Below, piece by piece: positions 1 to 64,000 of a stretch of 64,000 nucleotides of DNA. The translations under genes were made by a program, and so were the position numbers. The stretch lies in contig JARGNI010000001.1 of the NCBI GenBank assembly GCA_029213195.1, positions 62,001-126,000 on the forward strand. The letters run 5' to 3'. The stretch comes from Verrucomicrobiales bacterium (GTDB taxonomy: Bacteria; Verrucomicrobiota; Verrucomicrobiia; Verrucomicrobiales; DEV007). Every line of letters starts with the position of its first letter. The stretch's first letter is position 1. The notes below the pieces were generated by a model. The model had not been told where the DNA came from, ran no database searches, and was given only the letters and a program-made list of their open reading frames with translations.

Positions 1-46
1 CTCGCGATCGATACGGGCATTCATCGAGAAATAGAAATTACTGAAT

Positions 47-412
47 ATGAAGTTGTTCATTGGCAACGTTTCCTACGACACCCCCGATTCTGAATTGCGA
101 GCGCTTTTCGAAGACTACGAGCCCGTCCTCGAGTTTGTCCGCCCTACCGACCGTGAGACTGGTCGCCCGAGAGGCTTCGCTTTTGTGACCCTGAAAGATG
201 ACGAGCAAGGGCTTGGCGCCATTGAGAAACTCGATGGGCATGAGATCGATGGACGGAAGTTGCGGGTAAACGAAGCCGAAGAGCGCTCTCCTCGAGCTCC
301 CCAACAGCGTTATCGCTCGACCGAAGAAGACATTACTTCGGGAGACGCTCCCCGTGTTGATGACCGCCCTACCGATAAGAAGGGGAACAAGGTCGTCTAC
401 AAGTCGATCTAG
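47..412 (+). CDS. RRM-type RNA-binding protein
   Basis: This is a 121-residue protein with one N-terminal RNA recognition motif. RNP2 is LFIGNV (residues 3-8) and RNP1 is RGFAFVTL (residues 42-49), with the aromatic residues that stack on RNA bases. After about residue 80 the chain is a charged, probably disordered tail (EERSPRAPQQRYRS). Bacterial single-RRM proteins of this size resemble the cyanobacterial Rbp family and bind single-stranded RNA; the RNA target cannot be read from sequence. The ATG at 47 places RNP2 at the expected distance from the N-terminus. No strong Shine-Dalgarno sequence is visible. It appears monocistronic, with an 83-bp gap before the next gene. Confidence 0.9.
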   Translation: MKLFIGNVSYDTPDSELRALFEDYEPVLEFVRPTDRETGRPRGFAFVTLKDDEQGLGAIEKLDGHEIDGRKLRVNEAEERSPRAPQQRYRSTEEDITSGDAPRVDDRPTDKKGNKVVYKSI

Positions 413-495
413 TTCGATCGATAGGCCGGAAATCGGCACGCTAAGGTGCCGATTGGAATTTTTCCGTTTCTTCCTGGAGAGAGAAACCGGGGTCG

Positions 496-1644
496 ATGGA
501 ATCTCGTGACCCATTGATCGACACACTTTGCGATCTCGTTTCGATCGATAGTGTAAACCCGGAATGGGGTGGCCCCGGGGAAGGGCAGATCGTCGCCTAT
601 CTTGACGATTTTTTTTCGGATGCGGACATTCCGCATTGGAAAGAGGAGGTCCTGCCGGGGCGGTGCAATTTCTATGCCTGCCTCGAAGGCCAGGACGCCA
701 GTCGAGCGATTCTCCTCGAGGCGCACATGGACATCGTGTCCGTCCAGGGCATGACGATCTCTCCGTTCGATCCCGTTGTGGAGGAAGGAAAACTCTACGG
801 CAGGGGAGCCTGTGATACGAAAGCAGGACTGGCCGCAATGATCGAGGCGATCCGGGTGATTCGCGAATCCGGCGAGATTCCACCTGTGACGATCTGGTTC
901 GCCGCCGTCATCGATGAGGAGTCGGCCTTTCGTGGAGTCCTCGCTGCGATCGACTGGTTTCGTGAGCGAAAGATCGAGTTCGAAGGCGCCATCGTAGCGG
1001 AGCCAACGGAGCTTCGGCTCGTGACGACCAACAAGGGCGTCCTGCGTTGGCGGGTTCGTACCCTCGGGAAAGCCGCTCACAGCTCCAAGCCTCACCTGGG
1101 GAAGAATGCGATTTCGATCATGGCCGAGCTCATCCGCGAGCTCGATGCATTTCATTTGGAGTTGGATCAGAAAGCCCACCCCTTGGTCGGAAACGCGACC
1201 TGCAACATTGGGACCATTGAAGGAGGCGACCAGGTCAACTTCGTGCCCGAAACCTGCGAAATCGCGCTCGATCGCAGAATGCTTCCGGGAGAGTCGGGAC
1301 AAGAGATACTCTCCTCCTACAAGCCCCTATGGAAACGCTTTCCAGAGGGCGAGATCGAGGTCTTACCGCCAGATCTTGACGATGCGGCCATGGAAACTCC
1401 GGTCGATGCCGAGGTCTTTCGTTTCGCGTCGAAAGAGGTTGCCGATCTGGGACTGGACCCCGAGCCCCAGGGGGTTCCCTTTGGATGCGATTCCACCAAG
1501 CTCTCGCGAGCGGGAGTTCCCTGCCTGATTTTTGGGCCCGGATCGATCGATCAGGCTCATGCCGCGATCGAGTGGGTCGAACTCGATCAGGTCAAGTTGG
1601 CGTTTGATTTCTATCACCGTTTTCTGTTGAACTACGGGGGATGA
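496..1644 (+). CDS. M20 family metallopeptidase (ArgE/DapE-like deacylase)
   Basis: This 382-residue protein has the full dinuclear zinc site of the M20 family: H77 and D79 in EAHMD, D107 in GRGACDTKAG, E141/E142 in DEES, E169 in AEPTE, and a C-terminal H355 in DQAHAA. The dimerisation ('lid') domain begins near residue 178, and the GKAAHSSKPHLG segment is the usual substrate-facing loop. The family hydrolyses N-acyl or peptide bonds (acetylornithine, succinyl-diaminopimelate, dipeptides). The exact substrate is not resolved; length and motifs fit ArgE/DapE-like enzymes. There is no signal peptide, so it is cytosolic. Its TGA overlaps the ATG of the following amidohydrolase (ATGA at 1641-1644), implying translational coupling. 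Confidence 0.9.
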   Translation: MESRDPLIDTLCDLVSIDSVNPEWGGPGEGQIVAYLDDFFSDADIPHWKEEVLPGRCNFYACLEGQDASRAILLEAHMDIVSVQGMTISPFDPVVEEGKLYGRGACDTKAGLAAMIEAIRVIRESGEIPPVTIWFAAVIDEESAFRGVLAAIDWFRERKIEFEGAIVAEPTELRLVTTNKGVLRWRVRTLGKAAHSSKPHLGKNAISIMAELIRELDAFHLELDQKAHPLVGNATCNIGTIEGGDQVNFVPETCEIALDRRMLPGESGQEILSSYKPLWKRFPEGEIEVLPPDLDDAAMETPVDAEVFRFASKEVADLGLDPEPQGVPFGCDSTKLSRAGVPCLIFGPGSIDQAHAAIEWVELDQVKLAFDFYHRFLLNYGG

Positions 1645-2564
1645 AAACCACTACCCGTCGTCGGTTCGTTGCTACCTCCGGAGCCCTCGCGCTTCAGTCT
1701 TTGCTCCCTCGGGCGTCGGGAGAGGAGTTGCCTCGCTGGATCGACTCGCATGTCCACGTCTGGGACGCCGACCGGGAAACGTATCCTGTCTCTGCCAATT
1801 TTCGGAAGACGGCGATCAAACCTTCGGTTTTCACACCCGCGGATCTGGAGAAGGAGCAGAAATCCACGGGAGTGAGCCGGACGGTCCTCATCCAGATGAG
1901 CTTCTTCGAGTTCGACAATTCCTACATGCTCGATGTGATCGCGGCAGACCCGAAACGATTCCGCGGTGTCGCTATTGTCGATGAGTCCAAGGCGGACGTA
2001 GCGGAAACCATGAAGAAGTTGGCCGAGCAAGGGGTGCGAGGCTTTCGGCTCTACGCCTTTCCCGACCGGGTTAAGGAGTGGGAAGGTTCCAATGGGATCC
2101 AGCAGATGTGGAAAACGGGGGGCGAAGAGAATCTTGCGATCTGTTGTCTCACCGACTCGCTTTCTCTCCCCGTGATCGATCGCATGGCGGAGCGCTACCC
2201 GAAAACTCGCGTGGTCATCGATCATTTCGCAAGGATTGGGATGGGTGGAAACATCGATTCACAGCAGCTCGATCAGCTCGTGGCCCTGGCGCGGTTTCCC
2301 GAGGTGTATGTGAAGACTTCAGCATTTTACGCTCTCGGAAAAAAGGCACCTCCCTACACCGATCTGGCTCCCATGATTCGCGAACTGAGAGATGCCTTCG
2401 GCTCCGATCGACTGATGTGGGGTTCGGACTGCCCCTACCAGGTTCAGAATGAGCACACCTATCGTGCTTCCGTCGACCTCGTCACCGACAAACTCCCGTT
2501 TCTCAAGGAGACAGAGATCGACGACCTGATGAGAAATACTGCGGAGAAAGTCTTCTTCGGGTGA
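1641..2564 (+). CDS. Exported amidohydrolase (Amidohydro_2 family) with Tat-like signal
   Basis: This 307-residue protein starts inside the stop of the M20 gene. The N-terminus MKTTTRRRFVATSGALALQS has a twin-arginine (Tat) signal pattern, so the enzyme is probably exported folded. The mature part opens with the metal-binding HVHVWD motif (about residues 38-43), continues with VIDHF, and ends with the WGSDCPY motif near residue 260. This is the order seen in the amidohydrolase 2 TIM-barrel family (2-pyrone-4,6-dicarboxylate lactonase, ACMSD-like and L-fucono-lactonase-like enzymes). The substrate is unknown; a lactone or ring amide is likely. Its stop lies 5 bp from the stop of the convergent aminotransferase, so the two transcripts must meet or overlap. 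Confidence 0.85.
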   Translation: MKTTTRRRFVATSGALALQSLLPRASGEELPRWIDSHVHVWDADRETYPVSANFRKTAIKPSVFTPADLEKEQKSTGVSRTVLIQMSFFEFDNSYMLDVIAADPKRFRGVAIVDESKADVAETMKKLAEQGVRGFRLYAFPDRVKEWEGSNGIQQMWKTGGEENLAICCLTDSLSLPVIDRMAERYPKTRVVIDHFARIGMGGNIDSQQLDQLVALARFPEVYVKTSAFYALGKKAPPYTDLAPMIRELRDAFGSDRLMWGSDCPYQVQNEHTYRASVDLVTDKLPFLKETEIDDLMRNTAEKVFFG

Positions 2565-2569
2565 TACCC

Positions 2570-3691
2570 CTAGAACCCCCGGATCGCCGTGAGAAGATTC
2601 TCGATGTCGGCGTACGAATTGTAGCCGTGGATCGAGACCCGGAGTCGGCCGGCCTGGTGCATGATGTGGAGGTTCCGCTTTCGAAGATGCTCGTTGAGCG
2701 CTGCTGCCTCCGGATGCTGAAAGGAAACGATGCCGGAAGAATTTCCGGGCTGGGGAGGGGTCATCATCTGGACGCCCAATTCCTCGAGTCCCACCTGCAG
2801 TTGAGCGACCAGTGGATCCGAATGACTGGCGATCCTGGCGACGCCGGTTTGGGTAATGAGTTTCATCCCTTCCTGCAAGGCATAGAGAGAAGCGAAGGAC
2901 GGCATGCCCACCGCGAACCCACGGGCTCCGGGGAAGGACTCGGCCCGCTCGAAGCGGTCTGCGTCGAACGCGTTCTCGAGGTGATACCAGCCTCCGGCTC
3001 GAGTGATCAGCCGACCGCGGGCATGGGCAGGAATTCCGACGACACAGGAGCCATGGATTCCCAGGAGCCACTTGTAGCTGCTCGCGAAGAGGCAATCGGC
3101 ATCGAGACAATCCAGTTCGATGCGCCCTGCCGCCTGGGTAACATCGACCGATAGGATCGTGTCAGGGCTGTTGCTGCGAACCGTATCTCGCACGGCCGGC
3201 CATTCGAGGCGGTAACCCGTGAGAAAACTCACGAGCGAGAGTTGAACCATGCGAGTCTGAGAATCGAGGAGTCTTTCGAGGTCTTCCAGGTGAAGAACTC
3301 CATCTCGTTGTTTCCAGATTCGCACTTCCGGGGATCCGGGATGGCGGAGCCAGGGCGTGGCTCCCGAGGGGAAATCGAGGTCCGAGATTACGATGTTGTC
3401 TCCTGACTGAAATGGGATTGCCGTGGCGAGGAGGTTGTAGGCTTCCGAGGTCGATGAGCAGAACGAGATCTCATCGGCGGGCAGGCGAAAAATGGGAGCG
3501 GCGGCTTCGCGGCAGGTGTCGAAGGTAGCGAAGAGGGCCTCTCGCCCATCCATTCCCAGGGTCTTGGTATCGAGGTAGTCGAGCAGAGCCCGCCTCGCCG
3601 AGGTGGGAGGAATGCCCTCGGCTGCCGTGTTCAAGTAGTGCTGGTCCTTCAGGGACGGGAAATGCTGGGCGAGGTCTTCGGGTGTGAGCAT
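2570..3691 (-). CDS. Aminotransferase class V (PLP-dependent)
   Basis: This 373-residue fold-type I PLP enzyme has the phosphate-binding CSSTSEAYN segment near residue 78, the cofactor-contacting D183 in SVDVTQAAG, and the Schiff-base lysine K207 in SSYKWLLG. These fit the cysteine-desulfurase/isopenicillin-N-epimerase branch of class V. The CxSG cysteine loop of true IscS/SufS is not seen, so desulfurase activity is doubtful and epimerase- or lyase-like chemistry on a small amino acid is equally possible. It is cytosolic and stands alone on the minus strand, convergent with the amidohydrolase (5 bp apart) and divergent from the YhdT-like gene. Confidence 0.87.
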   Translation of the reverse strand: MLTPEDLAQHFPSLKDQHYLNTAAEGIPPTSARRALLDYLDTKTLGMDGREALFATFDTCREAAAPIFRLPADEISFCSSTSEAYNLLATAIPFQSGDNIVISDLDFPSGATPWLRHPGSPEVRIWKQRDGVLHLEDLERLLDSQTRMVQLSLVSFLTGYRLEWPAVRDTVRSNSPDTILSVDVTQAAGRIELDCLDADCLFASSYKWLLGIHGSCVVGIPAHARGRLITRAGGWYHLENAFDADRFERAESFPGARGFAVGMPSFASLYALQEGMKLITQTGVARIASHSDPLVAQLQVGLEELGVQMMTPPQPGNSSGIVSFQHPEAAALNEHLRKRNLHIMHQAGRLRVSIHGYNSYADIENLLTAIRGF

Positions 3692-3769
3692 GATCGAGTC
3701 GAGCGACTGCGTGATTCTGGAAAGGTTTGGTCTGTTCAGTCAAATCCTGATTCGACAAGATCCTTCGAT

Positions 3770-4069
3770 ATGAGAGAAGGGGAGAAAGAAGAAAGTCTGG
3801 GAGACTCTTTCCGACAATCGCGGAAAGAGTTTCTGGTTATGGTCGCCGCCTGGGCTGTATTTGCGACATGGACCACCATCTACGTGGGGAGAAACAGCTC
3901 CTCGGAACCGGGGGAACCCTTGCGGCTGGTGCTGGGAATGCCTGACTGGGTCGTCTTCGGGATTCTGATTCCCTGGGGATTCGGATTGGCCTTCACGATG
4001 TGGTTTTCGCTCTGCTTCATGCGAGACACCGACTTGGAATCGATTTCGGAAGAGGGGGAAAAGGAATGA
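3770..4069 (+). CDS. yhdT: YhdT-like small membrane protein (DUF997)
   Basis: This 99-residue protein has two transmembrane helices: about residues 21-40 (FLVMVAAWAVFATWTTIYV) and 59-82 (WVVFGILIPWGFGLAFTMWF). It ends with FMRDTDLES, the membrane-exit segment typical of DUF997/YhdT. YhdT is usually encoded directly before the pantothenate symporter PanF, as here. The open frame extends upstream to 3638, but the ATG at 3770 avoids overlap with the divergent aminotransferase and gives the family's usual length. Its TGA overlaps the next gene's ATG (ATGA at 4066-4069), so the two are translationally coupled. The role is probably as accessory subunit of the transporter. Confidence 0.8.
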   Translation: MREGEKEESLGDSFRQSRKEFLVMVAAWAVFATWTTIYVGRNSSSEPGEPLRLVLGMPDWVVFGILIPWGFGLAFTMWFSLCFMRDTDLESISEEGEKE

Positions 4070-5976
4070 GTGCCCTAGTCAGTTTCGCGATCTACCTGCT
4101 CTTTGTTTTCGTCCTTGCGGCGGTCGCCAACCGCGTGGGGAAGGACAAGGGATTTCTCAAGGAATACTTCCTCGGGAGCCGAACCATCGGGGTCTGGGCG
4201 TTTGCGCTGACCTATGCGGCGACGTCGGCATCCGGAGGCAGCTTCATGGGGTTTCCCTCGCTGATCTATACGCATGGCTGGTCCCTCGCCTGGTGGATTG
4301 CCGGATACATGGTCGTCCCCTTGATCGCTCTCGGTCTCATGGCGAAGCGAATCAATCAGGTCAGCCGGATCGCGGGAGCCATCACGGTTCCGGAACTCTT
4401 GCGGCGACGCTTTGGGAGCAGCCTCGTGGGAAATGTGGCGACGCTGATGCTGATCTTCTTCATGTTTTTCTATCTCATGGCGCAGTTCAAGGCCGGAGCC
4501 CAGATCATGGCGACCATTCTCGAGGGCGTGCCTCTCTATACCGAGGCGGTATTCGCGACGGAGGCTTTGTTCGATGGGGTCCCCTGGATCGGCCAGGCCG
4601 AGGGTGACTATCTGCTCTGTCTCGCTTTCTTTGCCGTATCGGTGATCATCTACACCACCTACGGCGGGTTTCGCGCCGTGGTCTGGACCGATGTGATGCA
4701 GGGACTGGTCATGGGCGTCGGAGTCATCATCCTGCTCGTGATGACTCTTTCCCAGGTCGGTGGTCTTGGAAAGGCGACCCAGGAGCTTTCGAAGATGACT
4801 CCACCGGAATTCCTCGATGTGGTCGTGGAGCGTGAGGACCCTGACGTGGCGGAGGAAATGAGGATTCCTCGGGGGACCTGGATCCTGACACGAGATCAAG
4901 AAGTCATTCGCCTGAAGTCGGCTGTGGTCGTCGTGAGTGGCGAAGCTGCAAGCGAGCCTGTCGAGGCGATACGACTCACCTCTGCCGGAGAAATTTCGCG
5001 GGTGAAAGAATCGGGCAAGTTGCTCCGGGGGGGCTTTGCCAAGGTTTCAGGCGAAGTCGAAACCTATGCCTACGGAGCCGGGAAGCCTGGTGTATATACT
5101 TCCACTCCCGGGCCCTCCCGCGACAACCCGATGGGATTCTTGACCGTGTTTCTTGCCCTGAGCTTTTTCGTTTTCTGGAACTTCAGCGGAGCGGGACAGC
5201 CGAGCTACATGGTTCGCCAGATGGCATTCAAGAATACGCTCACCCTGAGGCGGTCCATGGCGATGGTGGCGGTCTACTTTTCCCTGATCTACTTTCCCCT
5301 CGTCATCATCTTCACCTGCGCGCGCGTCCTGTTGCCGGGGATGGAGATCTATCCGGATCGGGTCATGCCTGAGATGGCGCAGGCGGTGACGTCCAGTGCA
5401 GGTATGCCGTGGTTGGCGGGATTGCTCGTTGCGGCCCCGTTCGCGGCAGTCATGTCGAGTGTCGACAGCTTCCTCCTCCTCGTCTCTTCGGGAGTCGTCC
5501 GAGACATCTACCAGGAATCCATCAATCCGAAGGCAAGTGAGAAACAGATCAAGCGCCTGACCTACGGGGTCACCGTCGTGGTCGGAGTGCTCGGAATGAT
5601 TGCCGTCCTGCAGCCTCCCGTTTTTCTCCAGCACCTGATTGTCTTTGCTTCGGCCGGACTGGGAGCCTCTTTCCTGATGCCGATGATCTTTGCTCTCTAC
5701 TGGCGTCGCACAAGTGGAATTGCGATCGTCGCGGGGATGGTCGCCGGTGCCATCACGATCCTGTCTCTGTATCTGGTCGGGATGCTGAAGACCGGAAAGT
5801 TTGGCGACTACCCGTTCTTGGGGCTGCACCCCTTCATCTGGGCCGTGATGATTTCCGGAATCCTGATCGTCCTCGTGAGCCTCAGGAGCAAGCCGCCAGG
5901 GAACTCGATTCAGGAGAAATACTTTGGGAAGGCGGAATCGGATGGATCCGACCCCGCTTCGCCAATAGGCAAGTGA
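4066..5976 (+). CDS. panF: Sodium:solute symporter, PanF-like
   Basis: This 636-residue multi-spanning protein belongs to the SSS family, with sodium-coupled uptake across the inner membrane. Family marks include FLGSRTIGVWAFALTYAAT near the start, YTTYGGFRAVVWTDVMQG in the middle and AAPFAAVMSSVDSFLLLVSS late in the chain. The upstream coupled YhdT-like gene favours pantothenate as substrate, though proline or another carboxylate cannot be excluded. It is longer than typical PanF (about 480 residues) because of a roughly 105-residue hydrophilic insertion at residues 242-350, between TRDQEV-containing and FLTVFLALSF segments. The ATG at 4066 is chosen over the in-frame codon at 4000 because it forms an ATGA overlap and starts directly at the first helix. 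Confidence 0.85.
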   Translation: MSALVSFAIYLLFVFVLAAVANRVGKDKGFLKEYFLGSRTIGVWAFALTYAATSASGGSFMGFPSLIYTHGWSLAWWIAGYMVVPLIALGLMAKRINQVSRIAGAITVPELLRRRFGSSLVGNVATLMLIFFMFFYLMAQFKAGAQIMATILEGVPLYTEAVFATEALFDGVPWIGQAEGDYLLCLAFFAVSVIIYTTYGGFRAVVWTDVMQGLVMGVGVIILLVMTLSQVGGLGKATQELSKMTPPEFLDVVVEREDPDVAEEMRIPRGTWILTRDQEVIRLKSAVVVVSGEAASEPVEAIRLTSAGEISRVKESGKLLRGGFAKVSGEVETYAYGAGKPGVYTSTPGPSRDNPMGFLTVFLALSFFVFWNFSGAGQPSYMVRQMAFKNTLTLRRSMAMVAVYFSLIYFPLVIIFTCARVLLPGMEIYPDRVMPEMAQAVTSSAGMPWLAGLLVAAPFAAVMSSVDSFLLLVSSGVVRDIYQESINPKASEKQIKRLTYGVTVVVGVLGMIAVLQPPVFLQHLIVFASAGLGASFLMPMIFALYWRRTSGIAIVAGMVAGAITILSLYLVGMLKTGKFGDYPFLGLHPFIWAVMISGILIVLVSLRSKPPGNSIQEKYFGKAESDGSDPASPIGK

Positions 5977-5980
5977 TGGA

Positions 5981-8900
5981 TCACTTCTTGAACATCTCGT
6001 TCTCTTTGTCACCACCGCTGAGGGTGTAGGCAAGGAGATCGAGCACCTCTTCCTTGGTCAGCATGTTGAGGAGCATTGGCGGCATCGGGGAGATCTTGGA
6101 GACCTCGATGCTCTCGACTTCCTTCCGGTCGATGTTGACCCGCTGATTCGGATCGGAAAGGTCGGTATTGAGAGTGACGTTGTCTCCACTGAGGTTGACG
6201 ACCACACCCGAAACAATGTCGCCGTTGTTCTTCGTCACTACGATAGGAGCAAACTGCTCGTTGATCTCTTTGCTCGGGTTGATGATCTGGTCGAGGAGAT
6301 CGTGTGGGCTGTAGCGTCCTCCCGCTCCGGTGAGATCCGGACCCGTCATTCCGCCGGCGTTGCCGAAGCGGTGGCAGGCGTAGCAGGCGGCGGCGGAGAA
6401 CATCTTCCGACCTTGCTCGAAGTTCCGGTCCTTCATTCCGGTTTCCGCAGCCTTGCTCAATTCGTCGAGCGTCCACATCGTTGGAGTCCGTCCGGCAAAG
6501 ATCGCTCCGACGTTCTCGATCGCCGACTTCACTTCCGGCTTCTTCGCAATCAACTCGGCGTGTGCCTGTTTCTCGGCATCGGTAAAGGTCGCGAGACTGT
6601 CATTCTTGATGAACTCGATGAACTTGGTGAAGCTGGCGCCGCCTCGATAGTTGGCAGCCTTGAGAAACCACTCGAGCTGCTGCTCGCGGAGCTCCGGCGT
6701 CCAGCCTTTCTTGAGGTGACGCAGGCTGCGAGCGTATTCCATTTGCGGCTCCTGGCTCTGCGCATCGGCGATCAGGGCCATGCCCTTTTCCGCGGCGCTG
6801 GGTGCCTGGAGATAGGCGAGCGTTTCGAGCAGCATCCAATTGAGTTCAAAGCTCTTCGAAGGAAGCGAAGGGTCCAACTTGGCGATGACCGCGTCGACCG
6901 TTGCTTGATCGGGATTGTCAAATCGATGAAACACGATCTGGAGGGTCCGGACGTAGCCGAGCTGGTCGACTTGGGAGAGTTCCGCGAAATCGAGCTCAAG
7001 CAGCGAGGTGAGAATCTGGTCGCGAGTTTCGGTATCGATGAGGTGTCCACTTTCCGGACGGTGAGAAGGGCTCACTCCCTTCACTCTCGCGAGTGCGAGA
7101 AGAGCGGGGATGCGACGTCCTGCCATCGGCTCGGTGAGAGCTTTTTCGGCCCACTCTTCGGGAGCCTGGTGTTCGAGGACGACACGAGCGGCCCAGGCGA
7201 TCCAGCGATCGCTCGCGTTCAAATGAGGCCATGCCGTTCCGACAGCAGCGGGGTCCTGCTTGCCATGAAAGGCTTCGAGGGTGTGCCGGAGTTTGCGAGC
7301 CGGAGAATCCTCTGAAGTCAGGTCGATCGGTGCGGTCGAATCGTTTCCGCTGTAAGTGACCCGGTAGAGACCGGACTGGACGCGGCGTCCACCGATCGCA
7401 AAATACATCGCACCGTCTTTCGGGTGAATGATCGCGTCGGTTACGGGAAGGGGGGCTCCCGTGATGAATTCTTCTTTCGTCCCGGTGTAGCTCGCCCCGT
7501 CTTCGTCCAGGTGCACGGCGTAAATCTTTCCCCAGCTCCAGTCGAGGACGTAGAACGCACTCTGATACTTGGCGGGGAACTTGGCGCCGTATCCGAAGCG
7601 GGTTCCGGTGGGAGAGCCCGGTCCGATGTTCAGGTTACTTGGCAGATTGTCAGGGTAAAACTCGGGATACTTTCCGGCTCCGTTTCTCCAGCCATACTCG
7701 CCGCCGCTGACGACGTGGTTGACCCGGGTGGGGCGATACCACGGAGTGTTGAAGTCATACTCCATGTCGGCGTCGTAGGTGAAGAGTTCGCCATCCTTGT
7801 TGAGTGATCCTCCGTAGATGTTCCGGAAACCGGAAGCGAAAATTTCGAACTCCTTCCCGTCGCGAGAGATGCGATAGACGATTCCTCCCGGGGCGAGAAC
7901 GTGGCGATTGTGACCCCGTCCGTCCGGCATGCGGGGGAGAAGGTGATCGTCGCCCCAGATCTTGGCGACGGGAGACTTGGCGGAGGTGCCCTTGTAAGGA
8001 CCCTCATTGATCACCGCATTGTTTCCGGTGATGAGGTAGAAATACTTTCCGTCCGGTGTGGGAACAACGGCATGGACTCCGTGGTCACTCTTGGACTCGA
8101 AGGCCCGCAGGAGCTGGACCTTGTCGAGTTCTCCGTCGTTGTCCGAGTCGGAGATCTTGTAGAATCCGCTCTGGAACTTCTGCTCGTAGTCGTTGACCCC
8201 GGCATAGAGAGCGCCGTCGGCAAAGATCATCCCGTTGATGGCTCGAACATTGACGGGAACTTTCACGACATCTTTCTGGTCGAGGGGCTTGCCGGGGGCA
8301 GGAACGGGGAAACGATAGAGGTCGCCATACTGGTCGCTCGCATAGATCTGTCCCTTGTCGTCCGGAGCCAGAGCGACCCAGGACCCCTGGGCACCACCGG
8401 GGACCGAGTAGAGAAGCTCCACTTCGAAACCGGGGAGTGCCTTGACTCGATCGACCGGCGTTGCCTTGTTCTGCCCGATCGCAGGTCCGACTTCCTGCGG
8501 GCGTCGGTTCTTGGGCTTTGCTTTCGCTTTTGCCTGGGGAGCGGCTTTCGCCTTGGCCTTGGGTGCCGCCTTGCCTTTGGCACCGCGGGGAGCAGGCTTC
8601 GCCACCATCTTGGCGTCTTTGAGATCGGATTTCTTGAAAGCGACCACGCCACCCTCAGGAAGGGTCTTGAGACGCACATCCTTGATTTGGACGGTCATGG
8701 CTGGACCCCGATGGATCTGGAAGGCGAGAAGGCCTTCGAGCGACATTCCTTTCGGATCGTGATCGGTGTATTCGGCGGTCACCTTCCCGTCGACCTTGTG
8801 GATGACGTGATTGCCCTTGGCGATCACCGTGTATTCGTGCCATTTCGCGACGTCGACCGCGACAGGATCACGCTGGGCGGTGATCCATTTGTTCCCCTCG

Positions 8901-9325
8901 GGATCGATCGTGACGGTCTGTCCATTTCTCGCGACGATGCCTCGTCCCCGTTCGTGATAGAGCATCGCATTGTTCACCGCGGTAGGGTGGGCGTCGCACT
9001 GGTAGCCTCCGATGGACCATTTGCCGATCTCGGGCATCTCCTTGCTGCGATACTGGATCCCGGAGTTGTTGCCTTCGGTCTTGATCTTGGCATGGAGTTC
9101 GAAATTCTTGAGGGTGCCACCTTTCCAGATCAGGAACTGGTTGTAGCCGAGCTGTTCCGGACCGGTGGTTTTTCCAGTGATCGCGCCGTCTTCGACGGAC
9201 CAGAGTTCGGGATTGCCATCCCAACCGGTGAGATCTTTTCCATTGAAAAGAGACTGGAATCCTTCCTCCGCATAGCCGAGTGAGGCCATCGCAAGAAGGG
9301 CGAGAGAGAAAAAGGGGATTTTCAT
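5981..9325 (-). CDS. DUF1080 / PVC-type heme-binding CxxCH fusion protein
   Basis: This is a 1114-residue exported protein with signal peptide MKIPFFSLALLAMASLGYA. Residues about 22-220 form a DUF1080 (3-keto-disaccharide hydrolase/LamG-like) domain: FNGKDLTGWDG, NNSGIQYRS, and the YHERGRGI segment. A lysine/alanine/proline-rich linker (about 240-285) leads to a PVC-type six-bladed sugar-dehydrogenase-like propeller (GFEVELLYSVP to about 660). Helical repeats follow, then a C-terminal cytochrome c domain with CYACH (981-985, DNA 6371-6385) and a likely methionine ligand in MPPMLL. The family is thought to oxidise or cleave polysaccharide-derived sugars in the periplasm; no member-specific activity can be claimed. 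It ends the large minus-strand cluster, 102 bp after a sulfatase, and is a paralogue of 11136-14894. Confidence 0.9.
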   Translation of the reverse strand: MKIPFFSLALLAMASLGYAEEGFQSLFNGKDLTGWDGNPELWSVEDGAITGKTTGPEQLGYNQFLIWKGGTLKNFELHAKIKTEGNNSGIQYRSKEMPEIGKWSIGGYQCDAHPTAVNNAMLYHERGRGIVARNGQTVTIDPEGNKWITAQRDPVAVDVAKWHEYTVIAKGNHVIHKVDGKVTAEYTDHDPKGMSLEGLLAFQIHRGPAMTVQIKDVRLKTLPEGGVVAFKKSDLKDAKMVAKPAPRGAKGKAAPKAKAKAAPQAKAKAKPKNRRPQEVGPAIGQNKATPVDRVKALPGFEVELLYSVPGGAQGSWVALAPDDKGQIYASDQYGDLYRFPVPAPGKPLDQKDVVKVPVNVRAINGMIFADGALYAGVNDYEQKFQSGFYKISDSDNDGELDKVQLLRAFESKSDHGVHAVVPTPDGKYFYLITGNNAVINEGPYKGTSAKSPVAKIWGDDHLLPRMPDGRGHNRHVLAPGGIVYRISRDGKEFEIFASGFRNIYGGSLNKDGELFTYDADMEYDFNTPWYRPTRVNHVVSGGEYGWRNGAGKYPEFYPDNLPSNLNIGPGSPTGTRFGYGAKFPAKYQSAFYVLDWSWGKIYAVHLDEDGASYTGTKEEFITGAPLPVTDAIIHPKDGAMYFAIGGRRVQSGLYRVTYSGNDSTAPIDLTSEDSPARKLRHTLEAFHGKQDPAAVGTAWPHLNASDRWIAWAARVVLEHQAPEEWAEKALTEPMAGRRIPALLALARVKGVSPSHRPESGHLIDTETRDQILTSLLELDFAELSQVDQLGYVRTLQIVFHRFDNPDQATVDAVIAKLDPSLPSKSFELNWMLLETLAYLQAPSAAEKGMALIADAQSQEPQMEYARSLRHLKKGWTPELREQQLEWFLKAANYRGGASFTKFIEFIKNDSLATFTDAEKQAHAELIAKKPEVKSAIENVGAIFAGRTPTMWTLDELSKAAETGMKDRNFEQGRKMFSAAACYACHRFGNAGGMTGPDLTGAGGRYSPHDLLDQIINPSKEINEQFAPIVVTKNNGDIVSGVVVNLSGDNVTLNTDLSDPNQRVNIDRKEVESIEVSKISPMPPMLLNMLTKEEVLDLLAYTLSGGDKENEMFKK

Positions 9326-9427
9326 AGTGAGATTTGGCGTCGAAAGACGTATCGGAGCTTACGATAGAATTCGGTTCTTGTGTTTGCCGGACACGGCAGA
9401 AAGTGTGTCGGGTTGGCGGAGATGAAA

Positions 9428-11023
9428 TCAGTCCTTGATGGGACGAGGGGCTTTGGGCTGATCCCACCATCCGCCCTTGGGGGCAAAGTCAGGATCGAGA
9501 AAGGCCGCATGTTGCCGCTCTCGCTGGGGATTGCCTTCGCTCGCCATTTTTGCGCGCTGTTGTTCATCCTGCTTCTGATTGTATTTCTCGTTCTCCGAGG
9601 GAAGGGCTGCCCCGACTTCCTTCTGCCAATCCATGAGCACTTTCTCCATTTGGGTGACGGTCTCGGGATGCTCCACGGCGAGATCATTCTGCTCTCCCAG
9701 GTCGGCGGTGACATCGTAGAGCTCATTTCTCCCATCCTCGAAGTAGTGAATCAGTTTCCACTCATCCGTCATCATGATGGCCGAGGGTTCGCCTCCCTGG
9801 TTCCCATAGTGAGGGTAGTGCCAAAAGAGAGGGCGATCTTCGACCGTTTTCCCTTTGAGGACAGGGACGAGGCTGATTCCGTCGAGGTGCTGATCGGGGC
9901 GCAGGGAGAGTCCCGCGATTTCGAGGATGGTGGGATAGAAATCCATTCCGGTCGCGAGAGTCTCAGTGGTTCCTCCCTCGTCGGTCACTCCGGGCCAGGC
10001 GATGTAGTAGGGCTGTCGGATGCCGCCTTCCCATTGGCGGCCTTTTCCTCCGCGCATGGGGAGACAGGAGGTGGCGAATCCATCGCCTGAAGAAACTCCT
10101 CCGTTGTCGGAGGTGAAGATGACAATGGTATTGTCCTTTTCTCCACTTTTCTCGATCGCTTCGAGCACCAGTCCTACCGCGTCGTCGAGAGCCGCCATCA
10201 TGCCGGCATAGATGGGGTGATCCTGGACTTGTCTCACTTCCCTGGTGCGGTCGAAGAGAAAGCGCGGCTCGGTGCGGTCGGTCAATCCCATCTCTTCCGC
10301 CTTGGCCTGGAATTTCTTCCAGCGCTCCTCGGAGCAGTGGATGGGTCCATGGACCGAGTAGAACGAGAGCATCGCGAAAAACGGCTCGTCTTTTTCGGCT
10401 TTCTCGGTGATGAAATCAGCGGTTTCGCGACCGAGGCGGAGGGGGAGCTCGGCTCCGGGCTCGTCGTTACTCAGCTTCGAGTTCCTGTAGGGCGAATGAT
10501 AGCCACCTGGAGGTGTTCCCCAGTGAAAACCTCCCTTGTTGATCTCGTAGCCCTGCTCTTCTGGTGTGAAGCCGTCAGCACCGAGATGCCATTTCCCGGC
10601 AAAGAAGGTGCGGTAGCCGTTCTCCTTCAGCGCTTCGGCGAGAGTGACCTCTTCGAGGGCAAGTTCGGGGGTGTAGGGGGCGGGCAGCAGCTTGGTATTG
10701 CGCTTCCACTGTTCGGGCTGATTTCGTCCGGCGACTGAGATGTAGTCGGTGATCCCTACGCGAGCGGGCGTCTTTCCGGTCTGGATCGCGGCCCGTGAGG
10801 GACTGCAAACCTGGCACGCCGAATAGCCCCGTTCGAAACGAAGGCTCCGCTCTCCAAGGGAGTCGATGTAGGGGGTTTCGTAGAAGGTGCTGCCTTCGAT
10901 CCCCATGTCCTCTTTCCCCAGGTCGTCGACGAGGATGAAGACAAAATTGGGTGGATCCTCCGCTGCCAGGAGTGAGGACCCGAGAAAGGAAGAGAGCAGG
11001 AAGAAACGAAGGAAGAAACGCAT
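9428..11023 (-). CDS. Secreted sulfatase (arylsulfatase A-like)
   Basis: This 531-residue type I sulfatase starts MRFFLRFFLLSSFLGSSLLA, a cleavable signal peptide. The metal-binding FILVDDLG motif follows at once, then CSPSRAAIQTGK, in which C73 would be converted to formylglycine by a maturase not present in this window. Later segments (GKWHLG, TSDNGG, MRGGKG) complete the active site. The enzyme should remove sulfate esters from a carbohydrate in the periplasm or outside the cell. The frame is open further upstream to 11110, but the ATG at 11023 puts the signal peptide at the N-terminus. It lies between two DUF1080-cytochrome genes (gaps 112 and 102 bp), which suggests co-transcription. Confidence 0.92.
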   Translation of the reverse strand: MRFFLRFFLLSSFLGSSLLAAEDPPNFVFILVDDLGKEDMGIEGSTFYETPYIDSLGERSLRFERGYSACQVCSPSRAAIQTGKTPARVGITDYISVAGRNQPEQWKRNTKLLPAPYTPELALEEVTLAEALKENGYRTFFAGKWHLGADGFTPEEQGYEINKGGFHWGTPPGGYHSPYRNSKLSNDEPGAELPLRLGRETADFITEKAEKDEPFFAMLSFYSVHGPIHCSEERWKKFQAKAEEMGLTDRTEPRFLFDRTREVRQVQDHPIYAGMMAALDDAVGLVLEAIEKSGEKDNTIVIFTSDNGGVSSGDGFATSCLPMRGGKGRQWEGGIRQPYYIAWPGVTDEGGTTETLATGMDFYPTILEIAGLSLRPDQHLDGISLVPVLKGKTVEDRPLFWHYPHYGNQGGEPSAIMMTDEWKLIHYFEDGRNELYDVTADLGEQNDLAVEHPETVTQMEKVLMDWQKEVGAALPSENEKYNQKQDEQQRAKMASEGNPQRERQHAAFLDPDFAPKGGWWDQPKAPRPIKD

Positions 11024-11135
11024 TCTGCAATGAATGCGTATTTCCCGTTTCTTTCCAAGGCGTAATCCCGTGGAAAGATCGCGGCTAACAGGGTTGGGTT
11101 CGTGGTCCAACCCTGTTGACTTGAGACTGCGAAAC

Positions 11136-14100
11136 CTACTTGCCGTAGATCCGGCTCTTGGGATTGCCGCTCGACATCAGGTAGGCCATGAGGTCGCGAA
11201 CTTCTTCCGGATTGAGTCCATTGATCAGTCCTGGAGGCATCTGGGAGATTTCCAACTGCTTGACCCCTGCGACCTCGCTGCGCTTCACCCGGGTGGGTTC
11301 CGCGGTGTGGTCTGGAGGGTAGATGGAAACGTCTTCTCCATTCTCCACATAGAGTCCTGTCTGCTTGGTGCCGTCTTTCAGGGTCACCTCGAACATCCCG
11401 TATTGGTCCGAGATGTCCTTGCTGGGATTGATGATCGCTTCGAGGACGTAGGCATTGTCGAACTTGTTCGGAATGCTCGTCAGGTCGGGACCGATATCTC
11501 CGCCGAGTCCACCGAGGCGATGGCAGGCACCACAACTGGTCGCGAAGTAGAGGCTGCGTCCCCGCTCGAAGTCTGCCTTGCGATAGTTCAGGTGCTTCGA
11601 GGCTTCCTCCACCGTCCAGTTTCTCCCGGGGCCGACGACTGGCTGAATCGGAAAATCGGGAACGGGATTGAACTCTTCTCCCGAGATATCGGCCAGTGCG
11701 AGGCGGTGATCATTGCTCATTGCGCTGAGATGGAGATCGCGAATATTGGCCAGGAATCCAGGGAAGCTGGCGCCCCCGGATGCCTTGGAGGCTTCATTGA
11801 GAAGCTCGATCACGGTGCGACGTGACTCCAGGGTCCAGCCCTTGCGAGCGTTCGCAATCATCATCGCATAGTAGACCTCGCGACTGGGAGGAGGGTTGTC
11901 GATCATCTTCTGCACGCTGGCTCCATAGCGAGAGTTTCGAGCGGCGATGGAAGTCCAGTCGGGGACTTCGGGGGTCCCTCGATTCGAAATGAGGGCGGTG
12001 GTTTTTTCCACGACGGTGGGAGATTGGAGGTAGGTGAGGACACGGATCAACTCGGTGTTGAGATTGGCACTCTCACTGGGTAGATGGGAATCCAGTTTGG
12101 CGAGAAAGTCGGCCTGTTGCTCGGCGTTTGGTTCCCCAAGTCGAATAAAGGTCAGGGCTGCCGCTCTCAGGTAGCTCAGTTTTTGATACTCGCTGAGTTT
12201 CTTGAAATCGAGTTCGAGGAGGGCGTTGACCACTTCTCTCTGGTAGCTCGATTCGGAGCTTCGGGCGAGGGCGACGATTCCGGCAATCACAGCCATTGGA
12301 TTATCGCTCTCAAAAAGGCGTCCCGCCCATTGTTCGACGGGCTGTGATTCAAGGGCGACGCGCGCGGCATGCCTCAGGTAGCGATCATCGGAACCCAGCA
12401 GGGAGAAGGCGGCGTCGACTGCTTCTGGATTCTCGACTCCATGAAAGGCTTCCAGCTTGCGAGCGATTTTCCGCTGCGGGGTGGGTTCGAGTGGGGGCGC
12501 TTTCTCAGTGGGCTGGCTGCCGGTATATTTCACTCGATACATGGCAGACTGGGTTCCGCGTCCTCCGACGAGGAAGTAGAAATTTCCATCTTCACCGATA
12601 GCACCGTCGGTGAGGGGGAGGGGCGCTCCAGCGACGAAGACTTCCTTCGATCCCTTGTATCCAGCTCCGGCCTGTTCCGGGTGAATCGCCCAGATCGTTC
12701 CGAAGGTCCAGTCGAGCGCGTAGATCGCTCGCTGGTATTTTTCAGGGAACTTGGCGTCGGTTCCGGAAACGAATCCGGTGGGAGAACCGGGGCCGATTTC
12801 AACGACGGGAGGCAGGCTGTCCTCGTAGTAGGTGGGCCACTTTCCGGTGCCGCTCCGCCAGCCGTGATCGGAACCGCTCGTGGCGAAGTTGATCCGTGTC
12901 GGGCGATACCAGTAGCTGCCCATATCCCACTCCATATCCGCATCGTAGGCGAAGAGGTCCCCAGCCGAGTTCAGGGTCGCATCGTATTGGTTTCGATATC
13001 CCATGGAGATGAGGTCATGGGTTTTCGTTTCCGGGTCATATTGGCTGATCCATCCGCCCGGCGCGAGACGTCCGCGGGCATGTCCTCGGGCATCCCACAT
13101 GCGGGGGAGAAGAAGGTCCTCGCTCCAGGACTGCACCCGCTTGCGGGCGATGGACTCCTCGGGAGGAATCGCGGCATGGTTACCGCCTACGATGTAGAGA
13201 TCCTCGCCGGTCTCATCGAGCACGACCGCGTGGTTTCCGTGCTCTCCTCCGCCGGTGGAGGAGGGTTGCTGCTCGACCTGGTCGAGCACTCCGTCGCCAT
13301 TCGAATCGGAGATCCGGAAGAGGTGCCCTCCATTGCGGTGGAACCAGAGGCTGTCGTGGGCCCAGAGCAGCCCCTGGGCTCCGGTGAGCCGTTTGTTGTT
13401 GCTCGGATCTTTCAAATCGAGTGGCTTGATCTCAACTCCCGAGTCACTCACGGAAATGTGAAAGAGTCCCTTGTCACCCTGATCACAGGCATAGAATCCA
13501 CCGGAAGGTTCGGAGCAGATCGAAACCCAGGAGCCCTGTTCGGACTTGGGGACCTCGTAGAGAAAGTCGACTGCGAAGTCCTTGGCGATGGTGAGGCGCG
13601 AGACGTCGGAGAGGTTGGTGTTTTGCGAGCCGCCTTGTTTCGTTCTTCCGGGGATTCCCCAGGGAGAAACCCCGAGGGCGCCCATGGCCTTCAGTTTCTG
13701 GTTCCATTTGGCATCGCTGAAGTCTGCGTTTTTCCAACCCTCTTCCGCAGCGAGAGCGAGTTTCCAATTCGGATTGGAAACGACACTGAGCTTCTTTCCT
13801 GATTTCGTGGTGATCTCCAGTTTCAAGACAAAGGCGGCGACGCCTCCTTTGTTCGTCGCTTCGACGGCGATGGCATTCCGACCCTTTTTCAGCCACTTGC
13901 TGGCATCGTCGATGACGATGGGGAATTGCCAGTCCGGATTGGCCCCCGCCTTCTGTCCGTTGATCCAGATCGTGGAGCCGTTGTCACAAGTAGCATACAG
14001 CTGCGCGGTCTTTGCCTCTTCGGCGAGATCGAAGGAGTGACGAAGAAAGATCGGTTCGCTGTCGGTTTTGTCGGAGCGCCAGATCCAGGTGGGTTTGGGA

Positions 14101-14894
14101 TCTTCCGAAACCCATGCCAGGTCGGTTTTCTCGGCTGGCTTGGGTGCCGCTGCGGCAGCCGTGGGGAATTTGCCAGCGGCTTCCTTCAGCACCTTCTTGG
14201 CGGAATCTCCGGTGAGTGGGCGATACTGGAGTTTCCGGAATTCCACTTTCATGGGAGGGCCGGCATGGAGCTGCAGACCAAGCTTTCCGGAAGACAATGA
14301 CTCCGGGTGGTCATCGGTGATGTCGACGGTGACGACTTCGTTGACGAGATGGATGAGACGATTGCCCACGGCGACGACTCGGAGAGTGTTCCACTCGGTG
14401 CTTTTCCACTCGGCAGAGGGCGGCACCTGCGCTTCGACCGACTTCTTCCCGTCTTTTGCAAAACTGACGCGCTGGTGGCGGGTGGCGATGATGCCGCGCT
14501 TGCCCAGTTTTTCTCCATACATCATGCCGAAGTATTCGGGCTTGGGGTGAAGATCGGCCTGGTAGCCTTTGAGCACGAGGCCCGCGTCGTCGACGGTCGA
14601 GCTGCGGTATTGCACTCCGGAGTTGTTGCCTTCGAACTTGACCTCGCAGGTGAACTCGAAATCGGAAACCTCACCGCCCTGCCACACGAGGAAGGTGTTT
14701 CCCTTCGCGGGGTTTTCCTTGGTGGTTTCTCCCAGGATGGTTCCGTCCTTGACCTGCCAGAAACCGTCCGCGCCTTTCCAGCCATCGAGGGATTTTCCGT
14801 CGAAGAGAGATTGCAGTTCCTGCCCTTGAGAATGAGGCGTGATCGAAACAAGGAAAACGGCGAAAAGGAGAAGCGTGAGCCAGGGGTTTTTCAT
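11136..14894 (-). CDS. DUF1080 / carbohydrate-binding-like / PVC-type CxxCH fusion protein
   Basis: This is a 1252-residue exported protein with signal peptide MKNPWLTLLLFAVFLVSI. The order is DUF1080 (FDGKSLDGWKG, NNSGVQYRS), then a beta-sandwich near residues 255-410 (DLAWVSEDPKPTWIWR, YATCDNGSTIWINGQKAG, GRNAIAVEATNKGG) resembling galactose-binding-like/rhamnosidase N-terminal domains. The PVC-type propeller (FAVDFLYEVPKSEQGSWV) and helical repeats follow, then cytochrome c with CGACH (1121-1125) and methionine in SQMPPGL. The beta-sandwich is absent from its paralogue at 5981-9325 and would allow sugar binding. A second ATG at 14903 is possible. It is probably a periplasmic sugar-oxidising or sugar-cleaving electron-transfer protein, part of the sulfatase cluster. 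Confidence 0.9.
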   Translation of the reverse strand: MKNPWLTLLLFAVFLVSITPHSQGQELQSLFDGKSLDGWKGADGFWQVKDGTILGETTKENPAKGNTFLVWQGGEVSDFEFTCEVKFEGNNSGVQYRSSTVDDAGLVLKGYQADLHPKPEYFGMMYGEKLGKRGIIATRHQRVSFAKDGKKSVEAQVPPSAEWKSTEWNTLRVVAVGNRLIHLVNEVVTVDITDDHPESLSSGKLGLQLHAGPPMKVEFRKLQYRPLTGDSAKKVLKEAAGKFPTAAAAAPKPAEKTDLAWVSEDPKPTWIWRSDKTDSEPIFLRHSFDLAEEAKTAQLYATCDNGSTIWINGQKAGANPDWQFPIVIDDASKWLKKGRNAIAVEATNKGGVAAFVLKLEITTKSGKKLSVVSNPNWKLALAAEEGWKNADFSDAKWNQKLKAMGALGVSPWGIPGRTKQGGSQNTNLSDVSRLTIAKDFAVDFLYEVPKSEQGSWVSICSEPSGGFYACDQGDKGLFHISVSDSGVEIKPLDLKDPSNNKRLTGAQGLLWAHDSLWFHRNGGHLFRISDSNGDGVLDQVEQQPSSTGGGEHGNHAVVLDETGEDLYIVGGNHAAIPPEESIARKRVQSWSEDLLLPRMWDARGHARGRLAPGGWISQYDPETKTHDLISMGYRNQYDATLNSAGDLFAYDADMEWDMGSYWYRPTRINFATSGSDHGWRSGTGKWPTYYEDSLPPVVEIGPGSPTGFVSGTDAKFPEKYQRAIYALDWTFGTIWAIHPEQAGAGYKGSKEVFVAGAPLPLTDGAIGEDGNFYFLVGGRGTQSAMYRVKYTGSQPTEKAPPLEPTPQRKIARKLEAFHGVENPEAVDAAFSLLGSDDRYLRHAARVALESQPVEQWAGRLFESDNPMAVIAGIVALARSSESSYQREVVNALLELDFKKLSEYQKLSYLRAAALTFIRLGEPNAEQQADFLAKLDSHLPSESANLNTELIRVLTYLQSPTVVEKTTALISNRGTPEVPDWTSIAARNSRYGASVQKMIDNPPPSREVYYAMMIANARKGWTLESRRTVIELLNEASKASGGASFPGFLANIRDLHLSAMSNDHRLALADISGEEFNPVPDFPIQPVVGPGRNWTVEEASKHLNYRKADFERGRSLYFATSCGACHRLGGLGGDIGPDLTSIPNKFDNAYVLEAIINPSKDISDQYGMFEVTLKDGTKQTGLYVENGEDVSIYPPDHTAEPTRVKRSEVAGVKQLEISQMPPGLINGLNPEEVRDLMAYLMSSGNPKSRIYGK

Positions 14895-15194
14895 GGCCGG
14901 CATGATGCCAGAATCGCAATCGGCTGCCAAGTAGCATCATGAAGGGGGCCGTCGCCAATTCCGTGTCGTTTTCGTCAGCAGGGGGCTGGTGGTGATCTCG
15001 TTTCAGATCAAGCGCTTCGGTCTTCGACCAGGACCTGGCAAGCTCGCTCCCGAAGAGGGGAGCAGGTCTCGCGAGAAGCCAATAAGACCGTCTGGGGAGT
15101 GTCGGGAAACGCTTTCGTCTCGACTCGCAAACAGGAACGAACCGATTTGGCGTTTCGTGGCCAACCCGTGTTCGTGTTCTCCTGAGATGGCTTC
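14895..15194. other. 300-bp intergenic gap inside the minus-strand cluster
   Basis: No convincing open frame, tRNA or strong hairpin is seen between the sulfatase (15195-16571) and the DUF1080-cytochrome gene that follows it. It is the longest gap in this gene cluster, so an internal promoter for 11136-14894 and the genes after it would most likely sit here. Confidence 0.4.
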
Positions 15195-16571
15195 CTACTG
15201 CTTGGTCAACGGAGTATGGGCTTCCTCCATTCGCTCGACCATGGCTTTGACCTCGTCGGGGAAGAGCGAAGCGAGGTCGTTCTTCTCGAAGGGGTCCTTG
15301 GCAAGGTCGTAGAGTTCCAGTTTCTTCCCTCGCTGGCGGAATGCTTTCCAGTTTTCCTTGCGCACGGCCTGGGAATGAATTTTCTGATCGGCCCCCTGAC
15401 AGAACTCCCAGTAGAGGTAGTCGTGTTGTTTTTGCTCTTCGGTTTTCCCCTGGAGAGTCGCGAGGAACGAGATCCCGTCATTCTGCTCGGGAATACCCTG
15501 TCCGAGCAACTCGGCTACCGTCGGGAGAACGTCCTGGAAGGAGCTGATGTGATCCGTCGTCGTTCCGGCGGCAATCGTTCCGGGCCACCTTGCGAGCATG
15601 GGGGCGCGAATCCCACCTTCGTGCATGTCGCGCTTGTGGCCGCGCAAGCCTCCTGATGATCTCCAGAACTTGGGATCGTGGCCGCCTTCCTTGTGCGCTC
15701 CATTGTCGCTCGTGAACATTACGACGGTGTTCTCGTCGATCCCGAGTTCTTCGAGTTGTGCCAGGATTCGGCCGACCTGGTTGTCAAAGTTTTCCATCAT
15801 GGCGGCAAATCCCGCGATCGGGTTCTGCACATCCGGGCAGGGCTCTCCTCCGGCTCCGTATTTCCCAATCTTGTTGTCGAACTTCGGGAACTTTTTCCTC
15901 CACTTCTCGTGGAGTTCGGCAGGTGCATGCATGGCGGCGTGGGGCACGGCGGTCGGGATGTAGCAGAAGAAGGGTGTGTCCGACTTGGCGTTCTTTTCGA
16001 TGAATTCAAAGGCCTTTTCCATGATGAGATCGTGAACGTAGGTTCCCTCCTCGAGGGGGAGTTCCTTTCCGTTCACCACCCATGTCGTCGGGTAGTAGGT
16101 GTGGGCGATGGTCTGGCTTTTCCAACCGGCAAACTCGTCGAATCCATGGGTCAGGGGATTGGGAGATCCCTCCACATGGGTGTGACCGAGTCCCCATTTT
16201 CCGAAGGCTCCCGTGGCGTAGCCGGCTGCTTTGAAAAGCTCCGGGAGGACGGTCATCTCGGGATCGAGGGCCGCTCCGACCTCGCCCTTGAGATTCCCTC
16301 GCACATAGCAGTTCCCGGAATGTTGCCCGGTCATGAGAACGGCACGCGAAGGAGTGCAGACGGTGTTCCCGGAATAATGGGCGGTGAATCGGAGGCCCTC
16401 GCTCGCGAGTCGATCGATATGGGGCGTCTGCAGCTTCTCCTGCCCGTAGCAGGAGAGGTCCCCATAACCGAGATCGTCGGCGAGGATGTAGATGACATTG
16501 GGCGAGTCTTTGGCAGAGGCGACTTGCCAGGTGAAGGCGAAAAGCAGGGCGGTGAAATGGTGCAATCTCAT
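15195..16571 (-). CDS. Secreted sulfatase (arylsulfatase family)
   Basis: This 458-residue protein has signal peptide MRLHHFTALLFAFTWQVASA. It has the calcium-binding YILADDLGYGD motif, then CTPSRAVLMTGQ with formylglycine precursor C72, FGKWGLG and MFTSDNGAHKEGG. This is the standard S1 sulfatase layout, and the length fits arylsulfatase A-like enzymes of polysaccharide-degrading bacteria. The predicted role is removal of a sulfate ester from an extracellular glycan. It follows the DUF1501 gene by 19 bp and heads the first of two [sulfatase, DUF1080-cytochrome] modules. Activity needs a formylglycine-generating enzyme or anSME encoded elsewhere. Confidence 0.93.
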   Translation of the reverse strand: MRLHHFTALLFAFTWQVASAKDSPNVIYILADDLGYGDLSCYGQEKLQTPHIDRLASEGLRFTAHYSGNTVCTPSRAVLMTGQHSGNCYVRGNLKGEVGAALDPEMTVLPELFKAAGYATGAFGKWGLGHTHVEGSPNPLTHGFDEFAGWKSQTIAHTYYPTTWVVNGKELPLEEGTYVHDLIMEKAFEFIEKNAKSDTPFFCYIPTAVPHAAMHAPAELHEKWRKKFPKFDNKIGKYGAGGEPCPDVQNPIAGFAAMMENFDNQVGRILAQLEELGIDENTVVMFTSDNGAHKEGGHDPKFWRSSGGLRGHKRDMHEGGIRAPMLARWPGTIAAGTTTDHISSFQDVLPTVAELLGQGIPEQNDGISFLATLQGKTEEQKQHDYLYWEFCQGADQKIHSQAVRKENWKAFRQRGKKLELYDLAKDPFEKNDLASLFPDEVKAMVERMEEAHTPLTKQ

Positions 16572-16590
16572 GGGTGGTGGAAGAACTTTG

Positions 16591-18003
16591 TCAGGAAAGA
16601 ATCGGTTTCACGACGTCTCCGTGGACATCGGTCAATCGATAGCGGCGACCCTGGAAGCGATAGGTGAGGCGCTCGTGGTTGATCCCCATGAGGTGGAGAA
16701 TCGTCGCGTGGAGGTCGTGCACGCTGACCGGATTCTCGACGATGTTGTAACCGTAGTCGTCGGTGGCTCCATAGGTCGTTCCTCCCTTGATGCCACCTCC
16801 GGCCATCCAGATGCTGAAGCAGCGAGGATGATGGTCGCGCCCGTAGCTTTTCTCACTGAGGTTGCCCTGGCAGTAGACGGTCCGTCCGAATTCACCACCC
16901 CAGACGACGAGGGTTTCATCAAGAAGGCCCCGCGTCTTGAGGTCCTTGATCAGCGCGGTGCTCGCCTGATCGGTTTCCTTGCATCGCGTTCGTAGCTGTC
17001 CGGGCAGGTTGCCATGGGTATCCCAACCTCGATGAAAGAGTTGCACGAACCGCACACCTTCCTCGGAGAGTTTGCGTGCCATCAGGGCATTGTAGGCATA
17101 GGTGCCAGGCTTGCGTGCGTCCTCTCCATACAGTTCGAAGGTGCTCTCGGGCTCCTTGCTCAGGTCGGTGAGTTCCGGCACCGAGGTCTGCATGCGGAAG
17201 GCCATCTCATACTGCGCAATCCGCGTCTCGATCTCGGGATCGCCGAAATCATCGTGGTGAAGGCGGTTCAGTTCCCCGATATGATCGAGGGTCGACCGGC
17301 GAAGATCGCGGGTCATCCCGTTGGGATTGGAGAGATAGAGAACCGGGTCTCCCGAGGAGCGGAATTTTACTCCCTGGTGCTTGGAAGGAAGAAAGCCGGA
17401 TCCCCAGAGCCGATCGTAGAGAGCCTGTCCGCTCTTGTTCGAGGTCATCGCCACATAGGCGGGAAGGTTTTCACTCTCGCTGCCGAGTCCGTATCCCAAC
17501 CAGGCTCCGATACTGGGGCGCCCGGCCAGCTGGAAACCGGTCTGGAAGAAGGTGATCGCGGGGTCGTGGTTGATCGCCTCGGTATGCATCGAGCGGACCA
17601 GGGCGACGTCGTCGGCGATGCTGCCGAGACCGGGTAGGAGTTCGGCATTGAGCTCCATGCCCGACTTGCCGAACTTCTTGAACTCGAAAGTGGATCGGGC
17701 CACTGGGAACGAACTCTGACCGGCCGTCATCCCGGTGAGGCGTTGGCCGTTGAAGACGGAGTCGGGGACTTCCTGCCCATGCACCTTGTTGAGGTGGGGC
17801 TTGTAGTCGAAGAGATCGTGATGGGGCGGTCCACCGCTCTGGAAAAGATAGATGATGCGTTTCGCCTTGGGCGCGATCGGCTGGTAGGTGCCGGCTGCGG
17901 AGAGGTCTTTCTGCAGCAGCGAACCCAGGGCGATGCTGCCGAGTCCGGCTCCGCTTCGCGAGAGAAACTCGCGTCGATCGAGAGGGGAAGGAGAGAGGTT
18001 CAT
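16591..18003 (-). CDS. DUF1501 domain-containing protein, Tat-exported
   Basis: This is a 470-residue protein. The ATG at 18003 starts MNLSPSPLDRREFLSRSGAG, a classical twin-arginine signal (DRREFLSR), so export is by Tat. The body matches DUF1501 (alkaline phosphatase-like fold): FQSGGPPHHDLFDYKP early, VRSMHTEAINHDPAI and VWGGEFGRT later, with metal-ligand-like His/Asp residues. The frame stays open upstream to 18303, but that part overlaps the PSD1 gene and lacks a signal. The stop of PSD1 and this ATG are separated by one base, and DUF1501/PSD1 pairs are a hallmark of planctomycetes and verrucomicrobia. The biochemical function is not established; a phosphatase- or sulfatase-like hydrolase is an inference from the fold. 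Confidence 0.92.
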   Translation of the reverse strand: MNLSPSPLDRREFLSRSGAGLGSIALGSLLQKDLSAAGTYQPIAPKAKRIIYLFQSGGPPHHDLFDYKPHLNKVHGQEVPDSVFNGQRLTGMTAGQSSFPVARSTFEFKKFGKSGMELNAELLPGLGSIADDVALVRSMHTEAINHDPAITFFQTGFQLAGRPSIGAWLGYGLGSESENLPAYVAMTSNKSGQALYDRLWGSGFLPSKHQGVKFRSSGDPVLYLSNPNGMTRDLRRSTLDHIGELNRLHHDDFGDPEIETRIAQYEMAFRMQTSVPELTDLSKEPESTFELYGEDARKPGTYAYNALMARKLSEEGVRFVQLFHRGWDTHGNLPGQLRTRCKETDQASTALIKDLKTRGLLDETLVVWGGEFGRTVYCQGNLSEKSYGRDHHPRCFSIWMAGGGIKGGTTYGATDDYGYNIVENPVSVHDLHATILHLMGINHERLTYRFQGRRYRLTDVHGDVVKPILS

Positions 18004-18004
18004 G

Positions 18005-21000
18005 CTATCTTCGGGTGATGGTTTCATCGAGGTTGAGCAGGACGTTGGAAAGCGTGGCCCAGGCGGCGAGTTCGGTTTCGGGGAAGCCATTGTTGGGCGG
18101 CGAGGCTCCGGTGGCGAGGAGTTCCTTTGCTGCTTCCGGGCGGCTCGCAAAGTCAGCGCGATAAGTTTCGATGGCCTTGGAAAGAACCGTGTGCTCTTCG
18201 GCACTCGGCTCTCGGGCAAGAACGAGGCGGAAGGCATAGTCGAGGGGAGCGTCACCACCCTCCTCCAGAATTCTCTCGGCGAGATGCCGCGCGGCTTCGA
18301 CATAGCCAGTCTCGTTGAGCAAGGTCAGGGCCTGGAGAGGGGTGTTGGTTTCCTTCCGATTGACCCAGCAGGCTTCCCGGTCGGCGGAATCAAAAACGGC
18401 CAGGGTGGGCGGGGCGACAGTTCGCTTCCAGATGGTATAGAGACTGCGGCGATAGAGATCTTCGCCCTTCGATTGCTTGTAGGTCATCCCCATGCTCATT
18501 TCCCGCCAGAGATTGGTGGGTTGATAGGGGCTGACGGAGGGGCCGCCCGTCTTTTCCACGAGGAGGCCGGAGAGATAGAGCGCCTGATCCCGGATCGCCT
18601 GACCGGTGAGGCGCATGCGAGGTCCGCGAGCGAGAAGACGATTGTCAGGGTCGATTTCCCGGCCCTCGGAAGTCATGCGGGAGTCCTGGCGATAGGCGTG
18701 GCTCGTCACGATCAGCTTCTGCATCGCGGCGACATCCCATCCCGTTCGCACGAATTCCGTGGCAAGCCAGTCGAGGAGATCCGGATGGCTGGGGAGTTCT
18801 CCCTGCAGTCCGAAGTCTTCCACGGTCTTCACGAGTCCGATCCCAAAGTATTTCTGCCAGTAGCGATTGACGGCGACTCGGGCGGTCAGGGGGTGGTCGC
18901 CGGAGACGAGCCATTCGGCGAATCCCAGGCGGTTTCTCGGAGCCTCTTCCGGGAGCGGGGGCAGCTGGCCCGGCACCTCGCGTTCCACTTTCTCCCCCAG
19001 GTCGTGATAGACACCCCGATTTCGAAGAAAGGTCTTCTTGGGAACTTCGGCTTCCTTCATGACCATCAGGCTGGGGAGCGTGGACTCGAATTTCTCGAGG
19101 TCTTCCCGAGCTTTCACATACTCGGCGTATCGCGGGGTCATCTTGATTCGGGAGAACTCTTTCCGCATTTCGCCACCGTAGGGAGCGGCAAGGATTTCCA
19201 CCTCCTCGGGCCAGAGCTCGCTCTTGTAGAGGCGAAGGTCACGGATGGCTCCTGCGAAGCTCTTCGCTCCCGGGCGAATTCCTTTTCCGATCCGGAGGGG
19301 CTCCTTTTCCGAGACGCCACCTACGTTGCTGTTGGTGTTGTGCCCGACTTCTGTCTCGGCGAGCTTTCCATTGAAATAGATACGCTGACCTCGTGCGCTC
19401 TGAGAACCGTCATTGCTGATCACGATATGGGTCCACTTCCCGACGGGCAGAGCCTCCTTGGTCGTGACTCGCCCTGCTCCGGCGACCCAGCGGGAGATCA
19501 GATCGAAACGCATTTTCCCTCCGTCGACGAGGGCGACATCGAGACCAGGCCGAGTCGTGCCGCCCTTCTGGCGAGAGAGAATAATGGCCTCTTGCTTGTT
19601 TTCCGGCCGGATCCAGAAGGAGAGAGAGAATCGGGAATTGGCACGCAGCGTGAGTGCCTTTTTCTGCTTGGCAAGTTCGAGAGAGGAGGCGCCATCGAGG
19701 ACCAGGGACTTCTCCTCGAAAGTGGGAGTCCCGGTAGTCTGGGCATTCTCGGCGGGAAGTGCGTCGAGGGGATAATGGGCGACGAGGTGGCGATCGATGA
19801 GGGCTCCTCCATCCTGTGGGGTATCGCCGGGCTTGAGCTGTTCTTTCAGGGTCGCCAGCTTCTTCTTTCGCTCTTCCCAATCATTTTGCTGCGCCTTCGT
19901 CGGAGCGAGGATGACAGGTTCGGAGTTCCCATTCTTGATCGCCCGACCGGCTTCGGGAACGCTGTTGAAGAAGGCGATGAGTTGGTAGTAATCCTTCTGG
20001 GAAATCGGATCATACTTGTGATCGTGACAACGGGCACAACCAACGGTCAGCCCCATCCACAGGGTCGAGGTGGTGTCGACCCGGTCGACCGCATTCTCGA
20101 GAAGGAATTCTTCCACGACGAGACCGGCTTCGGAGTTGTAGCGATGATTCCGATTGAACCCCGTGGCGATTTTCTGATCGAGTGAGGGATTCGGGAGAAG
20201 GTCCCCGGCGAGTTGCTCGATCGTGAACTGATCGAAGGGCATGTGTTGGTTGTAGGCATCGATGACCCAGTCGCGCCACCGCCACTGGTAACGAGGTCCG
20301 TCGAACTGGTAGCCATCGGTGTCGGCAAACCGAGCCGCATCGAGCCAGGGGAGGGCCATGTTCTCCCCGTAGCGAGGACTGGCAAGGAGTCGATCGACAA
20401 GCGCGAGGTAGGCCGGTTCGCCTCGTTTCGCATAGTCGGCGATGAAGTGGTCGACTTCAGCCAGGGTGGGAGGGAGTCCGGTCAGGTCGAGGGTGACTCG
20501 TCGGATCAGTCGCTCGGGCGAGGCTTCTTCAGCAAAGGAGAGGCCTTCCTGCTCGAGTCGCCTGGCGAGGAAGGAATCGATGGGGTGATCGTGACCTTCA
20601 ATCTTAGGAACCTCGGGACGCTGCGGAGCAACGAACGACCAGTGTTCCTCGTATTCTCCACCCGAGGCCACCCACTCGCGCAGGATGGACTTTTCGGATT
20701 CAGTCAGGGTGAGGTTGCTCTTGCGAGGTGGCATCGGATCCTCGTCGTCTTCGATGCGAAAGATCAACTCGGACTCTTCGGGCTTTCCGGGCGCGAGGGC
20801 AGCGTATCCACCGAGATCGGCAATCGCTCCCTCGAAAGTGTCGAGTCGGAGATCGGCCTCGCGATGATTCTGATCCGGCCCGTGGCATTGAAAACACTTG
20901 TCCGAAAGGATGGGGAGGACCTCTTTGGCGAAGTCTGCGGATCGAGCGGCCTGCCCATTGAGAAGCCCGATGAGAGACAAGAGCCAGGCAAATCGAGAGA

Positions 21001-21016
21001 CGACAGATAGTTTCAT
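18005..21016 (-). CDS. PSD1 / planctomycete cytochrome C protein with LamG-like insert
   Basis: This 1003-residue exported protein has a signal peptide near residues 1-26. The N-terminal planctomycete cytochrome domain carries CFQCH (41-45) and a methionine ligand candidate in DPMPPRKS. DUF1549 follows (RLIRRVTLDLTGLPPT, PWLDAARFADTDGYQ), then a LamG/concanavalin-like domain (about 395-590: LVLDGASSLEL, FSLSFWIRPENKQEA, VGKWTHIVIS). DUF1553 closes the protein (AVNRYWQKYFGIGLV, DPDNRLLARGPRMRLTG, NRKETNTPLQALTLLN). An in-frame GTG at 21028 is an alternative start. It pairs with DUF1501 one base downstream. It is probably a periplasmic redox protein acting with the sulfatases, the LamG domain giving glycan contact. 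Confidence 0.92.
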   Translation of the reverse strand: MKLSVVSRFAWLLSLIGLLNGQAARSADFAKEVLPILSDKCFQCHGPDQNHREADLRLDTFEGAIADLGGYAALAPGKPEESELIFRIEDDEDPMPPRKSNLTLTESEKSILREWVASGGEYEEHWSFVAPQRPEVPKIEGHDHPIDSFLARRLEQEGLSFAEEASPERLIRRVTLDLTGLPPTLAEVDHFIADYAKRGEPAYLALVDRLLASPRYGENMALPWLDAARFADTDGYQFDGPRYQWRWRDWVIDAYNQHMPFDQFTIEQLAGDLLPNPSLDQKIATGFNRNHRYNSEAGLVVEEFLLENAVDRVDTTSTLWMGLTVGCARCHDHKYDPISQKDYYQLIAFFNSVPEAGRAIKNGNSEPVILAPTKAQQNDWEERKKKLATLKEQLKPGDTPQDGGALIDRHLVAHYPLDALPAENAQTTGTPTFEEKSLVLDGASSLELAKQKKALTLRANSRFSLSFWIRPENKQEAIILSRQKGGTTRPGLDVALVDGGKMRFDLISRWVAGAGRVTTKEALPVGKWTHIVISNDGSQSARGQRIYFNGKLAETEVGHNTNSNVGGVSEKEPLRIGKGIRPGAKSFAGAIRDLRLYKSELWPEEVEILAAPYGGEMRKEFSRIKMTPRYAEYVKAREDLEKFESTLPSLMVMKEAEVPKKTFLRNRGVYHDLGEKVEREVPGQLPPLPEEAPRNRLGFAEWLVSGDHPLTARVAVNRYWQKYFGIGLVKTVEDFGLQGELPSHPDLLDWLATEFVRTGWDVAAMQKLIVTSHAYRQDSRMTSEGREIDPDNRLLARGPRMRLTGQAIRDQALYLSGLLVEKTGGPSVSPYQPTNLWREMSMGMTYKQSKGEDLYRRSLYTIWKRTVAPPTLAVFDSADREACWVNRKETNTPLQALTLLNETGYVEAARHLAERILEEGGDAPLDYAFRLVLAREPSAEEHTVLSKAIETYRADFASRPEAAKELLATGASPPNNGFPETELAAWATLSNVLLNLDETITRR

Positions 21017-21095
21017 CTTGGGGTGCACTGGAAAACGGTAGAATGGCCCTCCTGGGAAAATAGGTACGCGTGAACGGAAGGCGATGAAATGTCCA

Positions 21096-22670
21096 CTATT
21101 GCGAATCGCCTATCATGGGGCCGATGCAGATCAGCTCTCGAAGGGTGTGGGCGTAGATCAAGCCGTCGGCAAACGAGAGGCTGGCGCGGGTGTAGGATTC
21201 TCCGACGGGACCCAGGTCGTTGATCGCGACGATTGCAATTTCGTCGAGAACCTCGGTGTCCCATCGAATCACGTAGACGGTTCCGTTCATGACCGGGATG
21301 TAGAGGTGATCCCCTGCCACGCTGGGAGAGGGCGAGGCGACGTGCCCCCAGCCGCTTCCCTTCGAGCGTTTGTCGCCGAAGACGACATGGCTTCGGGAGT
21401 TTTTCATCGAGTTCGGAACCCAGACCTGCTGTTCGAGTTTTGGATCGCCTTTCTTCGCCGGCTCCTTGAAGTAGAGGAGCTGGTCCTCCTCGGAATCCCA
21501 TTCCCGCTTCAGTTGCAGGGGCAGTTCGAGGTATTCGACCTTCCCGGTGCGCACATCGACTCGTCCCAGCCAGGGGCGGGTATAGGACCGGAAATAGTGC
21601 CACGGCCCGACAAGGAGATTGGACGTCTGCGTAATCATCCGCTTCTTCTTCCCTGATGAGAGCGATTCTGTTTCCCATTTCCGGCCGGGCATGTTCTCCC
21701 GATCAAACGCTCGGACCTTTACGTCGTTCACAATGGAAACCCGAGTGAGAATTTCACCGGTGCCGGCATTGACGGAGAGGTGTTCGTCGGCGTGAAAGAA
21801 ATGAAGATTCCCTCCATGGATTCGATAGCTCATCGTCGCCATGAAACCGTCGAGGGGGAGCGTCCAGATCGTGCTGCCGTCTGCGAGGTCGACGAGAGAG
21901 ATTCCGGCTGGTTTTTCCGGTGGACCATGTCCGCCACCACGTCCCACTACCGATACCGATCGGCCGTCGGGCAACGTTTCCGGGAGGATGGCGCAGCCCA
22001 TGTTGACCCCGCATTCGGTGGTCCAGAGTGTCTCTCCCGTTTTCATATCGAGAGCCTGGAGTTGTGTCCACATCTCACGAGGAGAGTCGGCATACTTGTG
22101 TGGGAAGTTCCCATCGGGCTCCGGGGGGTAGATCTGCCGGGTGAAGACGAGCTTTCCCTGGTGGAGAAAGGGAAGGGTTCGCCCGACGCTCAGGGTTTCT
22201 TTCCGCCACTGGGGTTCTCCACCGACCGTAAAACACTGGATCCCACCGGAGGCATTGATGAAGACGACGCGTTCTCCATCGCACACGGCGGGTGGGGCGC
22301 TGCTGTCGCTGAAGCATCCCGAGAGCCGCAAGGGGTGCTTGCCCGGAATGGGCTTTTCCCAGAGGACGCTGCCGTTTGATGCATCGAGGCACCAAGCGAC
22401 GATGTCCTTTCCAAGATCAGAATCCTTTTCCACGGGTTTCAGGGTGGAGAAAAAGACTTTTCCGTTCGCCATGACCGGAGTGCTCTGTCCCGTCTCCGGG
22501 AGGATCGTTTTCCAGCGAAGGCCTTTCTCCTGAACGACACTCCAGCTTGTCGGCGCGGGATGCTCGGAACGAAAGCTTCCGCTGGCCCCGGCGGCCTGAG
22601 GCCAATCCGCAGCCGGGGTTGCCGTGAGCGTGAGCAGTAGCAGGAGGAGAAGGGTAGCACAGTGATTCAT
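21096..22670 (-). CDS. Exported PQQ-like beta-propeller protein (BamB-like repeats)
   Basis: This 524-residue protein has signal peptide MNHCATLLLLLLLTLTATPA. The mature chain is a string of PQQ-like/BamB-like blades with W-containing turns: GLRWKTILPETGQSTPVMANG, DASNGSVLWEKPIPG, DMKTGETLWTTECG, DLADGSTIWTLPLDG. Proteins with this opening (DWPQ) are frequent in planctomycete and verrucomicrobial degradation loci and are usually labelled PQQ-binding-like; actual PQQ binding cannot be judged, since quinoprotein active-site residues are not clear. It is the first gene of the minus-strand cluster, 79 bp before PSD1, so the operon promoter should lie in 22671-22831. Confidence 0.88.
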   Translation of the reverse strand: MNHCATLLLLLLLTLTATPAADWPQAAGASGSFRSEHPAPTSWSVVQEKGLRWKTILPETGQSTPVMANGKVFFSTLKPVEKDSDLGKDIVAWCLDASNGSVLWEKPIPGKHPLRLSGCFSDSSAPPAVCDGERVVFINASGGIQCFTVGGEPQWRKETLSVGRTLPFLHQGKLVFTRQIYPPEPDGNFPHKYADSPREMWTQLQALDMKTGETLWTTECGVNMGCAILPETLPDGRSVSVVGRGGGHGPPEKPAGISLVDLADGSTIWTLPLDGFMATMSYRIHGGNLHFFHADEHLSVNAGTGEILTRVSIVNDVKVRAFDRENMPGRKWETESLSSGKKKRMITQTSNLLVGPWHYFRSYTRPWLGRVDVRTGKVEYLELPLQLKREWDSEEDQLLYFKEPAKKGDPKLEQQVWVPNSMKNSRSHVVFGDKRSKGSGWGHVASPSPSVAGDHLYIPVMNGTVYVIRWDTEVLDEIAIVAINDLGPVGESYTRASLSFADGLIYAHTLRELICIGPMIGDSQ

Positions 22671-22831
22671 TCAGGGAGAAGGGGATACGTCGCGTCGAAA
22701 AGGGTGGAGGAAAGCACCGAGATCGACCAGCCTTTTTGCGGTGGACTCTTTCACGTGCCTGCGAATGAATCGTTGGATTCCCTGGAATGTTTTTCGTTGC
22801 AGCCGTTTCGGGGATGTGAGAACTAGCCAAC

Positions 22832-23578
22832 ATGAGTCAATTTGCAGATAAGGTCGTCGTCGTCACAGGATCCGGTCGTGGGATCGGCAAGGAAATCGCA
22901 AGAGCCTTTGTCGAGGGCGGCGCCAAGGTCGCGATCGCGAGTCGAACGGAAGCCAATTCCCAGGCGACCGCCGATGAACTGAACGCCCTCGGTAAAGGAG
23001 AGGCGAAAGCGTATGCGGTCGATATCGCGGATTACGATTCCACGATCGCTTTCGGAAAACAGGTCAATGCAGATCTCGGTCCGGTGAGCATTCTCGTGAA
23101 CAATGCCGGGGTGACTCGAGATGGTCTCGCGCTTCGCATGAGCGAAGAAGACTGGGACACGGTTCTCGATACCAATCTCAAGGGGGCTTTCAATGCGGTA
23201 AAGGCATTTCAAAGAACCCTGCTCAAGGCCGACCAGGCTCGCATCATCAACATCAGTTCGGTGATCGGGTTGATGGGAAATGCAGGGCAGGCCAACTATG
23301 CCGCGAGCAAGGCAGGATTGATCGGGTTCACCAAGTCGCTCGCGAAGGAGTTTGCTGCGCGAAAGGTGTGTGTGAACGCGGTCGCGCCCGGGTTTATCGT
23401 CACGGACATGACAGGGGAACTGACCGAGGAAATCCAGGAGCAGATCAAGAAAGACATCCCGCTGGGGTCTTTCGGAAACACCGAGGACATCGCCAACGCC
23501 GTTCTCTTTCTCGCCGGTAAGGAAGCCCGCTACATCACGGGGCAGGTTCTGACCGTCGATGGTGGGATGGTGATGTAG
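22832..23578 (+). CDS. fabG: 3-oxoacyl-[acyl-carrier-protein] reductase
   Basis: This 248-residue short-chain dehydrogenase reduces 3-oxoacyl-ACP with NADPH in fatty-acid elongation. The Rossmann motif GSGRGIGKE is at residues 13-21, NNAG at 90-93, N115 in the NLKGAF segment, and the catalytic set S143, Y156, K160 (SSVIG, YAASK). The C-terminus GQVLTVDGGMVM is that of FabG. The length equals the family norm. It is not within a fab cluster here, so a specialised SDR role is possible, but motif spacing matches E. coli FabG closely. It is divergent from the PQQ-like gene. Confidence 0.92.
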   Translation: MSQFADKVVVVTGSGRGIGKEIARAFVEGGAKVAIASRTEANSQATADELNALGKGEAKAYAVDIADYDSTIAFGKQVNADLGPVSILVNNAGVTRDGLALRMSEEDWDTVLDTNLKGAFNAVKAFQRTLLKADQARIINISSVIGLMGNAGQANYAASKAGLIGFTKSLAKEFAARKVCVNAVAPGFIVTDMTGELTEEIQEQIKKDIPLGSFGNTEDIANAVLFLAGKEARYITGQVLTVDGGMVM

Positions 23579-23639
23579 AGAATCGGCGACAGCGGATTAT
23601 AGCATTGCTTTCTCAGCCCGGAGTCGCTAGACCGGGAGG

Positions 23640-24563
23640 ATGTTGACCGTGCGGACCATGCGCCCCGACGACTTCGATGAGGTCGCCGACCTGATTTTTC
23701 TATCGACGAACAGCTGGTATCAGCAGAATCAAGGAGTCCAGGCTTTCCCTGGGAAGCCCGAGGATTGCCGACTTTTCTGTGATGTCTACGAGGATCTCGA
23801 TCCCGAGGGCGGACTCGTCGTTGTGGATGAGAGGAGGGAACTGATCGTAGGTTCCTGTTTTATCCACCCCCGAGAGACTCACGTGTCCCTCGGGATTCTG
23901 AACGTTCATCCTCTCGCATTCGGTTCCGGGGTCGCGAAGAAGCTCCTCGACGAAATCCGGGAGATGGCGACTTCTCGGCAACTGCCGCTTCGTCTTGTAT
24001 CCAGTGCTCTCAACCTGGATTCCTATTCGCTCTACAATCGAGCGGGTTTCATCCCGATCCAGACCTACCAGGACATGAAACTCTCCGTCCCCGCTCGCGG
24101 GATCCCGGAGGAAGAGAAGGATCTCCCGAGTGTGCGGGAGGCCGACTTGGCCGATCTGATGTCACTGGGGCAGATCGAGTTCGAAGTGAGCGGGATCTCC
24201 CGGGAAAAGGACTACTGCTACTTTCTCGAAAACAGTTCCGGTTTATGGCAGACGCTCGTGTCCGAGGACGAGAATGGGGAAGTCGACGGCTTCCTCGTTT
24301 CCATTGACCATCCTGCCATCCGAATGATCGGGCCGGGCGCGATTCGAAGTGCGGCTTCCTTCGAAGCTCTCTTACGGGCACAGCTGGATCGATTCCGGGG
24401 GAAGTCGGTGACCTTTGTCGTCCCTGCCGACCAGCCGGAAGTGACCCGAATCGGCTACGATCTCGGTGCCCGAAACTGCGAGCTGCACTTCGGGCAGGTG
24501 ATTGGTGAAGCCCAGCCGATCCAGGGCATCAGCATTCCCAGTTTCCTCCCCGAGTCGGCGTGA
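23640..24563 (+). CDS. GNAT family N-acetyltransferase (two-domain)
   Basis: This 307-residue protein has an N-terminal GNAT fold: TVRTMRPDDFDEVADL, the acetyl-CoA motif A region VHPLAFGSGVAKKLLDEI (Q/R-x-x-G-x-G/A variant) and YSLYNRAGFIP. Residues from about 165 appear to be a second, degenerate GNAT-like half (VREADLADLMSLGQ). The substrate is unknown. The start needs care: a good Shine-Dalgarno GGGAGG (about 23634-23639) abuts the ATG at 23640 but lies 8-10 nt before an in-frame GTG at 23649, which may be the true start. It is convergent with the small cytochrome gene, 7 bp apart. Confidence 0.82.
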   Translation: MLTVRTMRPDDFDEVADLIFLSTNSWYQQNQGVQAFPGKPEDCRLFCDVYEDLDPEGGLVVVDERRELIVGSCFIHPRETHVSLGILNVHPLAFGSGVAKKLLDEIREMATSRQLPLRLVSSALNLDSYSLYNRAGFIPIQTYQDMKLSVPARGIPEEEKDLPSVREADLADLMSLGQIEFEVSGISREKDYCYFLENSSGLWQTLVSEDENGEVDGFLVSIDHPAIRMIGPGAIRSAASFEALLRAQLDRFRGKSVTFVVPADQPEVTRIGYDLGARNCELHFGQVIGEAQPIQGISIPSFLPESA

Positions 24564-24570
24564 TGGGCGC

Positions 24571-25191
24571 CTACTGAGCTGCGAGCTTCTTGGCAACTTC
24601 CTGGCTCTCCGGGCTGAGCTTCTCGTAGGGATACGGAATCTCTGAACCGTTTTCCATGAGGAGAATGACGTTGCTTCCCTCCGCGCGGACGAAGGCAGCG
24701 GTGAGCGACTTTCCTTCGAAATTGGTCCACTCCAGCATCTCCGGCTTCATCGCTTCCGTCGTTTCGGAATCGGCGGTGGTCGTCTCGACGGGCTCCGATG
24801 CTCCGCCCTCTTCGAAGGAGGCTCCCTCCTGGATCCACTGCTTCACCAGGTTGAGCTCGACGGTAGTCATCGCTTCGGCACCCCGGGCCCGTGCCGGAGG
24901 CGGAGGCATCGCATCGCCATCCGTGCGGGGGAGCCCCGCCTTGATCGCGAGCAGGCTATTGGCGGCGTCTCCGGGAACGATGACGGGATCTTCTCCTCCG
25001 ATTCTCTTGGAGAACTGCTCCGGGCTATCCATCCGGAGCTTTCCTTTGGCCCTGGGCCCGGTATGGCACTTGAAACACTTGGAGTTCAGGATGGGGCGAA
25101 TTTCCTCCTGGAAATCAACGGCACGGGCCTCGAGGATGAAAATTCCGGGGAACAAAATGCCGAGGACGGGAGCAAGGGAAAACGCTTTCAT
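24571..25191 (-). CDS. Small exported cytochrome c with SHD1-like C-terminal domain
   Basis: This 206-residue protein has signal peptide MKAFSLAPVLGILFPGIFIL. The planctomycete-type cytochrome domain follows (VDFQEEIRPILNSK) with CFKCH at 39-43 and a methionine ligand candidate in GDAMPPPP. After an acidic linker the C-terminal 50 residues (EWTNFEGKSLTAAFVRAEG, then GSEIPYPYEKLSPESQEV) match the SHD1 (SLA1 homology 1-like) domain seen on many planctomycete and verrucomicrobial exported proteins. The function is probably periplasmic electron transfer. The open frame extends to 25245, but the ATG at 25191 begins the signal peptide. It lies head-to-head with the sulfatase at 25325, leaving a shared 133-bp promoter region. 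Confidence 0.87.
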   Translation of the reverse strand: MKAFSLAPVLGILFPGIFILEARAVDFQEEIRPILNSKCFKCHTGPRAKGKLRMDSPEQFSKRIGGEDPVIVPGDAANSLLAIKAGLPRTDGDAMPPPPARARGAEAMTTVELNLVKQWIQEGASFEEGGASEPVETTTADSETTEAMKPEMLEWTNFEGKSLTAAFVRAEGSNVILLMENGSEIPYPYEKLSPESQEVAKKLAAQ

Positions 25192-25324
25192 ACAAGTTTT
25201 GGACGAAGGAGGTGAACAAACTAATCCGAGGAAGTAACGAGTCAAATGATCCCCGCAGATGCGTCATCTACAGGGAGGGTTTTCCCGATTGCCAGAAGTG
25301 AGCCGGATGTGTAGACCCTTTGGC

Positions 25325-26869
25325 ATGAAACATTTCCGAATTTTCTTTCTGGTCGCCTTCGGTTTGACCTCGTTGAGTCTTTCCGCGGCGGACCAGCCCA
25401 ACATCGTTTTCATCTTCACCGATGACCACTGTGAGCAGGCTCTGAGCGCCTATGATTCGTCCCGGATGTCGACTCCCAACCTGGATCGGATTGCGGAAGG
25501 GGGAATGAAGTTTACCCGCTGCTATGTCACCAACTCGATTTGCGGACCCAGTCGCGCCGTGATCCAGACTGGCAAATACAGTCACCTGAACGGATTCATC
25601 CGAAATGGAAACACCTTCGACGGTTCGCAGCAGACCTTTCCCAAGCTCCTCCGCAAGGCGGGATACCAGACTGCAGTGGTCGGGAAGTGGCATCTCAAGT
25701 CCACTCCCCAGGGATTCGATCACTTCGATATCCTGATCGGCCAGGGGCCTTACTACAATCCCCCGATGCTCTATGGCGGCATCGAGGCCGAGGCGACGAA
25801 GCGGGACCACGTCGGATATACGACCGATATCATTCGGGACAAGACTCTCGAGTGGCTGGCTACGAAACGCGATCCTGACAAACCTTTCATGCTGATGTTT
25901 CAGCACAAGGCTCCTCACCGAAACTGGGCACCGGGCCCGAAGTATCTGACCTGGCTGGATGACAAGACGATTCCCGAACCGGATACTCTGTTCGACGACT
26001 ATGCGAATCGTGCGAGCCCGGCATCGAATCAGACGATGGAGATCAAGACGCATCTCAACGCCAACGATCTCAAGCTGAATGCGCCTCGCAATTTGACCGA
26101 GGAACAGCGGAAAGCCTGGGACGCCGCCTACGGCCCGAAGAACGAGGCCTACCTCGCCAAGAAAGATTCCATGAGCGAGAAGGAGATCATCCAGTGGAAG
26201 TATCAGCGTTATGTGAAGGACTATCTCCGCTGCGTGAAATCGGTCGACGACGCGGTCGGGGACGTCCTCGACTACCTCAAGGAAGCTGGTCTCGAGGAGA
26301 ATACCCTCGTGATTTACTCCAGTGACCAGGGCTGGTATCTCGGCGAGCACGGCTGGTTCGACAAGCGCTGGATGTATGAAGAGTCACTCAAGACGCCGCT
26401 GCTCGCGAAATGGCCGGGAGTGATCGAGTCGGGGAGCGTCAACGATGACATCGTTTCCAACCTCGATTTTGCCCAGACCTTTCTCGATGTTGCCGGAGTC
26501 GAGATTCCAGGAGATATGCAGGGACGCAGCCTCCTGCCTCTCTTCAAAGGAAGCACTCCCGAGGACTGGAGGACTTCCTTCTACTATCACTACTACGAGT
26601 TTCCCGGCGCTCACAGCGTGGCCCGTCACTATGGAGTCACCAACGGATCGGAGAAGTTGATTCACTACTATCATCTCGACGAGTGGGAGATGTTCGATCT
26701 GAAAACTGATCCCAATGAGCTTGTATCGGTATACGGGAAGCCCGACTACGCCGGGAAGCAGAAGGAACTGAAAGCGGAACTGGATCGGCTTCGGGAAAAA
26801 TACGAGGTGCCCGAGGACCCTCGTCCCGAGCCCAAAGCGCCGAAGAAGAAAAAGGGCAAGAAGAAGTAG
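25325..26869 (+). CDS. Secreted sulfatase with lysine-rich C-terminus
   Basis: This 514-residue S1 sulfatase has signal peptide [20 protein letters not shown]. Motifs are [10 protein letters not shown] (metal site), [12 protein letters not shown] with formylglycine precursor C73, VVGKWHLKS and [18 protein letters not shown]. This form resembles the iduronate-2-sulfatase/N-acetylglucosamine-6-sulfatase branch more than the two sulfatases at 9428 and 15195. The last 18 residues are a proline/lysine tail ([14 protein letters not shown]) that could bind anionic glycan or the envelope. The ATG at 25325 is preferred to the upstream in-frame codon at 25259 because it starts the signal peptide. Confidence 0.92.
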
Positions 26870-26879
26870 GCCCCTCGTC

Positions 26880-27449
26880 TCAGTGTCTCTTTTCGATGAC
26901 GAGAAGTGACGGTGGGGAATTGCGGAGATTGAGAAACTGGTATCGGGCGACGTAGAAGTCTGCCTGATCCAGCCCCTCGGCCCAGGTCAGGACGGCCTCG
27001 GCCTCTTCCTGACCTCCTTCGTGGCCCTCGTAGAGGGTGATGGAAAGGAGTCCGCCTTCGTCGAGAAGGCGAATCCCTGCCTCAAGCGCCCGGAGCGTCG
27101 TGTCGGTCTGGGTGATCACGGTCTTGTCCCCTTTTGGCAGATACCCGAGATTGAACATGATCGTTTTCACCCGTTCCGAAACGACCTTGTCCATTTCCTC
27201 ATGCCCGAGGCAGAAGAGTTCGACCTGGGGGAGACCCGACGTTTTCGCCGCCGTCGCGTCGATGGCCTGTTCCTGGATATCGAAGGCGTAGACCTTGCCC
27301 TCGGGTCCCACCGACTTGGCGAGAAATAGAGTGTCGTGCCCGTTGCCCGAGGTCGCGTCGATGGCCCGGTCCCCAGGCCGAATTCGTTCCAACACGAAGC
27401 GATGTGCCATCTCGGTGGCGCGTGGAAGAGGATGGTTCTTTGGCTTCAT
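26880..27449 (-). CDS. mnmM: MnmM/YtqB-like class I SAM-dependent methyltransferase
   Basis: This 189-residue protein has the Rossmann motif I DATSGNGHDTLFLA (about residues 31-44), the acidic SAM-ribose contact in YAFDIQEQAI, MFNLGYLPKGDK, and a late ITLYEGHEGGQEE. This set is diagnostic of the family once called rRNA methylase (PF06962), now represented by B. subtilis YtqB/MnmM, which methylates nm5U34 of tRNA. The same wobble-uridine role is inferred. One base separates its ATG from the stop of the FAD oxidoreductase, so the two are probably co-transcribed. Confidence 0.82.
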   Translation of the reverse strand: MKPKNHPLPRATEMAHRFVLERIRPGDRAIDATSGNGHDTLFLAKSVGPEGKVYAFDIQEQAIDATAAKTSGLPQVELFCLGHEEMDKVVSERVKTIMFNLGYLPKGDKTVITQTDTTLRALEAGIRLLDEGGLLSITLYEGHEGGQEEAEAVLTWAEGLDQADFYVARYQFLNLRNSPPSLLVIEKRH

Positions 27450-27450
27450 G

Positions 27451-28497
27451 TCAGATCAGGTTGGATCGCAGATCCACCGAGTCGGGCAGGGGAGTGCCTT
27501 CGATCAGGTGATCGGCGAGGCGGTCTGCGTGCCATGGTCCGTTGAGCACGCCTTTCGAGCCAAGGCCGTTGAACAGGATCACCTTTTCGTGCCCTGGGTG
27601 ACGACCCGCAAACACCTGGCTTCGCCGGATGATGGGACGAATCGCGCACTCGTGCTTCACGGTTTTGAACGGGCGATCGATCAGTTCTCGAAGGTGGCGT
27701 TCCAGATCCTCCCGGGCCTGGGGGCAGGGGGCATCCGATTCGAAGTCGTGTCGGTAGTTCGATCCGATCTTGAAGAGGGTTCCCCCGATGGGCAGAAGCC
27801 ATTTGCCTTTGTTGATGATCTTTCCTCCCGGATCGAAGTCCGGAATCTCGACGGTGAGAATGTCGCCCGCAGCCGAGTTCATGGGCAACCAGTCGAAAAA
27901 ATGATTGTCGGCGGCCTGCCAGCCTTGCGCGAAAACGACGCTTTCCGCCTCGATGTTCTTCCAGCGGATTCCCTCGAGAGAGACCTTCACCTCTTCCGAT
28001 CGTACCGACCCGATGGCATAGGATGCCTGTTCGAGAAGCCACTGCCGGGTGCACTCGAGGAACGCGGGAACGTCGAGCCAGCCGCCCTGTTTCATTTCGA
28101 AACCACCCTGGGACGTATCGATCAGGTCATCCGGCAGAGCGAGAGGAGCGCAGAGCTTCTTTAGTTCGGGGTCCTCCTCGGATCTCTCTTGAAAGCGAAT
28201 CGGCTCTTCGGCATTCCGGAAGAGACGGGCGATTCGCTTGTGATGGAAGAACCTTTGTCCGGTCCGTTCTTCCACATCCCAATAGAATTGATTGGCGAAG
28301 CTCAACCTTTCGGGGAGGCCGGCCGGAAGTTTGAAGCGGGCTCCGGCGACCGGAGTCATCAGTCCTGCCGCGACTTTCGAAGAGGTATTCTCTTCATCTC
28401 GATCCACGACGAGGACGCGTTTCCCCTTCTGGATCAGATGCCAGGCGAGGAGAGAACCAGCGAGGCCCTGACCAACGATGAGGTAGTCGGTTTTCAC
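27451..28497 (-). CDS. FAD-dependent oxidoreductase (DAO family)
   Basis: This is a 348-residue protein from a GTG start. The dinucleotide-binding motif IVGQGLAGSLLAWHL begins at residue 7, and VVDRDEENTSSKVAAGLMTP is the usual continuation of DAO (D-amino-acid oxidase/glycine oxidase-like) proteins. The C-terminal RPIIRRSQVFAGRHPGH and GLGSKGVLNGPWHAD complete the FAD site. The substrate is not evident. The frame continues to a TTG at 28548, but the GTG at 28497 puts the FAD strand at the normal distance from the N-terminus. It is followed by the MnmM-like gene. In some bacteria FAD oxidoreductases act together with tRNA wobble modification (as in MnmC), a link that is only speculative here. 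Confidence 0.83.
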   Translation of the reverse strand: MKTDYLIVGQGLAGSLLAWHLIQKGKRVLVVDRDEENTSSKVAAGLMTPVAGARFKLPAGLPERLSFANQFYWDVEERTGQRFFHHKRIARLFRNAEEPIRFQERSEEDPELKKLCAPLALPDDLIDTSQGGFEMKQGGWLDVPAFLECTRQWLLEQASYAIGSVRSEEVKVSLEGIRWKNIEAESVVFAQGWQAADNHFFDWLPMNSAAGDILTVEIPDFDPGGKIINKGKWLLPIGGTLFKIGSNYRHDFESDAPCPQAREDLERHLRELIDRPFKTVKHECAIRPIIRRSQVFAGRHPGHEKVILFNGLGSKGVLNGPWHADRLADHLIEGTPLPDSVDLRSNLI

Positions 28498-28682
28498 GGA
28501 AAAAGACAAAGACTGAGGATGGAGGGATACAAGGAGAAAGTGTCCCAATGCGATCGATCTTGGAAGGGAAGAGAATTTTACTTAAAACCTCAAGATTATT
28601 AAGAATTCTAAAATAATGATTGTTTTTGACGTAAATAAAGAGCAAAGTCCTAAATAATCTAATTTCTAGATTGATTTGCATC

Positions 28683-30350
28683 ATGAGTATGGACCACCGA
28701 TTCAAAACTTCGCTCACCATGGCGAGCCTGCTCTTGGGATGTTTTCTCCTTTCCAGTTGTAGCGATCCTCAGAAAACGGCGAGGAAGCAGCTGGAAGAAA
28801 AGGGATACGAAGTGGCAGCTCGGGGAATGATCGTGGCTGCCTCGGCCGGTGATTTGGAGAGTCTGCGTCTCTTTCAGGAAGCCGGTTTCGATGTGGACTC
28901 GGTCGACGCGGCTGGCAACACCCCCTTGATCAAAGCGGCTGCGAGTGGGCATCGAGATGCTGTCGAGCAGATCCTCGGCATGGGCGCCGATCCGCGACAC
29001 ACGAACAAGGTGGGGCGGGATGCACTGTTGACCGCCGCCGGAAAAGGATACGCCGATGTCGCTCGCATGCTGGTCAGCCGTGGTAGCGATATCTCGACCA
29101 AAGACAAGGAGGGCTGGACCGCCTTGTCGCTCGCCGCCTACAACGGCCATGCCGAAGTCGTTTCGTTGCTCTCGACGACGGCGGCTCCCGACGCCCTTGA
29201 TGATGCCTTGCTCGTTGCGAGTTTCAGTGGAGATGCCGGAGTTATCAGCTCTCTTCTCGGCCAGGGCGCAAATATCAATGCCCGGAGTCCCGAGAGTAAG
29301 ACTCCCCTCATGATCGCTGCCGAGGGAGGAAAGGAAGAAGCCGTTCGTGTCCTCCTTCAGAACATGGCGAACCCATATTCAGAAGACAGCACGGGTGCCA
29401 CCGCGGCCAACCTGGCTGAGCAGGCTGGGTTTGCGGAAGTGAAGACCTTCATTCTTTCTCCCGATCAGTGGGGCGCTACCGAGGAGAGCCAGGAAGTTCT
29501 CAAGGAGATGGCAATGGCCCAGCAGGCCTTGATCGCCGAAGGAACCATCGAAGAAACGCTATCGCCTGTTGAAGAGTCTCCGGCTGAGTTGGAGGAGGAA
29601 GTTGCTGCGGAGGGAACTCCTGCGGGAGAAGGTCCTCCCCAGACAGAACCTGCGATCGCAGCCGCGGGAAATCAGCCCCTCGAGGGAACTCCTGCAGCAG
29701 CAGGCGATTCGGGTGAAGTTGCGGTGTCCTCTGCACCCTCCGCAAATCCTTCGCCTTCGAATCGCGTGAAGATTCGCGAAGAAGCGAAATCCAAGCCGAT
29801 CGTTGCGATCAACGGATCGACGATTCGCTCGAAGGCTCCGAGGCAGGCCCCCGTGAAGTCCATGGTGCTCGCCTCGTTTCACGAAGAGCCTCTCCCGATT
29901 GCGGTCGCCAAAGTCGACGGGAACCGTGCCGAGTTCCGTCGTCTCGATCGCGATATCGATATGCCTGTGGAGGTCACTCCCGGTGAGGTCATTCCCGGAA
30001 CTCCCTTCGAGGTCAAGGAGGTCACTCGCAAGTTCGTGAGTTCCAAGGAAGGGAAAGGACGAATGGTCGATGTCTCCCGCGTCAAGGTGCAGAACATCGA
30101 GAGTGGAGCGACCCACCTGCTGGTGAAGGATGTTGCCGGTCAGTCGTCGGATACCTACGCCATTCTCACGGCTCCCAATTCCAAGTATCGCTATGTCGTG
30201 AAATCCGGGGACGTCTTTCGCACCTCCCAGCCGGAGACGGGAGAGAAGGAGTTCCAAGTTCTCGACATTCGTGCCGAGGGCGTGGTCGTGAAAGACCTCA
30301 AAACCGAAGAGGTGCTCACGATTGCTCGCGACGGGGTCCTCTCCTTCTGA
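28683..30350 (+). CDS. Ankyrin-repeat lipoprotein with PilP/GspC-like C-terminal region
   Basis: This is a 555-residue protein. The N-terminus (FKTSLTMASLLLGCFLLSSC) has a lipobox, LSS-C26, so it is a lipoprotein. Residues about 45-260 hold six or so ankyrin repeats (GNTPLIKAAASGHRDAVEQI, GWTALSLAAYNGHAEVV, SKTPLMIAAEGGKEEAV). An acidic Glu/Ala/Pro-rich linker covers about 275-355. The C-terminal 190 residues hold beta-rich segments ending KYRYVVKSGDVFRTSQ and VLDIRAEGVVVKDLKTEEV, reminiscent of PilP/GspC-type periplasmic domains (inference). The ATG at 28683 is chosen over a TTG at 28671. The upstream 100 bp are strikingly AT-rich, consistent with a promoter. Confidence 0.85.
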   Translation: MSMDHRFKTSLTMASLLLGCFLLSSCSDPQKTARKQLEEKGYEVAARGMIVAASAGDLESLRLFQEAGFDVDSVDAAGNTPLIKAAASGHRDAVEQILGMGADPRHTNKVGRDALLTAAGKGYADVARMLVSRGSDISTKDKEGWTALSLAAYNGHAEVVSLLSTTAAPDALDDALLVASFSGDAGVISSLLGQGANINARSPESKTPLMIAAEGGKEEAVRVLLQNMANPYSEDSTGATAANLAEQAGFAEVKTFILSPDQWGATEESQEVLKEMAMAQQALIAEGTIEETLSPVEESPAELEEEVAAEGTPAGEGPPQTEPAIAAAGNQPLEGTPAAAGDSGEVAVSSAPSANPSPSNRVKIREEAKSKPIVAINGSTIRSKAPRQAPVKSMVLASFHEEPLPIAVAKVDGNRAEFRRLDRDIDMPVEVTPGEVIPGTPFEVKEVTRKFVSSKEGKGRMVDVSRVKVQNIESGATHLLVKDVAGQSSDTYAILTAPNSKYRYVVKSGDVFRTSQPETGEKEFQVLDIRAEGVVVKDLKTEEVLTIARDGVLSF

Positions 30351-30356
30351 GGTCCC

Positions 30357-30377
30357 GGTCCGCCATGCGCGGACCGT
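30357..30377. terminator. Bidirectional hairpin between convergent genes
   Basis: There is a perfect 8-bp inverted repeat, CGGTCCGC (30357-30364) and GCGGACCG (30370-30377), with a 5-nt loop, in the 44-bp gap between the ankyrin lipoprotein stop and the GlgC stop. It is followed by a modestly T-rich stretch on the plus strand. The position between convergent ends makes termination the likely role; the T-tract is weak. Confidence 0.5.
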
Positions 30378-30394
30378 TTCGAGGTTTCCTTCCT

Positions 30395-31696
30395 CTAGAC
30401 CACCGTGTTGTCGGGGATGACCGTGCCCTTGGGGACGACGACGATTCCGTCTCGAATGTGAGCGTACTCGACATCTTCGTTCACCCGGTCGCCGGGATGA
30501 ATGACGACGTTTTTCCCGATCGTGGCGTTCTTATCGATAATCGCGCGATAGATCTTGCTTCCTTCTCCGATCCGGATCGGGGTCGTGCCCGTGAGCTTGC
30601 CGTCGTCGATCACTGTCTTGTTGTAGTAATCGGATCCCATGATGATGGTCTCCGAGATGACACATCCGGTTTCAATGACGGAGCGCACCCCGATGATGGA
30701 GCGCTCGATACGAGCCTTGGTAATGATGCACCCGTCGGAGAGGAGTGCTTCCTCGATCGAGGCATCGTTGATCTTGCTTGCCGGCAGTAGCCGAGCTCGC
30801 GTGTAGATGGGATTGTCAGGATCGAAGAAGTTGAAAGCGGGAACGACCTTGGTGCACTCGAGGTTCGATTCAAAGAAGGATTTGATCGTTCCGATGTCTT
30901 CCCAGTATCCGCGAAAAATGTGGCTGTAGACATTCTTGTTCTCGATGATCGACGGGATGATGTCTTTTCCGAAGTCCTGGAGATCGTTGTTGAGCGCTTC
31001 TTCGAGCACTTCCCGATTGAACAGGTAGATTCCCATCGAGGCCTGGAACCGTTCGTCATCCGCAGAGAGATTGACCGACTCAAGCAAGCTGGGCGGCATG
31101 ACGAGCTTGTCGAGGGCTTCGTCATCATTCCCTGGCTTTTCAACGAAATCGGTAATGCGGCTCTCTTCATCAGTATGCATAAGACCGAAGGAGCGCGCCG
31201 GGTCTCGCTCGACTGGAGTGGTTGCGATCGTAAGGTCGGCTCCGGTCTCCTTGTGCTCTTTCAGCATCTTCCGGAAGTCCATGCGATAGAGTTGGTCTCC
31301 ACTGAGGATGAGAAAATATTTGTAAGGCTTCTCAAGGAAATAGCTCAAGTTCTGGCGAACGGCATCCGCGGTGCCCTGATACCAGTTGCCGTCCCCGGGT
31401 GTTTGCTGTGCCGCGAGGATATGAACGAAATTTTCACCGAAATGGTCGAACTTGTAACCACTCGTGACATGACGGTTCAACGATTCACTGTTGAATTGGG
31501 TGAGGACATACATCTGGCGAATGCCGGAGTTGATGCAGTTGCTGATCGGGATGTCGACGATGCGATACTTTCCAGCGAGCGGGACGGCCGGTTTGGACCG
31601 GCGATGGGTGAGTGGGAAGAGCCGACTTCCCTGGCCTCCGCCCATGATGATGGCGAGAGTTCCCTGGAGTTGTTTTGCGGTGTTTGGATCAGCCAT
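30395..31696 (-). CDS. glgC: Glucose-1-phosphate adenylyltransferase
   Basis: This 433-residue enzyme makes ADP-glucose for glycogen synthesis. The nucleotidyltransferase signature MGGGQGSRLFPLTHRRSKPA starts at residue 18, followed by KYRIVDIPISNCINSG. SGDQLYRMDFRKMLKEH holds the catalytic metal-binding aspartate, and FVEKPG and YLFNREVL follow. The C-terminal part is a left-handed beta-helix (SEDGCII-like: SDGCIITKARIERSIIGVRS). The length is normal for bacterial GlgC. It is transcribed divergently from glmS with 119 bp between the starts, so both sugar-nucleotide genes may share regulation. Confidence 0.95.
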   Translation of the reverse strand: MADPNTAKQLQGTLAIIMGGGQGSRLFPLTHRRSKPAVPLAGKYRIVDIPISNCINSGIRQMYVLTQFNSESLNRHVTSGYKFDHFGENFVHILAAQQTPGDGNWYQGTADAVRQNLSYFLEKPYKYFLILSGDQLYRMDFRKMLKEHKETGADLTIATTPVERDPARSFGLMHTDEESRITDFVEKPGNDDEALDKLVMPPSLLESVNLSADDERFQASMGIYLFNREVLEEALNNDLQDFGKDIIPSIIENKNVYSHIFRGYWEDIGTIKSFFESNLECTKVVPAFNFFDPDNPIYTRARLLPASKINDASIEEALLSDGCIITKARIERSIIGVRSVIETGCVISETIIMGSDYYNKTVIDDGKLTGTTPIRIGEGSKIYRAIIDKNATIGKNVVIHPGDRVNEDVEYAHIRDGIVVVPKGTVIPDNTVV

Positions 31697-31815
31697 AGGT
31701 TCAGGAATAATATTAGAGCCTGATCGAGAAATTGGGACTGTTTTCGTGACAAATTTTTTTGATTGCTGAGGGATTCGAAACTAAGGTTTTTTGGGTTTTA
31801 AAATTTATAGAAATT

Positions 31816-33669
31816 ATGTGTGGTATTATCGGATATGTCGGTAGCGCTTCCGCAGCCCCTATTCTTCTCGATGGCTTGCGCCGTCTGGAGTATCGCGGAT
31901 ATGACTCCTCCGGGCTTGCCATCATGAATGGGTCGGAGAAGATCGAGACGCGGCGCAAAAGTGGTCGGCTCGAGAATCTGCGTTCTCTTCTCGTGGAGCA
32001 GCCTGTCGAAGGAGACTGCGGAATCAGCCACACTCGTTGGGCGACCCATGGAGAGCCTTCGGACGTTAATGCTCACCCTCACAGCGATCAGAGCGGAAAG
32101 CTCGCGATGGTGCACAATGGGGTGATCGAAAACTACCAGGTCCTGAAAGACCAAATGGAGGCTGAGGGGCACGAATTTTCTTCCCAGACCGATTCCGAGG
32201 TCCTTGCTCACCTGATTGGCAGGTGCTACGAGAAATCGACAGAAGAGGATTCCCATCAGCGTCTCGTTGGGGCGATTCGCGAAGCGCTGAGCCAGGTTTC
32301 CGGGACCTATGGGATCGTCGCGATGCACGCCGATTCTCCGGGATTCCTCGTTGGAGCGCGACTCGGGAGCCCGCTGGTCGTAGGGCTGGGGAAGGGGGAG
32401 AAATTTCTCGCTTCCGACGTCGGGGCGATTGTCGCTCACACGACCGATGCGATTTACTTGCAGGATCGAGATCTCGTCTGCCTGACCGAGGGCGATTTTC
32501 GAATCGAGAATGTCGATGGCGACCTTTCGGAATACGAAGTCAGCACAGTGGACTTCACTCCCGAGCAGGCCGAAAAGGGTTCCTACCCTCATTTCATGCT
32601 CAAAGAGATCTTCGAGCAGCCGACTTCGATCGAGAATGCCTTCCGGGGACGACTCGTCGATGATCAGGCTTCGGCTCTTCTCGGAGGGCTCGGGCTGACT
32701 CCTCGTGAACTTCGTGATGTCGAGCGAATCGTCCTCTGTGGATGTGGTACGGCTTCTCACGCTGCGATGGTGGGAGAGTATCTCATCGAGCACCTCGCAA
32801 GGATTCCGACCGAGGTCGAGATCGCGAGCGAATTCCGTTACCGCAATCCTCCTCTCGACAAGAACACGCTCGTTTTCGTGATCAGTCAGAGCGGGGAAAC
32901 GATCGACACCCTCGCTGCGATGAGAGAAGGCCAGCGGAAGGGGCACCGCGTTCTTGGAATCGTGAATTCGGTCGGCTCGACCATTGCCCGTGAGTCCGAT
33001 GGCGGAAGTTATCTGCACTCGGGACCGGAGATCGGAGTGGCCGCGACGAAGTCCTTCACCTCCCAGGTTACGGTTCTTGCTCTCCTTGCCATCCTCCTGG
33101 GGCGGATGCGTCACCTCTCCGTGGACTACGGACAGAAGATGCTCGCTGAGCTGCGCGAGCTTCCAGCCAAGGTCGACAAGATCCTGCTGCAGAGTGAGCA
33201 CATCCGCCAGATTGCTCTCAAGTATGTCGATTCTCCAGGGATGCTTTTCCTCGGTCGGCAATTCAACTACCCGACGGCCCTCGAAGGGGCGCTGAAGATG
33301 AAGGAGATTTCCTACATTTTCGCGAGCGGACACGCCGCGGCTGAACTGAAGCACGGCATCATCGCTCTCGTCAGCGAAGAGGTTCCCAGTGTCTTCATCA
33401 TGCCGAAGGACGCCGTCTACGAGAAAAATGTAAGCACCCTGGAAGAGGTCAAAGCGAGGAAGGGTCCTGTCATCGCGGTGACTACCGAGGGCTCGACCCA
33501 GCTCGAGCGGATTGCTGACGACGTCATCTACATCCCCCCGGTGACGGAATGTCTCAGCCCCATTCTCGCGAGCATTCCGCTCCAGTTGTTGAGCTATCAC
33601 TTCGCAGTGGCGCGGGGCTGTGATGTCGACAAGCCCCGCAACCTGGCGAAAAGCGTCACGGTGGAATAG
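31816..33669 (+). CDS. glmS: Glutamine--fructose-6-phosphate aminotransferase (isomerizing)
   Basis: This 617-residue enzyme makes glucosamine-6-phosphate, the first step towards UDP-GlcNAc for peptidoglycan. The start MCGIIGYVG leaves Cys2 as the N-terminal nucleophile of the class II glutaminase domain (HTRWATHGEPSDVNAHPH, GVIENY). Two SIS domains follow (CGCGTASHAAMVGEYL, ISQSGETIDTLAAM, AATKSFTSQVT; second near FLGRQFNYPTALEGALKMKE). The C-terminus CDKPRNLAKSVTVE is canonical. The in-frame extension to 31759 is not used, since Cys2 must follow the start. The 119-bp leader is too short, and shows no recognisable core, for a glmS ribozyme. Confidence 0.97.
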   Translation: MCGIIGYVGSASAAPILLDGLRRLEYRGYDSSGLAIMNGSEKIETRRKSGRLENLRSLLVEQPVEGDCGISHTRWATHGEPSDVNAHPHSDQSGKLAMVHNGVIENYQVLKDQMEAEGHEFSSQTDSEVLAHLIGRCYEKSTEEDSHQRLVGAIREALSQVSGTYGIVAMHADSPGFLVGARLGSPLVVGLGKGEKFLASDVGAIVAHTTDAIYLQDRDLVCLTEGDFRIENVDGDLSEYEVSTVDFTPEQAEKGSYPHFMLKEIFEQPTSIENAFRGRLVDDQASALLGGLGLTPRELRDVERIVLCGCGTASHAAMVGEYLIEHLARIPTEVEIASEFRYRNPPLDKNTLVFVISQSGETIDTLAAMREGQRKGHRVLGIVNSVGSTIARESDGGSYLHSGPEIGVAATKSFTSQVTVLALLAILLGRMRHLSVDYGQKMLAELRELPAKVDKILLQSEHIRQIALKYVDSPGMLFLGRQFNYPTALEGALKMKEISYIFASGHAAAELKHGIIALVSEEVPSVFIMPKDAVYEKNVSTLEEVKARKGPVIAVTTEGSTQLERIADDVIYIPPVTECLSPILASIPLQLLSYHFAVARGCDVDKPRNLAKSVTVE

Positions 33670-33723
33670 TGAGTTTTCAAACTGACAAGTGAATCAAATC
33701 GAGGCAGAATCTCGCTGTAGATT

Positions 33724-34200
33724 ATGGATACAGACGACTCGACCGGAAACGGTTCACAGGTGGAAGAGGGCACCGCGGTTCTCCAGATTTCGGTCTTTCT
33801 TCCGAACCGTCCGGGAGCCTTTGTTTCCATCCTCGATCTGTTGAAAAAGAATCACGTCGTCGTCTTGGGGCTTTCCGTTCAGGATTCGATCGACAACACG
33901 GTGGTTCGATTGGTCGTGAGTGATCCTGACACCGTCGAAACTCTCTTCATAGAGAAAGGGATTCCCTACAACACGACCGAGCTCGTCGTGGTCGAGTTGC
34001 GCGACGGTGCCGAGCAGATGCCGGACTGTTTCCGGACGCTGCTGAACGCTGAGACCAACATTCATTTCATCTATCCTCTCCTCACGCAGCCGAACGGGCG
34101 GGCCGCCCTCGCGCTCTGTGTCGAAGACAGCGACTTTGGAGGTTCGATGCTTTCCAAGGCCGGATTCCGCGTTCTGCGCCAGGAAGATCTGAGTCGCTGA
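33724..34200 (+). CDS. Tandem ACT-domain protein
   Basis: This is a 158-residue protein with two ACT-like beta-alpha-beta units. The first is about residues 19-85 (VLQISVFLPNRPGAFVSILDLL, with the PGA turn typical of ACT ligand binding, and NTVVRLVVSDPD). The second, about 85-155, is less clear (HFIYPLLTQPNGRAALALCV). Such stand-alone ACT proteins are usually small-molecule (amino-acid) sensors or regulatory subunits. The ligand and partner are unknown. It follows glmS by 54 bp on the same strand and may be co-transcribed. It is convergent with the RDD gene 9 bp away. Confidence 0.8.
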   Translation: MDTDDSTGNGSQVEEGTAVLQISVFLPNRPGAFVSILDLLKKNHVVVLGLSVQDSIDNTVVRLVVSDPDTVETLFIEKGIPYNTTELVVVELRDGAEQMPDCFRTLLNAETNIHFIYPLLTQPNGRAALALCVEDSDFGGSMLSKAGFRVLRQEDLSR

Positions 34201-34208
34201 TCCTCGAT

Positions 34209-35009
34209 TCAAACCGAAGCTCGTCGGAAGAGGGTATCGACGACGTTGCGGATGTATTGCTCGTCGGACAGTCCGACGGTGATTTCATCGGGGAAATCGC
34301 TCAGGGATCGAAAGTGATCGGCGAGCTTCTGAAACAATCGCAGTCGGCAATCCGGATCCAGCTCGTTTCTTCGAGTGACGGCGTCGAGAGCGATGCGAGC
34401 TTCTTCGGGAGACACTCGCTGGCGAAGACGGGCTTCGAGATGGGGTTGCGTGGCAAAGGAATTTTCTCCCGTCGCCAGCAGTTCGCCAAAGGAAGGTGCC
34501 GAGGGGGTGACTTCGCGGACGACGAGGGTTCCGGCGGCGATGTCACCAATCCGCTGGCAATGACGAGTGACCAGGCAACTGATGCTGCCGATCAGGTAGA
34601 AGGTGGATGGCAGGATATCGAGGACACGGAACAGGTTTCGGATCACGACTTGCTTGAGCCCCAGTGAGAGGCCTCTCTCGTCGATGACGCGGAGACGAAA
34701 GATGCGTTTTCCCACGGTTTGACCAGACCAGAGCCACTCCGTGATCATCCCGTAGAAAGTGAAGATGAGGAACTGCAGCAAGATGGTCGCCCCATAGCCG
34801 AAGTCGACGATGATTTCTCCCACGATGGGGATCGCACTGAGGCTGGTTTGGAAAATTCGAATGACTTGGGTCGTGATCAGGGTCAGGGCGACGACGACCG
34901 CATAGTCGATTGCGAGGGCGAGACAGCGGCTGAAAGGGCTCGCCACCGGAATCTGGAAGCCGACGCCCTCCGGGGTCCGGATCTCGAGTGATGTCGTTTC
35001 TCCCAGCAT
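34209..35009 (-). CDS. RDD family membrane protein
   Basis: This 266-residue protein has an RDD domain: RCLALAIDYAVVVALTLI (first helix with the Arg/Asp pattern), a second helix near ATILLQFLIFTFYGMITEWLWSGQTVGKRIFRLRVID, and VIRNLFRVLDILPSTFYLIG. The C-terminal 90 residues are soluble and helical. RDD proteins are often ion- or envelope-stress-related transporters; this one's function is unknown. Its ATG shares one base with the TGA of the SpoIIM-like gene (TGATG at 35007-35011), showing translational coupling. RDD/SpoIIM pairs are a recurring arrangement, often near MoxR and DUF58 genes that are not seen here. Confidence 0.85.
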   Translation of the reverse strand: MLGETTSLEIRTPEGVGFQIPVASPFSRCLALAIDYAVVVALTLITTQVIRIFQTSLSAIPIVGEIIVDFGYGATILLQFLIFTFYGMITEWLWSGQTVGKRIFRLRVIDERGLSLGLKQVVIRNLFRVLDILPSTFYLIGSISCLVTRHCQRIGDIAAGTLVVREVTPSAPSFGELLATGENSFATQPHLEARLRQRVSPEEARIALDAVTRRNELDPDCRLRLFQKLADHFRSLSDFPDEITVGLSDEQYIRNVVDTLFRRASV

Positions 35010-36022
35010 CAGGCTTCCTCAGTAGCGTTGCGTTTCTTTCTTCGCCCGCAAAAGGCGAGGTAGACGATCAGACCGATCAGCTGGATGGCCCCCAGTCCGA
35101 TTTTCCAGGGGTAGAACTGCGGGGCATGGTATTGCGAAAGGAAGGATTCCACGATTCCCGCCCAGATCAGGAGCAGCGCCGCCCCGCTGATGAGGGTGAG
35201 CAGGTCACCCCGGACTCTCGCAAAACGCTGTCGCAATTTCAGGTTCGTTCCCCATCCAAACATCGTCCGGGCAATGACGAGCCCAGCCTGACCTCCCATG
35301 AAAATGGCGGGCAGCTCGAAGGAGCCATGTGGCAGCAGCCAAGCGGTCAGGAAGAGCCCCTGGCCGTCGGTGATGTAGTCAAACATGACCACTCCGATGA
35401 GCGTGCCATTGTAGAAGAGCAGCACGATGGTGAGGATTCCGTAGAAGAAGCCCGTGACCATGGTCAGGATGGTCACCTTCGTATTGTGGGTCATCAGTTG
35501 AGCAGAGAACTGATGTCGCCCCTGGAAGGAGTCAAAGTCCTGTTTCTCCTCTCGCTCGACCCGCTTCGAGGGCTTCTCGTTGAGGTGGGAGAACTGGGGA
35601 GGAATGAAGTCAGCCTTGAGATCGTAATTGATCGCCAGCGCAGCCGCTCCAAATCCTGCCCCGACAAAGAAGGTTCCGATGGACAGCGCGAAAGCGATCC
35701 AGTGCCGCCGAAAGGTGGAGGGGAAGGTGCGAGTAAGCCAATGCCAGGGGCGAAAGGGCACCGATTCTCCTCCGTCCGCGTGAAGAAAGCTGTAGGCTCG
35801 AGCCACGAGATTCTCGAGAAAGCGAGTTGTTTCGACCTCGCCCGCAAAGGTCTTCAGCTTGACCAGGTCGGCGGAAGTGCGCTGATAAAGGTAGTAGAAT
35901 CGCTGAGCTTCCTGCAGTGGCGGACGACGGCTGGGATCATCGGACTGGAGACGCAGCAATTCCCGGAGTTCGTCCCAGTAAGGCCGTTCCTTGGCGATGA
36001 ATTTGTCCAGATCCAGAATCAC
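35009..36022 (-). CDS. Stage II sporulation protein M-like membrane protein (SpoIIM/DUF95)
   Basis: This is a 337-residue protein from a GTG start. The N-terminal helical region (LDLDKFIAKERPYWDELREL) is characteristic of the non-sporulating SpoIIM/DUF95 family. Membrane helices follow: HWIAFALSIGTFFVGAGFGA, KVTILTMVTGFFYGILTIVL, LIGVVMFDYI, and GDLLTLISGAALLLIWAG near the end, with HGSFELPAIFMGGQAGLVI in between. The frame runs on to a TTG at 36058, but the GTG at 36022 fits family alignments better. The function is unknown outside spore formers; coupling to the RDD gene suggests a shared membrane complex. It is divergent from the GspE-like gene. Confidence 0.83.
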   Translation of the reverse strand: MILDLDKFIAKERPYWDELRELLRLQSDDPSRRPPLQEAQRFYYLYQRTSADLVKLKTFAGEVETTRFLENLVARAYSFLHADGGESVPFRPWHWLTRTFPSTFRRHWIAFALSIGTFFVGAGFGAAALAINYDLKADFIPPQFSHLNEKPSKRVEREEKQDFDSFQGRHQFSAQLMTHNTKVTILTMVTGFFYGILTIVLLFYNGTLIGVVMFDYITDGQGLFLTAWLLPHGSFELPAIFMGGQAGLVIARTMFGWGTNLKLRQRFARVRGDLLTLISGAALLLIWAGIVESFLSQYHAPQFYPWKIGLGAIQLIGLIVYLAFCGRRKKRNATEEA

Positions 36023-36190
36023 GAGAGAGACTATGATGACGTCCTCCTTTTCTGGCAAGAGTCATTCTCTGCAAAGAGATCGGAAATCTCGACTTTTTCC
36101 GACTCGGTATCGAGAATCAAACTGCAACTCTACCGCGGGCGCGGGGTTGACTCGGATCCCGTTTTGCTGCGATGCTCGCGGGCGATTGTT

Positions 36191-37870
36191 ATGTCCCTGA
36201 TCCCTCTCCTTACCAAAATTTCTCTTCAGAGCGGGTGTGCCGACCCTTCACGGTGCCAGACGGTGCTGGATGAAGCTTCCTCCAATCACAACCCTCTCAT
36301 CGATTCCATGCTCGATGCCGAGCTGGTCGATGAGGATACCTTTGGTGCGCAGTTGGCGGCGGCGGCGGGGCTTCCGTTTCATCCCGATCCGACGGAGGAG
36401 GAAGGCGCTTCCGTGTATCGGAAATTTCCTGCCAAGGTGGCTCTGCGTCATCGCATCCTGCCTGTGAAAAGCGAGGAAGAAGGGCTGACGCTCCTGACCT
36501 ACGACCCGTTCAACCTCGATGCGCGACAAGCGGTGGGGCGAGAGTGGGATCAACCGGTGAAGTGGGCAGTGGGCACTCGTTATCGCATCCTCGAAGGACT
36601 CCGCAAAGGGTATGGCGTCGGCGCCGAACAATTCGACGAGCTCGTTGAGGGGCGTGACCCGGGAGCCGAGGACGATTTCGAGCAGGAGGTGACCCAGCTC
36701 GACGAGGAGGACGAAGAGGCCTCCGTGATGAATTTTGTGAACCAGATCTTTCGCGAAGCGCTTCGCGAACGAGCGACCGACATTCACCTGGAGCCGCTGG
36801 AGAAGAACCTCCGGATTCGCTACCGGATCGATGGAGCACTGCAGGAGGTCACCGTGCCCCCGGATATCCGAGCGCTGCAGGCCTCCCTGATCTCCCGGCT
36901 CAAGATCATGGCCCAGCTCGATATTGCCGAGCGACGCCTTCCCCAGGATGGTCGGATCAACCTCGAGCTGGATGGAAACCCGGTCGATGTGCGTGTCGCC
37001 ACGATCCCCTCGGTCAATGGCGAGAGTGTCAGTCTGCGTCTTCTCACCCGGCAGAATTTCGACATGGATATGCTGGGCATCGACGACGAGACCCGAAAGC
37101 TGATCGAAGGTCTCCTCAAGCAGCCCAACGGGATCATCCTCGTTACAGGTCCCACCGGATCAGGTAAGTCGACGACTCTCTACACCTTTCTCAAGCAGCT
37201 CAACACCAAGGACACCCGGATCGTCACGGTCGAGGACCCGGTGGAGAACCGGCTCGACGGCGTCGTCCAGATCGCGATCAAGCCCGAGATCGGGCTGACC
37301 TTTGCGAGCGGTCTTCGATCGATCCTTCGAGGCGATCCGAACATCATCATGGTGGGGGAGATGCGGGACCTGGAAACCACTGAGATCGCGATTCGAGGCG
37401 CGCTGACCGGTCACCTTGTTTTCAGCACCCTTCATACCAATGACGCCGTTTCGGGGATCACGCGACTTTTGGATATGGGAGTCGAACCTTTCCTGATTGC
37501 TTCTTCCGTTCGTGCTTTCCTGGCACAACGCCTGGTGAGAAAGCTGTGCGACGAGTGCAAGCGCCCGGCCGAACTCGAGGATGAGTATCTGGACCAGATT
37601 GGGTTTCCTCTCGCCATGAAATCAGGAATTCACGAAGCGGTGGGATGCCGTGCCTGCCGGGATACCGGTTATCGTGGCCGAATGGCGATCCTCGAGATCT
37701 GTGTGATCGAGCCCAAGCTGTCCGAGCTCATCACGACCCACGCACCCTATTCCCAGTTGAAGAAGCAGGCGCTCGACAATGGAATGAAGACGCTCCGTGG
37801 ATACGGTTGGACCAAGGTCGCTTCCGGCCAGACGACGATCGAGGAAGTCCTCAGCAACGTGGATCACTAG
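36191..37870 (+). CDS. GspE/PilB/PulE family secretion-pilus ATPase
   Basis: This is a 559-residue cytosolic hexameric ATPase of type II secretion or type IV pilus assembly. The N-terminal domain (about 1-150) is T2SSE-N like. The core has Walker A GPTGSGKST (320-328, K326), an Asp box TVEDPVE, the Walker B-like IIMVGEMRD and a His box (HLVFSTLHTNDA). The tetracysteine zinc motif (CDEC and CRAC, about 40 residues apart) marks the GspE/PilB extension ATPases rather than PilT. The frame is open back to 34988, but only the segment from the ATG at 36191 is homologous; the rest is antisense to RDD and SpoIIM. No other pilus or secretion gene is adjacent. Confidence 0.93.
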   Translation: MSLIPLLTKISLQSGCADPSRCQTVLDEASSNHNPLIDSMLDAELVDEDTFGAQLAAAAGLPFHPDPTEEEGASVYRKFPAKVALRHRILPVKSEEEGLTLLTYDPFNLDARQAVGREWDQPVKWAVGTRYRILEGLRKGYGVGAEQFDELVEGRDPGAEDDFEQEVTQLDEEDEEASVMNFVNQIFREALRERATDIHLEPLEKNLRIRYRIDGALQEVTVPPDIRALQASLISRLKIMAQLDIAERRLPQDGRINLELDGNPVDVRVATIPSVNGESVSLRLLTRQNFDMDMLGIDDETRKLIEGLLKQPNGIILVTGPTGSGKSTTLYTFLKQLNTKDTRIVTVEDPVENRLDGVVQIAIKPEIGLTFASGLRSILRGDPNIIMVGEMRDLETTEIAIRGALTGHLVFSTLHTNDAVSGITRLLDMGVEPFLIASSVRAFLAQRLVRKLCDECKRPAELEDEYLDQIGFPLAMKSGIHEAVGCRACRDTGYRGRMAILEICVIEPKLSELITTHAPYSQLKKQALDNGMKTLRGYGWTKVASGQTTIEEVLSNVDH

Positions 37871-37896
37871 GCGGCGGGCCGATTTCCCTTCTTCGC

Positions 37897-38597
37897 GGAC
37901 ATCGAGGACGCGGTCCGCGGGACGATGTCATGGAGGGACCGCGTCCCCGCGGTCCGCGGCGAAGAATCCGTGGAAGGCGCGTGGATCACCGAACAGAGCA
38001 TCCTGCCAAACGGCGGACATCGAGGACGATGTCCCTCCCTGGCTGGTCCGCATCCGCGGCTACGGACATCGAGGACGCGGTCCGCGGGACGATGTCATGG
38101 AGGGACCGCGTCCCCGCGGTCCGCGGCGAAGAATCCGTGGAAGGCGCGTGGATCACCGAACAGAGCATCCTGCCAAACGGCGGACATCGAGGACGATGTC
38201 CCTCCCTGGCTGGTCCGCATCCGCGGCTACGGACATCGAGGACGCGGTCCGCGGGACGATGTCATGGAGGGACCGCGTCCCCGCGGTCCGCGGCGAAGAA
38301 TCCGTGGAAGGCGCGTGGATCACCGAACAGAGCATCCTGCCAAACGGCGGACATCGAGGACGATGTCCCTCCCTGGCTGGTCCGCATCCGCGGCTACGGA
38401 CATCGAGGACGCGGTCCGCGGGACGATGTCATGGAGGGACCGCGTCCCCGCGGTCCGCGGCGAAGAATCCGTGGAAGGCGCGTGGATCACCGAACAGAGC
38501 ATCCTGCCAAACGGCGGACATCGAGGACGATGTCCCTCCCTGGCTGGTCCGCATCCGCGGCTACGGACATCGAGGACGCGGTCCGCGGGACGATGTC
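37897..38597. repeat. Tandem 167-bp repeat array (about 4.2 copies) with internal palindromes
   Basis: Near-identical 167-bp units start at 37897, 38064, 38231 and 38398, and a partial fifth begins at 38565 and ends near 38597. Each unit holds at least three dyads. In unit 1, GGACCGCG (37936-37943) pairs with CGCGGTCC (37948-37955) across a 4-nt loop. GGACATCG (38025-38032) pairs with CGATGTCC (38037-38044) across AGGA. GACATCG (37898) pairs with CGATGTC (37923) around a GC-rich core. The array fills the 760-bp gap between the convergent ends of the GspE-like and TrhO genes. Because 167 is not a multiple of three and no forward frame has a stop, it creates long open frames that are not genes. 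Confidence 0.95.
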
Positions 38598-38630
38598 CCT
38601 CCCCTCGGCTCGCGAGCGTTCCCTTTCGCG

Positions 38631-39545
38631 TTACTGGTCTGCCGCTTCTGCCGCGGCCCGACACTTCTCGTCGCAGTAGAGTCCCTGCTCGTCGCGGCAG
38701 TCCGGACAGACAAAAATCTGCTCGTTGCAATCGGGCCACTGGCAATTGCCATAGTGGGGCTCTTCGACTCCGCAATAGCGACAGGTCGAGATCACTTTGT
38801 GCGTTTCCGTGCGATTGACTTCGACACCGACTCGCTGGTCGAACACATAACAGAGTCCTTCGAAGTCTCGGCCGGCGACTTCGGGGTCCTTTCCGTATTT
38901 CACGATCCCACCCTCAAGCTGGTAGACCTTCTCGAATCCTTCCTTCTTCAGGAAGCCGGACAGTTTCTCGCATCGAATTCCCCCGGTGCAGTAGGTCAGG
39001 ATCTCTTTGCCTTTCAGCTCATCGGCATGCTCCTCGACCCATTCCGGGAATTCTCGAAAATTTCGAATCGGGGGGCAAATGGCGCCTTTGAAATGCCCCA
39101 GTGCCGCTTCGTAGTCATTGCGCCCATCGATGATGACCACATTCTCGTCCTGCATCTTCTCGTAAAACTCGCGGGGCGAAAGTCGTTCTCCCGTCACTTC
39201 GTTGGGATCGATGTCCTCTTCCGGTTCCAGTCCCAGGGTCACGATCTCTTCGCGAATCTTGATCGAGAGTTTGGGAAAAACATGATCCTCGGCCGGATCG
39301 ATCTTGAACTCCATCTCGGTGGTGAGGGGATCGCCATGCATGGCATCGCGATATTTCTCGGTTTCCTCGTAGGTTCCCGAGACGGTTCCATTGATCCCTT
39401 CCCTTCCGACAATGATGCGCCCTCGCAGGTTCAGAGACTCGCAAAGTTCTCGGTGCGACTCGAGGTAAGACTCTGGGTCGGCGATCGGAACATAGCGGTA
39501 GTAGAGCAGGACCTGGTAGGGGGGCGTCGTTGTCTCAGTTTCCAT
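38631..39545 (-). CDS. trhO: tRNA uridine(34) hydroxylase (rhodanese-like YceA family)
   Basis: This 304-residue protein has an N-terminal acylphosphatase-like domain (VLLYYRYVPIADPE, GREGINGTVSG) and a rhodanese domain (VVIIDGRNDYEAALGHFKGA) with active-site C186 in TYCTGGIRCEK. A cysteine-rich C-terminal tail (CRYCGVEEPHYGNCQWPDCN, VCPDCRDEQGLYCDEKC) probably binds zinc. This is the complete TrhO layout. TrhO uses oxygen to hydroxylate U34 of tRNA to ho5U, precursor of cmo5U/mo5U. Its 3' end faces the tandem repeat array. The N-terminus METETTTPPYQ is at the family start. Confidence 0.92.
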   Translation of the reverse strand: METETTTPPYQVLLYYRYVPIADPESYLESHRELCESLNLRGRIIVGREGINGTVSGTYEETEKYRDAMHGDPLTTEMEFKIDPAEDHVFPKLSIKIREEIVTLGLEPEEDIDPNEVTGERLSPREFYEKMQDENVVIIDGRNDYEAALGHFKGAICPPIRNFREFPEWVEEHADELKGKEILTYCTGGIRCEKLSGFLKKEGFEKVYQLEGGIVKYGKDPEVAGRDFEGLCYVFDQRVGVEVNRTETHKVISTCRYCGVEEPHYGNCQWPDCNEQIFVCPDCRDEQGLYCDEKCRAAAEAADQ

Positions 39546-39717
39546 GGTTCCCGAGAAGGTAGCGAATCTGTTCTCGCTCTCAAGTGGGAGAGGGGCCAGA
39601 TCCTGAAAATCCGAAATTGCACGCCCGTTTCTCAGAATAAAATCTCAATCTTGAGAATTTTTTCAAAAATGGCAATAATTTCTGGATTTATTCGTGGGGT
39701 TGCCGTAAAACAGCCTC

Positions 39718-39936
39718 GTGAACACCCTCGAAGTCAGCACGCGTGATCGGATCTTGAGTAGAATTACCTTCTATGTCCTCGTGTGCCTGGTCATGTGGGT
39801 GACCAATGCCCTGCTTCCAGACTGGACCGCGATCGAAGAGGCAAAGTGGGAATCACGCGGCGTGGTTCGGCCCATGATCGCCGTACCCATCTCGGAGCTG
39901 CCGTTTCAGCCGGCATCCGTGATCATCAGTCGCTGA
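39718..39936 (+). CDS. Possible small single-pass membrane protein
   Basis: This is a 72-residue frame from a GTG, with one clear hydrophobic helix (ITFYVLVCLVMWVTNALLP, about residues 16-34) followed by a short charged tail. It is preceded by an AT-rich stretch (about 39635-39695) that could hold a promoter, and it lies between the 5' end of trhO and the 3' end of nagA where no other gene fits. No homologue is recognised, there is no clear ribosome site, and the frame is short, so it may be spurious. Confidence 0.4.
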   Translation: MNTLEVSTRDRILSRITFYVLVCLVMWVTNALLPDWTAIEEAKWESRGVVRPMIAVPISELPFQPASVIISR

Positions 39937-39983
39937 AGTGGCCGAGGCTTCTCGGACCTGCCACGGAGCTGCGGCAACAGGGC

Positions 39984-41135
39984 TCAGGCGGAAAATCGCT
40001 GCTCACCGTCTACGTAGACGGCCACCACTTCCAACTCGGGAGTCAACAGGGTCAGGTCAGCGAGGTAACCCTCTTGGATCAAGCCTCGATCGTTGAGACC
40101 CAGGGAACGGGCCTGGTTGTAGCCACAGGTCTTGGAGATTTCGTTGAGGGGGAGTCCGGTGATCTCGATCACGTTTCGCAAGGCCTCATCGAAAGTGACG
40201 ATGGATCCGGCGAGATTTCCGGCGTCGATGCGAGCCGCACCATCCTTGACCGTGATTTCCGTGTCGTGCAGAGGGTAGACACCGTCCCCGAGATGAGAGG
40301 CAGCGATCGAATCGGTGATGAGCATGAGTCGATCGGTGCTGCGATGCTTGAAGACCAGCCGAATCATGTCGGTAGAGAGGTGCACTTTGTCGCAAATCAA
40401 CTCGATCATGATCGAGTCGTCGAGCAAGCCCGCACCGACGAGACCGACCTCGCGATGATGGAGGCGGGACATCTGGTTGCAGTAGTGGGTGAGATGGCGG
40501 AGCCCGGCTTCGCGAGCCTGGGTGAACTCGGAGAACGTGGCGGCGCTGTGAGCGGCCGAGGTCGCGATCCCGAGGGAGGAGAGTTCACGGATCAGGTCAA
40601 CCGCTCCTTCCACCTCGACGGCAAGGGAGAGCAATCCGATCGGGCAGATTTCGTGAAGAGAGCGGATTTCGTCCCCATCCGGGAGGCGCATGTAACGCGG
40701 ATCCTGCGCTCCGGCCTGGTCGGGATTGAGAAAGGGGCCTTCGATGTGGAGAAACGGAGTCCGGGCGAAACGTTGATTCGCCCGATACTGGCCCGCTGCT
40801 TCGACCATGGCGCGAGTGTGCTCGACGGAGGCGGTCCAGGTCGTGGGGAGAAAGGTGGTCACGCCCTCGGCCAGCTTGGCTTCGGCGATTGTTTCGATGG
40901 CCTCCAGCGTGGCGTGGGACAAATCGAAGCCATTGGCCCCGTGGGTGTGGACATCGATGAAACCCGCCGAGACGTAGATTTCGCCCGCTCCATCGAAGAT
41001 GACCCGGCTTCCCTTGGGGGGCTGGTGCCCTTCGTGAATCTGCACGATTTTCCCATCCTCGGAAATCTCGAGAGATACCGGACGAATGAGTTGATTGGGG
41101 GAGACGAGTAGAACGTCCGAAATCACGGAACTCAT
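39984..41135 (-). CDS. nagA: N-acetylglucosamine-6-phosphate deacetylase
   Basis: This is a 383-residue amidohydrolase-fold enzyme that removes acetate from GlcNAc-6-P. Metal and catalytic residues are visible: DVHTHGANGFD (H63, H65), E132 in HIEGPFLNP, H196 in AAHSAATFSE, H217 in HLTHYCNQM, and an ITDSIAAS segment with the catalytic aspartate. The length matches NagA. Its product feeds the glucosamine-6-phosphate pool that GlmS also supplies, so it recycles amino sugars from cell wall or environmental glycans. No nagB is adjacent. Confidence 0.93.
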   Translation of the reverse strand: MSSVISDVLLVSPNQLIRPVSLEISEDGKIVQIHEGHQPPKGSRVIFDGAGEIYVSAGFIDVHTHGANGFDLSHATLEAIETIAEAKLAEGVTTFLPTTWTASVEHTRAMVEAAGQYRANQRFARTPFLHIEGPFLNPDQAGAQDPRYMRLPDGDEIRSLHEICPIGLLSLAVEVEGAVDLIRELSSLGIATSAAHSAATFSEFTQAREAGLRHLTHYCNQMSRLHHREVGLVGAGLLDDSIMIELICDKVHLSTDMIRLVFKHRSTDRLMLITDSIAASHLGDGVYPLHDTEITVKDGAARIDAGNLAGSIVTFDEALRNVIEITGLPLNEISKTCGYNQARSLGLNDRGLIQEGYLADLTLLTPELEVVAVYVDGEQRFSA

Positions 41136-41198
41136 ACCGCATCATAGACCGACCTCCTCACCTGAGAAAGGTCGATCTTCGAAAGGAAAGACGCTCGA

Positions 41199-42266
41199 CT
41201 ACTCGCTGGGAGCGTCGGTGGAGCCGGCTTTGGCGGCTGGCTTGGGGCTCTCAGCCGGCTTGGGGGCGGCAGCGGGTTTCGGTGCTGCCTTGGGCTTCGA
41301 CTCCGGAGCTGCCTTGGGCTTGGGGTCCGCTTTCGCTTTGGGCTTGGGGTCTGTGGCAGGTTTGGGTTTCGCGGCAGGAGCTGGGGCTTTGTCCTTTGCT
41401 TTTCCTTTGGCGCCTTGCGCCGGTTTTGGATCTGCTTTCTCCGCCGCTTTTCCTTTGGCTTTCGCCTTCCCCTTGGCGTCCGCCGGCTTGGCGGGAGCGG
41501 CAGGCTTGGTCTCTTCTCCCTTGGGATCGGAGGCGGCAGGTTTGTCTTCCTTCGGAGCGGGTGCCGGCTCGGGCTCAGGACGGTCGACGACTTTGGGCGT
41601 TCCCACTTTGAGCAGACCGAGCTTCTCTTCCGCTACTGCGAAAAAGGGTGTGCCGGGGTGCAGGGTGTAGACATCCTGGTAGTGCTGGTCGGCGGCTTCC
41701 TTGTCCCCGTTTTCCAAATCAAGATCCCCGAGACGAATCCGGGTGAGGGGAGTCATCTCTCCATCTTCCTGGGCGGCGATGGTCTGGTTGTAGTAGTCCT
41801 CGGCTTTCTCGCGGTCACCCGAAACATGATACAGGTTTCCCAGCGCGTAGAGTCCTTGCGGGAAACGCGGGTGTTCTCCAAAATCGTTGATGAACTGCTC
41901 GAGAGTGGCCCGGGCATCTTCGGGTTTTCCCTGGTCGGAGAGAAGCTTGGCCTTGCTCAATAGCGCATTGCCTGCGGCGATCGAACCGGGAAAGTCCACG
42001 ACAACGGCATCGAAAGAGGCGACCTCGCTTTTCTCCAGGGCCGTCGAGTAGGCCTTGGCGGCATCGATATGTTTCTGCTTCTTGAGCTGAACGGAAACCA
42101 GGACCGCGCAGACCACGATCGCGATGGCGGCCACCCCGAAGATGATCTTGTTGCGATTCCGGTCCAGCGTATCCATGACATTGGCGGCATCGGAAGCGGA
42201 AAGTGCTTCGGGGACCTCAGGGTTCTCGGCTGGATTTTCAGCGGGGGGATCGGTTCGATCGGACAT
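41199..42266 (-). CDS. Membrane-anchored TPR protein with Lys/Ala/Pro-rich tail (YfgM-like)
   Basis: This 355-residue protein has a short acidic cytosolic N-terminus, a single transmembrane helix (IIFGVAAIAIVVCAVLVSV, about residues 41-59), then TPR-type helical pairs (about 65-220: AKAYSTALEKSEVASFDAVV, YALGNLYHVSGDREKAEDYY, IRLGDLDLENGDKEAADQHY). This resembles the TPR_21/YfgM arrangement. The last 130 residues are low-complexity Lys/Ala/Pro (for example PKPKAKADPKPKAAPESKPK), resembling histone H1 tails. The tail probably contacts peptidoglycan, anionic polymer or another protein; this is inference. It lies 78 bp downstream of cysK and a terminator separates them. Confidence 0.8.
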   Translation of the reverse strand: MSDRTDPPAENPAENPEVPEALSASDAANVMDTLDRNRNKIIFGVAAIAIVVCAVLVSVQLKKQKHIDAAKAYSTALEKSEVASFDAVVVDFPGSIAAGNALLSKAKLLSDQGKPEDARATLEQFINDFGEHPRFPQGLYALGNLYHVSGDREKAEDYYNQTIAAQEDGEMTPLTRIRLGDLDLENGDKEAADQHYQDVYTLHPGTPFFAVAEEKLGLLKVGTPKVVDRPEPEPAPAPKEDKPAASDPKGEETKPAAPAKPADAKGKAKAKGKAAEKADPKPAQGAKGKAKDKAPAPAAKPKPATDPKPKAKADPKPKAAPESKPKAAPKPAAAPKPAESPKPAAKAGSTDAPSE

Positions 42267-42282
42267 GATTTCAAAGGTAGGG

Positions 42283-42312
42283 AAAAAGGATCCCCGTTCG
42301 AGGGAACGGGGA
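42283..42312 (-). terminator. Rho-independent terminator of cysK
   Basis: A 9-bp perfect stem, TCCCCGTTC (42291-42299) with GAACGGGGA (42304-42312), and a GAGG loop. Read on the minus strand it is followed at once by TCCTTTTTCCC, a T-run that completes an intrinsic terminator. It sits just after the cysK stop and before the TPR gene. Confidence 0.65.
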
Positions 42313-42344
42313 CGGCTCGAAAGGTATAGGGAAATTTCGATTTG

Positions 42345-43334
42345 TCAGCCACCAACTGCAGCACGTGCCTCATCGGCGAGTGGCGTCGAAAGATAGCGCT
42401 CTCCGGTGGAGCATCCGATCGTGACGATGGTCTTGCCGGCGTTTTCGGGTCGCTTGGCGATTTGAATCGCTGCACAGACATTGGCCCCGGTGCTGATCCC
42501 TCCGAGGATTCCTTCTTCCTTGGCGAGGCGGCGAGCCATGGCAAACGATTCGTCATTGCTGACCTTGATGCACTCGGTGATCTGGCTGCTGCCTTCGTCG
42601 CTATTGAGGTGCAGGTTGTCCGGGATAAATCCGGCACCCGTGCCCTGGATCTTGTGAGGCCCGGGGGTGAGATCTTCTCCGGCCAGGGTCTGGCTGATGA
42701 CGGGGGAATCCTCCGGCTCGGCGACGATGACCTGGATCGCGGGATTCTTGGCCTTGAGACCTTCAACACAGCCGGTCGCGGTTCCCCCGGTTCCGACGGC
42801 GGAGACGACGATGTCGACTTTTCCGTCGGTGTCTTCCCAGATCTCTTCCGCCGTGGTCTTGATGTGGACGGCGGGGTTCGCCGGATTGGAGAACTGCTGG
42901 GGGATGAAAGAGTGGGGAGTATTCGCGGCAATTTCCTCGGCCTTTGCGATCGCGCCTTTCATGCCCTTGGGGCCTTCGGTCAGAACGAGCTCGGCACCGA
43001 GCAGGGCGAGGAGGGTTCGACGTTCGACACTCATCGTTTCCGGCATCGTCAGGATGAGCTTGTATCCCTTCGCGGCGCAGACAAAAGCGAGAGCGATCCC
43101 GGTGTTTCCGCTGGTCGGCTCGACAATGACGGTGTCGGCGTTGATCTTGCCCTCGGCCTCCGCTGCCTCGATCATGGCCATTCCAATCCGATCCTTCACT
43201 GATCCGAGAGGATTGAAGAACTCACATTTGAGAGCGATCGTCGCATCGATCCCCTCGGTGACGCGATTGAGTTTCACAAGTGGGGTTCCGCCGACGGTCT
43301 CGACGATATTGTTGTAGATTTTGCCGTGTGCCAT
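42345..43334 (-). CDS. cysK: Cysteine synthase A (O-acetylserine sulfhydrylase)
   Basis: This 329-residue PLP enzyme makes cysteine from O-acetylserine and sulfide. K47 in NPLGSVKDR is the Schiff-base lysine. [12 protein letters not shown] is the substrate-binding loop, VGTGGTATG the phosphate-binding loop, and STGERYLST near the C-terminus is the standard ending. These point to CysK rather than CBS or threonine synthase. It stands as a single transcription unit ended by the hairpin at 42283-42312. Sulfur assimilation next to a sulfatase-rich genome region is a natural fit but not evidence of a link. Confidence 0.95.
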
Positions 43335-43552
43335 GGGTCTTCTTAGGGAGTGGACGAGTGGTTACGTCTCGGGTTTTGATTCCGCAGTTGATGCGAGCGC
43401 GTATACTGTAGGAAGGCCCATGGCATTGTCCAATAGAGATCTTCAGACGGGAAAAAACCAAGATTGCCACTTGCGCATTCCTTTTTGTCCTCTAGCTCTA
43501 ATCGAAGCCTCCATTTCCAAAGGTGGCCCTTCCATCCAAACACACTGCTGAC

Positions 43553-43843
43553 ATGTCCGAACTAGTTGCCCAAGAAGAGCTGGAAACCCTGCTCAAGAAG
43601 CTTCCGGAATGGGATCACGAAGAAGAAGAAAAATCGATCGTCCGCGTGTTTGAATTCGATGAGTTCATGGAAGGAATCGATTTCGTGGATGCCGTCGCCG
43701 AGATTGCCGAGGAATCCGAGCATCACCCCGATATCGATATCCGATGGGTCAATATCACGGTGCGCCTCACCACTCATGATGCGGGTGGGCTGACCGACTC
43801 GGACTTCGAAGTGGCTCGCAAGATCGACACACTCGTCGATTAG
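43553..43843 (+). CDS. phhB: 4a-hydroxytetrahydrobiopterin dehydratase
   Basis: This 96-residue protein starts at the ATG at 43553; a GTG at 43523 is less likely. It has the pterin-4a-carbinolamine dehydratase signature: SEHHPDIDIRWVNITVRLTT followed by HDAGGLTDSDFEVARKID, including H57, H58 and H75, which bind the pterin and do the dehydration. The length equals the family norm. It normally recycles the cofactor of phenylalanine hydroxylase; no such hydroxylase is in the window. A moonlighting or molybdopterin-related role, seen for some bacterial homologues, cannot be excluded. Confidence 0.92.
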   Translation: MSELVAQEELETLLKKLPEWDHEEEEKSIVRVFEFDEFMEGIDFVDAVAEIAEESEHHPDIDIRWVNITVRLTTHDAGGLTDSDFEVARKIDTLVD

Positions 43844-43994
43844 GCCTTGCCTCGGCGTGCCTTCTTGCGGTTCCGAATTTCCCGCGTCTTTTCAAGTGCG
43901 GAAAAAGGGTGCCGAAATTCTCGCGTCTTCTCTGGCGCGATTTCTTTTCGAAAAATCCTTTTCGAATACGCCACGCTTGGGTAGCGTGCGCGCC

Positions 43995-45020
43995 ATGATC
44001 TCACGCTTCGGAATTCTCTTCTCGATCCTTTGTTCTCTCCTGATTCTCACCTCCTGCACGGAGGAGTCGAATGAGGCTGGAGACACCCAGTCGGAGGCAG
44101 CCAAGCGCTACGCCTTCATCACCAACGGAGTCGCCGAGTTCTGGACGATTGCCGAGGCGGGAGCCAAGGACGCGGGCGAGGAGCTGGGTGTCGATGTCTC
44201 CGTGCTGATGCCGGGATCTCTCTCGGATCAGAAACAGATGATCGAAGACGCGATCACTCGAGGCATCAACGGGGTCGCGGTGAGCCCGATCGATTCCAAG
44301 AACCAGACCGACCTTCTCAACCAGGTGGCCGAGGTCACCCATCTCGTCACTCACGATTCGGACGCACCCGAGTCTGATCGACTCGCTTACATCGGGATGG
44401 ACAACTACACCGCGGGCCGCATGTGTGGCAAGTTGGTGAAGGAAGCGCTTCCGGAGGGCGGAGAGATCATGATCCTGATCGGTCGGATGGAGCAGGACAA
44501 TTCCCGCAAGCGCCGACAAGGCGTGATCGACGAGTTGCTGGATCGTCCAGAAGATCCCGATCGTTTCGATCCTCCCGGAGCTGTGGTCAAGGGAGAGAAG
44601 TTCACCATCCTCGATACCCTGACCGACGGGTTCGATCTGAGTAAGGCGAAGGCCAACGCGGAGGATGCCATTTCCCGCTACCCGGATCTCGATGGGATGG
44701 TAGGACTTTTTGCCTACAATCCGCCCGCAATCCTCCAGGCTCTCGAGCAGGCCGGAAAACTGGATGAGATCGCGGTGATCGGGTTTGACGAGGATTCGCA
44801 GACTCTCTCGGGGATCCAGGATGGAAAGGTTCACGGCACCGTGGTTCAGAATCCGTATGAATACGGCTACCAGTCGGTCGCCCTGCTTCATGCCGTCGCG
44901 ACTGGCGATCGCAGTCGCCTCGAAGAAAGTGATTTTATCGCGATTCCCGGTCGCCAGATTCGGAAAGACAATGTCGACGCCTTCTGGGCGGATCTGAAAG
45001 AGAAGACCGGGAAAGAGTAG
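43995..45020 (+). CDS. Sugar-binding periplasmic lipoprotein (ABC-type, RbsB/XylF-like)
   Basis: This is a 341-residue type I periplasmic binding protein. The N-terminus (MISRFGILFSILCSLLILTSC) ends in a lipobox with C21, so it is tethered by lipid. Fold marks are YAFITNGVAEFWTIAEAGAK, AITRGINGVAVSPIDSKNQT, THDSDAPESDRLAYIGMDNY, VIGFDEDSQTLSGIQDGKVH and GTVVQNPYEYGYQSVALL, which match the pentose/ribose-binding branch. The frame is open to 43857, but the ATG at 43995 starts the signal. No permease or ATPase gene is adjacent, so the protein either serves a transporter encoded elsewhere or acts as a sugar sensor. Confidence 0.88.
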   Translation: MISRFGILFSILCSLLILTSCTEESNEAGDTQSEAAKRYAFITNGVAEFWTIAEAGAKDAGEELGVDVSVLMPGSLSDQKQMIEDAITRGINGVAVSPIDSKNQTDLLNQVAEVTHLVTHDSDAPESDRLAYIGMDNYTAGRMCGKLVKEALPEGGEIMILIGRMEQDNSRKRRQGVIDELLDRPEDPDRFDPPGAVVKGEKFTILDTLTDGFDLSKAKANAEDAISRYPDLDGMVGLFAYNPPAILQALEQAGKLDEIAVIGFDEDSQTLSGIQDGKVHGTVVQNPYEYGYQSVALLHAVATGDRSRLEESDFIAIPGRQIRKDNVDAFWADLKEKTGKE

Positions 45021-45162
45021 GTGAGGGCGTCTCGCGAACCGAATCCTTTGTCGTCCTCGTCGGTGACGCTTCCCAATCCGCTGGAGGAACAGATGAGATT
45101 GCGGAAAGGCGCCTGCTGGTGAAGAAGTGCAAGGAAGGGCCGATCGATTCTCGACGCCGAGA

Positions 45163-46011
45163 TTAGACTGTCCCCGTGCGCTCGCAGGCCTCCTCAAGAT
45201 ACACCTCGTCGAGCTCGAACCCAAAGAACTGGGCGACCCCGGCTTCGCCGGCGGCAATCGCGGCATTCCCGATTCCGAGAAAGGGGTCCATCATCGTCAT
45301 TTCGCTCGGAGCTTTTCCATGAAGAGCGATGCAGTTCGACGCGAGCGCCACGGGGAAGGTCGCTGGGTGGGGGCGATCCTTCTTTCGCGAGACGATCGTG
45401 TCGTAGGGGATGAACCAGTTGTTCCCACGGCAGCGTTTGTCCTTCCCCTCGGTGTGGCCCCAGCGAGCGATATTGCTCTTGTCGGCATAGGGAACCCCAA
45501 CGGCAAGGCGATCGATGGGGAGGTCGCCGAACTTGGTGAAATGAAACACAAACTCGTGGCAATCGTTGAGAAAGCGCTTCGAGTTGATCGGTTTGAAGTG
45601 GCCCACCGAAAGTGGATCGCCGTCTCTCGGTTCGACCGTGATCGACTTGATCCAGTGGATCGTGTTCTGCAGGGTGAACAGATCCCGGAGTTTCAACGCG
45701 AGTTCGTGGGGCATCCACGGTTTCGCTGGGGCCGCTCCCACGTTTAGAAAGAGGGCCCCGTCGTCTTTGAGCAGGCGCTTCACCTCGCTGGCCCATTCCA
45801 GCGACCACTTCAGGTAGGATTCGGAGGAAAGAGAGTCGTCGTAGCTGGTGTAGCCGATCCCGAGGTTGTAGGGCGGGGAGGTCACGACCAGGTCGATCGA
45901 CTGGTCCGGGAGGTCTTTCATCCCGGCGATGCAATCTCCCAAGCGCAGGTCGAAACGGGTCTCATAGGACATCAGTCCTTCGAGAGCGGGGAGAATATCG
46001 GGATCAGACAT
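45163..46011 (-). CDS. Orphan site-specific DNA methyltransferase (beta class)
   Basis: This 282-residue protein has catalytic motif IV TSPPYNLGIGY (TSPPY at 44-48) near the N-terminus and the SAM-binding motif I DPFLGIGN (from about 242) at the C-terminus. That order defines beta-class amino-methyltransferases, which methylate N6-adenine or N4-cytosine; the SPPY form is more common for N4-cytosine. A possible alternative start is M14 (MSYETRFDLRLGDC). No restriction endonuclease gene is next to it, so it is probably a solitary enzyme with a regulatory or cell-cycle role, though a distant partner is possible. The recognition sequence cannot be read. Confidence 0.88.
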   Translation of the reverse strand: MSDPDILPALEGLMSYETRFDLRLGDCIAGMKDLPDQSIDLVVTSPPYNLGIGYTSYDDSLSSESYLKWSLEWASEVKRLLKDDGALFLNVGAAPAKPWMPHELALKLRDLFTLQNTIHWIKSITVEPRDGDPLSVGHFKPINSKRFLNDCHEFVFHFTKFGDLPIDRLAVGVPYADKSNIARWGHTEGKDKRCRGNNWFIPYDTIVSRKKDRPHPATFPVALASNCIALHGKAPSEMTMMDPFLGIGNAAIAAGEAGVAQFFGFELDEVYLEEACERTGTV

Positions 46012-46084
46012 GAGGCTATTTCGTCCTTCTTCGGCCGGATTTCAATGGCAAGCTCGGCGCTCTCGCGGCGGCGGTCGGAGAGGT

Positions 46085-47203
46085 TTACCAGGACTGGGCC
46101 AGTGCCGTCGCGGATTCCTGCAGATGAGTGGCGCCGTTTCGAAGGTTCTCCTCGAGAGAGAGTCCCGGTTTTCCGATTTCCCGGATCGTTCCGAAGGTTT
46201 CTTCGAGAGATTGGGGATCGGATTCCGGGGGCTCGCATCGGCCACAGAAGGCGGCGACGGGTTTGTCGACGGCGCGAGCCATGCGGGCGACCCCGCAGGG
46301 GGCTTTCCCCTCCAGCGATTGCGAGTCGATTTTTCCTTCTCCCGTGACTACGAAATCCGCCCAGGAAATCTCGGCAGCCAGGTCGAGAGCGCGAGCGACG
46401 AGGTCGAAGCCGGACTCGAGGGTGGCGCCGAGAAAGACGCGACACCCGAATCCAAGTCCACCGGCGGCACCTGCACCGGGTCCCCCGGCGGCAGCGGCTC
46501 CTTCCTCGCCGAGAAGCCGGCAGAGGTGGGAGAGTCGTTTCTCGTGTCGTGAAAAGTCTTCCTCAGCGATGCCCTTCTGCGGTCCGTAGACTCGTGTCGC
46601 ACCCCGTAGGCCGAGGAGCGGGTTCTCGACATCACAGGCCACCGTGACCGGGATGCCGGGAATGGTATTGGGGGACTGGATCGCGACTGCCTGTTCGAGA
46701 TCTGCCGGGAGATGTTCCAATAGGTTTCCAGCCGCATCGACAAATTGAAATCCGAGGGCAGAGGCCATTCCAACGCCTCCGTCATTGGTTGCGCTCCCTC
46801 CGATTCCGAGAATGAGACGACGGATTCCCGAGTCCATCGCATCGCGAATCAATTCACCGGTGCCATAGGTCGAGGCCCTCCACGGGTCGAGCTTCTTTGA
46901 TCCGAGTTGTTCGAGTCCGGAGGCTTCTGCCATCTCGATGAATCCGGTCGCTCCGTCGGCGGAGAGCCCGTAACCGGCGACGGTTGGGTTTCCCTGGGCA
47001 TCCTGCACCTCCAGCGTCTTCCAGGTTCCGCCCTTCGCATCCGTCAGCGATCGGGCGAGGCCCTCGCCGCCGTCGGAAATGGGGAGAGTCCGAATTTCAA
47101 GCGGTGCAGCGGAGCCGGCCATCAATCCTCGGCGGATCGCTTCGCAAGCCTCCCGAGCGGAAAGAGAGCCTTTGAACTTGTCACTGGCGATGAGAATTCT
47201 CAT
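46085..47203 (-). CDS. Glycerate kinase (type I, GarK/GlxK family)
   Basis: This is a 372-residue enzyme. The opening MRILIASDKFKGSLSAREAC is the signature of the type I glycerate kinases that phosphorylate D-glycerate with ATP. GGEGLARSLTDAKGG, LGIGGSATNDGGVGMASALG and TGEGKIDSQSLEGKAPCGVA are family blocks. Product position (2- or 3-phosphoglycerate) cannot be decided, though the GarK/GlxK type gives 2-phosphoglycerate. It acts in the cytosol in glyoxylate or hexarate catabolism. It follows the AAA ATPase gene by 13 bp on the same strand, so the two may be one transcription unit. Confidence 0.93.
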   Translation of the reverse strand: MRILIASDKFKGSLSAREACEAIRRGLMAGSAAPLEIRTLPISDGGEGLARSLTDAKGGTWKTLEVQDAQGNPTVAGYGLSADGATGFIEMAEASGLEQLGSKKLDPWRASTYGTGELIRDAMDSGIRRLILGIGGSATNDGGVGMASALGFQFVDAAGNLLEHLPADLEQAVAIQSPNTIPGIPVTVACDVENPLLGLRGATRVYGPQKGIAEEDFSRHEKRLSHLCRLLGEEGAAAAGGPGAGAAGGLGFGCRVFLGATLESGFDLVARALDLAAEISWADFVVTGEGKIDSQSLEGKAPCGVARMARAVDKPVAAFCGRCEPPESDPQSLEETFGTIREIGKPGLSLEENLRNGATHLQESATALAQSW

Positions 47204-47216
47204 TCCCGAATCTCGC

Positions 47217-48452
47217 CTACTGGCGATCGCGTTTGAAAGAGATCACCTCGTCGATCAAGTCGGCCAGCTCGTCCTGATCCGCCGTTTCCCGGATCGCCCG
47301 GCGGAGTCTTTCGACCCGCGGAGAGCGGGAGGGCAGACCGGCCCGTCTCGTTTTTCTCTGGGAAGATCGAGAGGAGGACTCCTCCTTTCGCGGAACAAAA
47401 TCCGTGGTGCAGTGAATCCCGTTTTCCCGATCGAAGTGAAAGTGAAATCGGGCCTCGGGGGGGAAGCGTGCCGCGACCTCCTCGCTGTGCGTCTCGACAA
47501 ATAGCTGTCCCGGGTGCTCTTCGGTCATCCCCTGGTAGAACTGCATCAAGGTCGAGACGAGGGACGGGTGCAGACCCGCTTCCGGAGTTTCGAGAAAGAG
47601 AACACTCGAGTATTCCGGATGATGAAAAAAGCGTGAGTAGAGCTCGGCGGTTCCGAGGAGATACCTTCGCAGTCCCGATGCAAGGGAGGCGAATTCGAGA
47701 TCGTCTCCGGTCACCTCGCAATGAAAGGGCGGTTCATATCCGGGGCGAAAAGACATGAAGTTGGCGGCCAGCGTTTCCTTCCAGAGCTCGGCGAGGGCGA
47801 AGAGGACTCCGGGATATTCCTTCTGAAACTCCTGCTCGACCACGTCGACCGTGCGTTGGCGATTCTCATCCTGGCTGAGAAACTCGTGATACTGCCGCTG
47901 ACGTTCCGCTCGGCATTGCTGGAGGAACCCCTGGAAACTCAGGAGGGGTGTGGAGTTCACGGTCCATCGCCCGGGAGAAAAATAGGAGAGTGCGGTGGGC
48001 GCGCCAAAGGTCGGGAGGTCTTCTCCTTCCGCGATCCGATATTCGCTGAAAAACTCGACGAACTCCTGGAATCCCGGCATGGCCTGGGGGAGAGCCTTCC
48101 AATCGGGAGAGGACTCGATGCCTTCGTCGAACCAGAATGCCGTTTCCCCGATCTTGATCTGACCGGAGCCTTTCATCGCGAGAAGAAGCGTTTTCTTCCC
48201 AGAGGCGCGGACGGACACCAGGATCAAGGCGTCATCCCCGTGGCCCGAGCCGGAACCCGGGCTCCCGGAAAAAAATTGAAAAGTCCGATACAGCTGATGA
48301 AGAACGGAAGACTTGCCCGCCCCATTGGCACCGAGAAGGCAGATTTGCTTCAGCGGTTCCCCGGATTCCGGATGAGTCAGGGGCACATCGCAGAACCGGA
48401 ACTGCCGGTGCTGACTCAGGAGGATGCGCTGGATGATGGGAAGATCGGACAT
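47217..48452 (-). CDS. AAA/ABC-type ATPase with altered Walker B (OLD/AAA_21-like)
   Basis: This is a 411-residue cytosolic ATPase without a membrane part. Walker A is GANGAGKSS near residue 43, an ABC-like signature LASGLRRYLLG lies near 265, and the C-terminal LFVETHSEEVA acts as H-loop (THS). Walker B reads SVLFLETPEAGLHP, where most relatives have DEPE: the metal-binding Asp is Glu and the catalytic Glu position is Thr. The C-terminal tail is Arg-rich (RSSQRKTRRAGLPSRSPRVERL). Relatives include OLD-family and stand-alone AAA_15/21 ATPases, some in phage defence, but there is no nuclease domain or gene nearby and no function is assigned. M6 of the open frame (48452) is taken as start. Confidence 0.8.
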   Translation of the reverse strand: MSDLPIIQRILLSQHRQFRFCDVPLTHPESGEPLKQICLLGANGAGKSSVLHQLYRTFQFFSGSPGSGSGHGDDALILVSVRASGKKTLLLAMKGSGQIKIGETAFWFDEGIESSPDWKALPQAMPGFQEFVEFFSEYRIAEGEDLPTFGAPTALSYFSPGRWTVNSTPLLSFQGFLQQCRAERQRQYHEFLSQDENRQRTVDVVEQEFQKEYPGVLFALAELWKETLAANFMSFRPGYEPPFHCEVTGDDLEFASLASGLRRYLLGTAELYSRFFHHPEYSSVLFLETPEAGLHPSLVSTLMQFYQGMTEEHPGQLFVETHSEEVAARFPPEARFHFHFDRENGIHCTTDFVPRKEESSSRSSQRKTRRAGLPSRSPRVERLRRAIRETADQDELADLIDEVISFKRDRQ

Positions 48453-49101
48453 GAAGGCGGGCAGCATACGTCAGCTCTTCTCATGTCTCAATCGTGATTG
48501 AAGTCGAAGAATCCGGGAGAAAGGGGAGTGGGACGGCTGCTCGGGACAACGTGGAAGGTCCGTGCACGTTGCGTGTCGGGTCCCCCCTTCTCCCGAAGGG
48601 GGCTACATTTCTGCCCGGAATCGGCAACGATTCCGACAGAGTCACCTCCCCGCCCGGGGGAGTAGCGGAAGTGGGACGGCTGCTCGGGAGCGCGTGGAAG
48701 TCTATTGCTACGCCGGATCGATCTGTAAAATCTTCGTTCTACCCGTGGGAGCGAAGCGAATTTGTGTTCCATTTTTGCAGCGGATACCAAAACGTTGCAC
48801 AGATGGATTTGTGAACTAGACCAGAATGGCGCTGCTCGAAGACGCTGCTTCGTCGGAAAACGGCATGAATCACATAGGACGTTTCGCTTCGGTCAGACAA
48901 ATCCATGGAAATCCCATGAATCCAATTCAATCCTTGCCCTGCAGAGAATCGAGCATGGATTTTCGAGGATTAAACGGATTGCATGGATTTCGCTCATAGG
49001 CTGAAAAGAGAACCGAAGGAACGTATGATCAGCCTAAGGCAGCACCATTCTGAACTGGCACGAATGGCGCAAAGTTCAGGGAGTTCTTCGAACGTGAGAC
49101 C

Positions 49102-49134
49102 GGCGTCCCGCCTGTCATCTACTGGCGGGACGCC
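49102..49134. repeat. REP-like hairpin
   Basis: An 11-bp perfect inverted repeat, GGCGTCCCGCC (49102-49112) and GGCGGGACGCC (49124-49134), with an 11-nt loop. There is no T-run after it, so it is more like a repetitive extragenic palindrome than an intrinsic terminator. Confidence 0.6.
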
Positions 49135-49460
49135 AGTTTCACGATGCTTACCCTTGCGCCATTCGAATTAGCACACGGTGTCTTCCGAAGGTGGCGACTT
49201 TTCCGAAAGAAATGCGCCACATTGGAAAATTCACGCTCTCGCAGCGGCCGGGGGCCGGCCTTCCGACTACAGCTCCATCCGGATGGAGGCGCTAAGCCTG
49301 TCCTTCGATTTCCTCCCCACCGGGTGGCAAGACCTCGCCCTCTCGGAAAAATGCGATTTTTTCCCTTGATCCGTCACAGACCTCGAAGCCGTGACAAAAC
49401 TCCCTGTAAATTATTGATGTATCTGGACTGAGAAAAACTTCGCATTTTTGTGACGATTCC

Positions 49461-49488
49461 TTGACCCTGCCATCAAATCTGATACAAA
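49461..49488 (+). promoter_or_regulatory. Candidate sigma70-type promoter of the giant gene
   Basis: TTGACC (49461-49466) and TACAAA (49483-49488) are separated by 16 nt, in the AT-rich stretch 76 nt before the ATG at 49564. The -35 matches five of six consensus bases, the -10 four of six. No other comparable pair was seen close to this gene, but it is only a sequence match. Confidence 0.35.
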
Positions 49489-49563
49489 ACCTCCTCTCCG
49501 AAAAATCGCTTGCATTATTTCTGTGATTTTTTGGAAATTCTAGAATAAAATCCCATCCTTTTG

Positions 49564-52500
49564 ATGAATAGAACGACCTCCTCCCGTCGTAAGCGCTGGT
49601 TTTTTGCCCGCGCCATGGCTCGCGCCTACCGTGAAATGCTCGAAAAACGCCATAAGAAGCGTCCCGGAGCGAAAGCTGCCCAGCAGAGACCACTTTTTGC
49701 GGAAGCACTCGAGCCACGAGTCTTGTTTTCGGGAACTCCCGTCCCGGCAGATCCGGAAGCAGGAGGGGACAACCAGAATCAAGAAGCAGCCCAGACCGCG
49801 GAATTGTTGGAAAGTGTGGTTGACACCGATTCGACCATCGATGGGATCCCCCAGGCTGGGTTCGAGGACGAGGATGATCTGAATGAAGAGGATGTAGAAC
49901 GCCTTGCGAAGGAAGCCCTGGCTCGTTGGGAGGCGAGCGGGCTGACGGATGAGCAGATCGAGGCGCTGGAGAAGATCAATTACGAAGTGGGCGACCTAGA
50001 GGGATTGTCGGTCGCCTTTGCAGAGGGGGATACCATTTATCTCGATGATGACGCGGCTGGACTCGATTGGTTCATCGACCAGACCGAGTCGCTGGATGAG
50101 GAATTTGCGGGCTATGACGGTTACCTGGAAGCCCTTACGGATCAGGCCTTGGAAGGCATCGATCTGCTCTCGGTCATCATGCACGAGCAGGGGCACATCC
50201 TCGGATTGGCGGATGTCTATGACGCCTCCGAGGTCGATGGCCTCATGTATGGTGGATTCGAGGAAGGAATTCGGAAACTCCCCGAGGCTGGTGAGGCTGA
50301 AAATGCCACGATTGGCGCCGTCCAGCGGGCAGCTGCTTCTTTGACGGTCGATCAGGCCGGGGACGATGCCGCGGCAGAAGCGGCCGGGCTTACGCTCCGT
50401 GAGGCCGTTGCCCAGGCGGTAGCGGGGGATACGATCGTGCTCTCGGGATCAACGACTTACACTCTTTCTCAAGGCCAGATTGTCATCGACAAGGACCTGA
50501 TCATTCAGGGCGGCGACAAGGTCACGACGGTGGTCGACGCAGCAGGAGCGAGCCGGGTTTTCAACATCACCAATGGAGCGGATGTCACGATCGAGAACCT
50601 GACCGTGACCGGAGGATTCATTTCTGAAGGAAACGGGGGCGGGATTTATCACAACGGTGATGTTCTTACCCTGACTGACGTGATTATTGACGACAACGAA
50701 GTTCAGGATACCACGGACAACGATACCAACGCCCTCGGTGGAGGTCTTTTCAACAACGGCAAGACCGTCATCGCGACGAACACGGATTTCACCAACAACA
50801 GCGCGACGCGCAATGGTGGAAACGAAACGTCTGGAGGGGGCGGAATTTTCAGTACGGGAGGATCTGCCAACCTTTCGATCACGGGTGGATCGATCTCGAA
50901 CAATACGGCTCGTGATGGGGGCGGTATCTACATCTGGAGCCAGGGTGCCACGGCCACTTTCGACGGTGTTACGATCGACGGCAACCGCGCCAACAGTGTC
51001 GGCGGAGGTTTCCGTTTTCACGACGGGGTTACCGTCGATTTCGAAAACGGGCTGACGCTCAGTGACAATACCGCGCAGAACAACGGTGGTGGTGGCTACA
51101 TTTCCGCGGCCTCGACGGTGAACATGGATGACGGCAGTGTGGTCTCGGTCACGGGGAACAAGGTCGCCGACGCAGCAGGAACCACCATCCGCGGGCAAGG
51201 GGGAGGTTTCTACGTTCACGAAGGAAGTTCGCTGAACCTCGCTAATGCAACGATCGAAAACAACGAGGCCGACGAGGGAGCGGGATTCTATGTGATCCGC
51301 CGAGAATCTACGGTGACCGGAACGGATGTGACGATCCGAAACAATACCGCAGAGGTTCGAGGCGGTGGATTTCAGGTGGCCCAGGAAGGAGCGAATGTTA
51401 GTCTCACCAATTCGGCGATCGATGGCAACCGAGCCGACACCGAGTACGGAGGGGGATTTTACAACAACGGAAATGTGAACCTTCACGACACCGTTGTGAT
51501 CAACAATTCCAACGGCGTCAATGATGGCGATCATGGAGGAGGATTTTTGAACAACGTTGGTGGAGTCGTCAATATTTCTGGGACAACTGCAGCCGCCAGC
51601 CAGATCGCGAACAACTCTTCAACAGGGTATGGGGGTGCTTTCTGGAACCGGAATGGAGAGGTCAACATCAACCTCGACGGCGGTGTCACCGACTTTATCA
51701 TCAACAACAATGCGGCTGGAGTGAACCAGGACACGGGTCGCGGAGGGGGTGGCTTCTGGGCCACAGATGCCTCGACGACAAAGATCAACGATGCGGTTTT
51801 CACGGGTAACCAGGTGTCCGACAACGCATCGGGCGTCATCAACGGCGTGGGTGCTGGTTTTGATGCCCGAAGCGGTTCGAGGGTCGAGCTTACTGACGTC
51901 CAGATTACGGGGCACACCGCGAGCGAAGGGGGTGCCTTCTACGCGACCGAGAGCGGAACGGCTGTGATCGGAAACAATGTGACCCTCGACGGGAATACCG
52001 CGCGGGTCCGTGGTGGTGCGTTTCGAGTTGCCAACACCAATACGACGGTCGAGCTGACCGATTCCTCGATCAACGGGAATACCGCCAACAACGAGCACGG
52101 CGGCGGATTCTACAACAACGGAACGATTACCCTGACAAACACCTCGATCGATGGAAACCAGGCGCTGGATCTTGATGCGAGCAATGCGGATCTGGGTGGA
52201 AGCATCGGCAGTGTGCCCTACCGGCGCGACAGCGCGGGAGGTGGTTTCTTCAACAGCGGTGGAACCGTCAATCTGCTGGGGACGAGTTCCGTGCGCGACA
52301 ATGATTCCTACGGGCACGGCGGCGGATTTTACACTACGGCAGGAGTCGTAAATGCAACAGGGACGGTGATTTCCGGCAATGAGATCGTTCGCGATCCGAT
52401 CGGTTTGACCAGCAACGACTCGGACACTCATCGACATGGTGGTGGATTTGCGAGTTTCGGAGACGGAGACGTCAACCTCGTTGACGTCACGATCAGCGGC

Positions 52501-55500
52501 AACAGCACAGGTCGCGATACGGGCGACAACATTCGGAACGTGGGTGGAGGCTTCTACAATGCCGATGGATCCCGGGTCGCGATCGAGGGCGACAGCCAGA
52601 TTGTCGGAAATGAAGCCCAGGAGGGTGGCGGATTCTACAACACTTCCACCGGAGGAACCGTGACCATCACGGGTACTGCGGCCAACCCGATCGAGATCAA
52701 CAACAACGATGCCCGGGTTCGGGGGGGAGCCTTCCGAAGCACGGGGAATACGTCGGTCAATCTCCAGCATGTCCAGATCGACGGCAACGAGGCTTTCACC
52801 CAGCGGGGTGGAGGAATCTACGCGGACGGCGCCGCTATCTTGGGTGACAACGTCGCCATTTCCAACAACGAAGCCGGATCGGCCGGACGGAGTGGTGATG
52901 AGCAGGGCGGCGGTTTCTGGCTTGATGGGAACGGATCCGTCACCCTGACTGACAGTCAGATCACCGGAAACAGCACGCGTGTCAACGGAGGTGGTTTCTA
53001 CGTCCAGAACGGTACTGTCGACATCACCGGGAGCGTTATCTCCGGGAACTTCTCGAACAATTCCGGAGCTGGCTTCTTCAACGAAAACCAGGGGGTCGTT
53101 CGGGTCACTGATACCAATATCTTCGATAACATCGCCCGGGACCACGGAGGAGGCTTTTTTGGTGAAGACGATTCTCAGACCTTTATCGACACCACGTTGA
53201 TCACGGACAACCTCGCCGGTTTCGCGGCTGATGGCACGACCCGTGTCCACAACCGTGAGGGTGGTGGTTTCTATGTCAACGGACGCGCGCAGGTCACCGT
53301 GACCGGCTCGGAAATCGCCCGGAACGAGGCGGCCAATGTCGGAGGTGCCGCTCGCATCAACGACGAGGCCACAGTATCCATCGAGAACTCCAGTATCATC
53401 GACAACCTCGCCCACAGTCACGGTGGGGCGTTCTGGATTCAGAACAATACCGAGCTCGATCTGACGAACTCCACCATTTCCGGAAACATTGCGGGCTATC
53501 AGAGCGCTTCCAGCGGAGGTACTCCGACCCTGGCCAACAACGCTCGAGGAGGTGGAGCGATCTGGGCGAGTAACAACTCGGTAGCCACCCTCAATCACAC
53601 GACGGTGACCAACAACGCGGCGACCGAGAACAACGGTGGCGGATTCCGGACGGCTGACACGGCCCTCGTCGTCGCCGAGAACAGCATCATGTTCGGCAAC
53701 CTGAGGGACATCGACGGATCGAGCGGTGGTCCGACTGCAGAAGATGCCCGAAACGGGCTGACCCTGATCGGAGCCAATGTTCTCGGTGTGCACCGGGGAA
53801 CCGGTTCTGGAGGATTGACGGGTGATACCGCGAACCGAATCACGACCGATCCGGGACTCGGAGCGCTCGCCGACAATGGAGGCGCGACGCTTCCGGGTGG
53901 AGGATCTCCGAGAACCCACAGCATCTTGGCAGGAAGCTCCGCCGAAGACGCGGCGATCGATTCTCGCAATGCCACGGACCAGCTCGGCAACGGTCGACTC
54001 AACTCTGCTGCCGATCTCGGCTCGTTCGAAGCGACTCCCGTTGCCACGACGCTGACGCTGGATACGATCGATGTCCCGGAAAATGCGCTTTCCGGAGAAA
54101 CTTTTTCATTCGAGGCAGCTGCGACTTCGACTGGAGCCGGACCACTCACCTACTCTTGGGCGTTCTTCGACGAGAGCGGTGCTGAAGTTGTGGGCAGTCC
54201 CGTGACCGGAGCAAGCGCTACGTTCTCCCACCTGGTCACGCAGGATGATCCTGTGCAGAGCCTTTCAGCCATTCTCACGGTGACCGATACGACCACCAAC
54301 CAGGCCGTGGTCTCCGATCCGCAGGACATCCAGGTCGTCGATCCTGCATTGATCCCCAATGCGACTTCCGCCGACGTAACGGTTCTCGAGGTCACCAATG
54401 TGGCAGGAGAAACTCTCCGGGACCGCATCGCCGCGGCCAACGCGGGCTCCGGGAACTACGTCATCACCTTTGCTTCCAGTCTGAACTTCTCGACGACTGC
54501 TGCAGCGGTCTATACGGCCGGCGCAGCGGGGGACAACAACACGGTGACCGTAGCGACCAACGACGATGGGAACGCCAATGGCGATCTCGACATCAACAAG
54601 ACGAACGGTTTCATCAGTATCGTCGGAAATGGTGCCGCCGAAACCATCATCGATGGTGGCGGTATCGACCGGGTCTTCCATGTTCTGAATGGGAGCACGG
54701 TCTTTTTCAGCGACCTTACGATCCAGAATGGCGAGACGCAGCCTGGTACCGACAGCCATGGAGGCGGGGTTCGCAGTGAAGGCGGTACGATCGTCTTCAA
54801 AGACGTCGACGTGATCGATAACCTGGCGGGTGAAGGCACCGACAATGACAACGGAGGTGGAATCTACCTCTCCAGCACGGGCCGCAATCCTGGTCATCTC
54901 TTCATGACCGGGGGAACCGTGGCGAACAACCGCGCCGAAGATAACGGCGGAGGTATCTTTGTTTCGAGCACGAATGTCGGGGAGACCATGGTCTATCTCG
55001 ATGGGACTACCGTTTCCGGAAACGTGGCTTCCTCGGCCAACACCAATGCGGATGACAACCGCGGGGGTGGCTTCTACTTCACCGGGGCGGGCAATCGCAT
55101 TGTCTTCAACGATGTCGATGTCGAGGACAACCAGACCAACGGCCGGAACCGCGGTGACGGGGGCGGTGGTGCTTTCGCAGGGGCAGATCATACGATCGAG
55201 GTGACCGGTGGTTCCTTTGTTCGCAACCAGACCGGGGCGGACGGGCTGACCGGTTCCAGCGATTCCGATGGTGGGGGCTTCTGGTCCAACACCACGCGCA
55301 GCCACTTCACTTTCACCGGCACCCAGATCGGTGGCGCTCTCGATGGGAGCGGCCAGATCGTCAACGGCAACGTCTCCGAGGATGACGGTGGTGGTTTCTA
55401 TCTCGAGGGACGCCACAGCGTCTACGACTTCATCGATGTGAAGATCGAGGGGAACATGTCCGGGGATTCCGGCGGAGGCTTCATGGTCGCCAACGACACC

Positions 55501-58500
55501 GAGACCGTGAACTTCATCCAGACGGCCACGGGCAACTCCTACATCAAGGACAACTACTCGCGGACCGAACATGGCGGTGGTTTCCGCAACGACGGCGTCG
55601 TCAACATCAACCTGACCGATTCCCAGGGAAATGCTTCGGTGGGGGTCTTCGAGATTTCCGGCAACCAGGCGCGTTCGAACGGGGCGCAGCTGCTTCCTGA
55701 TGGTACTGGAGCCGGGAATGCGGATCGCGTCGGAGGAGGATTTTATGTCACCTCGAATTCGGTGACCACTCTTCGGGATGTCAACATTACCAACAATATC
55801 GCCAACCGACGCGGGGGCGGTTTCTTCGCTGCTGGCGGCGCCGAGGTGACGATCACCTCGAGTTCAACCTCGACGTCCGGGAACGACGCCAGCTTTGTAT
55901 CCAAAATCCAGAGCAACCACGTCGTCGATGCCGGTGATGGTGACGGGGGCGGTTTCTATGTTTCCACCGCGAACACCACCGTCAGCCTCAGCGATGTGCT
56001 CGTGGCCGACAACACGTCTACCGACGAGGGGGGCGGTTTCCTTGCCCAGTCCAACTTCAGCGAGACGAGTCTGACCCGTGTGGACCTGGTTCGGAATACC
56101 TCCCAGGACAGCGGTGGCGGTTTCTACAACGAGTCGAACGGATCGAAGGTGACTCTCGATACGGTCCTCATCGATGGCAACGCATCTGTGACGGAGCATG
56201 GTGGTGGTTTCCGGAACAACGGAATCGTGGAAGGCAAGCTGGTTACGGTGACGAACAACTCGGCGAACGATACGGCGGATGGTCTTGAGAACACGACCCT
56301 GACAAACAATCGCGACCGTGTCGGTGGTGGAATCTACAATGCCTCCGGCAGGCTGACCCTCGAGGATGCCACGATTGAAAACAACCGTGCCTACAGTCGT
56401 GGTGGTGGTATTTTCAATGCGGGTGGCGGTATTGTCACCATTACCTCGAACACGATCCGCTCTTCGATCTCGAACAATGTGGTCGACCAGAACTCGGATC
56501 AGAACAATCAGCAGTGGCGTGACTACGGCAGTGGTGGTGGTGTCTACCAGGAAACCGCTGGCAGCCTTATCAACCTGACCGGTGTCGATGTGATCGGCAA
56601 TGAGGCCAAGGATGAAGGAGGAGGATTGTTCCTCGAAAGCGACGGTTCCGGAGCGACTTTTACCGACGTCCTCATCCAGAGCAATGAAGCCGGGGATGAA
56701 GGCGGTGGATTCAAAGTCAATGCGGCTGGAGTGACCGTGCAACTCGAGAATGTTGCGATCATCGGGAACCAATCGGAGACGATCGTGGGGGCTCCGCGCC
56801 CGGATAACCAGACGGCTACACTCGGAGACAGTGGGCACGGTGGCGGGATTCGCAACGTGGGAACCATCATCGGTAACAATGTCACGATCTCCGGAAATGA
56901 GGCCGGGGTGCAGGATCGCATCGCCCAGAACAACAGCAACAATGTGGGTGGCGGTCTCTATAGTTCGGGTACTTTTGCGCGTGTCGAGCTGACCAACGTC
57001 GCCATCACAGACAACAAGTCGCATGGCCGTGGCGGGGGCGTTTACAACGCCGACGGAGTCGTCAGCCTGACCGATTTTGTCATCGCGAACAATGCGACGG
57101 ATCAGGGTTCGAGCGAGGGGAACGGTCGGGGCGGAGGTCTCTGGAACAGCGGCAACGGAGATGTGACCCTGAATGGCGGAACTATTGCAAACAATACCTC
57201 CTTTGGCCATTCCGGGGGAATTCACAACCAGGACACCGGATCGACGATCGACGCAACCAACGTGACGGTGAGCGGCAACCGGGCGGGCTGGGATCCGAAT
57301 ACCAACAGCAGTGTGAACAATCGCGTCGCGGGTGGTCTTTGGGCCCTCAGCGGAGGACGTGCCGATGTCACCTTCCGTCACAGCACCTTTGCGAACAACG
57401 AAACGACCCGGAATGGATCGGACAGTGGAGCCGGTTTTCGTATCGACAACGGGGGCAAGCAGGTAGTTTTCGAGAACAGCATTATCTACGGAAACGCTCG
57501 TGATGTGGATGGTTCCAGTGGCGGACCGTTCACCGAAGATATCGATAACAATATTGGGTCCGAACTGATATTCGAAGGGACCAATATCGTCGGTACCACT
57601 GCCGGAACCATCTCCGGGGGAACCATTCTCCGCTCGGATCCCAATTTGGAAGCCCTCGCGGACAATGGCGGACCAACGGTGGGTGCCACGCTCGGAGCCG
57701 GAAGCCAGTTGGATCTGGCGACTTTCGGAGTTCCCACCCTCACTCCGGTCATCCAGACCCATGCGATCGGATCGGACAGCCTTGCGGCCGATGCCGCGGT
57801 CGGCTCCACCTCGACCGAGGATGCCCGGAATGCGGCTCGCCTGCCTATTGGCGCCGATCTTGGTGCCTTCGAGCTTTCCTCTCCTGAAATCGTCGATGCC
57901 AGCCTCGCGGTGACCGTCGCTCCGGAATCCCAGTCGGGAGCAGGCAATGTCGCCAACGGTGGCACCGTCACGTTGACGGGTGAAGTCCTCTACGACATTG
58001 TCGGAGGTGTTGCTGCTGAACCGGTTACCGTCACGGTGGACTGGGGCGATGGGTCTCCCTTCAGCCGGGTCACCTTTCCCGCGGGAACGGATTTCACGGC
58101 GACCACGCCGGACTTCAGTATTGATCACGTTTACGCCTACGGCTTCGACGGGCTCTATGACATCGATGTCAGTGTGAACCTATTCGGTGCCAAGGCCGCT
58201 GCCGATGTCGAGACGGTTTCGGTCGTCGTCGACGAGGTCAGTGCTCTTCAGGTCACGATCAACGAGGATACTCCGGTCGTTCTGGGGCCGAACACACCAG
58301 TCGATTCTACGGCAGGTGTCGTTTCTTCCGGACAACTGCTGGTCGACGACAGTGAGCCCATTCCGGATGGAAACCGTCTCGGTTGGGCTGTCGATATCGA
58401 CAGTGATCCCACCAACGGAACCTGGGCTATCGTGGGATCTGAGGGCCAGTCCTATCGCGAGGAGGTCCATATCTACAAGCTCAATGATACCAGCGGCGAG

Positions 58501-61500
58501 TGGGAGCACTTCCAGACCCTGCTCAACGACAATGTGGATGTCTTCGATGATTTCGGCTACGCCGTGAACGTCGATGCCACGAACGGGCGCATCTTCGTGG
58601 GTGCCCAGCTTGATGATTCCGGAGGCGGTGATCGCGGAGCCGTCTACTACTACCAGTTCGACGGGACCACCTGGAACCTGGCCCAGCGGATCGCTTCCGT
58701 CACCGGGACCAACGGCAGCGACCAGTTCGGTTCTTCCCTCGATTCCGATGGCGACTTCCTCGTCGTCGGAGCCTATGCGGAGGACAGCGGCGGGACCAAT
58801 GCGGGCGCGGCCTACGTTTTCACTTTCGATGGCACCAACTACGGCAACGTACAGAAGATCCAGGCCCAGAACACGGACGGCACCAGTGACCGTTCCGCAA
58901 ACGACAACTTTGGGCGTTCTGTCGCCATCAGTGGGAACTATCTCGTGGTCGGTGCCGAGCTCAATGACGACACGGGTAACAACTCCGGTTCGGCCTACGT
59001 CTATTCTTTTGACGGAACGAGCTGGTCGATCGAGCAGAAGCTGGCAGCATCGAACCAGGGCGGTGACGATCGTTTCGGCTTCGATGTCGATATTGACATG
59101 ACTTCCGGCACCAGTGGCAGGATTGTCGTCGGAGCTCGCCAGGAGGACACCGGAAGCGGAAACAATCTGGGCTCCATCTACGTCTTCGAATACAATGGCA
59201 CGGACACCTGGGCCGAATCCCAGCAAATCAGCAGTTCCACCGGGGGCATCACTGGCCTGAGTCAGGATGACCGACTCGGTGGATCCGTCGCGATCGATGG
59301 CGATACCATTCTATCCGCGGCTTACCAGGATGACCCGATTGGCACCAACTCCGGAAGAGGGCACATTTTCACCCACAACGGAACGGCCTTCGAGCACAGC
59401 CAGTCCATCATCGCCAGTGACGCAACGGACCGGGATGAGCTGGGTCTGAGCGTGGCTCTTTCCGGGGACAAGTATATCCTCGGGGCGCGTCTCGCGCAGG
59501 GCACCTACACGACGGACGATGGGGCGACGATCTCGCTGCCAAGATATGGAGCGGCCTACATCTATGAGGGCACTCCCGGATCCGCGACCGAAACAGCGAA
59601 GCTCGATGGAGATCTCTCGACCGCAGACCTCCTCGGAGGCCGGGTCGAGTTCGGTCGACGTGTCGCGATTGGAGGCGACTATGCTCTCGTCGGAGCTCCC
59701 GGTGGGGGAATCGGGGACAATCGTACGACACGCGAAGGGGCCGGATCAGCTTATCTCTATCGCCGGAACGATCTCGGGACGGCGGATCCATCGGATGACA
59801 CGTGGTCGCTTCTCGAGAAGCTCACTCTCTCCGATGTCGACACCTCCTCGGAAACCGGGGATCAGTTCGGCTTCGGCGTGGCCATCGCCGCGGACGGATC
59901 GAGCTTCGCCATCGGCGCTTACAATCACGATGACGGAGGAGACCGTCAGGGTGCCGTCTATGTCTACACTCTTGATACGGCAAACGGAGATGTCTCCCTG
60001 GAAGGTCGGATCCGAGCAGCGGCAAGATCGACGACCGATGAATTCGGTCGCTATCTCTCCATGAACGAGGACGGATCCGTCCTCGCCGTGGGGATGCGCT
60101 CCGATGATGACGGGGGTGGTGGATCTGGTGCTGTCCTCGTTTACGGCGCTTCCGGTGGCGATTGGAACAATTTCTTCTCCGGCGCGGCGCTGGACAACAA
60201 CGGAGTCCTCAGTATCCAGTCCGATGGAGTCAAGCTGAAGCCAACGGCCGACGCCACAAGCACTGCCAGCGATGAATTCGGCAGAAGCGTCGCGATCAGT
60301 GGCAACCGCATCGTCGTCGGGGCATTCGACGACGACCACGTGGGCGGAGCCGGACCGGATGACAATGGCAATGTGCCTGCACGCGACCGGGGCTCGGCCT
60401 ATGTCTTCGATTCGACGGACGGCATCAACTGGACCCTGACCCAGAAGCTCTTCGCGAGCGATAACCAGAAGGACGATCGATTCGGCTGGGGCGTCGATGT
60501 CGATGGCGACACCATCGTGGTGGGCGCGAACCAGGAGGACACCGGCGGCTCGAATCGGGGCAAGGCCTACATCTTCGAGTTCGACGGCACGACCTGGGCT
60601 GAGACCCAGCAGATCCAGGCATCAGATCGCCAGAACAACGACCACTTCGGCCGCTCCGTCGCGATCGACGGCGACACCATCGTCGTCGGCGCCTATCTCG
60701 AGGATACCTCGGGAAGTGAAGCCGGTGCTGCCTACGTTTTCCAGCGCGATTCCTTCGGGAATCCCTTCTCCGAGACCGACATCCTTCGGGCCCCCGACGG
60801 CTCGAGCCGGGATGGCTTCGGTCTTTCCGTTGCGATCGACGAGGGCAACATCGTCGTGGGAGCCTACCAGGCCGACCGGATTCTTGCCGACGGGACCGTT
60901 GTCGCGAACTGGGGGGCGGCCTACACCTATCGGGTCCTTCCAGCAGTCAGTCCGGGAGTGGAGATCACCAGTGTGACCCAACCCGCCAGTGGTTCGGTTT
61001 CGATCATCGGGGCAGGAACTTCCACGGAACTGCGTTTCGATCCTGGCAGCGATTTTGATTCTCTCAATACCGGTGAATCTGCCGTAGCAACTTTCACTTA
61101 CACGACGTCCACGGGAGACACCGCTTCGGCGACGGTCACGATCGAGGGACGGAATGACACGCCCGTTGCAAACGACGACGGAGGAGTCAATTTCACCGTA
61201 TCGGAGGACGGTCCGGCTTTCATCTCCGGCAATGTGCTCACGAACGACGTCGATGATGACAATGCTCCGGGCAATGTGGTTATCGTCAGCAGTGTGCAGA
61301 ATTCCGCTGCCGGAGTGGGAACGGTTGTCGGCACCGATAAGGGGGCTCTTCTTACCCTGAATGCGGATGGGACCTTCACCTACGATCCGAATGGGAAGTT
61401 CGAGCATCTTGCCGCAGGAGATACCGACACGGACACCGCGAAGTATCGCGTCACCGATTCGCAGGGAGAAATTATCTACCAGGAGATCGATGGCGCCTTC

Positions 61501-64000
61501 GTGGGTGAGGCCCGCGACTTCTCGAGCAATCCGGATTCCTGGGTGCTTCGGAATGAGGTGAATGACAATCCTCAGAATTTGATTGGATCTCGTACTGGAA
61601 GCTTCATGCAGGTGCCGGAGTCGAGTGGAGGAATCCAGGCTCCATCCCTGGCAGATCCTACAGGAACGCCCGCTTTGACCTTCCAGGTTGAGGTCGATAC
61701 AGCAGGAACTTATCAGCTGTTCCTGCGCGGAGCGAGCTTCGATGGGGGAAGCGATTCGGTCTACGTTGCCATTGATGGCGAGGGCGACGGAGCTGCTGGT
61801 GGCGTTGCCGATTGGTTTTTCATGGATGTGACTCGTCCGGGGGGAGAGAATCGATTCAACTGGAATGGTAATGGTCGTCTGGAGGGAACCGGACCTGGCG
61901 GGGGCCAGATCCCAGTAACCTTCGATCTCGAGGCTGGCATCCACACCATCCACGTCAGCGCCCGTGAGGACGGCGTCGCGCTGGATGCCTTCATGCTCCG
62001 CAACGTGGCGACTTCAACCGTGGCCGCTCCGAGCGGCACGGAAGAGGGGCCCCAGGCTCAGCAGGAAGCGACGATCACCTTTACGATCGTTGGCGCCGAT
62101 GATCCGGCGGTGGCCGTCGACGACGGAACCGCCTTCTCACGCGTCTGGCGCGTGGGGGTCGACAACAATTCAAACTCCGACTTCACCCAGGAGGGGCCGA
62201 ATACCGACGAGCACTACTATTTCGCGGGAACCTACACGACGAGACAGGATGGGATCGCGGATCTCAATCCGACGATCGACGAGGCCTTCGATACCTTCGA
62301 TCGAGCCCTCACGGTCGGCGATCCTTCGAACTTCATCCACTTCAATCTCGACGCCGGAGAACTCGACAATGATTTTCGCCTTGTTGTCGACAATATCCAG
62401 AACAACGGGAGCGTTGCGACTGATCCAGTCGACTTCGAGGTCTTCTTCAACGGGAATCTCGTCTACACTGATACGGTCGACGTAGTTGCGGGAGAAATCT
62501 TCGTTTCCCCTCTGTTCAACGGGGCAGACGTAGGGGCCACGACGGGTGACAACACGATCGAGATCCGTCGCTCCGCGACCGGTGCCGGATGGATTCAGTT
62601 CGATCACATCACGCTCGAGAGCCGTCCCGTCTACACCACCGACGAAGACGCCGCGCTCAACGTTTCCGCGGCCGATGGCGTTCTTGCGAACGACCAGGGA
62701 GATGCTCCTCTCGCCGTAACCGGGCTCCAGGGAACTGCTTCCCTGACTGGATTTTCGGAACATGGCGCTGCCGTTACGATCTCGGCCGATGGTAGCTACA
62801 ACTACAATCCAACTTCCGCCGCTCGACTTCAGATGCTGGCCGAGGGTGAATCTCTTGTCGATACCTTCACCTACGAGATCACCGACGGAGGAGGCGGCAC
62901 CTCCACTGCTATCGTCTCTCTGACCGTCAGCGGGAAGGGCGCCATCGAGATCCGGGACACTGACGTCCTTCCCGATGGGACCACTCTCGACGGACGGGAT
63001 GTCGAACTCGCCATGTTTGGCGACAGCCTCGAGATTTCGATTTCGGGTGAGCCGGATCCCTTCCACACGACGACAACTGCGGTCGCGAACAATGCAAACG
63101 GTCCCCACGATATCCTAGTCGACATGCCCGGGGACAGTGTCTCGATTCTCGATATCGGATCGGCCAACAGTCCGTTCGGAAATCTCACGGTGACCGGGGG
63201 AACCATCAATCTGAATGGCACCATCACGACCAACGGAGACCAGGGCTACACTGGGCCGGTTGTTCTCGGGGGAGCGACCACTTTCGACACCAGTGCGACC
63301 GATGGAGCGGTGACTGTGACGGGAACCGTCGTAGGTGGCGGCAACGATCTCAGTTTCCTGACCGGCGTCGGCGCTGGTCAGATCACCGATTCCGCGACCG
63401 GAATCGGTCAGCTCAGCGCGACTCAGACCGGCAACATCGCCTTTGAGAACGGTCTCGAAGTCGACGAGCTTTTCGTAGGGATCTCGGTCAATACCGGGGT
63501 GGCCGCCGACAATGTCTTCGCAACGGGAATCGTCTCCGTGACAGGAGGAGCGGTGACCATCGGTGACGGAGACGGCAACGTGGAGATTGGGATGCGCAAA
63601 GGCGCATTCGCTGTTTCCCAGTCCCCCACCACAGGCACGCTCGATCTTTCCGGAGCGAGTTCCGTGACCATCGATGTCGAGAATTTCCTCATGGGAATCA
63701 TTCCGAACGTTGGCGGAGAAGGGCTAGCTCAGGGAACCCTGTTACTTTCCGATGCCGGAAGCAACACCATCAATGCCACCACGATGACGGTGGGAGATTC
63801 TCCTGGTCTCGGAAATGGCACGAGCAATGTCGAACTCGGTGGAGGGATCAACAATCTCAACGTCGACACCTTCACGCTCGGCGGACAGAAGAGTGTGGGC
63901 AACATGACCATCGATGCCGGGGGAACCCTCAATCTCTCGGGCGACGCCAATGCTGCCGCCGACGTGATTCTTGGCTTCAATGTGACGGGGAACACGGGCA
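49564..64000 (+). CDS. Giant modular LEPR-XLL surface protein (partial, runs off the window)
   Basis: A single open frame from the ATG at 49564 reaches the window end without a stop: at least 4812 residues. The N-terminus is basic (TTSSRRKRWFFARAMARAYR), then ALEPRVLFSG at residues 48-57, the LEPR-XLL motif of giant verrucomicrobial and planctomycete exported proteins. The order continues: metzincin-like domain (139-245), CSLREA/beta-helix/anchor-Q module 1 (about 260-1496), Ig-like linker (1497-1600), module 2 (1600-2775), PKD-like (2776-2893), 14 FG-GAP-like blades (2926-3793), cadherin/VCBS-like repeats with two inserted beta-sandwiches (3796-4456), and beta-strand repeats (4457 on). The role is probably a secreted adhesin or surface polymer-binding protein. 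Composition is rich in Asn, Asp and Gly with almost no Cys. No clear Shine-Dalgarno sequence precedes the ATG. The C-terminal anchor is beyond the window. Confidence 0.9.
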   Translation, partial: MNRTTSSRRKRWFFARAMARAYREMLEKRHKKRPGAKAAQQRPLFAEALEPRVLFSGTPVPADPEAGGDNQNQEAAQTAELLESVVDTDSTIDGIPQAGFEDEDDLNEEDVERLAKEALARWEASGLTDEQIEALEKINYEVGDLEGLSVAFAEGDTIYLDDDAAGLDWFIDQTESLDEEFAGYDGYLEALTDQALEGIDLLSVIMHEQGHILGLADVYDASEVDGLMYGGFEEGIRKLPEAGEAENATIGAVQRAAASLTVDQAGDDAAAEAAGLTLREAVAQAVAGDTIVLSGSTTYTLSQGQIVIDKDLIIQGGDKVTTVVDAAGASRVFNITNGADVTIENLTVTGGFISEGNGGGIYHNGDVLTLTDVIIDDNEVQDTTDNDTNALGGGLFNNGKTVIATNTDFTNNSATRNGGNETSGGGGIFSTGGSANLSITGGSISNNTARDGGGIYIWSQGATATFDGVTIDGNRANSVGGGFRFHDGVTVDFENGLTLSDNTAQNNGGGGYISAASTVNMDDGSVVSVTGNKVADAAGTTIRGQGGGFYVHEGSSLNLANATIENNEADEGAGFYVIRRESTVTGTDVTIRNNTAEVRGGGFQVAQEGANVSLTNSAIDGNRADTEYGGGFYNNGNVNLHDTVVINNSNGVNDGDHGGGFLNNVGGVVNISGTTAAASQIANNSSTGYGGAFWNRNGEVNINLDGGVTDFIINNNAAGVNQDTGRGGGGFWATDASTTKINDAVFTGNQVSDNASGVINGVGAGFDARSGSRVELTDVQITGHTASEGGAFYATESGTAVIGNNVTLDGNTARVRGGAFRVANTNTTVELTDSSINGNTANNEHGGGFYNNGTITLTNTSIDGNQALDLDASNADLGGSIGSVPYRRDSAGGGFFNSGGTVNLLGTSSVRDNDSYGHGGGFYTTAGVVNATGTVISGNEIVRDPIGLTSNDSDTHRHGGGFASFGDGDVNLVDVTISGNSTGRDTGDNIRNVGGGFYNADGSRVAIEGDSQIVGNEAQEGGGFYNTSTGGTVTITGTAANPIEINNNDARVRGGAFRSTGNTSVNLQHVQIDGNEAFTQRGGGIYADGAAILGDNVAISNNEAGSAGRSGDEQGGGFWLDGNGSVTLTDSQITGNSTRVNGGGFYVQNGTVDITGSVISGNFSNNSGAGFFNENQGVVRVTDTNIFDNIARDHGGGFFGEDDSQTFIDTTLITDNLAGFAADGTTRVHNREGGGFYVNGRAQVTVTGSEIARNEAANVGGAARINDEATVSIENSSIIDNLAHSHGGAFWIQNNTELDLTNSTISGNIAGYQSASSGGTPTLANNARGGGAIWASNNSVATLNHTTVTNNAATENNGGGFRTADTALVVAENSIMFGNLRDIDGSSGGPTAEDARNGLTLIGANVLGVHRGTGSGGLTGDTANRITTDPGLGALADNGGATLPGGGSPRTHSILAGSSAEDAAIDSRNATDQLGNGRLNSAADLGSFEATPVATTLTLDTIDVPENALSGETFSFEAAATSTGAGPLTYSWAFFDESGAEVVGSPVTGASATFSHLVTQDDPVQSLSAILTVTDTTTNQAVVSDPQDIQVVDPALIPNATSADVTVLEVTNVAGETLRDRIAAANAGSGNYVITFASSLNFSTTAAAVYTAGAAGDNNTVTVATNDDGNANGDLDINKTNGFISIVGNGAAETIIDGGGIDRVFHVLNGSTVFFSDLTIQNGETQPGTDSHGGGVRSEGGTIVFKDVDVIDNLAGEGTDNDNGGGIYLSSTGRNPGHLFMTGGTVANNRAEDNGGGIFVSSTNVGETMVYLDGTTVSGNVASSANTNADDNRGGGFYFTGAGNRIVFNDVDVEDNQTNGRNRGDGGGGAFAGADHTIEVTGGSFVRNQTGADGLTGSSDSDGGGFWSNTTRSHFTFTGTQIGGALDGSGQIVNGNVSEDDGGGFYLEGRHSVYDFIDVKIEGNMSGDSGGGFMVANDTETVNFIQTATGNSYIKDNYSRTEHGGGFRNDGVVNINLTDSQGNASVGVFEISGNQARSNGAQLLPDGTGAGNADRVGGGFYVTSNSVTTLRDVNITNNIANRRGGGFFAAGGAEVTITSSSTSTSGNDASFVSKIQSNHVVDAGDGDGGGFYVSTANTTVSLSDVLVADNTSTDEGGGFLAQSNFSETSLTRVDLVRNTSQDSGGGFYNESNGSKVTLDTVLIDGNASVTEHGGGFRNNGIVEGKLVTVTNNSANDTADGLENTTLTNNRDRVGGGIYNASGRLTLEDATIENNRAYSRGGGIFNAGGGIVTITSNTIRSSISNNVVDQNSDQNNQQWRDYGSGGGVYQETAGSLINLTGVDVIGNEAKDEGGGLFLESDGSGATFTDVLIQSNEAGDEGGGFKVNAAGVTVQLENVAIIGNQSETIVGAPRPDNQTATLGDSGHGGGIRNVGTIIGNNVTISGNEAGVQDRIAQNNSNNVGGGLYSSGTFARVELTNVAITDNKSHGRGGGVYNADGVVSLTDFVIANNATDQGSSEGNGRGGGLWNSGNGDVTLNGGTIANNTSFGHSGGIHNQDTGSTIDATNVTVSGNRAGWDPNTNSSVNNRVAGGLWALSGGRADVTFRHSTFANNETTRNGSDSGAGFRIDNGGKQVVFENSIIYGNARDVDGSSGGPFTEDIDNNIGSELIFEGTNIVGTTAGTISGGTILRSDPNLEALADNGGPTVGATLGAGSQLDLATFGVPTLTPVIQTHAIGSDSLAADAAVGSTSTEDARNAARLPIGADLGAFELSSPEIVDASLAVTVAPESQSGAGNVANGGTVTLTGEVLYDIVGGVAAEPVTVTVDWGDGSPFSRVTFPAGTDFTATTPDFSIDHVYAYGFDGLYDIDVSVNLFGAKAAADVETVSVVVDEVSALQVTINEDTPVVLGPNTPVDSTAGVVSSGQLLVDDSEPIPDGNRLGWAVDIDSDPTNGTWAIVGSEGQSYREEVHIYKLNDTSGEWEHFQTLLNDNVDVFDDFGYAVNVDATNGRIFVGAQLDDSGGGDRGAVYYYQFDGTTWNLAQRIASVTGTNGSDQFGSSLDSDGDFLVVGAYAEDSGGTNAGAAYVFTFDGTNYGNVQKIQAQNTDGTSDRSANDNFGRSVAISGNYLVVGAELNDDTGNNSGSAYVYSFDGTSWSIEQKLAASNQGGDDRFGFDVDIDMTSGTSGRIVVGARQEDTGSGNNLGSIYVFEYNGTDTWAESQQISSSTGGITGLSQDDRLGGSVAIDGDTILSAAYQDDPIGTNSGRGHIFTHNGTAFEHSQSIIASDATDRDELGLSVALSGDKYILGARLAQGTYTTDDGATISLPRYGAAYIYEGTPGSATETAKLDGDLSTADLLGGRVEFGRRVAIGGDYALVGAPGGGIGDNRTTREGAGSAYLYRRNDLGTADPSDDTWSLLEKLTLSDVDTSSETGDQFGFGVAIAADGSSFAIGAYNHDDGGDRQGAVYVYTLDTANGDVSLEGRIRAAARSTTDEFGRYLSMNEDGSVLAVGMRSDDDGGGGSGAVLVYGASGGDWNNFFSGAALDNNGVLSIQSDGVKLKPTADATSTASDEFGRSVAISGNRIVVGAFDDDHVGGAGPDDNGNVPARDRGSAYVFDSTDGINWTLTQKLFASDNQKDDRFGWGVDVDGDTIVVGANQEDTGGSNRGKAYIFEFDGTTWAETQQIQASDRQNNDHFGRSVAIDGDTIVVGAYLEDTSGSEAGAAYVFQRDSFGNPFSETDILRAPDGSSRDGFGLSVAIDEGNIVVGAYQADRILADGTVVANWGAAYTYRVLPAVSPGVEITSVTQPASGSVSIIGAGTSTELRFDPGSDFDSLNTGESAVATFTYTTSTGDTASATVTIEGRNDTPVANDDGGVNFTVSEDGPAFISGNVLTNDVDDDNAPGNVVIVSSVQNSAAGVGTVVGTDKGALLTLNADGTFTYDPNGKFEHLAAGDTDTDTAKYRVTDSQGEIIYQEIDGAFVGEARDFSSNPDSWVLRNEVNDNPQNLIGSRTGSFMQVPESSGGIQAPSLADPTGTPALTFQVEVDTAGTYQLFLRGASFDGGSDSVYVAIDGEGDGAAGGVADWFFMDVTRPGGENRFNWNGNGRLEGTGPGGGQIPVTFDLEAGIHTIHVSAREDGVALDAFMLRNVATSTVAAPSGTEEGPQAQQEATITFTIVGADDPAVAVDDGTAFSRVWRVGVDNNSNSDFTQEGPNTDEHYYFAGTYTTRQDGIADLNPTIDEAFDTFDRALTVGDPSNFIHFNLDAGELDNDFRLVVDNIQNNGSVATDPVDFEVFFNGNLVYTDTVDVVAGEIFVSPLFNGADVGATTGDNTIEIRRSATGAGWIQFDHITLESRPVYTTDEDAALNVSAADGVLANDQGDAPLAVTGLQGTASLTGFSEHGAAVTISADGSYNYNPTSAARLQMLAEGESLVDTFTYEITDGGGGTSTAIVSLTVSGKGAIEIRDTDVLPDGTTLDGRDVELAMFGDSLEISISGEPDPFHTTTTAVANNANGPHDILVDMPGDSVSILDIGSANSPFGNLTVTGGTINLNGTITTNGDQGYTGPVVLGGATTFDTSATDGAVTVTGTVVGGGNDLSFLTGVGAGQITDSATGIGQLSATQTGNIAFENGLEVDELFVGISVNTGVAADNVFATGIVSVTGGAVTIGDGDGNVEIGMRKGAFAVSQSPTTGTLDLSGASSVTIDVENFLMGIIPNVGGEGLAQGTLLLSDAGSNTINATTMTVGDSPGLGNGTSNVELGGGINNLNVDTFTLGGQKSVGNMTIDAGGTLNLSGDANAAADVILGFNVTGNTG
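49978..50298 (+). other. Metzincin-like domain in the giant protein (HExxHxxGxxD)
   Basis: Residues about 139-245 contain SVIMHEQGHILGLADVYD: H207, E208, H211, G214 and D217, followed by a candidate Met-turn at M228 (VDGLMYGG). This is the HExxHxxGxx(H/D) zinc pattern of metzincins such as matrixins. The preceding strand-helix (VAFAEGDTIYLDDDAAGLDW) matches the form of this domain seen in other LEPR-XLL proteins. It is short (about 100 residues), so it may be an inactive or processing-only domain. Confidence 0.6.
50341..54050 (+). other. CSLREA / beta-helix / choice-of-anchor-Q module 1
   Basis: LTLREAVAQAVAGDTIVLSG (residue 276 on) is a CSLREA-type cap. Roughly 33 GGG-aromatic turns (GGGFYNNG, GGGIYHNG and variants) with T-I-x-G/N-N-x-A strands follow, the repeat of right-handed parallel beta-helices. 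The end matches the choice-of-anchor-Q pattern: SIMFGNLRDIDGSSGG, LADNGGAT, THSILAGSSAEDAA, DLGSFEA. Confidence 0.8.
54358..57880 (+). other. CSLREA-like / beta-helix / choice-of-anchor-Q module 2
   Basis: ETLRDRIAAANAGSGNYVIT near residue 1618 is a CSLREA-like cap (TLRDRIAAAN). About 27 GGG-aromatic turns follow, then a second anchor-Q end with SIIYGNARDVDGSSGG, LADNGGPT, THAIGSDSLAADAA and DLGAFEL. The layout parallels module 1, suggesting an internal duplication of more than 3 kb that has since diverged. Confidence 0.8.
58340..60940 (+). other. Fourteen FG-GAP-like blades in the giant protein
   Basis: A repeating core FGxSVAIxGDxIVVGAxxED, followed by GxAYVFxxDG, occurs 14 times by eye between residues about 2926 and 3793 (examples: FGRSVAISGNYLVVGAELND, FGWGVDVDGDTIVVGANQED, FGRSVAIDGDTIVVGAYLED). 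Spacing is about 55-70 residues. This matches the integrin-alpha-like FG-GAP propeller blade. Confidence 0.75.
60950..62930 (+). other. Cadherin/VCBS-like repeats interrupted by two beta-sandwich insertions
   Basis: Repeat 1 (NDTPVANDDGG, SEDGPAFISGNVLTNDVDDD, LTLNADGTFTYDPNGKFEHL, AKYRVTDSQGE) breaks at about 61480. A roughly 180-residue CBM/GH115-C-like sandwich (VEVDTAGTYQLFLRGASFDG, FDLEAGIHTIHVSAREDGVA) follows, then EATITFTIVGADDPAVAVDD resumes the VCBS. A second roughly 165-residue sandwich (about 62130-62630, ending WIQFDHITLESR) precedes YTTDEDAALNVSAADGVLAN, the next repeat. Confidence 0.65.
62930..64000 (+). other. Beta-strand repeats at the 3' end of the visible giant gene
   Basis: From residue about 4457 the sequence becomes short Gly/Thr/Asn/Asp strands such as NLTVTGGTINLNGTITT, NIAFENGLEVDELFVG and NMTIDAGGTLNLSGDANAAA, resembling autotransporter-associated beta-strand repeats. 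It is still open at the window end, so anchor and stop are not visible. Confidence 0.6.

Follow-up and report, generated by a model that had tools for sequence, protein, structure and literature searches.

A 167-bp tandem array in a Verrucomicrobiales genome is very probably an amplified REPIN of GGAG-tagged hairpins with a dedicated RAYT

The present study concerns a 64,000-nucleotide stretch of a Verrucomicrobiales genome (the window; contig JARGNI010000001.1, positions 62,001 to 126,000), which carries a 167-bp tandem array. We propose, with a probability of approximately 0.92, that this array is an amplified REPIN/BIME, in which non-autonomous hairpins with a GGAG tag are mobilized by a dedicated RAYT (an HUH-Y1 enzyme) encoded at C57:221605-222078. 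G000 denotes the genome of the window, C57 the window's own contig, and L numbers the loci that were fetched. REPs, small repeats that are plentiful in many bacteria, have been described as carrying a GT[A/G]G tag. The hairpins of the array belong to a dispersed family with inverted pairing and mainly extragenic placement, and the RAYT gene, which encodes the HUH and tyrosine motifs, is flanked by REPs. The 77 dispersed hairpins, their alternation, their extragenic placement, and the REP-flanked RAYTs lead us to regard the array as a tandemly amplified REPIN/BIME. The interpretation in an earlier note on this DNA is partly supported; its suggestion of a "REP/RAYT-type element that has been amplified" gains strong support from the dispersed copies, their alternating orientation, the REP-flanked RAYT of this genome, and the occurrence of this family next to homologous RAYTs in four other genomes. 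Most likely, the array is an insertion, selfish or neutral, in the gap between two convergent genes, and the hairpin elements are probably parasitic.

The head-to-tail array and the perfect 8-bp hairpins described in the earlier note are both real. TRF reported a period of 167, 4.2 copies, a 100% match, and 0% indels, and a comparison of the letters revealed four full units that are identical throughout, followed by the first 34 bp of a fifth (Table 1). Each unit begins with a longer hairpin variant and also contains two GGAG hairpins, the first on the + strand and the second on the - strand. The inverted pair follows the formula GGAG + GGACxxCG-TCCn-CGx'x'GTCC; the GGACCGCG/CGCGGTCC and GGACATCG/CGATGTCC hairpins are present in four copies each. 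The pattern GGAGGGACNNNGTCCNCNNNGTCC, with up to two mismatches allowed, has eight matches in the window, all of which are exact, against a mean of 0.01 across 100 shuffles. The longer hairpin, a word of 33 nt, opens each unit and closes the array, giving five copies. Copies 1-4 directly abut the ATGGAG of the next REP and lack a GGAG foot of their own; within the array, only the final copy has one, and a near-identical variant with a GGAG foot is located on contig C47 (L020 from 2937). Since each unit is bounded by copies of the long hairpin, it may be regarded as a 33-bp direct repeat plus 134 bp, a structure that would suit multiplication via unequal exchange or slippage. When folded as single-stranded DNA, the unit has a z value of -1.88, and 6 of 200 shuffles folded equally well. 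A search of 37600-38900 against Rfam gave no match above the gathering score and two sub-threshold microRNA models (E 0.22 and 0.67).

Table 1. Features of the array and its immediate surroundings (positions in the window).
Feature	Position	Strand	Remarks
Tandem array, 4.2 identical units of 167 bp	37896..38597	.	TRF, unit identity
REP 1, GGAG foot, stem GGACCGCG, loop TCCC	37932..37955	+	
REP 2, GGAG foot, stem GGACATCG, loop TCCT	38015..38038	-	Inverted partner of REP 1
REP 3	38099..38122	+	Like REP 1
REP 4	38182..38205	-	Like REP 2
REP 5	38266..38289	+	Like REP 1
REP 6	38349..38372	-	Like REP 2
REP 7	38433..38456	+	Like REP 1
REP 8	38516..38539	-	Like REP 2
Long-hairpin REP variant, copy 1 of five	37897..37929	-	Other starts: 38064, 38231, 38398, 38565
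Last long-hairpin variant with its GGAG foot	38565..38602	-	Foot is CTCC (+ strand) at 38599-38602
Upstream ORF, GspE/PilB-like ATPase in 3' part	34988..37870	+	ORF reading by eye; start uncertain, taken from the longest ORF
Downstream convergent ORF, TrhO/rhodanese-like	38631..39545	-	ORF reading by eye

The four perfect unit copies are also what would be expected if one or two REPIN units had been written four times during assembly, a reading that is compatible with an amplified REPIN/BIME. Contigs C20, C44, and C92 have REPs of the array's family no more than 250 bp from an end (in C92, from either end), and since the assembly consists of 115 contigs with REPs at contig ends, identical 167-bp units may have been mis-counted. 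However, the dispersed copies in G000 have different flanks, and arrays with differing units at C57:221282-222344 and C113:11735-12399 indicate that such arrays occur in this genome. We consider an artefact in copy number to be unlikely.

Copies elsewhere in the genome, for which the earlier note had proposed a search, were readily detected. The pattern GAGGGACNNNGTCCNCGNNGTCC has 77 exact hairpins in G000 (38 on the + and 39 on the - strand) against 0 for a reversed-pattern control. Among the matches listed, the variable stem bases co-vary as complementary pairs (AT, CG, CA, AA, GT, and AG stems), with a few single-base deviants (e.g. C57:222288 and C113:12377), which indicates that the hairpin is kept, not the word. 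With up to one mismatch, there are 97 copies in 40 loci, namely the 77 exact copies and, of the 22 one-mismatch places listed, the 20 that remained after C46:3693 and C57:45038 had been dropped by eye as not palindromic; most of the two- and three-mismatch places, which are unlisted, lie outside this count. Of 57 pairs of neighbors no more than 300 bp apart, 56 have opposite orientations (+- 35, -+ 21, ++ 1), and 58 bp is the spacing seen most often in +- pairs; these are inverted REP pairs at a short regular distance, as in REPINs and BIMEs. According to rough gene calls by a model that assigned 92% of the window as coding, 62 of 73 REPs from 27 G000 sources are outside called genes and 11 are inside. 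With a constant tetranucleotide, a palindrome of 20-50 nt, and many dispersed, mainly intergenic copies, the family corresponds to REPs in the wider sense (PMC6006769, PMC8266576).

The exact hairpin pattern is nearly private to one species. In a search of relatives, it was absent from 54 of 55 other genomes and occurred once in the remaining genome (G026), and the contrast of 77 with 0 or 1 reflects species-level turnover only. Two genomes of the same genus carry RAYTs that score above 200 bits: in G028, the GGAG feet accompany stems GGGCAAGC or GGGCAGG, and in G031, where the gene is at a contig end, there is one GGAG hairpin with the stem GGTCGTGC. Sister species retain the tag and a loop with TCC but have other stems, and this would account for the restriction of the exact pattern to one species. 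The slightly different pattern GGAGGGACNNNGTCCNCNNNGTCC was found in 20 of 387 genomes of the phylum, G000 included. A scan of named genomes gave at least 103 stretches with this pattern, 96 of which fold into a hairpin with 7 or all 8 of the pairs formed; the other seven (L037, L071, L085, L089, L091, L105, and L109) are probably due to chance. Labels among the matches listed include Verrucomicrobiota, Kiritimatiellae, Chthonomonas, Sumerlaeota, Hydrogenedentota, Deltaproteobacteria, and others; since most of the labelled records are metagenome bins, these labels may be wrong. One stretch (L074 1375-1862; DYKI01000013.1) carries nine GGAG hairpins with the stem GGACGGCG in a single orientation, mostly 44 bp apart, and no RAYT of the REP-linked clade was detected at 1e-15 in its genome (G431, labelled Chthonomonas).

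A RAYT gene, which the earlier note had also proposed looking for, is present on the same contig, outside the window and 121 kb from the array. It is situated between ORFs read by eye as guaA and secDF, and REP arrays of the array's family, with a period of ~96 bp, occupy both of its flanks. The gene was found via proteins of G178 and G255, whose Y1 genes are flanked by array-family REPs, and the homologue was then seen in G000. REPs of this family flank homologous RAYTs in L163, L164, and L120 and lie downstream of the RAYT in L064, where the contig begins at the gene. In total, five homologous RAYTs in five genomes have array-family REPs alongside.

The G000 protein scored 80.9 bits against NCBIfam REP_Tyr_transpos, barely above the cut-off of 80, and the G178 and G255 homologues scored 87.4 and 88.6 bits, respectively. 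The HUH motif and the single tyrosine in Y---NP are present (D-H-L-H and Y-V-R-N-N-P in L183), and among 58 RAYTs, D70, H71, and H73 are invariant and Y131 and N135 are at least 90% conserved. The best solved relative of a profile of the five RAYTs is 4er8, TnpAREP of Escherichia coli in complex with a REP hairpin (E 2.5e-13), and the predicted structure of the G000 RAYT (mean pLDDT 91) also has 4er8 as its best fold match (E 4.6e-10), giving the enzyme a RAYT fold in the model. Against Pfam Y1_Tnp (PF01797), the protein scored 16 bits, under the cut-off of 23, and we do not place the family among IS200/IS605 elements or their MITEs. As bait, this Pfam model found genes on C88, C81, and C71 of G000 and missed that on C57; no array-family REPs were detected within the fetched 1.5 kb on each side of these three Y1 genes. 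A RAYT of the clade is present in 16 of 20 motif-bearing genomes vs 88 of 367 others (Fisher p 5e-7), on the assumption that the same 387 genomes underlie the motif and RAYT lists. No clade RAYT was detected at 1e-20 in 4 of the 20 motif-bearing genomes, and none at 1e-15 in 11 of 26 genomes reached from motif loci.

Since G000 carries several further Y1/RAYT-like genes, the assignment of the hairpins to the C57 RAYT rests on proximity and homology. Another Y1 enzyme of G000 might have moved the hairpins, the C57 gene merely being in a REP-rich place, and the CGTC-tagged repeats of other bacteria do occur without a dedicated RAYT (PMC3733652). However, array-family hairpins adjoin five homologous RAYTs in as many genomes, and the RAYT-like genes on C71 (by eye) and C87 have different repeats alongside. 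Therefore, we find mobilization by another enzyme quite improbable.

As the earlier note stated, the array is located between convergent 3' ends, the flanking ORFs ending at 37870 and 38631. That note listed transcription termination as a possible role, which the sequence does not support; 0 terminator-like sites were found in 37700-38800. An explanation of the array as a terminator or mRNA 3'-end barrier common to the two genes, with the repeats kept for this role, is very unlikely in our view, and such a role could coexist with a mobile origin. The position of the array agrees with it, as does the finding that 11 of the 24 REP clusters flanked by two called genes are between convergent genes vs 9 of 33 window junctions, both by rough calls. 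However, 9 of the 24 clusters are in tandem gaps and 4 in divergent gaps, seven relatives with the gspE-trhO gene pair do without the array, and neither the alternating orientation nor the flanking of RAYTs is explained. The hairpins of the amplified REPIN/BIME could still affect mRNA 3' ends.

Of the 33 genomes in the genus, 23 (including G000) have the TrhO-like gene at E 1e-40. In 7 of the 22 other genomes with a TrhO match, gspE is next to trhO, and the remaining 15 showed no gspE in the fetched stretch. The array is absent from the gspE-trhO gap of all seven relatives (L304, L306, L308, L309, L312, L313, and L318; the L309 gap contains a run of N), and no clean empty site was found among them. 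Since their gaps are filled by other sequence, the insertion point is unreadable. By eye, six gaps contain a similar reverse-strand stretch and L304 contains a different, longer one. This gap sequence may have been lost from G000.

The earlier note also emphasized that all three forward frames are open. The frames are indeed open across the array (37585-38676, 37871-38815, and 37788-39743); however, this is near chance and has little meaning, since the unit contains 0 forward stop trinucleotides (3 on the reverse strand) and 171 of 5000 dinucleotide shuffles are equally stop-free. A protein-coding repeat in one of these frames, which run over 315 to 652 codons, is extremely unlikely because 167 is not a multiple of three and the frame shifts in each unit, because some shuffles are as open, and because the gaps of seven relatives have no such array.

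Going by the biochemistry in PMC8266576, we expect the enzyme to bind the folded single-stranded hairpin via the GGAG guide and the stem-loop. Its tyrosine would cleave nearby, and REPINs would be moved to new sites. In the pairing model for GTAG, guide bases 3 and 4 choose CT and bases 2 and 4 choose CA (PMC8266576); a GGAG guide would choose CT (bases 3 and 4) and CC instead of CA (bases 2 and 4). In a later step, the 167-bp unit may have multiplied through unequal recombination or slippage between identical 33-bp copies.

The anatomy of the array resembles that of the REPINs of Pseudomonas fluorescens SBW25, in which REPs are paired and extragenic and RAYT genes adjoin REPIN clusters (PMC3116915). 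The largest tandem cluster of SBW25 consists of four near-identical REPINs and one REP over 700 bp (PMC3116915), and since such clusters are close in anatomy to the present array, tandem arrays are a known form. In contrast to SBW25 REPINs (PMC3116915), the present family has a GGAG tag, a perfect 8-bp stem, a TCCn loop, a commonest +- distance of 58 bp, and a host in Verrucomicrobiota. TnpAREP of E. coli (4er8; PMC8266576, PMC6006769) shares HUH, Y---NP, and a W-Q-x(4)-acid-x(3)-R motif after HUH with the G000 RAYT, and E. coli REPs are similarly grouped at the RAYT gene (PMC8266576, PMC6006769). However, E. coli REPs have a GTAG tag and a bulged stem (PMC8266576, PMC6006769), and His101 of E. 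coli TnpAREP is aligned with Arg in the G000 enzyme and with Thr, Arg, or Ser in most GGAG relatives. The GTAG/CGTC repeats (PMC3733652) are also short tagged palindromes that form outward-tag dimers and tandem-reiterated clusters, and O. terrae of Verrucomicrobia is reported to be highly enriched for GTAG repeats (PMC3733652). The array family differs from them in having a third tag, GGAG, and a dedicated RAYT (PMC3733652).

REPs have been defined by the 5' tetranucleotide GT[A/G]G (PMC3686654; also PMC6006769). The GGAG foot is found on 8 of 8 window REPs and in 81 exact places in G000, and the REPs of the array thus fall outside the narrow definition of PMC3686654. No word starting with GGAG occurs in the available text of PMC3733652, PMC6006769, PMC2817692, PMC8266576, PMC3686654, or PMC3116915, a look-up of word beginnings that leaves letters inside longer words uncounted. 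In the literature searched, no paper combined TnpAREP with GGAG, and RAYT, GGAG, and palindrom occurred together only in papers with titles on unrelated subjects.

The majority tag of 97 related RAYT loci was GGAG in 41, GTAG in 13, and neither in 43. These RAYTs are nearly all from the phylum and were taken from 123 rows (at least 126 bits and at least 150 residues, L161 left out); the sampling began with five RAYTs chosen for adjoining array-family REPs, which favors GGAG among the nearest kin. When four-letter hairpin feet within 900 bp were counted, 42 loci had at least two GGAG feet, 13 had at least two GTAG feet, and 4 had at least two of the next word. Since the stems of part of the clade do not start with G (e.g. 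L256, L267, and L275), the foot in that part is GGAG and not GAGG. These results suggest that GGAG with a dedicated RAYT is a third tag beside GTAG and CGTC. If true, a large verrucomicrobial set of RAYTs with GGAG-tagged REPs, which also has members in bins carrying a Hydrogenedentota or Deltaproteobacteria label, would make the tag an evolvable component, and searches based on GT[A/G]G would overlook GGAG-tagged REPs.

The tag appears to be associated with one residue of the RAYT. In the alignment, the residue after the acid in W-Q-x(4)-acid-x(3)-R falls opposite His101 of E. coli TnpAREP, a residue that PMC6006769 discusses together with guide-contacting residues. At the 41 GGAG loci, this residue is Thr in 24, Arg in 15, Val in 1, and His in 1, and at the 13 GTAG loci, it is His in 11 and Thr in 2 (Fisher p 6e-8). 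A looser scan was applied to the 43 loci left unlabelled by the strict rule: those with His gave 7 GTAG, 1 GGAG, and 10 ties, those with Thr or Arg gave 8 GGAG, 1 GTAG, and 15 ties, and the one with Val tied (p 0.003, 26 ties). When applied to the 54 labelled loci, the same scan reversed the label of 3 and gave a tie for 12. Its feet numbered 75 GTAG and 12 GGAG at His loci, 82 GGAG and 6 GTAG at Thr loci, and 66 GGAG and 3 GTAG at Arg loci, with 2 to 12 for each of the control feet GCAG, GAAG, and GTGG. The raw exceptions are L216 and L234 (GTAG, Thr), L286 (GGAG, His), and L219 (GGAG, Val). When the flanks were re-read, after the residue had been seen, L286 was judged to have GTAG REPs, L234 to have GGAG REPs closest to the gene, and L216 to have a GGAG hairpin adjoining the gene.

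In genomes reached from the motif, which partly overlap the earlier sample (L326 is the same gene as L120), the residue matched the tag at every locus where it was readable and at least two feet were GGAG, GTAG, or GTGG. GGAG occurred with Thr in L326, L327, and L328 (L328 by eye), with Arg in L339, and with Ser in L330, the first instance of this residue; His occurred with GTAG in L335 and L344 and with GTGG in L350. L348 and L349 have GTAG feet and an unreadable residue, and at L333 and L343, both with Arg, GGAG is absent and the GTAG or GTGG feet are single. Since L339 is a distant RAYT type (60 bits), GGAG probably arose there separately.

On the tree, three to five tag changes are required. 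The residue and tag changed alike in 2.0 of 4 independent pairs with raw labels, 2.0 of 2 after correction of three labels, and 2.8 of 3 when held-out loci were included, and they never changed in opposite ways among independent pairs; the sign test is unable to reach 0.05 with these numbers. Since independent switches are too few, the link between residue and tag is without significance on the tree. The mutual information with the tag is greater for positions 20, 95, and 81 of L183, which are variable or gappy columns, than for position 117, and position 117 was picked post hoc because it coincides with a residue that PMC6006769 names for the guide-contacting region. The link, as read from these alignments, is a strong lead and not proof. 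We lean slightly towards the view that GGAG REPs are a third superfamily with RAYTs of their own and that the guide switched repeatedly together with residue 101, which would act as a specificity switch, His reading GT[A/G]G and Thr, Arg, or Ser going with GGAG. If so, residue 101 would determine how the second guide base is read and thereby the choice of cleavage and insertion sites, and natural tag switches would offer a direct test, by a single point mutation in a well-characterized enzyme, of guide reading and cut-site choice by RAYTs.

Other repeats were noted beside RAYT-like genes. On C71 of G000 (L166 4628-5356, L011), a RAYT-like gene has long inverted repeats on both sides that start with GTAG and contain GGGTCTC (by eye), and their spacer shares GCGAAGAATC with the 167-bp unit. 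The RAYT-like gene on C87 (L352 1255-2575) is bracketed by GTAG-footed hairpins, CCCCGCTG and CCACGCTT; beyond these, at a distance of some hundred bases, is a GGAG pair whose stems are GGACACGG and GGACAGCG. In G026, a distant RAYT on C99 (L353 1495-2315) with Arg at the guide residue has GGAG hairpins AGGCGGT-TTTCT-ACCGCCT and GGGCGGT on both sides. The window also contains 24-bp tandem repeats at 41280-41366, within the ORF at 41199-42266 (-), the product of which has a tail rich in alanine, proline, and lysine.
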